This document shows, one piece after another, positions 1-37,234 of a stretch of DNA of 37,234 nucleotides. The translations under genes were made by a program, and so were the position numbers. Under the pieces are notes generated by a model. That model searched no databases, was not told the origin of the DNA, and saw nothing but the letters and a program-made list of their open reading frames with translations. The DNA is from Peptococcaceae bacterium (GTDB lineage Bacteria > Bacillota > Desulfitobacteriia > Desulfitobacteriales > Syntrophobotulaceae), in NCBI GenBank assembly GCA_012517475.1, contig JAAYUV010000005.1, positions 1 to 37,234 on the forward strand, read 5' to 3'. Position 1 is the stretch's first letter, and each line of letters starts with the position of its first letter.

Positions 1-2
1 AA

Positions 3-152
3 TTGCTGTCTAATCCTGACTTTACCGACATGCTATTGTCCCCCAGAGGCTTTCGCATGAGGTTAGTCGGTTGTCTTACATCGCATCGCAGGAGCGATGA
101 TTTCTGCGAAATATATATGAAGCGCACAACGTGCGCACGAAAGGAGTATTAA
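3..152 (+). other. Open frame at window edge, unrecognised
   Basis: The frame beginning at base 3 is open to a TAA at 150-152, overlapping the ribosome binding site of the next gene. It could be the tail of a gene entering from the left, or chance. The conceptual peptide contains a stretch like NPDFTDMLLSPRG that I do not recognise. The Cys/His/Arg-rich second half looks non-coding, so a real gene may end earlier by frameshift or not exist. Confidence 0.2.
122..136. repeat. Perfect short palindrome upstream of gntP remnant
   Basis: GCGCAC-AAC-GTGCGC forms two perfect 6-bp arms around three bases. It lies just before the AAAGGAG ribosome binding site of the gntP-like fragment. It may be an operator for that gene. 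No second copy was seen to support this. Confidence 0.35.
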
Positions 153-155
153 CTT

Positions 156-500
156 ATGGAGTGGTTAGGTCCGATAGGTATTTTTATAGCCCTTGCGCTC
201 TTGGTTGTTCTTGCAATGAGGGCATATAATATTCTTGTTATCGCTCCGGTTGTCGCCATTGTTATTCTTCTTACAAATAAGATGCCTCTGATTAATGGCT
301 TTTTTACAGCACCCGATTCCTATATGGCAGGTTTAGGGTCCTTTATTACTAAGTTTTTTATTGTATTGCTCCTTGGGGCCATTTTAGGAAAATATATGGA
401 AGACAGTGGAGCCGCGAAATCTATAGCAAAAAGCCTTATGAAACATGTAAAACCTGATAACCCCTACCGTATGTTGGTTTTCCTGATGGTGATCAATTAA
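156..500 (+). pseudogene. Truncated GntP-family permease (N-terminal remnant)
   Basis: The 114-residue product starts at an ATG preceded by AAAGGAG. It resembles the N-terminus of the GntP family of H+/gluconate-type symporters: two or three hydrophobic segments (about residues 5-45 and 60-82), then GAILGKYMEDSGAAKSIAKS, the loop seen early in that family. Family members are about 440-460 residues with 12 or more membrane segments, so about three quarters is missing. No continuation is visible in the next 440 bases in any frame. It is most likely a deletion remnant and non-functional as a transporter. The family call is good; the substrate is unknown. Confidence 0.7.
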
Positions 501-939
501 ATAGATAATAACCTTTGTTCAATAAAAGATGATTTTATAAGGGGCACCTCATGGTTAGCCTCTTTTTTGTGCATTACTATTGTGTAAGCACAGTTTAAAA
601 TTTCGGGTTACAAAGCGATATACTCCATGAAGAGATTTTTAAATAGAATGATAAGAATATTTTCTTGGAAACCTAAGGAGATATTTTTTTATAATTAATG
701 GTAAAATATGAGCAAGAATAAAATTTAAGATGAGAGAATATTATTGAAGCATTATCATAAGCTCATGTTGAATTGTTCAATTTGGAAGTTCATTAATGGA
801 AGATGGCAAATGGTCTTTCATCAAGGCACCCCATCGGTCAAATCACGTTCATAACGTATGTGGTGGTCAGGTGAATTAAATCGGTAAGTTCAAAAATCCA
901 TATTAATATATGGTAAAGGATTAAAAGGAGGGAAAGTAA
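501..939. other. AT-rich gene-free stretch
   Basis: No convincing gene lies between the gntP remnant and the DUF975 gene. A weak terminator-like hairpin is at 541-568. The rest is AT-rich with short broken frames, consistent with the decayed remainder of a deleted segment. AAAAGGAGGG near the end (about 924-933) is the ribosome binding site of the next gene. Confidence 0.5.
541..568 (+). terminator. Weak terminator-like hairpin
   Basis: GGGGC pairs with GCCTC (one G-U pair) across a 12-base loop and is followed by TTTTTT. The stem is short, so this is tentative. Confidence 0.3.
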
Positions 940-1590
940 ATGAAAAGTAATGCAGAACTTAAAGCTTTAGCGAAAGATAATTTAAATGGGAAATGGCTTA
1001 TTGCAATTATTGTCTCCGTTGTTGCCTGGCTGTTAACCGATGCTTTTACAGGTAATGGCGGCAGAGAAAGTGTAGATTACATATGGCGCAACGGAGAAGT
1101 TGTTAAAACCGTAGTGAATCATGAAAACACGCTGTTTTCTCTGATTTCATTTATCGTTGGGGGACCAATAAATTTTGGGTTAGCTGCTTTCTTTTTACAT
1201 TTAGCCAGAGAACAAGAAGCAGGATTTTCTGACCTGTTTACCGGCTTTCATGATTTCTGGAAAAATTTTGTCCTCAACTTTTTTATCATTGTGTTTACCA
1301 TACTCTGGTTTTTGCTCCTTATTATTCCCGGATTTATTGCCATACTACGATATTCCATGGCCTATTACATTATGAATGATAACCCTGAGCTTAGGCCGTT
1401 GGAAGCGATAGAATTGAGCAAAAAAATGATGGCGGGGCATAAGGGAAGATTATTTATGCTATGGCTGAGCTTTCTTGGCTGGTTCTTATTAGGAATTATT
1501 ACATTCGGCATAGGGTTTCTCTATGCGATGCCTTATTATCACGCGGCCAAGACCAATTTCTATGAAGATCTGAAATATTATGCTATTTGA
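940..1590 (+). CDS. DUF975 family integral membrane protein
   Basis: The 216-residue protein begins at an ATG preceded by AAAAGGAGGG. It starts with a short soluble stretch (KSNAELKALAKDNLNGKW) typical of DUF975 proteins. Hydrophobic segments follow at about residues 20-36, 66-88, 105-135 and 172-200. The middle region LRYSMAYYIMNDNPELRP and the SKKMMAGHKGRLF helix fit the same family, whose function is unknown. Length is normal. It stands alone, and a palindromic repeat begins about 20 bases after its stop, which may also limit read-through. Confidence 0.75.
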   Translation: MKSNAELKALAKDNLNGKWLIAIIVSVVAWLLTDAFTGNGGRESVDYIWRNGEVVKTVVNHENTLFSLISFIVGGPINFGLAAFFLHLAREQEAGFSDLFTGFHDFWKNFVLNFFIIVFTILWFLLLIIPGFIAILRYSMAYYIMNDNPELRPLEAIELSKKMMAGHKGRLFMLWLSFLGWFLLGIITFGIGFLYAMPYYHAAKTNFYEDLKYYAI

Positions 1591-1608
1591 TTGGAATAAG
1601 AAAGAGAC

Positions 1609-1765
1609 AAGGGGTTGTTGCAAAACTACCTAAGAAGGTTTCCATAATGTATAGCCGCTCTCGGCAGATTGCGCCATCCGTGGCGCAATCTGCCGCGCTC
1701 CGCATCGTGCTTCGCTTGACGCTGTCTATACATTACGGAAACTAGTCGTTTTGCAACAGCCCCTT
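1609..1765. repeat. 157-bp palindromic MITE-like repeat, copy 1
   Basis: The ends are inverted repeats: AAGGGGTTGTTGCAAAAC on the left and the complement of AAGGGGCTGTTGCAAAAC on the right. Inside lie TAATGTATAG and CTATACATTA as a second inverted pair. The centre is a perfect 14-bp-arm hairpin, GGCAGATTGCGCCA around TCCG. A second copy of the same length is at 11857-12013. The end TGTTGCAAA resembles IS6-type terminal repeats, suggesting a non-autonomous element moved by an outside transposase; that origin is inference. It contains no ORF. Confidence 0.85.
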
Positions 1766-1801
1766 GATATTTGTTAACCGCTTCTTTTGCTTTTATTCTG
1801 T

Positions 1802-2221
1802 TTAATACTTTTTATTATAATAGGAAATAAAGCCAATATATAAAATGACTTGAATCAAAAGAACAGATGCAAGGGTCAGGCATATTTCCCTGAACCCTAA
1901 CAGCCCTGTTAAAAGTGTGCCGGCGCTTTCTGCATAGAGCATTACGGTATAAACGGCAGAATTCGTTTTCAGCCTGATGAGCTGGGTTCTTTCTTCATTT
2001 TTTGCAATTTCCACTTCCGCAGCCCTTTTTGGGTTTTTCATCAGCCTTATGCTTACAATGATACCGAGTATTCCCGTCAAGATGAATCCCCCAATGATTC
2101 CGGAGATCACTCCTTCCCTATAAGCGTCGGAATAACTGCCGAAAAGCGCATACAGTATGGCTATCACTCCTATAGAAGTATGTCCGATGAAGTATATCAA
2201 TATTCTTTTAGCGTAATTCAT
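1802..2221 (-). CDS. Small membrane protein paired with HTH regulator
   Basis: The 139-residue protein has four predicted membrane helices, near residues 5-25, 35-57, 90-110 and 115-135. A charged central loop (RLMKNPKRAAEVEIAKNEER) separates the pairs, a pattern common for small membrane proteins that follow Xre-type regulators in Firmicutes. The ATG at 2221 is chosen because GAGGAGG lies about seven bases upstream; a start 15 codons earlier lacks this site. The gene overlaps the preceding regulator by 14 bases, so the two are translationally coupled. Function unknown; it may be the target or partner of the regulator. Confidence 0.65.
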   Translation of the reverse strand: MNYAKRILIYFIGHTSIGVIAILYALFGSYSDAYREGVISGIIGGFILTGILGIIVSIRLMKNPKRAAEVEIAKNEERTQLIRLKTNSAVYTVMLYAESAGTLLTGLLGFREICLTLASVLLIQVILYIGFISYYNKKY

Positions 2222-2420
2222 GAGTATCCTCCTCAAAAATAAATACCTCTTCGATGGATAATTCAAATATCTGCGCTATTTTATGAGCCAGAAAAATGGA
2301 TGGATTATAACGGCCGCTTTCCAGGGAAATGATTGTTTGTCTGGTCACGCTGCATAATCCGGCCAGCTCCTCCTGTGTCATGCGCTTATCTCTGCGCAAT
2401 TCCTGAATACGGTTTTTCAT
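2208..2420 (-). CDS. Xre/Cro-type HTH transcriptional regulator
   Basis: The 70-residue protein is almost entirely one Xre/Cro helix-turn-helix: RIQELRRDKRMTQEELAGLC, then VTRQTIISLESGRYNPS, then a third helix ending ELSIEEVFIFEED. This is the short YozG/YgzD-like class usually followed by a membrane protein, as here. GGAGG lies about seven bases before the ATG. It probably represses its own operon through the palindrome at 2457-2476, which lies about 40 bases upstream of the start. Confidence 0.9.
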   Translation of the reverse strand: MKNRIQELRRDKRMTQEELAGLCSVTRQTIISLESGRYNPSIFLAHKIAQIFELSIEEVFIFEEDTHELR

Positions 2421-2456
2421 GCGAGATCCTCCGGCAAAGGGATTGTCAGCAAATGA

Positions 2457-2496
2457 AAGTAAAGCTAACTTTACTTAAGAGTATAGTTAACTTTAC
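2457..2496. promoter_or_regulatory. Candidate operator of the HTH regulator
   Basis: AAGTAAAG-CTAA-CTTTACTT (2457-2476) is a perfect 8-bp-arm palindrome. TAACTTTAC recurs at 2488-2496 as a second half-site. The location between the regulator and the next gene suggests autoregulation. This is inferred from position and symmetry only. Confidence 0.45.
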
Positions 2497-2587
2497 ATTG
2501 AAAGTCAAGTTTATTTTACATTTATTCACTGCTAAATGCGTTTTTCATAATCAACAAGGCAAAAAGTATATAGAAAGGAAATAAGAA

Positions 2588-2628
2588 AAAGGCAAAGAAT
2601 TGTAAGAAAATTTTGATTCTTTGTCTTT
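2588..2628 (+). terminator. Hairpin with 13-bp stem
   Basis: AAAGGCAAAGAAT pairs with ATTCTTTGTCTTT (one G-U pair) around a 15-base loop and ends in TTTT on the plus strand. It ends seven bases before the rrf2 -35 box, so it could shield rrf2 from incoming transcription. No plus-strand gene was found upstream for it to terminate. Confidence 0.45.
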
Positions 2629-2634
2629 TATTAC

Positions 2635-2664
2635 TTGACGGGACAGGGTCTTAATGAGTATACT
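2635..2664 (+). promoter_or_regulatory. Probable sigma-A promoter of rrf2
   Basis: TTGACG at 2635-2640 and TATACT at 2659-2664 are separated by 18 bases. The palindromic operator at 2676-2692 lies just downstream of the -10 box, placed to block initiation. Confidence 0.6.
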
Positions 2665-2670
2665 GAAATT

Positions 2671-2699
2671 AAAACTATACCAAAAAGGTATACTAAGAA
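2671..2699. promoter_or_regulatory. Rrf2 operator, copy in front of rrf2
   Basis: TATACC-AAAAA-GGTATA (2676-2692) is a perfect palindrome inside a longer block starting AAAACTATAC. Nearly the same block recurs at 3226-3254 in front of cydA. Sharing between the regulator gene and its neighbour suggests this is the binding site of the Rrf2 protein. Confidence 0.65.
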
Positions 2700-2711
2700 A
2701 GAAGAATCCCT

Positions 2712-3131
2712 ATGCAGCTGAATCAAGCTACCGATTACGCTTTTCGAGCCGTATTATACCTGGCAAACAACACTTCACAGGAAATTATTCCGGCCCAGAC
2801 AATTGCTGATGCAGAAGAGATTCCGATGCGGTTTTTGCTGAAAATCATGCGCTCTCTGATTCAGAACGGCATCGTCAAATCCTACCGGGGGATAGAAGGG
2901 GGTTATGCGCTGGCAAAACTGCCTGAAGAGATTACCTTACTGGATGTGGTTCAAGCCGTAGAGGGGCCGGTTCATCTCAATCGCTGCCTGATTGATCCCA
3001 AATATTGCAGCAAAAATGGCGCAGATACTTGCGCGATACACGAAGCCTTAGAGAATATAGAAAAAAACCTTGTTAGTGGTTTAAGAAATCGCAACTTTGC
3101 AGAACTAGTCGGGAAAACACAAAACAATTAA
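2712..3131 (+). CDS. Rrf2-family transcriptional regulator, likely Fe-S
   Basis: The 139-residue protein has the Rrf2 winged helix: LNQATDYAFRAVLYLA, then the recognition region IPMRFLLKIMRSLIQNGIV and wing SYRGIEGGYAL. Three cysteines, C92, C99 and C107, sit where IscR/NsrR/RsrR-type members bind an iron-sulfur cluster, so it probably senses O2, NO or redox state. The ribosome binding site is weak. It lies 170 bases upstream of cydA on the same strand. Because both genes carry the same palindrome, it probably controls itself and the cyd genes. Which signal it senses cannot be read from sequence. Confidence 0.88.
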   Translation: MQLNQATDYAFRAVLYLANNTSQEIIPAQTIADAEEIPMRFLLKIMRSLIQNGIVKSYRGIEGGYALAKLPEEITLLDVVQAVEGPVHLNRCLIDPKYCSKNGADTCAIHEALENIEKNLVSGLRNRNFAELVGKTQNN

Positions 3132-3225
3132 ACCTTTCCGCAAAATAATCCGGATAGCAAGAGTATCAATAGCCGGAGATTTTAATACCTTACTGAATAT
3201 CTGACACTACGGAATAAACTACGTT

Positions 3226-3254
3226 AAAACTATACTAAAAAGGTATAGTAAGAA
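3226..3254. promoter_or_regulatory. Rrf2 operator, copy in front of cydA
   Basis: CTATAC-TAAAAAG-GTATAG (3230-3248) is a perfect 6-bp-arm palindrome within a block matching 2671-2699 at almost every base. The left arm contains TATACT, which could itself be a -10 box. No good -35 box was seen, so the cydA promoter is not firmly placed. Confidence 0.65.
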
Positions 3255-3301
3255 GATGGTTCATGAAGTCCAAAAAATAAGTTGAAAGGGGAGGGAAGAA
3301 A

Positions 3302-4690
3302 ATGAATGAACTCATTCTGGCCAGATGGCAGTTCGGGATTACCACGGTATATCACTTTTTGTTTGTTCCGTTAACCCTGGGACTGTCTGTTCTGGTAGCG
3401 CTTATGGAAATCAATTTTGTACGGACAGGGAAAGAGATCTATAAGCAGATGGCGAAATTTTGGGGCAAACTTTTTCTGATTAATTTTGCTATGGGAGTGG
3501 TTACCGGGATTGTTCAGGAGTTTCAGTTCGGAATGAACTGGTCCGGTTATTCCCGTTTTGTCGGGGATATTTTCGGAGCCCCGCTGGCCGTGGAAGCCCT
3601 GGCGGCCTTTTTCATCGAATCTACCTTTATCGGAATCTGGGTGTTCGGGTGGGATAGGCTGTCTCCGAAAATGCATGCTGCGGCGATATGCCTGGTGGCT
3701 TTCGCCGCGAACCTTTCCGCTTTTTGGATACTGGTAGCCAATTCGTTTATGCAGTCCCCGGTTGGTTATGCTGTGCGCAATGGACGGGCAGAAATGACGG
3801 ATTTCTTTGCGCTGTTACAGAATCCTCATGTGTGGTACCAGTTTCCGCACACCGTATTATCCGGATTCACAACGGCCGCCTTTTTTATCATGGGAATCAG
3901 TGCCTATCATTTGATCCGAAAAAAAAATCCTGATTTTTTCCGCCGCTCTTTCCGGCTGGGAGTGATTTTCGGAACAATAAGCCTGCTTCTTGTCATGGGA
4001 ATCGGTCACTTGCAGGGACAATACCTGAGTAAAACCCAGCCTATGAAAATGGCTGCTGCAGAAGCCTTGTGGGAAAGCGCTGATCCCGCGCCTTTTGCGG
4101 CTGTGGCTTTAATCAATGAAGAAAAGCAAACCAATACTGTCTCCATCGAAATTCCCAAATTATTAAGTTTTCTAACCTATAACACGTTTGACGGGGAAGT
4201 AAAGGGAATGAAAGAACTCCAGAAAGGGTACGAAGCGCAATATGGACCGGGCAATTATATTCCTCCGGTGATCCCGGTATTCTGGAGTTTCCGTCTCATG
4301 GTCGGGGCCGGAGGGATCATGCTCCTGCTTGCACTCTTCGGTTTGTATAGTTGGAAAGAGGGGAAGCTGGAAAACAGATCAGGCTATTTAAAGGTCATGC
4401 TCTGGGCAATTGCGCTTCCGTATATAGCCAATACCACCGGGTGGCTGATGACGGAGATCGGACGCCAACCCTGGATTGTCCAGGGGCTGCAGAAAGTGGA
4501 AGCAGGGGTTTCGCCCACGGTATCCGCTGGAGAAGTTCTGGCAACATTAATTGGGTTTACACTTTTATATGGTGTTTTAGCTGCAGCCGATATCTACTTG
4601 CTAAAAAAATATGCTCAGGCAGGCCCTGAAGGAACGATCCTGGAGAGACATTCGGGAACTTCGCTAAAGGAGGAATCCTTATGGATCTGA
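3302..4690 (+). CDS. cydA: Cytochrome bd ubiquinol/menaquinol oxidase subunit I
   Basis: CydA, 462 residues, is the haem-bearing quinol-oxidising subunit of cytochrome bd, a membrane oxidase reducing O2 to water. Visible landmarks are H18 in VYHFLFVP, E98 and E106 in the VEALAAFFIEST helix, H183 in PHTVLSGF, and the GRQPW signature near the C-terminus following GWLMTEI. These match the haem ligands and proton-path residues of the family. The length indicates a short quinol loop, usual in Firmicutes. GGGGAGGG precedes the ATG. The last ten bases overlap cydB, so the two are coupled. In a presumed anaerobe the likely role is oxygen detoxification or microaerobic respiration. Confidence 0.95.
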   Translation: MNELILARWQFGITTVYHFLFVPLTLGLSVLVALMEINFVRTGKEIYKQMAKFWGKLFLINFAMGVVTGIVQEFQFGMNWSGYSRFVGDIFGAPLAVEALAAFFIESTFIGIWVFGWDRLSPKMHAAAICLVAFAANLSAFWILVANSFMQSPVGYAVRNGRAEMTDFFALLQNPHVWYQFPHTVLSGFTTAAFFIMGISAYHLIRKKNPDFFRRSFRLGVIFGTISLLLVMGIGHLQGQYLSKTQPMKMAAAEALWESADPAPFAAVALINEEKQTNTVSIEIPKLLSFLTYNTFDGEVKGMKELQKGYEAQYGPGNYIPPVIPVFWSFRLMVGAGGIMLLLALFGLYSWKEGKLENRSGYLKVMLWAIALPYIANTTGWLMTEIGRQPWIVQGLQKVEAGVSPTVSAGEVLATLIGFTLLYGVLAAADIYLLKKYAQAGPEGTILERHSGTSLKEESLWI

Positions 4691-5685
4691 ACATTTTATG
4701 GTTTATTCTCATCACGGTTTTATTTATTGGTTTCTTTTTGCTGGAGGGATTTGATTACGGAGTGGGGATTCTCTTGCCTTTCCTCGGGAAAAACGACACG
4801 GAAAGACGCCTTGTGATTAATACGATCGGGCCGGTCTGGGACGGCAATGAGGTTTGGATGCTTACGGCCGGCGGGGCTATCTTCGCAGCTTTCCCCAACT
4901 GGTACGCGACCATGTTCAGCGGGTTTTACCTGGCGCTTTTTCTGATTCTGGCTGCTTTAATCGTGCGGGGGGTAGCCTTTGAATTCCGCAGCAAAGACCG
5001 CAATCCGTTATGGCGAAATAGCTGGGATTGGGCCATTTTTGCCGGGAGCGCCATTCCTGCCCTGCTCTGGGGAGTAGCTCTTACCAACCTCCTGCAAGGG
5101 CTGCCTGTCAATGCCCGGATGGAATACGCCGGTTCCTTTTGGGATCTCTTATCCCCCTATACACTGGTGGGCGGATTGACAAGTCTCTGGTTGTTCCTTC
5201 TTCACGGTTCAACATTCCTGGCTTTGAAAGCGGATGAGCCGGTTGCCGGACGTGCCGGGAAGATCGCCGGAAAGACCGGTATGATTGGCTTACCGGTTAT
5301 GCTCCTGTATATTGTTCTTAGCTTTGTACGGACAGATTTGCTTGCGAAAACCGGAGCAGGGGTTGTCATGATCGCTTCGTTTGCGGCTCTCGCCGCAGTA
5401 GTTTTCACATTGCGCCGGAGTCTTTGGGGCAGGGCCTTTGCAGCCAATGGGTTAACTATACTTTTATCCACAGTGGCAGTATTTTGGGGTCTCTTTCCCA
5501 GAGTGATTGTTTCCAGCCTTGACCCCGCGTGGAGCCTTACAATCTATAATGCCTCCTCCAGCCCATACACGCTCAAAGTCATGACGATTGTTGCGCTGAC
5601 TCTGGTACCGGTAGTTCTGTTGTATCAAGGATGGACGTATTGGGTATTTCGGAAGCGCGTGACAGCAAAAGATCTGTATTATTAG
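4681..5685 (+). CDS. cydB: Cytochrome bd oxidase subunit II
   Basis: CydB, 334 residues, is the second structural subunit of cytochrome bd. The N-terminus has the family block FFLLEGFDYGVGILLPF followed by GPVWDGNEVWMLTAGGAIF and FPNWYATMFSGFY. Further hydrophobic helices follow, and the final YTLKVMTIVALTLVPVVLLY segment is typical. The start overlaps the end of cydA by ten bases, with AAAGGAGG ahead of the ATG. A terminator-like hairpin follows about 35 bases after the stop. Confidence 0.95.
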   Translation: MDLNILWFILITVLFIGFFLLEGFDYGVGILLPFLGKNDTERRLVINTIGPVWDGNEVWMLTAGGAIFAAFPNWYATMFSGFYLALFLILAALIVRGVAFEFRSKDRNPLWRNSWDWAIFAGSAIPALLWGVALTNLLQGLPVNARMEYAGSFWDLLSPYTLVGGLTSLWLFLLHGSTFLALKADEPVAGRAGKIAGKTGMIGLPVMLLYIVLSFVRTDLLAKTGAGVVMIASFAALAAVVFTLRRSLWGRAFAANGLTILLSTVAVFWGLFPRVIVSSLDPAWSLTIYNASSSPYTLKVMTIVALTLVPVVLLYQGWTYWVFRKRVTAKDLYY

Positions 5686-5720
5686 AATGATTTGTATTAT
5701 CATTTTATTGAAGAAGTTAT

Positions 5721-5752
5721 AGGGTGAAGTACAACGGCTTCACCCTTTTTTT
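5721..5752 (+). terminator. Intrinsic terminator between cydB and cydD
   Basis: AGGGTGAAG (5721-5729) pairs perfectly with CTTCACCCT (5738-5746) around an 8-base loop, followed by a run of seven T. It should terminate at least part of the cydAB message, giving more oxidase subunits than CydDC transporter. Confidence 0.85.
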
Positions 5753-5776
5753 CACCAAGGGGCAGGGGGTTTGTCC

Positions 5777-7522
5777 ATGCTGGATAAAAAATTGCTGAGA
5801 GAGGCCAGGCAGACAAAGTTTTTTTTATCATTAACCATTGGGTTAGGGATCGCCTCCGGGCTTTTAACCATCCTTCAGGCAGGGTGTTTTGCCCGGATCA
5901 TCAGCGGGGTTTTATTGGAAGATCGGGGTTTGAGCGACGTTCAAGGCTGGATGGCGCTTCTCCTGCTGGTGATCTTTCTTAGAGCCTTGCTGGCATTGTT
6001 CAGTGAGAGCTCTGCGCAGCGGACCGCAGCACGGATTAAAGAGGATTTGAGGCAGAGACTCCTGAGCAGGCTATTTTTCATGGGGCCTGTTCAGGTCAGG
6101 GGTGAGCGGACAGGCGAACTGGTTAATGTCTTGGTAGAAGGGGTCGAAGCGTTAGAAACCTATTTTGCCAAATATGTACCTCAGTTAGCTTTGGCTGCCC
6201 TGGTGCCTCTGTCCATTCTCGGATTTATTTATCCACTGGATTTGCTTTCAGGAGCAATCCTGCTGATTACAGCACCGCTTATCCCCTTTTTAATGATATT
6301 GATCGGCAAATGGGCCACTGTTCTTTCCCGAAAACAATGGGAAGCTTTAAGCCGGATGAGTGCGCATTTCTTGGATGTATTACAGGGCTTGACGACCCTG
6401 AAGCTTTTTGGAAGAAGCAAAACCCAATTAGATGTCATAGCCCGGGTCAGTGACCGGTTCCGGGAAACTACCCTGGGAGTTCTCCGGATTGCCTTTCTTT
6501 CCGCATTGGTTTTGGAACTGCTTTCCACCCTGAGTACAGCGCTGGTTGCGGTGGCATTAGGATTAAGATTGGTGTATGGTCAAATTCTGTTTGAACAGGC
6601 TTTTTTTATTCTGGTCCTGGCACCCGAGTTTTATTTGCCTTTGAGATTGCTCGGAACCCAGTTTCATGCGGGGATGGCCGGTGTAAGCGCTGCCGGGCGC
6701 ATTTTTGAAATACTGGAAACCCCTTTGGACAACATTCCGGGCGAAGAAAGGGGTTCCATGTTGAAAAGAGCAGAGTCCTGCTCATCAGCAGCACCTCACA
6801 TATCCTTAGAAAATATAACAGTTCGCTATGAAAAAGAACAGGTACCGGTACTCAACGGGATAAGTCTTGAATTATTGCCCGGGGAAAGAGTTGCGGTGGT
6901 AGGGTCAAGCGGGGCCGGTAAAAGCACACTTGCTGCAGTGCTGCTCCGCTTGCTGGAACCGGAAGGCGGCCAAATCAGGGTAAACGGAATTCCCTGGCAG
7001 GAACTTGACCCGGAGGAATGGAGAAGCGGACTCGCCTATGTGCCTCAGCATCCGCATCTGTTTTATGGAACAGTAGTAGACAATATCCGTCTGAGCAGTC
7101 CGGGAGCTTCTGAACATGATGTCATTACCGCTGCCCGTCTGGCAGGGGCGCACGAATTTATCTGCGGACTCTCCCAGGGTTACGATACTCTCGTGGGGGA
7201 AGGGGGAACCAATTTAAGCGGCGGTCAGATTCAACGGCTTGCTCTGGCCAGGGCCTTCCTTAGGAAAGCTTCGTTCCTGATTTTGGACGAGGCGACATCC
7301 AGTTTGGACCCGGAAAGGGAATCTCTTGTTCAAGATTCGCTGGAACGACTGTCAGACTGTACGGTATTGATTATAGCGCACCGGCTTGCTTTGGCGGAAC
7401 GGGCCGACCGGATACTGGTCATGGAAAACGGGCAGGTAACCGAAGCAGGAACCCATGAGGAACTGCTCTTTAAAAAGGGTGATTACTATAGACTGGTGGA
7501 AGCCTATGGAGGTGCAGGATGA
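5777..7522 (+). CDS. cydD: CydDC exporter, CydD-type ABC ATPase/permease
   Basis: This is one half of the heterodimeric CydDC ABC exporter, which moves thiols and/or haem and is needed to assemble cytochrome bd. About 300 residues of membrane domain precede the ATPase, with Walker A GSSGAGKST near residue 376, signature LSGGQIQRLALARA and Walker B FLILDEATSSLD. The ATG at 5777 is preferred because AGGGGG lies seven bases upstream; a TTG two codons earlier is almost on top of that site. The stop overlaps the next start as ATGA. The order cydA-B-D-C is as in Bacillus. Confidence 0.92.
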   Translation: MLDKKLLREARQTKFFLSLTIGLGIASGLLTILQAGCFARIISGVLLEDRGLSDVQGWMALLLLVIFLRALLALFSESSAQRTAARIKEDLRQRLLSRLFFMGPVQVRGERTGELVNVLVEGVEALETYFAKYVPQLALAALVPLSILGFIYPLDLLSGAILLITAPLIPFLMILIGKWATVLSRKQWEALSRMSAHFLDVLQGLTTLKLFGRSKTQLDVIARVSDRFRETTLGVLRIAFLSALVLELLSTLSTALVAVALGLRLVYGQILFEQAFFILVLAPEFYLPLRLLGTQFHAGMAGVSAAGRIFEILETPLDNIPGEERGSMLKRAESCSSAAPHISLENITVRYEKEQVPVLNGISLELLPGERVAVVGSSGAGKSTLAAVLLRLLEPEGGQIRVNGIPWQELDPEEWRSGLAYVPQHPHLFYGTVVDNIRLSSPGASEHDVITAARLAGAHEFICGLSQGYDTLVGEGGTNLSGGQIQRLALARAFLRKASFLILDEATSSLDPERESLVQDSLERLSDCTVLIIAHRLALAERADRILVMENGQVTEAGTHEELLFKKGDYYRLVEAYGGAG

Positions 7523-9177
7523 AAGAGTTTTTACGTCTTGTGCGTTTAACGGCTTTTTCCTGGAAGGGAATGCTGGCGGCAACTGTGTTTAGTTTCTTCA
7601 CAGTGAGCAGTAATATCGGTCTCCTGGCAGTCTCAGCGCTGCTGATCTCCAGGGCGGCTTTCCATCCTCCCGTACTTGATCTTATGGTTCTCATTGTCGG
7701 GGTGCGTTTTTTTGGGGTTTCCCGGGCGGTTTTTCGCTACCTGGAACGTTATGTTTCTCATGATGTCACATTTAAAATTCTGCGAAAAATTCGGATTAGT
7801 ATCTATGAAAAACTGGAACCGTTGGCGCCGGCTCTTCTTATGAACTATCGCAGCGGGGATCTCCTGACCAATCTTGTTGCTGATGTGGAGACCTTGAAGG
7901 AGTTTTATCTTCGGGTTCTGGCTCCACCCCTTACCGCCTTTTTGGTTCTTTCAGCAAATTTTGTTTTTCTGGCTTGGTTTGACTTGCGATTGGCATTTTT
8001 GTTTCTGTTTTTTTTCCTCCTGGCAGGGATTGCTGTTCCGTTGCTTATTGCCGAGCTGGGGCGGGGGGTTAAAGAGCGAATGGTCCGGGTAAAGGCGGCC
8101 CTGAACGCCCAGCTGGTAGACAGCATTCAGGGAATGACTGAGATGATTGTTTACGGTCAGGCGGAGCGGCAGAGACAGGAAACCGGCAAACTTAACAGAG
8201 AGTTAACCATGCTGCAGGATAAAATGGCAAAACTATCCGGCATATCCCAGGCAGCAACGCAGCTGGCGATGAACCTCGCGTTTTGGTCGGTGTTATTAGC
8301 CGCTACTTCCTTGGTGCGGAGCGGAAGCCTGGATGGGGTTTACCTGGCCATGCTGGCCCTTAGTACCGGGAGCAGTTTCGAAGCGGTTATCCCCTTGTCT
8401 CTGATCTATGCTTATGGAGAAGAAAGCCTGGCAGCCTGGAAGAGAATTCGCAACATTACTTCCGCTTCGCCTGACGTTGCGGATCACCCGATTCCTGCTG
8501 AGCTCAGGGATTATTCCGTGGAAATTAAAGACCTCCGTTTTCGTTACGATCAGGGGAAACCTTGGATCTTGGACGGTTTGAATTTCGTTTTGCCTCAGGG
8601 AGGACGCGTTGGAATCTCAGGGCCAAGCGGGGCAGGAAAGAGCACATTGGTGAATATCTTGCTGCGTTTTTACGAATACGAAGAGGGGTCTGTTCTTTTA
8701 GGGGGACAGGAACTGAAACATTTAGGGCAGGAGGATGTAAGGCGCCTGTTTGGAGTGGTTTCCCAGCATACCCATCTCTTTAATACCACGGTTCGGGAGA
8801 ACCTGCTCCTGGCAAGACCCCAGGCTTCCGAAGATGAGATGGTTCGGGCAGCCCAGAAAGCCTTGGTTCACGATTTTATTAAAACTTTGCCCAAGGGTTA
8901 TGATACCTATATCGGGGAGGGCGGATTCAAACTGTCCGGGGGGCAGCGCCAGCGTCTGGCGATTGCCCGGGTTTTGCTCAAAGAAGCTCCCATTCTGATT
9001 TTGGATGAGGCCGAAGCCAATCTGGATGCGATCGCTGAAAGGGAAGTCATGCAAAGCTTGCTTAATATGATGGAGGGTAGAACAACTTTAGTCATAAGCC
9101 ACCGGAGGCTAATTTTAGAAAAAATGGATCAGGTTATAGTTCTTCCACCCGGGATCAGGCAGGAAGACATATTTTAG
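7519..9177 (+). CDS. cydC: CydDC exporter, CydC-type ABC ATPase/permease
   Basis: The second half of the CydDC exporter has 552 residues. A six-helix membrane domain fills roughly the first 310 residues. The ATPase has Walker A GPSGAGKST near residue 368, signature LSGGQRQRLAIARV and Walker B ILILDEAEANLD, then the SHRR switch. It begins inside the cydD stop (ATGA), so the subunits are translated together. There is no clear terminator after it. Confidence 0.92.
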   Translation: MKEFLRLVRLTAFSWKGMLAATVFSFFTVSSNIGLLAVSALLISRAAFHPPVLDLMVLIVGVRFFGVSRAVFRYLERYVSHDVTFKILRKIRISIYEKLEPLAPALLMNYRSGDLLTNLVADVETLKEFYLRVLAPPLTAFLVLSANFVFLAWFDLRLAFLFLFFFLLAGIAVPLLIAELGRGVKERMVRVKAALNAQLVDSIQGMTEMIVYGQAERQRQETGKLNRELTMLQDKMAKLSGISQAATQLAMNLAFWSVLLAATSLVRSGSLDGVYLAMLALSTGSSFEAVIPLSLIYAYGEESLAAWKRIRNITSASPDVADHPIPAELRDYSVEIKDLRFRYDQGKPWILDGLNFVLPQGGRVGISGPSGAGKSTLVNILLRFYEYEEGSVLLGGQELKHLGQEDVRRLFGVVSQHTHLFNTTVRENLLLARPQASEDEMVRAAQKALVHDFIKTLPKGYDTYIGEGGFKLSGGQRQRLAIARVLLKEAPILILDEAEANLDAIAEREVMQSLLNMMEGRTTLVISHRRLILEKMDQVIVLPPGIRQEDIF

Positions 9178-9354
9178 ACGAAGAGTTAGAATTAAAATCC
9201 AAGGAAGATACAAGACTTTGCTTCTTTCCGCAAAATAAGTTACCATAGATTTAACCTGGAAACAGCGGTGCACCAAAATTACCTTGGCAATTAGAAAGTA
9301 AAAGAAAAATGAGATATTGGAATAATAGGATTAATAACCCGGCAGGAGATTGCA

Positions 9355-11430
9355 GTGGCAAATCAGTTTTTACCGGTTAATCAAGAAGATATGAAAGCGA
9401 GAGGCTGGGATCAGGCCGATTTTATCCTGGTCACGGGAGATGCATATGTGGACCATCCCAGCTTTGGCACGGCCATCATTTCCCGGGTCTTGGAAGACGC
9501 AGGTTATAAGGTTGGGATTATTCCTCAGCCCGATTGGAAAGAGACTGTAGAATTTCAAAGAATGGGCAGACCCAGATTAGGTTTTTTGGTCACTGCCGGG
9601 AATATGGACTCTATGGTCAATCATTATTCGGTGAACAAGAAAGTACGGGACAATGATTCCTATTCACCCGGGGGGAAAATGGGTTTGCGTCCGGACCGGG
9701 CTACCATTGTGTACTGCAATAAAATTCGGGAAGCCTATAAAAATATTCCGATTGTCATCGGGGGGGTAGAAGCCAGTTTAAGGAGATTCGCCCATTATGA
9801 TTATTGGAGCGACTCAGTTAGAAAATCTATTTTAATGGATAGCAGTGCAGACCTTCTGGTTTATGGAATGGGCGAAAAGCAAATCATTGAGATTGCCCAA
9901 TACCTTAATGATGGTTTTGAAGCGAAGTATATCCGGCACATTCCCGGAACCTGTTACATAGCGGATGCTTTGGAAGAAGTAAATGAGTTTCACGAATTAC
10001 CGTCATTCAAAAGAGTGACCGAAGATAAAACCAGCTATGCCGAAGCGTTCAGGGTTCAGTACCAGGAGCAGGACCCGGTCAGAGGAAAGATCTTAGTACA
10101 GCAGCACGGGACTAAGTACCTGGTACAGAACAAACCGGAGATGCCGTTGACGAGGGCGGAATTAGACCGGGTATATGCCCTGCCGTACCTGAAAAACTAT
10201 CATCCGATGTACGAAAAGGACGGGGGCATTCCCGCCCTGGAAGAAGTGAAGTTCAGTATTGTCAGTTCACGCGGCTGTTTCGGAAGCTGCTCTTTCTGTG
10301 CCCTTACTTTTCATCAGGGGAGAATTGTTCAGAGCCGCAGCGAGGATTCCATAGTCCATGAAGCAGAAGAACTGACCGGATTAGAAGGTTTTAAAGGATA
10401 CATCCATGACGTGGGGGGACCTACAGCTAATTTTCGGGGTCCGGCCTGTCAAAAGCAGCTCGTGAAGGGATCCTGTAAGGAAAAACAATGTCTTTATCCG
10501 GGACCCTGCAAGAACTTGGAGGTAGATCACAAGGAATATCTGGCCCTCTTAAGGAAACTGAGAGCTCTGCCCCATGTGAAGAAAGTATTTGTCCGTTCAG
10601 GACTTCGCTATGACTATATCATGGCCGAAAAAAGTGATCGCTTTTTAAGGGAGTTAATCGAGCACCATGTCAGCGGGCAGTTAAAGGTAGCACCAGAACA
10701 TATATCACCCCAGGTTCTGCGGTATATGGGGAAACCGGCGGGAAAGCTGTATGAACAATTCAGGGAGAAGTTTTTCAAAATCAACCAGCAGTTGGGGAAA
10801 AACCAGTTTATTGTCCCATATTTTATGTCCAGTCATCCGGGGAGCACCCTGGAGACTGCCATCGAACTGGCCGAGTACCTCAGGGATATTCATTACCAGC
10901 CGGAACAGGTTCAGGATTTTTATCCTACTCCGGGAACGTTATCTACAGCCATGTTCTATACGGGTCTGGACCCGCTGACCATGAAGAATGTGTATGTTCC
11001 CAGAAGCAAAACGGAAAAAGCGATGCAGAGAGCCCTCCTGCAGTTCAGCGATCCTAAAAAATATGCTCTGGTATATGCGGCGCTAACCCAGGCCAATCGT
11101 ACCGACTTAATTGGCTTTGGACCGAAATGCCTCATCAGGCCTAAAGGCAAAGGAAGACCGGCTAAAAACAAAACTGAAAGACCTGAACAGACCCGGGAAA
11201 AAGAGCCCGGAAAAAAAGGAAGCCCCGGCAAGGCAAATAGCAAGAGTCGGGGAGAAAGCAGCAATATCCACGGAGAAATCAGAAACATTCAGAAAGAAAA
11301 AAATGGCAACCGTCAAATACGTAAAAGTTCCCGCGGTGCAGCAGGCCAAGACGTTAAAGAGAAGGCAGGAAGTAAACTGAAGAACAAAACAAATAAACCT
11401 AAGGTGAGGGCCAGAGGGAAAAAAGGTTAA
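9355..11430 (+). CDS. YgiQ family (UPF0313) radical SAM protein
   Basis: The 691-residue protein begins at a GTG seven bases after AGGAG. The N-terminus ([20 protein letters not shown], then [11 protein letters not shown]) is diagnostic of the YgiQ/UPF0313 family. The radical SAM cluster motif CX3CX2C is at C308, C312 and C315 in [18 protein letters not shown] second Cys-rich loop, [14 protein letters not shown], follows. The core ends near residue 590 ([12 protein letters not shown]). About 95 further residues are dominated by Lys, Arg, Gly and Ser and look disordered, possibly nucleic-acid binding. The reaction catalysed by YgiQ proteins is not known to me. It stands between cydC and a PAS protein with no clear operon partner. 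Confidence 0.9.
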
Positions 11431-11498
11431 TGAATTAGCAGAATGAGCCATGACAATAGGAAATTCAGTAAAATCTATATAAAAGGAGATCAAAGCCA

Positions 11499-11819
11499 AT
11501 GGAGTTAATGGAAATTCTCAAGGATATTTCCGCAGGGATTTTAATCACAGATCCGGATTTTAAAATTATTTGGGCCAATCAATTCGAAACGGATTTTTAC
11601 CGAATGTCTTTAGATCAAATGAAAGGTCTTTGGGTTGTCGATTGTCATAAGGAAGAAAACAAAGAAAAGATCAAAAGTTTTCTGGCGGACTTCAAAACAG
11701 GAGAAATGAAGGAATTTACCAAAACAGCTAATGGAATGATCATCACCTACAGCTCCTACCAAAAGGATGGTCAGTTCGGTGGTATTGTCAGAACGCGGAT
11801 CAGACTCCCCAAAAATTAA
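11499..11819 (+). CDS. Single-domain PAS protein
   Basis: This 106-residue protein is one PAS fold: ILKDISAGILITDPDFKIIW, ANQFETDFYRMSLDQMKGL, a short helix, then a closing beta sheet ending GGIVRTRIRLP. No effector domain is attached, so it must act through a partner or simply bind a ligand. AAAAGGAG precedes the ATG at suitable spacing. The gene lies 68 bases after ygiQ. A C17-like short Cys in VVDCHK does not form a clear cofactor motif. The bound ligand is unknown. Confidence 0.8.
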   Translation: MELMEILKDISAGILITDPDFKIIWANQFETDFYRMSLDQMKGLWVVDCHKEENKEKIKSFLADFKTGEMKEFTKTANGMIITYSSYQKDGQFGGIVRTRIRLPKN

Positions 11820-11856
11820 ATTTTCCGCCCGTAAATATACCAAAGGCAAATGATAA

Positions 11857-12013
11857 AAGGGATTGTCGCAAAACTACTTAAGAAGGTTTCCATAATGTAT
11901 AGCCGCTCTCGGCAGATTGCGCCATCCGCGGCGCAAACAGCCGCGCTCCGCATCCTGCTTCGCTTCACGCTGTCTATACATTACGGAAACTAGTCTTTTT
12001 GCAAGAGCCCCTT
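11857..12013. repeat. 157-bp palindromic MITE-like repeat, copy 2
   Basis: This copy matches 1609-1765 over its full length, in the same orientation, with scattered differences. The ends are AAGGGATTGTCGCAAAAC and the complement of AAGGGGCTCTTGCAAAAA. The central hairpin is partly degraded (GGCGCAAACAGCC on the right arm instead of GGCGCAATCTGCC). Its right edge abuts the end of the condensation-domain fragment on the minus strand. Confidence 0.85.
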
Positions 12014-12363
12014 TTCGTTGCATTAGCAAAATCGGCCGTTATATCATCCAATACCCGTATTACATCTGTCTCTTTGACATCAGAAGTATAATAATGGGCG
12101 ACAAGGCTCAAGACATTTCGATAGGTGCTTACCCCGAGCATGAACTGCATAATTTCGGTAATACGATGGAGAGTTGTTTCAAAAGATTCTCCTGAAAGGT
12201 TTTCCAGCAGCACATTGAAAGAAGAGGAAAGATTGACCGCCACGGATTGCTCTCCGTCCGGAATAAAAGGCCGGAGATCAACTGTTGCCATTACGGGTTT
12301 CGGATCATGATCCGGAGCGGCGGCCGTTCTGAACAGGGCTCTGAAGTACGGTTTGTTCCGCGA
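12014..12363 (-). pseudogene. C-terminal fragment of condensation-domain protein
   Basis: Read on the minus strand from about 12363, one frame gives RNKPYFRALFRTAAAP, then PKPVMATVDLRPFIPDGEQS and VAVNLSSSFNVLLENLSGES. This resembles the second half of condensation/acyltransferase proteins, where a VTVDLRRYLP-like strand is followed by NLSS. Everything upstream of it, including the HHxxxD half, is missing, and an in-frame stop lies directly before the fragment. The 3' end runs into repeat copy 2. The family assignment is from memory of the pattern and moderate; that it is broken is clear. Confidence 0.55.
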
Positions 12364-12392
12364 GGAAATCTCTTAGGCCTTCATCCGGATAA

Positions 12393-13837
12393 TTCGTTAT
12401 AAGAACGGGGCAATGTTCTAAAACGTGTAAGGGTTCTGTCCGGAAATTCTCACCCGTTGTCTTTTCGGAGATAGCAAAAGGTCTGACAAAAGGGGAGGAT
12501 TATAAACTCGATCAGAACGGGACAAACATCTATCTTACCGATCGGGGCTATGTCCGTTTCGAGAAATTGCTGGGAAAAGGGGATATTTTTTCCCCTGAGA
12601 ATCTGGAATCACTCGCTCTTCTTCACAGTGCCCTTCACGCTGAGGTGTTGCTAAAAAAGGATAGAGATTATATTGTTAAAGCGGGAAAAGTCAAGATTAT
12701 CGACGAATTCACAGGGCGAATTGCACAGAATCGCCATTGGCCGGACCATCTCCAAACAGCAGTGGAGGCCAAAGAGGGAATTACTCCCGACCATGAAGCG
12801 ACTGTTCTCGGATCGATCGCTCTCCAGCACTATCTTAGTCTCTATCCTATCATTGCGGGAATGACCGGAACGGCGAAAACCTCATCCGGAGAAATCCGGG
12901 AATTTTATAGGATTGAAGTGGTTGAAATTCCAACGAACAAACCCAGTGTAAGGATAGATCATCCCCATCGTATCTTTACAAATATCAAGGCAAAGGAAAA
13001 GGCCCTTATTCGGGAGGTAAAAAAAGCAAATCAAAAAGGGCAGCCTGTTTTGATCGGGACCCTAAGTGTTCAAGAGTCTGAACGGTTGGCACAAAAGCCG
13101 GAGGAGGAAGGGATCCGGTGCCGCGTCTTAAACGCCCGGAATGATGAAATGGAAGTAAAGATGATTGCCCGGGCGGGAGAACCGGAAGCAGTCACCGTTT
13201 CCACAAATATGGCCGGAAGGGGAGTCGATATCAGGCTGGGCGGGGAAAATGAACAGGAGAAGGCCGGGGTGGTCCGGTCCGGCGGTCTCTATGTGATAGG
13301 AACCGGCCTTCACGAAAGCCAGAGGATTGAGAATCAGCTTAGAGGGAGAGCAGGCCGTCAGGGTGACCCGGGAGAAACGAGATTCTTTATCAGACTTGAA
13401 GATGAGCTGGTTAAGAAGTATCAGCTTGATTCGCTCATACCGTTAAAATATTACCCGCCAAATCAGGAAGATCCGGTGGATAGTCCTGAAGTGTTAAAGG
13501 TGTTGGCCCATGGGCAGCGGATTATTGAAGGGTATTTAGGGGATTCAGGCGGCAGCAATGGAAATATTCTTCGATGATTGAACAGCAGCGGCGTATTGTT
13601 CATTCTCGCAGAAAAGATATTATTTACGACCGGATCACGTTGCATGTTTTACCGGTCAAATCACGGAAACGATATGATCGGCTCGTGTCTTTGCTTGGGG
13701 AAGAAAGATTACAGGCCATAGAGAAGGAGCTTACCCTGCACTCTCTCGATCAATGCTGGGCAGATTACTTGCAGGAAATGAGTGAGGTACGGGAAAGTAT
13801 TCATCTTGTCCTTCTTCAACCTGGACTTGCCTGGTAA
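12393..13837 (+). pseudogene. SecA-like translocase ATPase, truncated and frameshifted
   Basis: The frame carries the second half of the SecA motor: DYIVKAGKVKIIDEFTGRI, IIAGMTGTAKTSSGEIREFY, VVEIPTNKP, TNMAGRGVDIRLGG and NQLRGRAGRQGDPGETRFF. The N-terminal ATPase half with Walker A and DEAD box is absent; homology begins near 12393 in mid-domain. At about 13548-13555 a single-base loss shifts the frame. The correct reading continues as RRQQWKYSSMIEQQRRIVHS to 13837. It stops after RESIHLV, before the normal C-terminus. No start codon fits the 5' end; an internal TTG at 12567 is probably irrelevant. The divergence suggests an accessory SecA2-like protein rather than the housekeeping copy. It is non-functional. 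Confidence 0.88.
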
Positions 13838-13902
13838 ACGAAAATCCAAACCAGTTTAACAACTTCTCATTTTTATTAAAAAGAATCTAATATCAGATAC
13901 TC

Positions 13903-13938
13903 AAACTCCGCATCAGAAAATATGAATGCGGAGTTTTT
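13903..13938 (+). terminator. Intrinsic terminator after secA-like pseudogene
   Basis: AAACTCCGCAT pairs with ATGCGGAGTTT around a 12-base loop and ends in TTTTT. It outlived the gene it served. Confidence 0.8.
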
Positions 13939-14062
13939 GTCCCTAAAAAAATAAACGATGAGTTGGTTGAATTGGGAAAGATTAAAAAGTTTCTAATTAA
14001 AAGATATTATTTTGAAGGAAATAATCAAATTATACCGAAAAATTTACAGGGATTCCTAAATA

Positions 14063-14341
14063 TTGATAAATTGGGTGAAGCGATTGGACAAACACGGTGA
14101 TAATCATTTTGATGCCTCATCTGAAAACGTAAAGCTTTTAGAAGGATTTTACGATAAGCTCCGGCTTGTTGACCGGGGAATTATCCGGCTTCATGACAAT
14201 CTCATCGTAAGCAGGATTCCTATGAAAGATATTGCCGAGAACAGTGTCTCCCATATTATTTTGATTGAATCCAGAGAATCATTTATTTCTACCTTAACGT
14301 TATTTAAAGTGTGCTTGGCGTCTTTGCAATATCTATCTTAA
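14063..14341 (+). pseudogene. Frameshifted N-terminal sensor segment
   Basis: This frame encodes about 80 residues of a probable extracytoplasmic sensor region (ENVKLLEGFYDKLRLVDRGI, HDNLIVSRIPMKDIAENS) and the start of a membrane helix (FISTLTLFK). At 14309-14314 the helix continues in another frame as VLGVFAISILIMIIAGLFF, so two bases were gained or one lost. An open frame just upstream (about 13939-14099, ending GFLNIDKLGEAIGQT) may be an earlier, also shifted, part of the same gene. There is no signal peptide or recognisable start. I do not recognise the sensor family. Confidence 0.6.
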
Positions 14342-16647
14342 TTATGATTATCGCAGGTTTATTTTTTAGGAAACTCATTGTTTCACCGATTACTTATCTG
14401 GAAACCAATATAGAAAGTATGGAAAAAAATAATATCATAACCTATATTGAAGAGGTCGGACCAAAGGAAATCAAAAGGTTTATCCAGAAGTTTAATAAAA
14501 TAACTCAGACGATTCTGGATATCCATAAAAAAGAAAAAGAAAACCTGGAAGAGCTGACAAAGAGAGATTTTTTGACATCTTTATTAAACCACAGGGTTTT
14601 TTTTCAGGATTTTAACAAAGTGATAAACGAATACCGGCAGGCGGCCGTTCTTTTCTGTGATATTGACAGATTTAAACAGGTTAATAATCATTTTGGACAT
14701 ACCAAAGGGGATCAGGTATTAAAACAAAGCGCTATCCTTCTCAAAGAGACGGTAAACAATAAAGGGACCGTCTACCGGTATGGGGGGGAAAAGTTCACCG
14801 TACTCTTGCCGGACAGCGATAGGGAAGCGGCTCTGGAAATGGCAGAGATGATCCGAAAGGCGTTTTTGCGCAGCAAGAAAATCCAGGAATTTGCCAAGCA
14901 GCTTCCGATAACTGTGAGTATCGGAATCGCATTCTACCCTCAAGACGGGCAAGATCCTGAAACCGTGGTCAAAAAAGCTGATCAGGCGATGTTCTACTCA
15001 AAAAGGTGTGGCAGAGATCAATGCCGTATCTTTACCGAAGAAATTGAAAAGAGTTTGGAACAGAACCATAAAGAATCTATCAGGAAAGAAATATTAATAG
15101 AATCCGTTCTTGCCCTCGCTGAGGCGGTAGATGCCAAAGATAACTATACGGGGGAACACTCCAAGAAAATTGTGGAATTATCATTAGCGATTGCCGAAAA
15201 GATCGGACTTCAGGAAAAAGAGAAAAATAATTTGAGAATCGGTGCATTGCTTCACGATTGCGGGAAAATAGGAATACCGGATTACATCATTAAGAAGTCT
15301 GAAACACTGACAGACGAAGAGTTTGAGATGATAAAAAATCACACTTTACTTGGAACAAATATTATCAGACATATTACCAATGAGCCGGAAATTATCGCCG
15401 CGGTTAAAAACCATCATGAAAGATGGGATGGAAAAGGATATCCGGACGGACTGGAAGGGAATGCAATTCCTCTCTTTGCCAGAATAGTGTCTTTGGCGGA
15501 TTCTTACCACGCCATGATCTCAGACCGGCCTTATCGTAGCGCGTTAACCAAAGAGGAGGCTATTCAATTGAAAAAGAACAAGCCTTATTTTCCCAGGATA
15601 GTACGAGAAATTCCCTTAACTGACAGTATAAAACAAGGGGTAAGTTCCTATGGATTTTGGGATGATGCTTACCAGGCGATGCAGGCCAATGATCTGGAAT
15701 GGATAAATCGACAGATGGTTGAAGTGGCAAGCGAAGACTATAAGTTGGATTTTGTTGAGGTATGCGATCTCTCCGGCCGGATTGTTGCATTCTATGGGGA
15801 AGAGAGTTTTGGAAATACGCTGTCGGGGCATCCATTATTACGAAAAATAAGCCAGGGAGAAGACAAAATTATTAATGGTTTATATAATTCTTCCAAAGGT
15901 CTCACCTTTGTAGCGGTAGGGAAGATTCTGAAGAACAACGGCGAAGGAGAACCCGTAGGTTATCTGATTTTTGGCAAGAGTATTACTGCGGATCACTTGA
16001 TGCAGGTTAAACAGCTGACCGGGGCGGATGTATCAATCTATTCCCTGAACGGACAGACAATATTAACCACGGATAGTGAACTCAATAAAGCGGCTGCGAA
16101 GGTAAACAAAGCAGAAATTGACAGGATAAAAAGCAATGGGTCCAGCTATCTTACAACCTTTACACCTCTGACGGACATTAATGGTGTCGAGGTTGCCGAG
16201 CAGGGGACAGTGATTAAAGTTGTAGCCAGCGATAAAGCAAAAAATAAATTGTTATTTACCATTGTGACAATTATATTTGGCTGTTTCATTGTGGCTTTTG
16301 CCGGGGGATTAATCATCGCAGGGTATTTGGTAAAACCTTTGGGGGTCATATCACGACTCCTGGAACATATCGGAAAAGGGGATTTTACGCACAAATACGA
16401 GAAAGATTTCAAGGGTGAGATCGGAGATATGGTCAGGGCCTATAATCACATGGTAGATAACCTCAGCCATTTAATCAAAGTAACGAAAGAAAATGCGGGG
16501 AGAGTGGTTAGCTCCCTGGAGGAAGTCCTCGTCAAAACCGATTCCCTGTCGGAAGCGAGCAAAGAAATACAAAGCGGGATAGCTGAAGTGGCAGCATCGT
16601 CCGAATCCGTTGGCGGAGGGGTCTGCTCAATCTGCCAGGGATATTAA
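14311..16647 (+). CDS. Chimeric GGDEF / HD-GYP / CHASE4-HAMP signalling protein (broken)
   Basis: The 778-codon frame reads: membrane helix (1-27), linker helix, GGDEF domain (about 85-245), HD-GYP domain (about 258-412), CHASE4-like sensor (about 420-650, with GFWDDAYQAMQANDLEWI), membrane helix (about 655-680), HAMP, and the start of a chemoreceptor signalling helix. The GGDEF motif is GGEKF (158-162), with Lys replacing the second acidic residue, so cyclase activity is doubtful. HD-GYP keeps H315-D316 and HHERWDGKGYP (368-378) but is cut after YRSALTKEEA, losing its last helices. A normal protein would not place an extracellular CHASE4 domain straight after cytoplasmic HD-GYP with no membrane helix between them. 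It is therefore best explained as an in-frame fusion of two genes by deletion. The 5' end is frameshifted from its sensor and the 3' end from the rest of the receptor. A GAGGAGG followed by TTG near 15569 could allow a separate start. Confidence 0.75.
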   Translation: MLGVFAISILIMIIAGLFFRKLIVSPITYLETNIESMEKNNIITYIEEVGPKEIKRFIQKFNKITQTILDIHKKEKENLEELTKRDFLTSLLNHRVFFQDFNKVINEYRQAAVLFCDIDRFKQVNNHFGHTKGDQVLKQSAILLKETVNNKGTVYRYGGEKFTVLLPDSDREAALEMAEMIRKAFLRSKKIQEFAKQLPITVSIGIAFYPQDGQDPETVVKKADQAMFYSKRCGRDQCRIFTEEIEKSLEQNHKESIRKEILIESVLALAEAVDAKDNYTGEHSKKIVELSLAIAEKIGLQEKEKNNLRIGALLHDCGKIGIPDYIIKKSETLTDEEFEMIKNHTLLGTNIIRHITNEPEIIAAVKNHHERWDGKGYPDGLEGNAIPLFARIVSLADSYHAMISDRPYRSALTKEEAIQLKKNKPYFPRIVREIPLTDSIKQGVSSYGFWDDAYQAMQANDLEWINRQMVEVASEDYKLDFVEVCDLSGRIVAFYGEESFGNTLSGHPLLRKISQGEDKIINGLYNSSKGLTFVAVGKILKNNGEGEPVGYLIFGKSITADHLMQVKQLTGADVSIYSLNGQTILTTDSELNKAAAKVNKAEIDRIKSNGSSYLTTFTPLTDINGVEVAEQGTVIKVVASDKAKNKLLFTIVTIIFGCFIVAFAGGLIIAGYLVKPLGVISRLLEHIGKGDFTHKYEKDFKGEIGDMVRAYNHMVDNLSHLIKVTKENAGRVVSSLEEVLVKTDSLSEASKEIQSGIAEVAASSESVGGGVCSICQGY

Positions 16648-17035
16648 AGTACTTATTGAAGAAATCAGGCGGGATACGGATGCAGCGGTTACTTCGATGA
16701 TAGAACAATCAAGTATTATTAATTCAGGAGCGAGTCAGGTTGACGAAGCCGGCAGTATTTTTATGAAGATTCAATCGGCCTTTTCCAAGGTAACAACAAA
16801 GGTGGAGGGCATTTCCACTCAGACGGAAGAGCTTGCCCAACAAAGTGAGAATGCGGTTCAAGAAGTTGAGACGGCCAAAAATGATACCGAACTGGTAAAA
16901 GACCGGGCTAAAATGATTACGAAAGTTGCCACAGCTCAAATGGAAGTAATGGAAGAAACAGCCCGGTTTGTCAGAGAATTAAGTGCGTTGGCTATTAAGA
17001 TGGGAGAATTAGCAGCAAGGTTTAAGGTAAACTAA
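16610..17035 (+). pseudogene. C-terminal half of methyl-accepting chemotaxis signalling domain
   Basis: This frame continues the receptor after a frameshift, starting LAEGSAQSARDIKVLIEEIR, the usual descending helix of MCP signalling domains, and ending KMGELAARFKVN, the normal C-terminus. The preceding frame ends in the ascending helix (SGIAEVAASSESV). The conserved hairpin tip that contacts CheA/CheW (normally IEAARAGE...FAVVAEEVR) is missing between them. The domain therefore could not signal even if the frame were restored. Confidence 0.75.
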
Positions 17036-17056
17036 AGGTAAAAACGAGGGGTCGGC

Positions 17057-18265
17057 ATGAAAGTTTTATATTATCAGTGCGCAAGCGGTATAAGCGGGGA
17101 TATGAATCTGGGTGCTATGCTGGATTTAGGGATAGACCCGGAGTATTTGCTTAAGGAACTTAGCTTTCTGGGTTTGGGAGAAGAATATGAAATCAAAGTC
17201 CGGAGGGAAACAAGAAAAGGAATAGCAGGAACCAGATGTGAAGTTTGCCTTAAGGATCATGGAACAAACCATCAGGGGAAACACCAGCACCGGACAATAA
17301 GGGATATCGAGAAAATTATTGGAGAAAGCCAATTATCCGAAAGCATTAAAAACAGAAGCCTCAGGATGTTTCATCTGCTTGCAGATGCAGAAGCGCATGT
17401 TCATGGAATTGACCGAAATCAGGTCCACTTTCATGAGGTGGGTGCAACCGATGCCATTGTAGATATTGTGGGGACAGCCATTTGTTTGGAATACCTTCAG
17501 GTGGACAAAGTGGTCGCTTCTACGGTGGAACTAGGAGGAGGCTTCGTGAGCTGTGAACATGGATTGCTTCCTGTTCCGGCCCCTGCGGTATTGGAATTAC
17601 TAAAAGGGATACCGGTCAGTACAGGAAGGGTTGAACATGAAACAACCACCCCGACAGGGGCAGTTATATTGGTTGCTAACGCAGATGAATTTACGGATCA
17701 AATGAATTTACTTATTAATAAAGTAGGATATGGGGTAGGAAAAAAGGATTTTACTATTCCCAATGTCTTAAGGATTCTTCTGGGAACTCAGATCCCTAAA
17801 AATGAAGGAAAGGGTTCTGGCTTAACCGCAGATGCTGTTCAATATATGATTGAAACCAACATTGATGATATGAACCCGGAATTCTATGAACTGGCTGAAG
17901 AAAGATTGTTCGGGGCCGGAGCTCTGGACGTGTTTAAAACTCCCATTATTATGAAAAAAAGCCGGCCGGGGATAAAACTAAGCATCCTGACGGCAAAAGA
18001 AAATCTTGCAGCCGTAGAAGAAATTCTTTTGAGGGATACCAGCGCAATTGGGTTAAGAAAGTATTGTGTAGAGAAAGTGATCCTTCCCAGAACGATGAGG
18101 ACTGTCAAAACCAAATACGGTCCTGTTTCGATCAAAACGAGTTATTTGGAAGGAAAGAAAATAAAAGAAAAACCGGAGTATCATGATTGCAGGAGAATTG
18201 CCATAGAGAATAATCTCTCGCTTACAGAGGTCTATAAGGAAGTAGGAAAATACCTGGAAGAATGA
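17057..18265 (+). CDS. larC: Nickel-pincer cofactor biosynthesis protein LarC
   Basis: The 402-residue protein starts MKVLYYQCASGISGDMNLGA, the signature of LarC (formerly DUF111), the CTP-dependent enzyme that inserts nickel into the pincer nucleotide cofactor of lactate racemase and related LarA enzymes. A His-rich loop, DHGTNHQGKHQH, near residue 75 is typical. VHFHEVGATDAIVDIVG and the C-terminal METNIDDMNPEFYELAEERL region are intact, so both LarC1 and LarC2 parts are in one frame. LarB, LarE and LarA are not in this window. GAGGGG precedes the ATG. It lies 21 bases after the broken chemoreceptor and has no evident operon partner. Confidence 0.92.
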   Translation: MKVLYYQCASGISGDMNLGAMLDLGIDPEYLLKELSFLGLGEEYEIKVRRETRKGIAGTRCEVCLKDHGTNHQGKHQHRTIRDIEKIIGESQLSESIKNRSLRMFHLLADAEAHVHGIDRNQVHFHEVGATDAIVDIVGTAICLEYLQVDKVVASTVELGGGFVSCEHGLLPVPAPAVLELLKGIPVSTGRVEHETTTPTGAVILVANADEFTDQMNLLINKVGYGVGKKDFTIPNVLRILLGTQIPKNEGKGSGLTADAVQYMIETNIDDMNPEFYELAEERLFGAGALDVFKTPIIMKKSRPGIKLSILTAKENLAAVEEILLRDTSAIGLRKYCVEKVILPRTMRTVKTKYGPVSIKTSYLEGKKIKEKPEYHDCRRIAIENNLSLTEVYKEVGKYLEE

Positions 18266-18286
18266 GAGTACGATTGGATAGCATAG

Positions 18287-18440
18287 TTTAAGCAATTTAA
18301 ACAACTTGATTCAAAAACTTCGAAACAAGCCGGAAAAAGCTATTGAGTTATTCATCTCAGACCCAAGCCATTCTTTCCTGCGATATAAAAAAATCCAAGG
18401 AACAGATAACTTCTGTGAAATTAGTCATAGTAATGCTTAA
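18287..18440 (+). pseudogene. Remnant of a RelE/HigB-type toxin
   Basis: Two frames together read FKQFKQLDSKTSKQ and then EKAIELFISDPSHSFLRYKK followed by IQGTDNFCEISHS. The second part aligns with the intact toxin 500 bases downstream, which has DQNPKHPSLRTKKIKG and SDIYEASI at the same place. A frameshift near 18330 and the loss of both ends show it is decayed. It appears to be a degenerated paralogue of the neighbouring toxin. Confidence 0.65.
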
Positions 18441-18448
18441 GTAAACAA

Positions 18449-18477
18449 TTGCATTGTAAATCAATCCTGCATATAAT
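18449..18477 (+). promoter_or_regulatory. Probable sigma-A promoter of toxin-antitoxin operon
   Basis: TTGCAT (18449-18454) and TATAAT (18472-18477) are 17 bases apart and lie 45 bases upstream of the antitoxin start. Confidence 0.65.
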
Positions 18478-18521
18478 AAGAATGTAAGAAATTCGCATTT
18501 TCTACCAAGAGGTGAATTGTT

Positions 18522-18791
18522 ATGTTAACGGAAATTAGGAGTAGATCTCAAATTACTATTCCATCCGAAATTATCAAGAAACTTAATCTAAAACAAGGGG
18601 ATACTTTGGAAGTTGACGTTGAGGGTGATCAAATTATCTTACGTCCTGTTGTTGCAATCCCAAAAGATCAAACTTATTTTTGGACCAAAGAATGGCAACA
18701 GGAAGAAAAGCAAGTACAATCTGATATTGAAACTGACAAAATTAAGTATGCTAAATCAATAGATGAGTTATTTAAGGATTTAGGCCTATGA
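18522..18791 (+). CDS. AbrB/MazE-family antitoxin
   Basis: The 89-residue protein has a SpoVT-AbrB swapped-hairpin DNA-binding domain in residues 1-46: EIRSRSQITIPSEIIKKLNL, GDTLEVDVEGDQIIL. The C-terminal half is acidic and helical (EWQQEEKQVQSDIETDK, SIDELFKDLGL), as expected for a toxin-wrapping tail. AGAGGTG precedes the ATG. The stop overlaps the toxin start as ATGA. It should neutralise the toxin and repress the operon. Confidence 0.88.
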   Translation: MLTEIRSRSQITIPSEIIKKLNLKQGDTLEVDVEGDQIILRPVVAIPKDQTYFWTKEWQQEEKQVQSDIETDKIKYAKSIDELFKDLGL

Positions 18792-19084
18792 GATTCTATT
18801 ATTCCGATCTTTTTAAAGAGAAAGTGCAATTATTACACCCAGAAGTCAAAACAGCTTTAAAAAATAAGCTCGAATTAATGGATCAAAACCCTAAACATCC
18901 TTCCCTGAGAACCAAGAAGATAAAAGGATCTTCGGATATTTATGAAGCAAGTATAACGATGAATTATCGTATGACATGGCAGTATTATCAAGGTGGAATC
19001 CTTCTAAGAAATATCGGCGAACATGACAAAACACTAAAAAATCCTAATCCCAATATTCATCTCCGATATAATAATGTCAGCTAA
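18788..19084 (+). CDS. RelE/HigB-like type II toxin
   Basis: The 98-residue protein has the RelE/ParE-superfamily order: FKEKVQLLHPEVKTALKNKL helix, NPKHPSLRTKKIKG strand, then YEASITMNYRMTW and ILLRNIGEHDKTL, the usual final strand with GxHD. Members are mostly ribosome-dependent mRNA interferases; the activity here is inferred. Translation is coupled to the antitoxin by a 4-base overlap. The TAA stop lies inside the left edge of the palindromic repeat at 19079-19154. Confidence 0.85.
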   Translation: MRFYYSDLFKEKVQLLHPEVKTALKNKLELMDQNPKHPSLRTKKIKGSSDIYEASITMNYRMTWQYYQGGILLRNIGEHDKTLKNPNPNIHLRYNNVS

Positions 19085-19154
19085 CGTCTCGCCGGTTCCC
19101 GCAGCGCCTTAACTACATTCATCACCTTCTTAGTTGGGGGAACCGGAGTTAGGC
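19079..19154. repeat. attC-like palindromic repeat, copy A
   Basis: Read on plus, AGCTAAC (19079-19085) and GTTAGGC (19148-19154) are near-inverted outer boxes, the second fitting GTTRRRY exactly. Inside, CCGGTTCCC pairs with GGGAACCGG. The interior matches copy B in order: TTCCCGCAGC, CATTCAT, AGTTG then GGGAA. Size (76 bp) and boxes recall integron attC sites. However, the spacers between outer and inner arms are unequal (6 versus 1 bases), which is unusual. Confidence 0.5.
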
Positions 19155-19174
19155 GAAGAACTTTTCATTACTAA

Positions 19175-19750
19175 TTAAATATGAATTCCATTATCTGGCT
19201 TAGTTGATATTTTCAACTTACTTATCTTATTAAGTCGACTTCTATTATAACGTTGTAGCATAATAGGATATGCATGCATAAGTATGCTAAATCCAATCAA
19301 TAGGATTCCACTTATTATCATTCCTTTTGTTATAGATATTATAGCTGGGACAATAGCTATCAACATTGCTATTACATGAATAGTCTCAGCTCGTTGCATT
19401 TCTAGCTCCAGTAATTCGAGTGATATTTTTATATTATTGATTTGTATTTGAGGCGCTAAAACATGAAGCGGACCTCTACGTATTACATTTCGAAAAGCAA
19501 TAATGTCAAGTTTTTTATAGAGGACCATTTCATTTTTCCATTTTCCTATTTTATAATAACTCTCTGGGAGACGGAAATTTAGGAATAAATCGAGCACAGA
19601 AACAATAATAAGTATAGACCACGCAAAACATAATGCTGAAAAAGGAATAGCGATTTGGACTGAATGAAAGAACCAATATCCAGTCAGAGAGGTAAGTATA
19701 ATGCTTAACAATAGAAAAATGTACCTATTAAACTTCTTTCTCATTTCCAT
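19175..19750 (-). CDS. CrtO-like membrane acyltransferase family protein
   Basis: The 191-residue protein has N-terminal membrane helices (about residues 8-27 and 32-55), then NFRLPESYYKIGKWKNEMVL and YKKLDIIAFRNVIRRGPLH, then ETIHVIAMLIAI and two more helices ending HAYPIMLQRYNRSRLNK. This order fits glycosyl-diaponeurosporenoate acyltransferase (CrtO)-like membrane proteins. No carotenoid genes are nearby, so the substrate is unknown and the match may reflect only the wider family. ATG at 19750 is chosen for GAGAG eight bases upstream; a GTG at 19765 would add five residues. It is flanked on both sides by attC-like repeats. Confidence 0.55.
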   Translation of the reverse strand: MEMRKKFNRYIFLLLSIILTSLTGYWFFHSVQIAIPFSALCFAWSILIIVSVLDLFLNFRLPESYYKIGKWKNEMVLYKKLDIIAFRNVIRRGPLHVLAPQIQINNIKISLELLELEMQRAETIHVIAMLIAIVPAIISITKGMIISGILLIGFSILMHAYPIMLQRYNRSRLNKISKLKISTKPDNGIHI

Positions 19751-19780
19751 ATCCAATACTCTCACATAGAAAAAGTTTTT

Positions 19781-19851
19781 GCCTGACGTTCAAGCATTCC
19801 CGCAGCATCATAAAGCATTCATTGCTAAGTTGCGGGAATGCTGTGTTGAAT
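19781..19851. repeat. attC-like palindromic repeat, copy B
   Basis: GCATTCCCGCA (19794-19804) pairs perfectly with TGCGGGAATGC (19831-19841). The outer boxes are GCCTGAC (19781-19787) and GTTGAAT (19845-19851), the latter fitting GTTRRRY. The loop shares CATTCAT and AGTTG with copy A at matching positions. The two copies flank the minus-strand membrane gene. Confidence 0.5.
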
Positions 19852-19980
19852 ATCATGAATCTCGAGGAATTAGCGACGTGTGGTACTCTAAATTCAGCAG
19901 TTGCCATGGATGGAACCCTTTAAAATTCTCCTTGACTTATCTTGCAAAAACGATAAGCTATTCATTAGGAGGCGATAGTT

Positions 19981-20244
19981 TTGGATGATAAGGTAATGGA
20001 TCTTCTCGAAAAAATCCTTGAAAACCAAACCGAGGCTAATTCTCAGCTTAAAGAATTAACTTCTCGAGTCCAAAACATAGAAGCAAAAGTTGAAAATGAT
20101 TTAGGTTATAAAATCAAAGCTTTATTTGATGCTCGTGAAGTACAAAATGAAAAAAATGATACTATTATCAATGCCCTCGAAAGAATTGAAACTAAAATTG
20201 AAATCTTGCAAATGGAAACAGCCCATGTACGCAAAGTCAAATAA
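19981..20244 (+). CDS. Small coiled-coil protein
   Basis: The 87-residue protein uses a TTG start seven bases after AGGAGG (19968-19973). It is almost wholly heptad-patterned helix: LLEKILENQTEANSQLKELT, RVQNIEAKVEN, then a break at YKIKALFDAREVQ and a second helix with ALERIETKIEIL. Short proteins with this coil, IKALFD break and coil are common in Clostridia. Their function is unknown. A terminator-like hairpin follows. Confidence 0.75.
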   Translation: MDDKVMDLLEKILENQTEANSQLKELTSRVQNIEAKVENDLGYKIKALFDAREVQNEKNDTIINALERIETKIEILQMETAHVRKVK

Positions 20245-20252
20245 AAAGATTG

Positions 20253-20284
20253 AAGGAGTTTGTTCAAGGCTCCTTTTATTTTAC
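20253..20284 (+). terminator. Probable terminator after coiled-coil gene
   Basis: AAGGAG pairs with CTCCTT across an 11-base loop and is followed by TTATTTT. Short but well placed. Confidence 0.5.
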
Positions 20285-20325
20285 CCTATCCAAGTGGCGG
20301 GAACCGTTCTACGACGTATCGCTCT

Positions 20326-20526
20326 CTAACTAAAAGCTGGAGAGACAACTCCCGCTAAAATAATCAAAAGAGAAATAGCAGCAACTATACAGCTTATTAT
20401 CGATGCATTTTCATCTTTTACCATAGAAGCAATTGCATACACGAATGAAAATACAAATATAAACGGCCATACAAACCATGTCCAATAATAAAATATCCCT
20501 ATTCCTTTCATTAATCCAATCAACAA
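20326..20526 (-). CDS. Small hypothetical membrane protein
   Basis: The 66-residue product has two strong hydrophobic segments, about residues 8-33 (with FYYWTWFVWPFIFVFSFVYA) and 42-62. The TTG start is supported by AGGAGGAG eight bases upstream. I do not recognise a family. It is convergent with the coiled-coil gene and 90 bases from an unrelated repeat. Confidence 0.5.
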   Translation of the reverse strand: MLIGLMKGIGIFYYWTWFVWPFIFVFSFVYAIASMVKDENASIISCIVAAISLLIILAGVVSPAFS

Positions 20527-20617
20527 TTTATTTTCTCCTCCTAGTGAAATGTAAATGAGTTCTCATTTGTAATCCATATCATAAAACCAAAAATTGAACC
20601 TCGCATTATAGAGATGC

Positions 20618-20776
20618 GCCTAATATCTAACCCCTTAAAAAACAGTAAAACAGTTCCGCAATATTTGCTGCTCATCAAGATATTCTACATTTCTCCATAA
20701 TTTCCCTGTATAGAAGCTTTCAGTATATGAAAGCTTCTATACATTACGCAACCCTGCCTGAGATGGTTTATTAAGT
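20618..20776 (-). repeat. Short form of second repeat family
   Basis: On the minus strand this segment matches both ends of the longer element at 34674-35060: GGGTTGCGTAATGTATAG near one end, and CTTCTATACAGGGAAATTAT with the TTTTTTAAGGGGTTAG tail at the other. The middle 230 bases of the long form are absent. Instead GTATAGAAGCTTTC meets GAAAGCTTCTATAC as a tight palindrome. It ends six bases after the ABC-F stop codon and may also act as its transcript end. Confidence 0.75.
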
Positions 20777-20781
20777 TATTG

Positions 20782-22389
20782 TCATTGAGGCATGGATTTC
20801 ATTCTTTGCAGTAGCAAATGATATCTTTCATCCAGGGCCTTGTACTCGGATGGGATAATCATGGGATCGGAAAGTCTGCCTATAATTTCAGACAGTTCAT
20901 TTTGAATAAGAAGAAGCTCTTCCTGCCGTATATGCCCAGATCTTCTTTCCCGCTGCTCAAGTTCATCCAAATAATCCGAATATCCACCCTCAAAAGTGTG
21001 GAGCTGCTTGTCTCGGAAGGTGATGATCCGGTCCGCGGTGTTCTCTAAAAACCTTCGGTCATGGGAGACAAAAAGAATAGTCCCGGGATATTCATGGATG
21101 AGTTTATCCAGTGCTTCTCTGGAGCGAAGATCCAAAAAATTATCCGGTTCATCCAAAAGCAGAAGATTAGGACCTTCGGCAAGAATCTTAGCCAAAGTGG
21201 CTTTAACAATTTCGCCCCCGCTTAATAATCCGATGTTTTTATGGACACTGTCTCCCTTAAAGTTGAGCCGGCTGAGGATAATTCGGATTCCGGCCTCACT
21301 TAAGAGGCTTTTTTCACGGACATTTTGCAAAATGGTTTTTTCTTTATCCAGGATGTCAAGTTTTTGGCTAAAGTACCCCGGGATCAGACCGTTGGCGAAA
21401 GTGACTGCGGGATCGCCCGAAAACAGCGCCTTTAACAAGGTAGTCTTTCCCGTACCGTTTTCTCCGAGTAAAGCGGTTTTACTTCCGGTCGGCAAATGAA
21501 AATCCGACTTGTTAAGCAAAAGTTTATTTCTTGTTCTGAGTGTGAGTTCATGTACCTTCAGCGCACTTTTTCCTGTAATTTTCATGCAGGTCTGAAAATA
21601 TATCCGGATTTCCGGTTCGGAAACAGGCTTTTCTTTTACCTCCAATTTCTCCAGGCGGGTTTCCAGAGAATTGACCGATTGATGCAGTTTCTTTTGGATT
21701 TCTCCCGTACTCCTCTTATGGAGACGGGCTTCCGAATTGCCCATTCTTTTGGGGGTTTTGCGCAGCTGTTTTACGTTCTGCCTGCGTTCTTGAATTCTTG
21801 AGACAAGGCGTTCCCGTTCAGCCTGGTATTCGCTGTATTCCTTGTACGCGTTGATCCGTTCAAGCTCCTTGATCTTTTTATATTCGGCATAATTTCCGCT
21901 GTAAATATGAAATTGACCGTTGTCGATTTCCATGATTGTTGTGCAAAGACGATCAAGCAGTGTCCGGTCATGAGAGATAAGAAGAAGGGCTCCCGGGAAT
22001 GACGCCAATTTCTCTTCCACAAGTTGTATTCCGTTTAGATCCATACTGGTAGTTGGTTCATCGGCAAGAAGCAATCCGCAGTTTTTCTCCAGAGCGGTAA
22101 ACAGTTTTAAACGGCTTAGTTCACCTCCGCTCAGGTAGCTTGTTTTGGAACGTGCATCATAGTCTTGGATATCCAGTTGTTTCATATACGATAAGGAGGT
22201 GCGAAGTTCGACCTTCCCCTCATCAGGATGTATTTCCTGAGCCAGGATACCCATTAATGTTGATTTCCCGCAGCCATTGATTCCGACTAAGCCGATACGG
22301 TCCTGGTCATAAATCTTAAGGTCATCGATTTTAAAAAGAAGACGTTCGCCATAACTCTTTACAATGTTTTGGGCATGCAAGATAAGCAT
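20782..22389 (-). CDS. ABC-F ATPase, ribosomal-protection type
   Basis: The 535-residue cytosolic protein has two ABC ATPase domains and no membrane segments. Domain 1 has Walker A GINGCGKST, signature LSGGELSRLK and Walker B-region LLADEPTTSMD. Domain 2 has GENGTGKTT, LSGGEIVKA and LLLLDEPDNFLD. The charged linker between them (RIQERRQNVKQLRKTPKRMG) is the arm that enters the ribosomal exit-site region in antibiotic-resistance ABC-F proteins (Vga/Lsa/VmlR group). The DEPTTSMD sequence and size fit this group better than housekeeping EttA. The likely role is protection from drugs such as lincosamides, streptogramin A or pleuromutilins; the drug spectrum is not readable. Its start codon directly follows a terminator-like hairpin. 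Confidence 0.85.
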   Translation of the reverse strand: MLILHAQNIVKSYGERLLFKIDDLKIYDQDRIGLVGINGCGKSTLMGILAQEIHPDEGKVELRTSLSYMKQLDIQDYDARSKTSYLSGGELSRLKLFTALEKNCGLLLADEPTTSMDLNGIQLVEEKLASFPGALLLISHDRTLLDRLCTTIMEIDNGQFHIYSGNYAEYKKIKELERINAYKEYSEYQAERERLVSRIQERRQNVKQLRKTPKRMGNSEARLHKRSTGEIQKKLHQSVNSLETRLEKLEVKEKPVSEPEIRIYFQTCMKITGKSALKVHELTLRTRNKLLLNKSDFHLPTGSKTALLGENGTGKTTLLKALFSGDPAVTFANGLIPGYFSQKLDILDKEKTILQNVREKSLLSEAGIRIILSRLNFKGDSVHKNIGLLSGGEIVKATLAKILAEGPNLLLLDEPDNFLDLRSREALDKLIHEYPGTILFVSHDRRFLENTADRIITFRDKQLHTFEGGYSDYLDELEQRERRSGHIRQEELLLIQNELSEIIGRLSDPMIIPSEYKALDERYHLLLQRMKSMPQ

Positions 22390-22417
22390 AAAAAAACCTC
22401 CCCTGGTTCCGGAGAGG
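22390..22417 (-). promoter_or_regulatory. Terminator/SD hairpin before ABC-F gene (candidate attenuator)
   Basis: On the minus strand CCTCTCC pairs with GGGGAGG (one G-U pair) around GGAACCA, then seven T, then the ATG. The downstream arm GGGGAGG is also the Shine-Dalgarno sequence, exactly seven bases from the start. When formed, the hairpin would end transcription and hide the ribosome binding site. This is a plausible attenuator as known for vmlR/lsa-type genes. Confidence 0.75.
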
Positions 22418-22466
22418 AATATTTGCTAATTAACATCAACGCATTTTGAAGAAAGATAATACACCT

Positions 22467-22523
22467 TTAATTCAATAGCATTTTTTTCCACGGAACATTC
22501 ACTGAAATGGAGTAGGATACCAT
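22467..22523 (-). CDS. Possible 18-codon leader peptide of ABC-F gene
   Basis: An ATG at 22523 opens a short frame, MVSYSISVNVPWKKMLLN, ending 50 bases before the attenuator hairpin. Leader peptides on which drug-stalled ribosomes change RNA folding are known upstream of such genes. There is no strong Shine-Dalgarno sequence, so this is tentative. GAAATGG and CCATTTC (22504-22526) form a stem around its first codons. Confidence 0.25.
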   Translation of the reverse strand: MVSYSISVNVPWKKMLLN

Positions 22524-22585
22524 TTCAAAAAATAATGCATCTGGTGTTTTTACCCTTATTCAATTGCAGCTTACGGAATCAGCCA

Positions 22586-22678
22586 AGAAATAACCCAATC
22601 CGGAACAACGCAAAGATACAAGTTGTATCAACTTGTTACAAGGTCGTGTTGTTACTGTTTCACGGATTAGTTATTTCT
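22586..22678. repeat. 93-bp imperfect inverted repeat
   Basis: AGAAATAAC then AATCCG on the left mirror CGGATT then GTTATTTCT on the right. GATACAA-G-TTGTATC forms a further small hairpin inside. No coding potential. It lies between the exporter operon's 3' end and the ABC-F leader. Confidence 0.5.
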
Positions 22679-22743
22679 CATGTTACCTTTTGCAACCTCC
22701 TGCTTCAATTACAATCTTAGTGTAGAGGGAGAATGAAATAAAA

Positions 22744-23847
22744 TCAAGGGGTTAAGGGAGCAATTTTCTTCCCTTCTTTAAGGCCGTCCAGTTTCGGATT
22801 CAGAATAACCACCATGCCTTCTTCAAGTCCCTCGCTGATTGCCACATTCCTATCGTTCTCAAAACCCTTTTTTACAGGACAAATTGCTGCCTTGCCATTT
22901 TTGACCACCCAAAGAGCATCCCCGTTATTGTAAGGGAACAAAGCTGTCTTGGGAACGACAAGCTGGTTTTCAGCCTTGTCCAGGGTAAATTCCACATCCA
23001 GGGCATAGCCCGGTTTAAGAACCAGACCTTCAGGAATTTCAGGAATGATGGTTACTTTGAGGCGCTGTTCCACCAAGCCCAGGGTAGAGAGCTTTTCTAC
23101 GGCAGAAGGAGCGATCCGGTCCACTTTTCCGGAAAAAATCACGTTCCCGCTCTTGTTATTCTGGATTAATCTGACAGGCATTTTGGGCTGAATACGGGAG
23201 GCGTCTTCCGTAAGGACAAAAACTTCAACGGTAAAAGTATTTCCGCTGATAACCGACATCAAAGGGGCTCCCTGGGTAACAACCATTCCTTCTTTGATTT
23301 CGAGATTGGCTATTGTACCGGCTGCCGGGGAAGTGGCATTTCGCTGGGAGATCTGATATTTCAGCTGGTTAATCTGCTCTTTGACTACGGATATCAGTGC
23401 GGGATAATAATCGGAGTTAACGGTATTGGCAGCTTCTTCGTATTCTTTTTTGCTCAGCACTCCGGCATCATACAACAACTTTTTTGTCTCCAGGTCAATC
23501 GTCAGTTGCTGCAGGTCTTTTTGGGCTTCAATACTGCGCATCTGTGCCTGGAGGCTTTGGATCTGATAGCTTAATTCCTGATTGTCAATGCTGACGAGTA
23601 AATCACCTTGTTGAACGACGTCACCTTCCCGGACAGGGATACCGGTAATTTTGCCCCCGTAAACAGAATAGACCTTGGATTCTTTCTCAGCTCTGACAAT
23701 CCCTTCTTCTTTAAAGGTTTTGGCAATACTATCTTTTTTCACCGTCAGGAGTCCCGCTTGGAGAGGTCGGGTAAACTGAAAGATTGTGATGCTGAGGATT
23801 GCGATTAGGACCAAGGCTCCAAGGATTATTTTCCATTTCCATTTCAT
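22744..23847 (-). CDS. HlyD/MacA/YknX-like membrane-fusion adaptor
   Basis: The 367-residue protein has one N-terminal membrane anchor (residues 6-25), then a split lipoyl domain (GKITGIPVREGDVVQQGDLL and later PAAGTIANLEIKEGMVV), a helical hairpin between them (QIQSLQAQMRSIEAQKDL) and beta-barrel regions. This is the adaptor of MacAB/YknXYZ-type export systems. In a Gram-positive cell it would sit on the outer face of the membrane and assist the FtsX-type permease. GGGAGG lies upstream of the ATG, 17 bases after the permease gene. No clear terminator follows. Confidence 0.88.
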   Translation of the reverse strand: MKWKWKIILGALVLIAILSITIFQFTRPLQAGLLTVKKDSIAKTFKEEGIVRAEKESKVYSVYGGKITGIPVREGDVVQQGDLLVSIDNQELSYQIQSLQAQMRSIEAQKDLQQLTIDLETKKLLYDAGVLSKKEYEEAANTVNSDYYPALISVVKEQINQLKYQISQRNATSPAAGTIANLEIKEGMVVTQGAPLMSVISGNTFTVEVFVLTEDASRIQPKMPVRLIQNNKSGNVIFSGKVDRIAPSAVEKLSTLGLVEQRLKVTIIPEIPEGLVLKPGYALDVEFTLDKAENQLVVPKTALFPYNNGDALWVVKNGKAAICPVKKGFENDRNVAISEGLEEGMVVILNPKLDGLKEGKKIAPLTP

Positions 23848-23864
23848 TTTCTTTTTCCTCCCTG

Positions 23865-26231
23865 TTACTCTCTTGATTTGAGGACTTCAACCAAACTGAG
23901 GTTTCGCAGTTTACGGGCAGCCATTTTCTGAGCAAACAAAATGCTTAATATTGAAATGATCAGGGCCAAAAGTAAGGCTTCAAGATTCAACTCAGGGGTA
24001 AAGCCAAAGACATCGTTACCGACTGAATCCGCCATTCCGACCAGGAAAGCTTTGGTTAAAGGAATTCCGGCCAGGATTCCGAAAATGCTGACAAACCATT
24101 GTTCAAAAGTGATCACAGCAAGGACTTCCTGGGGCGTCATACCCAGAACCATCATGGATGCAAGTTCCCGGCTTCGTTCCGAAAGGGTGATGACGGACGT
24201 ATTGTAAATAATGGCAAAACCGATGATAATACCGAAGATGAACATGCTGTAAATCATCCCCATATAGGAGGCCATTAATTCCTGCATCTTCCTGAGCATG
24301 CTAAGGCGGTTCTCGATCCCATTGATCATCTTGCTGTCATTGTATTTTTCTTTTAGAACCGGAATGCTGCCCTCTTCCACACTGAGCATAATGGAGGTGG
24401 CGAGTTTACCCTGCCCCAGAAAATCCTGCAAAGCGGAAATTTCCATGTAAGCATTCGTTCCCATGTTTTGGGGGATAACACCGATTACGGGCAAAACTCT
24501 TCGTTCGTCAGGCTTTTGAAAATAAGGGCTTTCCACAGTCAGCAAAGTACCCGGTTCGGCCTGGAGTTGATCAGCCAGCCGCTTTGAGATCAAGACTCCG
24601 TTTTTGGGGGGGGCAGCGGAATTCCCCTTGCTGTCTGTGATATGGTAAAGGTCACTGTCTGATCGAATACCGAGTAAGACGACCCCTTTTTCATGCCAGG
24701 AATGATGCAAGGTTACCGGTATTTCCGCCATGGTTTCAACCACTCTGACGCCTGGGAAACCGGAGAGTTCCCGTTCTGCTTGATTTTGCGGGAGGGGGCC
24801 GGCCAAGGGGATTTTTACGTCATATGTTTCAATTTTCTCAAATTGGTCAAAGAGCATGACGTCACTCAGTTTTTTAAATGACCAGGGAAGAGCTAACAAG
24901 CTAAAGGTAAACATAATCCCGATAAAAAGGAAGGCGGTCCGCATCTTATTCCGGAGCATGCTGCGGAGAGCCATCTTGCCCTGGACTGTGAGCATTTGCC
25001 AGAAGAAAACAGCCTTTTCCAGGATGACATTTTTGCCGGAAGGGGGCGCGGCCGGGCGCATGGCTTCAGCGGCTTCCAATTTTAAGATGTTTTTGCAGCC
25101 CTGATAACCCGCCGCCAGAGAAAATAGTAGCGCTAAAGCCAGACTGAGGAAGAAATAAGCGTAGGAAAATTCCGGTTCAAGCCCGGGCATATTATAATAC
25201 TGCCGATATATATCCAGGTATGGTCCTGTCAGGGCAAATCCGCTTAAACCGCCCAGAATACCTCCGATCAGACCTGTGACAAGGGCGTAGGACAGATAGT
25301 GGAAGAGGATTTCTTTATTGGTATACCCAAAGGCTTTGAGGGTGCCAAGCTGAGTTCGCTGCAGCTCAATCATTCGTTTGAACATAATATAGAGGATCAT
25401 CGCCGCCACGGACAGAAAAATAACGGGCATGGTTTTGGCAGTGGCCTTAAGGCTGCTCAGTTCCTGAGCCAGCAAAACATCGCTGGTCTGATCTTTTCGC
25501 GGGTAAATACTTTTTAACCCATAGGGTTTAAGCTCAGATTCCAAAAGAGGTTTCACATCATCAAAACTTTTGCCTGTCTGAATGGTAAAAACCAGGTTCG
25601 TAACAGAGGACTCTGACAAAAAGAGATTTTTCATAACGGAAAGGGGAACATATCCGATTCCGAATGTCTCGGGGGTAGGCATAAGATCGCTGGTTGTACG
25701 CATAGCGTAAATAAATTCAGGATTTTTCCCTGTGCCTGTTACGTGGAAGGTTTTCTTTTTCCCGTCGGCAATGATCTGGATTTCCTGGTTAAGTTCCAGG
25801 TGGTTGGCTTCAAAAAACTTATTGTCTACCCAAAGATTCATAATGCCGTCTTCCAGCGCGATCCCTTTTTCCAGGAGGACATCATTAATCAGGGATGATT
25901 GGGAAGTATCGACAGATACGAGACGAAGATAGACATTATCCTGGCGATCCGGCATAACAACCCGGACATCTTTGATCAAGCGGCCCTGGATCTGTTTAAT
26001 TCCATCGACCTCACCTAAGCGCGCAACCTGGCTGTAAGGTATTCCTTCCACTTCGGCAAAACCATCGGCAAAATTTTGGCTTTTATAGAAAGAATCCCTT
26101 GATAACAGGAGATTATCCATGACCATAGACATAGAGGAATAAACCATTAAACCTATGGCGATGACAATAATGCAAGCGGTATAGGCACCCTTTTGCTGCA
26201 TAAGGTCGCGGCGCATTTTCCTGAACAGCAT
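23865..26231 (-). CDS. FtsX-family ABC permease
   Basis: The 788-residue permease has an N-terminal helix (about 15-38), a large extracytoplasmic domain, three helices near 260-380 (with QRTQLGTLKAFGYTNKEIL, the coupling motif of FtsX domains), another helix near 430, a second extracytoplasmic domain, and a final FtsX domain (ERSRELASMMVLGMTPQEVL) with three helices. This double-FtsX plan matches large Gram-positive exporters of antimicrobial peptides or lipids. The ATG at 26231 overlaps the ATPase stop as TAATG with AAGGTG upstream; a TTG two codons earlier is less likely. It works with the ATPase and adaptor on either side. Substrate unknown. Confidence 0.88.
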   Translation of the reverse strand: MLFRKMRRDLMQQKGAYTACIIVIAIGLMVYSSMSMVMDNLLLSRDSFYKSQNFADGFAEVEGIPYSQVARLGEVDGIKQIQGRLIKDVRVVMPDRQDNVYLRLVSVDTSQSSLINDVLLEKGIALEDGIMNLWVDNKFFEANHLELNQEIQIIADGKKKTFHVTGTGKNPEFIYAMRTTSDLMPTPETFGIGYVPLSVMKNLFLSESSVTNLVFTIQTGKSFDDVKPLLESELKPYGLKSIYPRKDQTSDVLLAQELSSLKATAKTMPVIFLSVAAMILYIMFKRMIELQRTQLGTLKAFGYTNKEILFHYLSYALVTGLIGGILGGLSGFALTGPYLDIYRQYYNMPGLEPEFSYAYFFLSLALALLFSLAAGYQGCKNILKLEAAEAMRPAAPPSGKNVILEKAVFFWQMLTVQGKMALRSMLRNKMRTAFLFIGIMFTFSLLALPWSFKKLSDVMLFDQFEKIETYDVKIPLAGPLPQNQAERELSGFPGVRVVETMAEIPVTLHHSWHEKGVVLLGIRSDSDLYHITDSKGNSAAPPKNGVLISKRLADQLQAEPGTLLTVESPYFQKPDERRVLPVIGVIPQNMGTNAYMEISALQDFLGQGKLATSIMLSVEEGSIPVLKEKYNDSKMINGIENRLSMLRKMQELMASYMGMIYSMFIFGIIIGFAIIYNTSVITLSERSRELASMMVLGMTPQEVLAVITFEQWFVSIFGILAGIPLTKAFLVGMADSVGNDVFGFTPELNLEALLLALIISILSILFAQKMAARKLRNLSLVEVLKSRE

Positions 26232-26935
26232 TACCAAGTCACCTTCTCCGGAGATATTGGATGTTCATTCACTAAGATACGGGAAATTCCGCCGTCTTTG
26301 ATATAAAAAACCCGGTCGGCGATGGCAGCAACCCCGGCGTTATGGGTAATAATGATCACAGTCTTGTGATAATTTTCATGAAAATCCTTTAAGATTTTAA
26401 GTACCTGAATACTCGTTTGAGAATCGAGCGCCCCGGTGGGCTCATCACAGAGCAGGAGTTCAGGATTCTTTACAATGGCCCTGGCCAAGGCGATACGCTG
26501 CTGTTCGCCCCCGCTTAATTGGGAAGGGAAATGGTCTGCTCGTTCCGCCAGGCCTACCTTGCTAAGCATTTCTCCGACATCAAGAGGGTTTTGAGCGATT
26601 TCAGCAGAAAGACTGACATTTTCAGAGGCGTTAAGATTAGGGATCAGATTATAAAACTGAAAAACGAAACCTACTGCGTTCCGGCGGTATAAGGTCAGTT
26701 GTTTGGAATCGGCCGTATGCAAGGGAGTGTCTTTATAATAGAGTTCACCTGCAGAAGCGCGGTCCATTCCTCCGACCATATTTAACAGAGTGCTTTTCCC
26801 GGAACCGCTTGGCCCGAGGATTACAATAAATTCGTTGTCATAAATTTCAAAATCCACGTTATGCAAGGCTTTAACTTCTACCTCGCCCATCTGGTATGTT
26901 TTAGAGAGAGCATGTGCCCTTATTAACGGGTTCAT
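26231..26935 (-). CDS. ABC transporter ATPase, MacB/LolD type
   Basis: The 234-residue ATPase has Walker [11 protein letters not shown]-loop [17 protein letters not shown], signature [14 protein letters not shown], Walker [13 protein letters not shown] and switch ITHN. The sequence around the Q-loop and the GALD ending are typical of the LolD/MacB/FtsE class that drives FtsX-like permeases. It begins inside the stop codon of the TetR gene (ATGA) and runs into the permease, so regulator, ATPase and permease are translationally chained. Confidence 0.93.
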
Positions 26936-27567
26936 TTTCTTACCCCTCTCTGTTTAATCTTACCTTGGAAAAAGAGCGCGATTTGCCGGGTAATGCCTTC
27001 CTGCATCTCGTGGTAAGATATACTTTCGTCAATGATATAAAAGAGGCATTGGGTTGTAATAATACTGTAAACACAGAAAGCTGCGTCATGTGGTTCGAAA
27101 TCAGAGGAAAACAGCCCTTTTTCCTTATAGGCATCAAGAATTTTGGCCAGGAAATCGACAAAGCCAAATTTATTGGTCTTATAAAGGTGTCCGAGTTCGG
27201 GGTGTTTGGAAACACCGTCCAGAGACACGGTTAAAAGGTCAAGCAAAGTATTTTTTTCAAATTTATAATACGGTTCCAGGTAGACATCAATAATCTTAGT
27301 AATGGTTAAGACAGGGTCTTCTCCGTGCTTTCGGATTACCTGGTCCAATCTTTCCTGAGGATTGCCCATTTCGCGGAAGTAGCTTTCTATATATAACAGG
27401 GCTTTGGAGGGAAAATAATTATAGAGAGTACCCACCCCAATATTAGCCCGTTCCGCAATCGTTGTGATTGTCGTTTCTTCAAAGCCGTCGGTTAAAAAAC
27501 AATCTTTAGCCGCTTCTATAATTCTTTTGCGGAGGGCTTCTTTTTTTCTTTCCCTTACCCCTGACAT
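26932..27567 (-). CDS. TetR/AcrR-family repressor
   Basis: The 211-residue protein has a TetR DNA-binding domain in residues 10-60: RIIEAAKDCFLTDGFEETTI, TTIAERANIGVGTLYNYFPS. The rest is a helical ligand-binding domain I cannot assign to a ligand. GGAG lies about eight bases before the ATG. It is the first gene of the exporter operon and probably represses it through the tandem TGAAC-type palindromes at 27694-27725, relieved by the exported compound. Confidence 0.9.
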   Translation of the reverse strand: MSGVRERKKEALRKRIIEAAKDCFLTDGFEETTITTIAERANIGVGTLYNYFPSKALLYIESYFREMGNPQERLDQVIRKHGEDPVLTITKIIDVYLEPYYKFEKNTLLDLLTVSLDGVSKHPELGHLYKTNKFGFVDFLAKILDAYKEKGLFSSDFEPHDAAFCVYSIITTQCLFYIIDESISYHEMQEGITRQIALFFQGKIKQRGVRK

Positions 27568-27693
27568 CGTTAATCACTCCATTTTGTTCAGAAACTTCCC
27601 CAAAAATTACAGATAGATATGTTCTGTATTAATTATCAATCAATCACATATATTAAACCACATATATTTAAATCATGACTTTACATACCTATG

Positions 27694-27725
27694 AGTGAAC
27701 GTGTTCATTTATGAATTCGTTCACT
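27694..27725. promoter_or_regulatory. Candidate TetR operator
   Basis: AGTGAACG (27694-27701) and CGTTCACT (27718-27725) are perfect inverted arms. The segment also contains two 12-base quasi-palindromes, TGAACGTGTTCA and TGAATTCGTTCA, spaced about 16 bases between starts. Two dimers could bind side by side. It lies about 130 bases upstream of the tetR start. Confidence 0.6.
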
Positions 27726-27824
27726 TTTTTGTCTTATTATATGACAGGCCTTAAGGAATATCAATCTCCAATAAATTAGGCCTGATTGTTATTTGTTTAG
27801 CTAAATTTAAAAATATATAGAGGC

Positions 27825-27866
27825 AAGAAAAAAACTGCCCGGGGGTTAAATGGCAGTTTTTTTCTT
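27825..27866. terminator. Bidirectional intrinsic terminator
   Basis: AAGAAAAAAACTGCC pairs perfectly over 15 bases with GGCAGTTTTTTTCTT. The A/T-rich lower stem provides T-runs in both directions. It ends the minus-strand symporter transcript about 50 bases after its stop and separates it from the tetR operon. Confidence 0.85.
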
Positions 27867-27918
27867 TTACACATTATCGTTAGAGAGAGAATAATATTCA
27901 AATGGATTTTTCAATTTT

Positions 27919-29154
27919 TCAAGAAATTTCAGGGAGATCCTCTTTGCTGTTAAATATTTCGCGGTCCAGGTCTCCTTCTGAAGCGGAAATCCACAGCGCC
28001 ATGGCGGTATCGTTAATTGTATTAAGCAGAGTACGTAATATACCTGAGAACCAATCGATTCCGGCTAATAAGGCAACTCCCTCCAGAGGAAGGCCAACAG
28101 CCGGCAAGGCCATTGCGAGAGCTACCAGCCCGCCGCCGGGAACAACTACTGTGCCTACACACATAAGTGTTGCCAAGAGAACAACCTTAATCTGAGAGGC
28201 TAAGTCGAGATGGATACCAAAGAATTGAGCAATGGTAAGCATTGCGATGGAAAGAAAGAGGGCAAGTCCGTCACTATTCATGGTCATGCCTAAGGGGTAG
28301 ACTAAGCGCGTAGTCTTGCTGCCCATACCCATCCGTTCTTCTGAATCTTTAATCTGTACTGGGAAAGTGACAGCGGATGACGTGGTTGTAACAGCCACGA
28401 TGATCATCCTTGAAGCTTTTCGGAAGAAGGTGATAGGGTTAACTTTAGCAACGGAAATTGCGATGCCTACAACAACGGTGAAAACAATAACCGTACCTAC
28501 AAGGAAGGTAAGTAAGAACTTAGCCAAAGGAATTATAACTGCGATTCCGATTGTTCCCGTTACCCAAGCCATAAGTGCAAAGATACCGATCGGAGCTAAA
28601 TAGATTACCATGGTAATAAGACGGGTTAGAATCTTATTTATACAGCCAATGAAATCTAATACTTTTTTTGCAGGTTCTCCTACATAGCTGGTAGCGAGTC
28701 CAAACAAGAGGGAGAAGACAATAGCCTGTATCATTTCCCCTTTAGCCATACCGTCGATGATATTGGTTGGAAAGAAATTCGTGATTATTGTAGCCCATTT
28801 GGTATCAGGGGGTTTCACCGCTGTACCCATTTTAATACCGGTCAAACCTACGCCTGGTTCAAATATATTGGATACAACGATACCAATTCCCGCTGAAAAA
28901 ATTGTGAATACGGCGAAAAGGGCAAGTACTTTTATTCCTACGCGGCCTAAATCCTTGGGAGATAACGTTCCCACGGCTTCAATGACACTGCCCATAATCA
29001 ATACAACAACCGACATCTGGATAAGACGAAGAAAAATATCGCCTATAAATTTAATTTGCCCTATTGCAGGACCAACAGCCCATCCGGCTAACAACCCTGC
29101 TATCGTGCCGATAATGATCCAGGTAGTAATGTTTATTTTTCGTAGTAGAGCCAT
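27919..29154 (-). CDS. Dicarboxylate/amino acid:cation symporter (DAACS)
   Basis: The 411-residue membrane protein fits the DAACS/SLC1 family (DctA/GltP): N-terminal helices (ITTWIIIGTIAGLLAGWAVG), the TTTSSAVTFPVQ hairpin, MTMNSDGLALFLSIAMLTIA in the TM7 region, VPGGGLVALAMALPAVGLP as the second hairpin, and DWFSGILRTLLNTINDTA for TM8. It imports organic acids or amino acids with Na+ or H+. GAGGTG precedes the ATG. It is the last gene of a minus-strand series after allA, allC and the TerC gene, 136 bases from the latter. Its substrate could belong to the allantoate pathway, but this is a guess from position. Confidence 0.88.
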   Translation of the reverse strand: MALLRKINITTWIIIGTIAGLLAGWAVGPAIGQIKFIGDIFLRLIQMSVVVLIMGSVIEAVGTLSPKDLGRVGIKVLALFAVFTIFSAGIGIVVSNIFEPGVGLTGIKMGTAVKPPDTKWATIITNFFPTNIIDGMAKGEMIQAIVFSLLFGLATSYVGEPAKKVLDFIGCINKILTRLITMVIYLAPIGIFALMAWVTGTIGIAVIIPLAKFLLTFLVGTVIVFTVVVGIAISVAKVNPITFFRKASRMIIVAVTTTSSAVTFPVQIKDSEERMGMGSKTTRLVYPLGMTMNSDGLALFLSIAMLTIAQFFGIHLDLASQIKVVLLATLMCVGTVVVPGGGLVALAMALPAVGLPLEGVALLAGIDWFSGILRTLLNTINDTAMALWISASEGDLDREIFNSKEDLPEIS

Positions 29155-29290
29155 TCTTTACACCTCTTTTTTAGTATTTTAGAAAAAAGTGCTAAACAAC
29201 CAAAGTGTCCTCTGAATTTTTGGATTTCCAGAACAGTTTTTAATGAAGCGTTAATACCCACCTCCCATTACATTATTTTGCGTAGCCAAG

Positions 29291-29998
29291 TTATCGGTTT
29301 ATTTGTGAGGCTTTATTATTGGAAGGAACTACTTTGCCCTTCTGGAGATATTTCAAGTAGTTTCCTATTACCACCACAAGAAGAGCGAGTCCCCATGGAA
29401 TGAGATATTCCAATAAGAAGATTTTTTCAAGGAAATGAAAATGAGAATCCTTTAGAACCATTTCACCTGCTGTATATCCTAAAAGGGCTGCACCTAAGGA
29501 AACTAATAATGGCAACTTTTTCATCAGAGAGGACAAGAAGGTGCTACCGAAGATAACGATCGGAATGCTGATGGTAAGGCCCAATACTAGAAGAACTAGA
29601 TTACCACCTGCAGCCCCAGCCACAGCAAGTACGTTGTCCAAACTCATCAGCAGATCGGCAAAAATGATGATTTTTATAACTCCGAACAAATTTCCGGATG
29701 ATTCTGTTGTATGGCTTTGTTCCGTTTGATCTCTGATGAGCTTAACTGCAATATAAGTTAAGAGGAGTCCGCCAACAGCTTGAACGAAAGGGAGCTTAAG
29801 CAAGATTGCCGCTACTGCCGTTAGAAGGATGCGGAGAGCAACCGCGCCAAAGGTACCCCAGAAAATACCTTTCTTTTTATCCTTTTCACTGAGGTTGAGG
29901 GTCGCCAGCGCGATAACAATAGCGTTGTCGCCGCTTAAGATCAGATTAATGATTAAGATGCTAAAAAGAGAACTCCAAAAGGTAATATCTAATTCCAC
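29291..29998 (-). CDS. TerC/YjbE-family integral membrane protein
   Basis: The 235-residue protein has seven or eight membrane helices and the two conserved acidic motifs of TerC proteins: LSGDNAIVIALA near residue 22 and MSLDNVLAVAGAAGG near 118. Members of this family are linked to manganese efflux and to metal loading of exported enzymes. The GTG start has GGGAG 11 bases upstream, a little far. It begins 19 bases after allC on the same strand, so it is probably co-transcribed with the allantoate genes. AllC- and AllE-type enzymes use manganese, which makes the linkage suggestive. Confidence 0.88.
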   Translation of the reverse strand: MELDITFWSSLFSILIINLILSGDNAIVIALATLNLSEKDKKKGIFWGTFGAVALRILLTAVAAILLKLPFVQAVGGLLLTYIAVKLIRDQTEQSHTTESSGNLFGVIKIIIFADLLMSLDNVLAVAGAAGGNLVLLVLGLTISIPIVIFGSTFLSSLMKKLPLLVSLGAALLGYTAGEMVLKDSHFHFLEKIFLLEYLIPWGLALLVVVIGNYLKYLQKGKVVPSNNKASQINR

Positions 29999-30017
29999 TT
30001 ATTCAACAACTCCCAAA

Positions 30018-31253
30018 TTAGCTTTTCGACTCCACTGCCAGATTTATCAAGGTATGATACAAAACCTCGACTCCAGCTGCGCAATCTTCTTCAGTACTCC
30101 ACTCTTCCGGGTTATGGCTTATGCCCTTTTGAGATCTGACAAAAATCATTCCGATAGGGCAAATTCTGGCAATATGCATGGAATCATGTCCAGCTCCGCT
30201 GGGAAGACTAAAGACCGGTAAGCCCGTTTTACCGAAGGCATCTTTTATCACATTCTGAACAACAGAAGAACAAGGGACAGGAGGTACGCGCTGCAATACT
30301 TCGACTGTCATTTTTACACCGCGTTTTTTGCATACCTCATTGGCACGCTTTAATATAGCCTGTTCCAGGCTGTCTCCTGTTTCCTGGTTGATATCCCTTA
30401 AATCAATTGAGAATTCCACTTTGCCTGGGATGATGTTTATGCCTCCGGGAAAGGCGTGTATTTTTCCCACAGTTCCCACAGAGGTTCCGGTTTTTCTGGA
30501 TTCTTCTTCAACAATCAGGATGATCTCCGCAGCGGCTGACAAAGAATCATGGCGAATCTCCATGGGGGTAGCGCCTGCATGACCTGCTTCTCCCTCAATC
30601 GTGACATGGAGCCATAAAGAACTGTTAATACCGGTAACAATGCCCAAAGGCAAATTATTGCTTTCGAGCACTCTGCCTTGTTCAATATGAAGTTCTACAT
30701 GAGCCTTGATGGACCCGGCGGCTCTTGCAGCTTTGCCGATTTGCGCCGGATCAAGTCCGCACATGGTCATTGCCTGAGATATTGATACTCCTTGCTTATC
30801 CTGGTGTTCCAGATCTTCCGGCTTTAAGATTCCCGCTATGGCACGGCTGCCTGTCATACTGAAGCAAAATCGTATCCCTTCTTCATCTTTAAATGCACAG
30901 ACTTCAATCGGATGTTTTGTTTGAATTCCTTGTTCATTCATTACCTGAAGAGCTTCGATGGCGCCAATTACACCCAGATTACCGTCAAAAATTCCTCCAT
31001 CATAGACGGAGTCGATATGAGAACCTGTAAGAACAACAGGAGCATCCGGATCAGTGCCTTCCCTCCGACCATAGAGGTTGCCGGCTTCATCTTCACGGAC
31101 GATCAAACCGGCTTCTTTCATGAAAGAAGATACCAGAAGCCTGGCGTCTGAATCCTCTTTGGTAAAAGCCAGACGGGTTATTCCTCCGGTTGATTGAGCG
31201 CCAATTTTACCGAGAGTGAAGAGACGATGGGTTAGTCTGTCTGTGTTTATCAT
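30018..31253 (-). CDS. allC: Allantoate amidohydrolase
   Basis: The 411-residue M20-type metallohydrolase belongs to the allantoate amidohydrolase / beta-ureidopropionase / carbamoylase family. Metal-ligand motifs are GSHIDSVYDGGIFDGNLGV, KDEEGIRF, HIEQGRVLES and SGAGHDSMHIA, with the substrate loop ISHNPEEWS. Sequence alone does not separate allantoate from N-carbamoyl amino acid substrates. The adjoining allA, allE and pucR make allantoate the best call: allantoate to ureidoglycine, CO2 and NH3. It follows allA by about 70 bases. Confidence 0.88.
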   Translation of the reverse strand: MINTDRLTHRLFTLGKIGAQSTGGITRLAFTKEDSDARLLVSSFMKEAGLIVREDEAGNLYGRREGTDPDAPVVLTGSHIDSVYDGGIFDGNLGVIGAIEALQVMNEQGIQTKHPIEVCAFKDEEGIRFCFSMTGSRAIAGILKPEDLEHQDKQGVSISQAMTMCGLDPAQIGKAARAAGSIKAHVELHIEQGRVLESNNLPLGIVTGINSSLWLHVTIEGEAGHAGATPMEIRHDSLSAAAEIILIVEEESRKTGTSVGTVGKIHAFPGGINIIPGKVEFSIDLRDINQETGDSLEQAILKRANEVCKKRGVKMTVEVLQRVPPVPCSSVVQNVIKDAFGKTGLPVFSLPSGAGHDSMHIARICPIGMIFVRSQKGISHNPEEWSTEEDCAAGVEVLYHTLINLAVESKS

Positions 31254-31324
31254 TTGAACTACCTCTTTTTCTTAGATGATGATTAGATTAAACAAGTTTG
31301 GTTTGTATTGACTTGGCTTGTATT

Positions 31325-31846
31325 TTAAAATTTAAGCTGAAAAGCAACTCCAAGGTCGCGTATTTGAACATCCCCGTCATATAAAGGAGAGAGGGACTCA
31401 TCGGTGGTTTGCTTGCGTGTAGCAAGGATATAGCCGAATGTTTCTTCCAGGGGGAAGATTGTCCCGTGCCATACACCCCTGTTGATGACGATAGCATGAT
31501 AGCTTTCCAGGAGGAATGCCTTCACGGAATCAGGAGCAGGAACGGATTCCGGATCACAAGGGTCGGTAGCGGGTGCCACTGTTATAATCGCTGGTCCTCC
31601 GTAAATAGGAAAGAATCCCTGTGTGACTTTTAAGTGTCTTTCAAGTTCGGAAAACCGGAAGTCCCTTCTGTGCAGCAGAGCGTAGACAAATTCCGCTTCC
31701 CCGTCATCAACTTCAAAAGGCATTCTATCCGTGAAAAACGGAGGAGTTTTTTTGATCAGGGGAATCCCTGGGTCTTTCATCAGTACATGTCCAAAAGGTG
31801 AAAAGTTTTCTTTCGTTAATATTTCAACTTTCAGAATCTTTTCCAA
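31325..31846 (-). CDS. allA: Ureidoglycolate lyase
   Basis: The 173-residue cupin-like protein matches ureidoglycolate lyase (AllA), which splits ureidoglycolate into glyoxylate and urea. Visible signatures are LTKENFSPFGHVL at the start, the ERHLKVTQGFFPIYGGPAII block, NRGVWHGTIFPLE and a short C-terminal beta strand. TTG at 31846 is preferred because AAGGAG lies eight bases upstream; a GTG at 31855 overlaps that site. It is the first gene on the minus side of the divergent control region facing allE. Confidence 0.85.
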   Translation of the reverse strand: MEKILKVEILTKENFSPFGHVLMKDPGIPLIKKTPPFFTDRMPFEVDDGEAEFVYALLHRRDFRFSELERHLKVTQGFFPIYGGPAIITVAPATDPCDPESVPAPDSVKAFLLESYHAIVINRGVWHGTIFPLEETFGYILATRKQTTDESLSPLYDGDVQIRDLGVAFQLKF

Positions 31847-31922
31847 AATTAACACTCCTTTGAATATTTGGATTTCAGCTTCGAGTATACTAAGAAATCG
31901 GTTTCACAACATTGGCTAAACA

Positions 31923-31950
31923 GGATAAGATTCGGTATCAGATTTTATCC
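31923..31950. promoter_or_regulatory. Palindrome in allA-allE divergent region (candidate operator)
   Basis: GGATAAGAT and ATTTTATCC form an imperfect inverted repeat with GGATAA/TTATCC ends, nearer to allA. Possible PucR or other regulator site. No known consensus was matched. Confidence 0.4.
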
Positions 31951-31984
31951 TTTCTTGCCAAACAGCTTACTGACATTTCGTGTT

Positions 31985-32011
31985 ACTATTTTATTAGTTA
32001 TCCAAAATAGT
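31985..32011. promoter_or_regulatory. Second palindrome in allA-allE region (candidate operator)
   Basis: ACTATTTT and AAAATAGT are perfect 8-bp arms around 11 bases, nearer to allE. Its place between divergent genes suggests a shared control site. Confidence 0.45.
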
Positions 32012-32123
32012 TAATGAAACGAAGGGAGACAGGATGTTCTTTATCAATAAAGGATAGAAGTGATTCCGATTAATCTGAGCAAGTAATAAAAAATTAGAAA
32101 TGAAAAAAGAAAGGGGAAAAAAT

Positions 32124-32885
32124 ATGGGATATCCAAATGATGTTTTATCCACAAGAGCAGTCATCAAACACGGGCGTTATGCCCTGATCCCTCCGGAGGG
32201 AAGAGTTCAGAATGTACTGCCAAACCTTGAAAAGTGCAATACCAGTATTATTGCATCACCCCAATTAGGAGCCCAATTTGCTCTTTATACAATTGAAGTA
32301 TTGCCAGGTGGAGGAACGACCAGACAATTCCGGGAAGAAGGAATTGAGACTTTTGTTTTTTGTATCAGCGGGCAAGGGAAGGTAACTGTCCATGGAAAAG
32401 AATACGAAATCACTGACGGCGGATTTGTTTTCGCCCCGGAATCTTATGGTGTTGATCTGGCAAATCAAAATAATAAACCCTGGAAGCTTTTAGTTTATAA
32501 ACAGCGTTACAGGGTTCTGAGCGGTTATCAGGCAAGAGTTATTGTCGGAAATATTAATGACATTCCCGATGAAGCCTATGATAATATGGAAAATGTAAGG
32601 ATTAAAAATTTACTGCCGTCCGAGCTGGGGTTTGATGTGAATTTTCATACCTTAAGCTTTTATCCGGGAGGCTGTCATCCTTTCGTAGAAACACATGTTC
32701 AGGAACATGGTTTATATTTCTTGGAAGGGGAAGGCATGTATCTGATCGATGATAAATGGATTCCGGTAAAAACGGAAGATTTCATTTGGTTTGGTCCTTA
32801 TGTGCCTCAGGCATTTTATGGAACGGGGAGAACGAATGCTACCTATATCTATACAAAAGATTGCAACCGGGATGTGATACTCTAA
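32124..32885 (+). CDS. allE: (S)-ureidoglycine aminohydrolase
   Basis: The 253-residue bicupin converts (S)-ureidoglycine to ureidoglycolate plus ammonia, using Mn2+. The N-terminus has LSTRAVIKHGRYALIPPEGR, which is characteristic, then a first cupin (GIETFVFCISGQGKVTVHGK) and a second with HPFVETHVQEHGLYFLEGEG, holding the metal-binding His/Glu set. The ATG at 32124 is chosen because AAAGGGG lies seven bases upstream; an in-frame ATG eight codons earlier lacks a site. It is divergent from allA/allC and 29 bases upstream of pucR. Confidence 0.92.
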   Translation: MGYPNDVLSTRAVIKHGRYALIPPEGRVQNVLPNLEKCNTSIIASPQLGAQFALYTIEVLPGGGTTRQFREEGIETFVFCISGQGKVTVHGKEYEITDGGFVFAPESYGVDLANQNNKPWKLLVYKQRYRVLSGYQARVIVGNINDIPDEAYDNMENVRIKNLLPSELGFDVNFHTLSFYPGGCHPFVETHVQEHGLYFLEGEGMYLIDDKWIPVKTEDFIWFGPYVPQAFYGTGRTNATYIYTKDCNRDVIL

Positions 32886-32914
32886 ACTTAAATAGTTAAA
32901 GGGGCTGGTGGCAG

Positions 32915-34570
32915 GTGGATATCACAGTAGCGGATCTATTAAAAACAGGCGCTTTAAAAAACGCCAGGATGGTTGCAGGACATCAGGGTATTAATAATCT
33001 TGTAAAAGGGGTAACGATCATTGAGGCTCCGGATATCGTTAACTGGCTTTCCGGAGGAGAATTACTGCTGACAAGTTTATATTCCACTCCCGCCGGTTCC
33101 CTGGATTATAAAGAATATATAAAGAAGATGGCTGAAAAAGGGGTTAGCGCTCTGGCAATCAAGATAAAGAGATTTGTAGACGCTATACCCCAGGAAATAA
33201 TAGATGCCGGAAATGAATTCGGTCTCCCCATTATTGAAATGGAAGCAAGCATTCGTTATATCGACATTATGAATCCTGTAATGGCCGAGTTGCTGAACTC
33301 ACAAGTGGAGAAGCTGAAATATTTTAAAGAGGTTCAGGAACGGTTTACCATGTTGGCTTTGCAGTGCGAAGGGATGGATGCTATCGTTCATACCTTGGCC
33401 GAACTTGTCGGCAATCCTGTTGCGGTTTACGATAAAAACAATAAATGCCTTGCATCAACAGATGCAAGGCTTGACAGCTTTACGGATCTTAAGGACTTTT
33501 CGCTGAGAGAAGAGTTAAATAAAAAATTCTCCTATTATCGCCAGATGGTTAAATATCCGGGAATTGGTGAGGAGACGGTATCCCAGGTAATAGTTCCTAT
33601 TCAGGCTTTGGGTCAGATCAGGGCCTACCTAACCGTTGCGGAGCTTAACAGCAGGCTGGCGGAAAAAGATTTTATTAGTTTGGAACACGCAGCGACCGTA
33701 GTATGTTTGGACATGGTTAAAAGGTTTGCGGTCAGGGAAGTTGAACAAAAGTTCAGTAATGATTTTCTTCAGGATATTGTTTCAGGGAATATAGACACAA
33801 AAATTATTCTGGAACGGGCAAGCATTATGGATTGGGATTTATCAAAGCCCTATTATACGATGGTATTTAAAATATCTAATCTCGACCAATATATTTATGA
33901 AAATAAAGACCGAAACTTATTCCTTCAGGGTGTAAAGTCAGAATTAGTCGCGGCAATCACGAGCGCAACAAAGGCTTATACCAAAGGCTGTATAGTAGGA
34001 AGTAAAGGGGACTCCTTCATTGTTCTATGGCCGACCTCCGGAGAAAGTGACGTTGTGATGAAGAGTCTTAAAAAAGCTGCTCAAGAAATCCAAAAGCAAG
34101 TTCGTTCCATAATCAAGACAGCCCATATAGCAGTTGGCTTGGGAAATATTGCCTGGACTTTGGAAGAGATCCCGAGAAGTTTCAATGAAGCTCAAGATGC
34201 AATTGTTATAGGTACAAGGTTATTTGATAAGGACCTGATTATTAGTTTTGAAGAACTTGGGGTGTATCGTCTTCTTAGTAAGTTTGAGGAGCGGGGAGTG
34301 CTGAAAGAATTTATACCGCTGCCTTTAATCAAGCTGATGGAATATGACAAAGAAAATCATGGTGATTTATTAGAAACTTTGGAAGTGTTTTTAGAAAATA
34401 ACGGAAATGCAAGTAAAGCCGCAAAAGAATTATTTGTTCATTATAAAACCATTTTATATCGATTAGAACGGATTAAAGAGATAACGAACATCGACTTTGA
34501 GAATAAAGCGGATAGGCTTCAAATTGAACTCGGATTAAAAATAATCAATTTTATTGAAAAAGAGAAATAA
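32915..34570 (+). CDS. pucR: PucR-family purine catabolism regulator
   Basis: The 551-residue protein has the PucR N-terminal domain (residues about 8-125: TVADLLKTGALKNARMVAGH, IEAPDIVNWLSGGELLLTS), a GAF-like middle, a CdaR/GGDEF-like region, and the C-terminal PucR helix-turn-helix (ENNGNASKAAKELFVHYKTI, then LYRLERIKEIT). In Bacillus PucR activates purine-catabolic genes in response to allantoin-pathway metabolites. The GTG start has AAAGGGG about 10 bases upstream. It forms an operon with allE and likely controls both divergent arms. A strong terminator follows. Confidence 0.88.
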   Translation: MDITVADLLKTGALKNARMVAGHQGINNLVKGVTIIEAPDIVNWLSGGELLLTSLYSTPAGSLDYKEYIKKMAEKGVSALAIKIKRFVDAIPQEIIDAGNEFGLPIIEMEASIRYIDIMNPVMAELLNSQVEKLKYFKEVQERFTMLALQCEGMDAIVHTLAELVGNPVAVYDKNNKCLASTDARLDSFTDLKDFSLREELNKKFSYYRQMVKYPGIGEETVSQVIVPIQALGQIRAYLTVAELNSRLAEKDFISLEHAATVVCLDMVKRFAVREVEQKFSNDFLQDIVSGNIDTKIILERASIMDWDLSKPYYTMVFKISNLDQYIYENKDRNLFLQGVKSELVAAITSATKAYTKGCIVGSKGDSFIVLWPTSGESDVVMKSLKKAAQEIQKQVRSIIKTAHIAVGLGNIAWTLEEIPRSFNEAQDAIVIGTRLFDKDLIISFEELGVYRLLSKFEERGVLKEFIPLPLIKLMEYDKENHGDLLETLEVFLENNGNASKAAKELFVHYKTILYRLERIKEITNIDFENKADRLQIELGLKIINFIEKEK

Positions 34571-34601
34571 GAAAATTTTCCTGGTTTGATTTTGGTTAAA
34601 G

Positions 34602-34648
34602 AAGGTATCGCAAAACTGCTAAAAAAAAGCAGTGAGCGATACCTTTTT
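34602..34648 (+). terminator. Terminator after pucR
   Basis: AAGGTATCGC pairs perfectly with GCGATACCTT, with an inner ACTGC/GCAGT stem, followed by TTTTT. The start GGTATCGCAAAAC resembles the end of the 157-bp repeat family, so it may be derived from one. Confidence 0.8.
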
Positions 34649-34673
34649 CCCTTAATGGCTGTTCTTTGCATGA

Positions 34674-35060
34674 CTTAATAAATCAGCTCAGGGCAGGGCT
34701 GCGTAATGTATAGAAGCTTTCGGCAGATCGTGAAGGCCGCTAGCCTTCACTCATCCATGGCCGTCGAAACAGCCGCACTCCGATCAGCGATTTATGCCAT
34801 CCGTGGCATGGCTGAAATTAGGCACATCCCGATAAGGCTACCAAAAGCCTTATCGCGTTATCCTGCTCCGTTTGACGCTATTTATACATTACGCAGCCCA
34901 GTTTCTGGGTTTACTCGATGATAAGTCATTATATGGGGAATATTACCTATCTTCATTTACTGAAAGCTTCTATACAGGGAAATTATGGAGAAATGTAGAA
35001 TACCCTGATGTACAGCAAAGTATTACGGAGCTGTTTTTCTGTTTTTTAAGGGGTTAGTTA
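34674..35060 (+). repeat. Long form of second repeat family, multi-hairpin
   Basis: The outer part is shared with 20618-20776 (there on minus). Between 34695 and 34900 lies a structured unit with inverted ends AGGGCTGCGTAATGTATA and TATACATTACGCAGCCC. Inside are at least three clean hairpins: GTGAAGGC/GCCTTCAC, ATGCCA/TGGCAT and CGATAAGGCT/AGCCTTATCG. The motifs TAATGTATAG, TCGGCAGAT, GCCATCCGTGGC and TTGACGCT recur in the 157-bp repeats, so the families share an ancestor. A 61-codon frame near the right end (ESFYTGKLWRNVEY) has a counterpart in the short copy and may be residual coding sequence. Confidence 0.75.
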
Positions 35061-35128
35061 TGAGGCAAATGTCTAAAATGGGAAATCAAATTTTGGTTTT
35101 ATGATATGGATTATAACTAAAGGAAATA

Positions 35129-35190
35129 TTCCCGCACCTAGTTCATAAATCCCTCCTAAATAAGGATATACCACGAACCTCATGCGGGAA
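35129..35190. repeat. TTCCCGCA hairpin in gene-free stretch
   Basis: TTCCCGCA and TGCGGGAA are perfect arms 62 bases end to end, with an inner GTTC/GAAC pair. The arm sequence equals that of the attC-like repeat at 19781-19851, but the interior is unrelated. Apart from this, 35061-35245 holds nothing recognisable. Confidence 0.4.
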
Positions 35191-35245
35191 AAAGCCCTTA
35201 TCTGAAATGTTCCTTGCAAGTTTGCAGTAAGGGTCTTGATAAATG

Positions 35246-35270
35246 AAAAAAACAGACCTCTGAGGATCTG
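35246..35270 (-). terminator. Terminator after doc
   Basis: On the minus strand CAGATC pairs with GGTCTG (one G-U pair) and is followed by seven T, directly after the doc stop codon. Confidence 0.65.
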
Positions 35271-35272
35271 CA

Positions 35273-35683
35273 TTAATGAGTGAATCGTTTTTCAAGCCAT
35301 ATTGAAAGCTCATTGATATAATGGTCTAAATCATTTCCGGTAAAGTTCGAACATGTTATTTCAATAGCTTTTTCATATGCTTCATCATCTTTAACTTGAT
35401 CGGAATATCCGTTTATTTTCAGAAGGACAGTTGCCGCGTAAAAGCCAACTCGTTTATTGCCATCAACAAAACAATGGTTTTTGGTAAAGAAATACCAAAG
35501 CATAGCAGCTTTATGAAAAGGCGTTGGGTATTTATCATAATCGAAGTGCGGGTATTGCTGGTCAATTACGCTCTTAATTTTAGGCAAAGTATCTTGATAA
35601 TATTCTGAGCCTCCACCGAACATTTCTATGGCTTCTCTATGAATAGCAAGGATATCGTCAACACATAGTAGCCCAATGTCCAT
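35273..35683 (-). CDS. Doc-type (Fic fold) toxin
   Basis: The 136-residue protein has the Doc/Fic catalytic motif HCFVDGNKR (H70-R78) and the preceding YPTPFHKAAMLWYFFTKN helix. The start, VDDILAIHREAIEMFGG, is typical of death-on-curing proteins. Doc of phage P1 phosphorylates EF-Tu; other Fic proteins AMPylate, so the exact reaction is inferred. The ATG lies two bases after the stop of the small upstream gene, which is likely its antitoxin. A terminator follows its stop. Confidence 0.9.
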   Translation of the reverse strand: MDIGLLCVDDILAIHREAIEMFGGGSEYYQDTLPKIKSVIDQQYPHFDYDKYPTPFHKAAMLWYFFTKNHCFVDGNKRVGFYAATVLLKINGYSDQVKDDEAYEKAIEITCSNFTGNDLDHYINELSIWLEKRFTH

Positions 35684-35685
35684 AA

Positions 35686-35856
35686 TTATTCAGCCAATTT
35701 TTTGAGCAGTTTTGAGTGTTTTGAAGTGACTTCCTTAATAGCAGTTGAAACTTTTTGGTTATGCTCATTAGCGGTATTTTGTTGGGGATTTTTTTTAGGT
35801 TCCTTGGCTAAGGCCATGAGACCATCCCTTTCGACATCATTACTATCTTTATCCAT
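35686..35856 (-). CDS. Small charged protein, probable antitoxin of Doc
   Basis: The 56-residue product (MDKDSNDVERDGLMALAKEP...) is Lys/Asn/Gln-rich and ends in a helix with KEVTSKHSKLLKKLAE. It shows no obvious Phd/YefM or AbrB DNA-binding fold. Position directly before doc, two bases apart, is the main reason to call it an antitoxin. The ATG at 35856 has GGGTGG upstream; a longer frame from 35910 has no site. It may be a non-Phd antitoxin or only a fragment. Confidence 0.6.
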   Translation of the reverse strand: MDKDSNDVERDGLMALAKEPKKNPQQNTANEHNQKVSTAIKEVTSKHSKLLKKLAE

Positions 35857-35880
35857 ATTGTACCACCCTTCATGAATTGG

Positions 35881-35890
35881 AACAATTGTT
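35881..35890. promoter_or_regulatory. AACAATTGTT palindrome upstream of Doc operon
   Basis: A perfect 10-base palindrome 25 bases upstream of the small protein's start, well placed for autoregulation. Short, so tentative. Confidence 0.3.
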
Positions 35891-36028
35891 ATGATAGTAT
35901 TATTATGCATAGTTAAGGGATTTAGTCTTAAATCAAAAGTGACGGAAACACTTCAGATAACAGCCAGTTTCCCAAATATGGTACAATATGAATGTAGTAG
36001 CCAGACTTCAGAAACCGGCGGAACGTTA

Positions 36029-36190
36029 GTGCGCCAAGCAAAGCTTGGTACTTCTTGCAAGGTGAAAGTCCTTGCTGGGCAAGGTCTAGCCAACCACCCA
36101 TATCGCGTGTTGCGCCGAAACTGGTAACAGCAAGGTGAAGTGTACACAGAGAACCATATAGGCCATAGGGGGAACCGTAACTCCTGAAGC
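36029..36190 (+). mobile_element. Group II intron 5' fragment (domain I)
   Basis: GTGCGCC at 36029 is the conserved 5' end of bacterial group II introns. It is followed in order by AAGCTTGGTA, AAGGTGAAAGTCCTT, GGTCTAGCCAACCAC and CAAGGTGAAGTGTACA, then ATAGGCCATAGGGGGAACCG, the usual run of domain I. Homology fades before 36200. No reverse transcriptase/maturase frame and no domain V follow, so this is a truncated, inactive copy. Its right edge abuts the next small gene. Confidence 0.75.
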
Positions 36191-36236
36191 ATAATTTGCT
36201 TCTGTTTCTCATCAATTAGCAAGAGGGGGAATAGAT

Positions 36237-36548
36237 ATGGCTTTGATTTATGGTTTAGCAGTATTGCTTATAGGGTGGCCTGGTATCATCACAGCTATCG
36301 TTCTTGTTAGTATCGGAATATATACAAGGAAAATTTGGTTAATAGTTTTAGGAGCGATTTTCGCGATACCAATATCATGGTATTTAGGTGGAACTCCGAG
36401 ATTTAGATACATTATGTATGGCCTTCCCATATTCTTTATCGGATCAGCATTTGCTGTTAAATACGGCAAGGAAAGATTAGCTTGGATTCTGACATTACCA
36501 TATATCGGAATAATGGGGTGGTTAGGATTTACGGTTCTAACTCAGTGA
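36237..36548 (+). CDS. Small hypothetical membrane protein
   Basis: The 103-residue protein has four predicted membrane helices: about residues 2-27 (with GWPGIITAIVLVSIGIY), 32-50, 58-74 and 82-100. It begins at an ATG with GAGGGGG upstream. I do not recognise a family. It lies directly downstream of the intron fragment and 95 bases before a DUF169 gene on the same strand. Confidence 0.6.
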   Translation: MALIYGLAVLLIGWPGIITAIVLVSIGIYTRKIWLIVLGAIFAIPISWYLGGTPRFRYIMYGLPIFFIGSAFAVKYGKERLAWILTLPYIGIMGWLGFTVLTQ

Positions 36549-36643
36549 TAGAGGCTCTGAACATTGTAGATTTATCTAGGTAGGATTGAATTCAGTTTAC
36601 TTTTTAAGATACATGCTAAGAATTATAAAAAATTAGGGGTGTT

Positions 36644-37234
36644 ATGAAAAGTAAAATTGCTGATTCCATAAAACTAAAAAATCATCCAATTGCAGTATTC
36701 CGTTCAAATGTCAAACCCGAGGGTGCCATGCAGTTTCAAGAAGGGAAACGGGGTTGTGTTATTTCAATGTTAAATGCTGCAGCTAAAGGACGAATGGCGG
36801 TATTTGAAGATAAGACCACTAATTGTCCGGGTGGCAAAGTTGGACTAGGCTTCAATCGTTTTCAATTAGGTTTTATTGAACATTTCTTGTCAACGGGTGT
36901 TCCCGGTGGTAGAGAAGGAGAATTTTATAAGAAGAATCCGGAGTTAGCGGCGAAATTCGCAACTGGATTACCCGAAGTTGTCCCCCAAAAGTATCTAATT
37001 TTTAAACCGTTATCGGAATTGACTGAAGAAGAAACACCAGAAATCATCATCTTCCTGGCTAATGCAGATCAACTTTCCGCTCTGATGTGGTTCGCCAATT
37101 ACGATAAATCAACTCAAGACAACGTTAAAATAGACTTTGGTTCCGGCTGTCAGCAGTCTGTACTATATGCTCTAGAGCAAGCTGAGAAGGAGGACCCAAA
37201 GTGTATTATCGGACTAACGGACCCTTCGGCACGA
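36644..37234 (+). CDS. DUF169 family protein, 3' end beyond window
   Basis: An open frame of 197 codons starts at ATG 36644 (AGGGGT upstream) and runs to the window edge without a stop. Visible features are [40 protein letters not shown], then [13 protein letters not shown], and a late [20 protein letters not shown]. These fit DUF169 proteins, common in anaerobes and often near redox enzymes; function unknown. Several cysteines (in GCV, NCPGG, SGCQQ) are conserved in the family and might bind metal. Family length is about 230-270, so a short end is missing. Confidence 0.85.

Follow-up and report, generated by a model that had tools for sequence, protein, structure and literature searches.

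Domain content of the chimeric open frame

The window, i.e. the whole stretch of 37,234 nt that was analysed, belongs to a 3.68-Mb draft genome of a Peptococcaceae bacterium (115 contigs, completeness 98.25, contamination 3.78). The open reading frame list contains a 778-codon frame at 14311-16647 (+) with start codon GTG. Pfam search of this frame revealed the domain order GGDEF, HD-GYP (HD_5), CHASE4, HAMP. An overlapping frame at 16610-17035 encodes an MCP signalling domain from about its midpoint onwards (Pfam profile positions 80-169 of 172, E 4.1e-10). The stretch is present as a single copy in the genome; six other DNA matches were found, all of them short and 67-89% identical. Coordinates of the domains, of the remnants assigned to two parent genes (parent 1, GGDEF-HD-GYP; parent 2, CHASE4-HAMP-MCP), and of the adjoining genes are listed in Table 1.

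Direct reading of the HD-GYP part showed the presence of HDCGK and HHERWDGKGYPDG, the HD and GYP motifs of the domain. The HD_5 match covers profile positions 4-156 of 170, and the last 14 positions are absent from the window. The GGDEF signature of diguanylate cyclases is GG[DE]EF; the window has GGEKF, and the Glu that is changed is identical in 19 of the 19 homologues compared.

Table 1. Features of the larC-upstream region, with positions in the window or residues of the 778-codon frame
Feature	Position	Strand	Basis
secA2-type gene relic	12498-13816	+	residues 280-719 of 787-residue G012 frame, two frames
Sensor end of parent 1, up to membrane	14123-14308	+	G123 residues 230-292, 29% identity, E 2e-6
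Frameshift inside parent 1	14308-14329	+	comparison with G123
Parent 1 main block: TM end, HAMP-like linker, GGDEF, HD-GYP	14329-15567	+	G123 residues 301-718, 47% identity
GGDEF	residues 84-236 of 778-codon frame		Pfam E 3.9e-41
HD_5 (HD-GYP)	residues 270-419 of 778-codon frame		Pfam E 7.9e-37
Parent 1/parent 2 junction, out of frame, ~15565	15561-15579	+	overlapping alignments
First surviving MCP piece	15567-15617	+	G021 residues 37-53; different frame from 778-codon frame
Net 8-nt deletion, approximate place	15600-15625	+	anchor spacing 82 vs 90 nt
CHASE4, TM2, HAMP and next helix of parent 2	15616-16608	+	G021 residues 56-385, 54% identity
CHASE4	residues 438-577 of 778-codon frame		Pfam E 3.4e-22
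HAMP	residues 669-719 of 778-codon frame		Pfam E 1e-11
Site of MCP loss plus frameshift	16608-16610	+	G021 residues 386-507 (122 codons) absent
C-terminal MCP signalling part	16610-17035	+	G021 residues 508-647, 43% identity, next frame
larC, uninterrupted, syntenic anchor	17057-18265	+	directly downstream of MCP in G021

The two parent genes

When two candidates were scored in each of 398 genomes of the phylum, the best match to the whole frame besides the window was a 737-residue frame in genome G123, with 47% identity over open-frame residues 5-424. The G123 frame is uninterrupted and encodes CHASE4, HAMP, GGDEF and HD-GYP in that order in Pfam, suggesting that parent 1 probably also carried a CHASE4 sensor. 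TM helix, HAMP-like linker, GGDEF and HD-GYP follow one another in the window as in the G123 protein; however, the C-terminal end and the greater part of the CHASE4 sensor are absent from the window, which has a frameshift before the TM helix as well as the altered signature. The sensor remnant is read in another frame than the rest of parent 1, and alignment of the window to the G123 protein revealed no counterpart of G123 residues 1-229 upstream of 14123. With the N-terminal fragment 14063-14338 as query, a search of 72 other genomes from the order gave no homologue at E ≤ 0.01; the fragment is explained by the G123 protein, which was itself found in the phylum via the whole frame. At the other end, the alignment to G123 residue 718 extends as far as 15579, and 19-24 residues fewer than in G123 are left (719-737 absent). 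The HD-GYP domain is thus incomplete and lies in a broken gene, with its end lost and a frameshift at ~14308. The initial annotation had placed the cut after the GYP motif, and this agrees with the comparison.

The nearest homologue of parent 2 was an uninterrupted 648-aa CHASE4-HAMP-MCP protein in G021, a genome of the same family as the window. In G021, this gene immediately precedes larC and shares its strand, and the MCP remnant of the window lies at the matching place. The two resemble each other in sequence over both aligned blocks (identities in Table 1; the second block spans 16610-17029) and in sharing larC as downstream neighbour, whereas the window lacks G021 residues 1-36 and 386-507 and has two frame changes. 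Residues 1-36 hold the first TM helix (TM helices were judged by eye). CHASE4 and the pre-HAMP region are kept, but no longer as a sensor between two TM helices; because residues 1-36 are lost, CHASE4 would be left without its first membrane helix. The topology argument of the initial annotation, with the sensor placed in the cytoplasm if the frame is expressed, would follow from this loss. The lost residues 386-507 include the MCP signalling tip, which is the part contacting CheA and CheW, and what remains of the signalling domain after them is in another frame.

At E ≤ 0.001, the CHASE4-HAMP part had a match in 51 of 73 genomes of the order, and strong matches besides the window (E 2e-95 to 6e-36) were present in six of the 73. 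In one of these six, G037, from another genus of the order, the CHASE4-MCP homologue (L066, 5556-7512) is split across two overlapping frames, so this gene may be broken as well. A contig search with the CHASE4-HAMP part gave a lone weak locus (19% identity) in a Selenomonadaceae MAG and was of no use.

The junction and a compensating deletion

Because the parent 1 and parent 2 alignments overlap, the exact junction base is uncertain. The position of ~15570 in the initial annotation was right to within a few bases; its description of the join as in-frame was wrong. Two MCP homologues (L023 and L054) match 15567-15617 in a frame that is not the open one. These matches are weak alone (E 0.55 and 0.18, respectively), but their place is right. 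Each of the three frames of 15567-15617 was given a score for its agreement with the 17 residues at the homologous positions in seven MCPs (L023-L027, L054, and L090). The other frame scored 36.1, the open frame -2.9, and the third frame -20.0. Of 74,366 51-nt segments on both strands of the window, a single one, the piece itself, reached 36.1, and 2,996 reached -2.9, i.e. the open-frame score is noise-like. Spacing from the piece to the conserved YGFW (YAFW in L054) is 90 nt in all seven MCP homologues and 82 nt in the window. These findings indicate that the MCP lost its frame at the join and regained it through a net 8-nt deletion bounded by 15567 and 15649. From ~residue 420 on, some 16 residues encoded by the open frame stem from MCP DNA read in the wrong frame.

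No repeats of at least 14 nt that might have caused the join were present at the junction, and a tandem-repeat scan of the sequence found nothing. Positions 15568-15579 fit both parent alignments. The parents may have shared a short sequence here.

Search for the same architecture in other genomes

The whole 778-residue sequence was used as query against 82 genomes of the class (E ≤ 1e-60, up to 12 candidates per genome) and 398 genomes of the phylum (E ≤ 1e-65, two candidates per genome). With the window excluded, none of the 16 matches listed for the class spanned the junction, and none of the 61 listed for the phylum had CHASE4 after HD-GYP; 60 of the latter aligned to the GGDEF-HD-GYP part and the remaining one (G224) to the CHASE4-MCP part. 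In both searches the boundary was sharp: GGDEF-HD-GYP matches stopped at residues 415-434, except for four that reached 441-459, and CHASE4-MCP matches started at residues 436-443. These four, all among the 60 phylum matches, pass residue 436 (to 441, 446, 451, and 459) and run 5-23 residues beyond the CHASE4 start. Their alignments stop at 743/759, 966/1018, 842/844, and 675/714 of their own proteins, leaving (in ascending order) 2, 16, 39, and 52 residues, which is too short for a CHASE4 domain. The results apply to the sampled genomes and to matches above the cut-offs, and a spanning protein that scores lower or belongs to other genomes may exist.

Constraint on the surviving blocks

No in-frame stops occur in the surviving blocks. 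Departures from invariant columns, defined as columns constant among the other sequences of an alignment, were counted for each block. In GGDEF-HD-GYP (19 homologues), the window retains 48 of 49 columns and differs at one, through the E to K change of the GGDEF signature; the others depart at 0-4. Corresponding values for the CHASE4-HAMP block are 3/54 in the window and 0-10 in the others. In the MCP C-terminal block, for which there are three sequences only, the window departs at 17/48 and the others at 22/53 and 29/60. In the secA2 relic (four sequences), the window has 38/187 and the others from 0 up to 35/184 (G028). The control gene larC gave 4/141 in the window and 0-12 in the others. 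Point changes are not in excess; point substitutions thus give no sign of lost constraint. The evidence for a putative pseudogene consists of deletions and frameshifts, not of point changes, and the decay looks recent.

Gene content upstream of larC in relatives

The secA2 relic shows 56-58% identity to the G012 frame. Both of its ends are gone, and the frame changes at ~13545. Homologous secA2 frames without interruption are found in G012, G023, and G028, and the host genome has an uninterrupted secA elsewhere, on C50.

The region upstream of larC was examined in 15 of the 23 family relatives that have a larC match; the upstream sequence was short in G003, G005, and G015. Of these relatives, only G021 has a full MCP gene upstream of larC. 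G012 and G023 have the uninterrupted secA2 frame upstream of larC, with a 39-nt MCP scrap between them that is 95% (G012) or 92% (G023) identical to the G021 MCP gene. No MCP scrap was found in the 340-410 nt before larC in G002 and G017, which belong to the same genus as G012 and G023. The one further genome from the window's genus in the set is G001; there ygiQ and larC are parted only by a short opposite-strand frame, and no secA2, MCP, or parent 1 genes were found between them. G005 has ygiQ, a small PAS protein gene, and larC close together, and G010 has several other genes between ygiQ and larC. In G007, larC is immediately preceded by a different GGDEF-HD-GYP gene (L122, 6725-8848; 708-residue frame, 32% identity), and 518-aa GGDEF frames are found at this position in G006 (L124, 6836-8389) and G014 (L123, 6898-8451). 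In G021, a GGDEF frame is located ~3.3 kb upstream of the MCP gene (27% identity, GGDEF part only). The slot before larC therefore varies a good deal and has repeatedly held c-di-GMP genes (G006, G007, and G014). Comparison of G012, G021, G023, and the window suggests that an ancestor had secA2 and the MCP gene in this slot.

A check for the two parent genes side by side in relatives had been proposed in the initial annotation. A close pair of parent 1 and parent 2 homologues was not present at the loci examined, namely the MCP homologue loci (L061, L063-L068, and L090), the G123 gene (L089), and larC of the 15 family relatives, with less than 1 kb to the contig end on the relevant side at L063, L068, and L089. 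At these loci no close parent 1 homologue was seen beside an MCP gene, and neither the G021 MCP gene nor the G123 CHASE4-GGDEF-HD-GYP gene adjoins a homologue of the other. In G412, a HAMP-MCP frame adjoins a GGDEF-HD-GYP protein but lies upstream of it, in the opposite order. The GGDEF genes by larC in G006, G007, and G014 and near the G021 MCP gene favour neighbouring parents only in a general way.

Other features of the window

An interspersed element of ~155 nt has copies at 11855-12010 and 1601-1765, one of which borders the block of gene debris. Inverted arms of 17 nt lie at 11886-11902 and 11974-11990 (94% complementary), and outer inverted ends are visible in a three-copy alignment. 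The element has 45 matches in the host genome, itself and partial ones counted. A search of 25 genomes gave matches in nine, the window's own among them, and in two of the nine the match is only 26-27 nt. As DNA it folds better than 200 of 200 shuffles (z -3.1), and no Rfam family matches it at the gathering score. The element resembles a MITE. Between this element, which it slightly overlaps, and the secA2 relic is a 131-codon open stretch at 11977-12369 (-) that has no Pfam match at E ≤ 0.01 and is perhaps another remnant.

Elsewhere in the window, 36065-36176 matches the Rfam group II intron family D1-D4-6 (60.3 bits; gathering score 49). An ABC-F protein is encoded at 20782-22389 (-); it scores 461.8 against an NCBIfam cut-off of 380 for the ribosomal protection-like ABC-F family and is below the NCBIfam cut-offs for Vga and CplR.

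Origin of the open frame

Relative to unbroken homologues, both parts of the 778-codon frame carry frameshifts and truncations. With a probability of about 95%, we consider the feature to be a fused pseudogene, in which two sensor genes upstream of larC decayed by deletion and a single open frame was kept by the 8-nt deletion. At the outset, larC would have been preceded by a CHASE4-TM-HAMP-GGDEF-HD-GYP gene and a CHASE4-TM-HAMP-MCP gene, both decaying by deletion. One deletion would have taken the 3′ end of the first gene together with the 5′ end of the second, giving an out-of-frame join. The separate net 8-nt deletion ~50 bases downstream would then have brought the MCP into the HD-GYP frame, producing the 778 codons. 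The MCP part contacting CheA and CheW would have disappeared in another event, in which 122 codons were lost and the frame was shifted. The lesions themselves are evident from comparison with uninterrupted homologues; their order, the parents having been neighbours, and the lack of a functional product are what we infer from them. Two observations speak against a pseudogene: the surviving blocks have neither in-frame stops nor a surplus of point changes, and the parents were side by side at none of the loci examined. Bacterial pseudogenes fused through deletion between genes are a general phenomenon. The feature resembles these in that the cut 3′ end of one gene is joined to the cut 5′ end of another and that both genes carry additional lesions. 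It differs in that a compensating deletion leaves one frame open across both parts, and debris therefore looks like one gene.

The same frame might be read as a functional new membrane protein, an HD-GYP phosphodiesterase tethered to the CHASE4-TM-HAMP module at the C-terminus, derived from a chemoreceptor, whose frame was restored under selection by the 8-nt deletion. The 778 codons without a stop, the conserved HD-GYP residues (48 of 49 invariant columns across GGDEF-HD-GYP), and the fact that the deletion did restore the frame are consistent with this. We consider it very improbable, however, because no spanning homologue occurs among the listed matches, the CHASE4 module has lost its first 36 residues including TM1, the MCP tip is gone, parent 1 has its upstream frame interrupted at ~14308, and the block adjoins another relic gene, secA2. 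The product would combine a truncated HD-GYP with a CHASE4 lacking the first membrane helix, would have no MCP tip, and is unlikely to have a function. Even less probable is an assembly or sequencing artefact that joined two genes. The draft state of the genome, with its 115 contigs and the completeness and contamination given above, leaves some room for such an error, but four separate lesions lie within 2.3 kb, two of them with large losses, next to an uninterrupted larC; neither parent has a closely similar second copy in the genome, and no repeat of at least 14 nt is found at the junction.

A chimera made by deletion is also what the initial annotation had described. The Pfam search bore out a GGDEF-HD-GYP protein joined to the CHASE4-HAMP part of an MCP protein in one 778-codon frame, and comparison with the uninterrupted G123 and G021 homologues supports the view that the frame hides a chimera made by deletion. 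The HD-GYP-CHASE4 order, which it had proposed to look for in other species, was seen in none of the class and phylum matches listed other than the window itself, and its expectation that annotation could misread the frame as a new architecture is supported. The damage extends beyond that description to the 122-codon MCP loss, the frameshift at ~14308 with loss of most of parent 1's own CHASE4 sensor, and the secA2 relic.

The locus is most likely a case of ordinary gene decay and reveals no new system. It illustrates how, through two lesions that compensate each other, the remains of genes can come to form a long open frame rich in domains, which automatic annotation could call a new architecture. 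The region upstream of larC has changed repeatedly within one family, and pieces of secA2 and the MCP gene survive unequally among its species.

Follow-up and report, generated by a model that had tools for sequence, protein, structure and literature searches.

The question raised by this locus is how a Peptococcaceae bacterium controls a gene for an ABC-F protein, which would protect its ribosomes from antibiotics. We analyzed a window of 37,234 nucleotides, which is positions 1 to 37,234 of contig JAAYUV010000005.1 (assembly GCA_012517475.1). A previous reading of this DNA, made from the sequence only, proposed that a hairpin just before the start codon is both a transcription terminator and a lock on the Shine-Dalgarno (SD) sequence. 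The features of the gene and its leader are listed in Table 1.

Table 1. Features of the ABC-F gene and its leader in the window
Feature	Position	Strand	Basis or remark
Possible promoter TTGATT-17-TACACT, 8/12	22719..22747	-	Read by eye; weak
Possible SD of the uORF: AGGAGG and AAAGG, which precede its ATG by 14 and 4 nt, respectively	22686..22701	-	Sequence
Candidate sensor uORF, ATG AGA AAT AAC TAA (MRNN*)	22667..22681	-	Footprint simulation; comparable M(R/K/F)x frames in the leaders of relatives
Segment 1, 5' arm of the anti-antiterminator, contains the uORF	22660..22680	-	Duplex energy and shuffles
Segment 2 (TGTTCCGGATTGGGTTATTTCTTG), strand common to both states: paired with segment 1 when repressed and with segment 3 when induced	22584..22607	-	Computed pairing
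18-codon frame, probably not functional	22467..22523	-	No SD; footprint without effect
Segment 3 (AAATATTCCTCTCCGGAAC), the terminator's 5' arm plus loop; with segment 2, the antiterminator	22406..22424	-	Duplex energy and shuffles
Terminator hairpin, 3' arm GGGGAGG doubling as the SD	22397..22417	-	Sequence, terminator scan, folding, relatives
T-run TTTTTTT, terminator tail and SD-start spacer	22390..22396	-	Sequence, terminator scan
ARE-type ABC-F ribosome-protection gene	20782..22389	-	535 aa, Vga/CplR-like, ARE1 group

As had been claimed, the gene is an ABC-F resistance gene, and it is of the ARE type: its protein scores 461.8 bits against NF000355 (ribosomal protection-like ABC-F, from NCBIfam), above the cut-off of 380. 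Among the curated models, those for Vga and CplR are the closest, and the protein reaches the cut-off of neither: it scores 524.2 bits for Vga (NF000170, cut-off 725 bits) and 510.7 bits for CplR (NF043038, cut-off 780 bits). It is therefore a CplR-like relative and not CplR. Matches in PADLOC were weak and were to other ATPases, so we rejected them. The best solved relative is 7nhl (7e-112), which is a lincosamide-streptogramin A resistance protein, so it is reasonable to infer that the protein acts against pleuromutilins, lincosamides, and streptogramin A. An efflux operon (22744-27567 on the minus strand), which encodes a TetR regulator, an ABC ATPase, an FtsX/MacB-type permease, and a HlyD-type fusion protein, lies directly upstream on the same strand. 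On the 3' side of the gene is a long near-perfect palindrome, TATAGAAGCTTTCATATACTGAAAGCTTCTATA (20741-20709, minus strand), which has no T-run.

The proposed hairpin is exactly as described. Read on the minus strand, the end of the leader consists of CCTCTCC (22417-22411), GGAACCA (22410-22404), GGGGAGG (22403-22397), TTTTTTT (22396-22390), and the ATG (22389). The stem has 7 base pairs, including one G-U pair, and a folding energy of -11.7 kcal/mol. A terminator scan recovers this hairpin, and 0.4 +/- 0.6 sites are expected in shuffled sequence; the scan's two hits at the leader are one hairpin in two registers. That the 3' arm is the ribosome binding site and the T-run its spacer, so that one stem could act on both transcription and translation, is supported by this anatomy, by comparison with relatives, and by the cplR gene of Clostridioides difficile (PMC10201436). 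The hairpin and its dual role are thus well supported. When we searched Rfam, the leader had matches at chance level only, and no curated family was found.

For the comparison with relatives, we took homologous genes (roughly 38-46% identity) from Bacillota genomes, which yielded 30 leaders from many families. (A scan of genome contigs gave only distant ABC-F proteins, at 26-31% identity, which are unsuitable for comparing leaders.) The SD core lies wholly within the terminator stem in 27 of the 30 leaders. It is nearly invariant, as expected for a binding site, and the outer positions of the stem vary: C-G, T-G, T-A, A-T, and G-C pairs are all seen. Across 398 Bacillota genomes, the hairpin in its commonest form has 10 matches, versus 0 for a reversed control, and all 10 are directly before an ABC-F reading frame. 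The double lock is a trait of the family, not a peculiarity of one species. Because a terminator whose 3' arm is the SD and whose T-run is the spacer is the rule across these genes, we found no support for the earlier description of the design as unusually compact.

We considered whether the hairpin might hide the SD but terminate poorly, since its stem is just 7 base pairs, which would leave control at translation only. The short stem with its G-U pair is consistent with this, and in C. difficile, a U-tract mutant was still regulated by translation attenuation alone (PMC10201436). However, seven uninterrupted T's follow the GC-rich stem immediately, nearly all of the relatives have five to seven T's at this place, and cplR transcripts in C. 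difficile end at the start codon (PMC10201436). We consider translation-only control to be unlikely.

The leader contains three segments that are predicted to pair in alternative ways. Segments 1 and 2 form a duplex (22680-22660 with 22605-22584) with an energy of -20.3 kcal/mol, and just 2 of 2,000 shuffles were as good. Segments 2 and 3 form another (22607-22587 with 22424-22406; -19.2 kcal/mol; 7 of 2,000 shuffles as good). Because segment 2 is common to both duplexes, the anti-antiterminator and the antiterminator exclude each other, and by computed pairing, the antiterminator is exclusive with both hairpins. These structures seem to be the mutually exclusive trio of a classical attenuator. 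The element reaches to about 22701, and not just to 22526 as had been thought. Two TTATTT stretches (22593-22588 and 22535-22530, minus strand) fit the NusG pause motif TTNTTT that was reported for vmlR.

A tiny upstream open reading frame (uORF), MRNN, which might be translated, lies inside the 5' arm of the long stem, some 290 nt ahead of the ABC-F start codon. Neither of its possible SD sequences (AGGAGG or AAAGG) is ideally spaced from its ATG; relatives carry RAGGGNAAGGTA at a similar place. An automated search for an SD plus a mini-ORF failed to pick up MRNN because of this unusual spacing. Transcription may start from the possible promoter in Table 1, which we grade as weak because its 8/12 matches are below the scan's threshold of 9/12.

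To simulate a ribosome on the leader, we ran an unbiased scan in which a masked 32-nt footprint was moved along the sequence, and for each position we calculated how probable the terminator stem is. With the P site at about 22685-22655, this probability collapses from 0.99 to 0.00-0.02, and it is 0.11 with the P site at 22649. For every footprint outside of 22685-22649, it stays at 0.69-1.0. The interval that collapses the terminator covers MRNN. With 60 nt of coding sequence added to the fold, the probability drops no further than 0.17, and when the switch is simulated as induced, the main SD is still predicted to retain partial pairing (0.57-0.96) to an upstream sequence. For these two reasons, we are less sure that the SD is freed than that the terminator is lost.

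The sequence-only reading had instead pointed to an 18-codon frame with its own stem as the upstream frame. Both are present: the frame is open and close to the hairpin, and the stem (TGAAATGG/CCATTTCA) is at 22527-22503. However, we found no SD for this frame in the sequence, it does not overlap segment 1 or segment 2, and a ribosome at its start or its stop leaves the probability of the terminator at 0.975-0.978. We rejected it as a candidate, and it is very unlikely to be the sensor. In the folding model, MRNN is most likely the sensor instead. The proposal of drug-induced attenuation therefore stands as to the kind of mechanism, given the anatomy, the comparison, and the proven case of cplR (PMC10201436), but not as to which frame senses the drug. 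In practice, this changes which short frame to mutate.

The relatives also point to tiny uORFs. Most of the homologous leaders contain a frame of two to four codons (M and then R, K, or F; variants include MRN, MRK, MFN, and MKN) that follows a RAGGGNAAGGTA-like stretch and is usually at the switching position. Masking these conserved-type uORFs reduced the probability of the terminator to a median of 0.26 of its free value; for the remaining tiny ATG frames, the figure was 1.0 (p 2.6e-8). We recognized the conserved class in the sequences before computing the effect of masking, and wrote its exact definition afterwards. The footprint scan over all homologous leaders used coarse steps, and in the folding model, three leaders (L117, L120, and L129) show little or no switching.

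These conserved uORFs, along with the mutually exclusive long-range pairings, also argue against a simpler explanation: that the hairpin merely resembles a terminator, that drugs have no part in its regulation, and that the ABC-F gene is expressed by read-through from the efflux operon. The order of the genes, on the same strand, would allow this, and yet we consider it to be very unlikely.

Overall, the ABC-F gene is very probably under ribosome-mediated attenuation of the cplR/vmlR type. If no drug is present, then ribosomes would not linger on MRNN, segments 1 and 2 would pair, the terminator hairpin would form, and transcription would stop just ahead of the start codon; in any read-through RNA, the SD would be locked within the hairpin. 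In the presence of a drug (lincosamides, pleuromutilins, and streptogramin A are the likely inducers), a ribosome that stalls at or just after initiation on MRNN would mask segment 1. Segment 2 would then pair with segment 3, the terminator would not form, and the ABC-F protein would be made.

A combined lock of this kind was already established experimentally for cplR of C. difficile (CDIF630nc_084), which is induced by drugs and has a 212-nt leader, the uORF MRI, and an SD-sequestering terminator hairpin (PMC10201436). Mutants in the uORF, the stem, and the U tract showed that transcription attenuation and translation attenuation act together (PMC10201436). By comparison with the published description, the two loci share a short uORF in a 5' hairpin, an SD-sequestering terminator, an alternative antiterminator, and an ABC-F protein of the ARE1 type (PMC10201436). 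In the window, as in cplR-type leaders, the terminator hairpin sequesters the main SD with a U tract that reaches the start codon, and a very short candidate uORF is within the 5' hairpin (segment 1). The differences in the window are that the uORF has four codons (MRNN) rather than three and does not match the cplR-type consensus MR[I/M], that the leader is longer, and that the protein is outside of the named CplR and Vga groups. In vmlR of Bacillus subtilis, the uORF MIN is inside an anti-antiterminator stem, and there is an antiterminator and an intrinsic terminator, as in the window; but the terminator (SL-3) is separate from the SD-sequestering hairpin (SL-4), and the protein belongs to ARE2 (PMC9226507). 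Given these two precedents, the element in the window appears to belong to a known kind, of which it would be a further example. The leader of lmo0919/vgaL from Listeria monocytogenes, which was aligned with cplR in the cplR study, also has a short uORF and anti-SD elements (PMC10201436). In msrDL-msrD, a drug-stalled ribosome on a tiny uORF similarly prevents the terminator, but the stall peptide is drug specific, has six residues (MYLIFM), and responds to macrolides (PMC10314930). The window adds a clear and mechanistically readable case from a little-studied lineage of Bacillota.

Some of the relatives may have an additional lock. In nine of them (L003, L005, L006, L007, L114, L119, L120, L124, and L125), ATT stands at the codon aligned with Met1, a GGAGGGG-type SD precedes it by 5-6 nt (GGAGGGG-T5/6-ATT-TTA...), and neither this codon nor those directly beside it is ATG, GTG, or TTG. 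A protein tree places these nine together in a single group that also includes one member with ATG. The ABC-F genes of this clade appear to start with AUU, which would be a conserved noncanonical start on a resistance gene. In staphylococci, conserved AUU or AUA starts with an extended SD are reported to act as brakes on expression (PMC13009471); in a limited search of the literature, we found no report of AUU starts on ABC-F genes. We tentatively suggest, as a possibility that is less likely than not, that attenuators like this one are widespread in Bacillota, that the range of inducers is tuned by their tiny uORF (M followed by R, K, or F), and that in one clade, AUU adds a third lock to those of the terminator and the hidden SD.

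A second ARE-type ABC-F gene of the same assembly is msr(D), which follows mef(A) (locus L175, G000:C91:57084-58529) and has a MYLIFM leader. This locus is 99.7% identical to a Phocaeicola plasmid, so it is either a recent transfer or on a contaminant contig (the assembly's contamination is 3.78%). Elsewhere in the window, positions 36065-36176 of the plus strand match a group II intron (Rfam RF02005, 60.3 bits).
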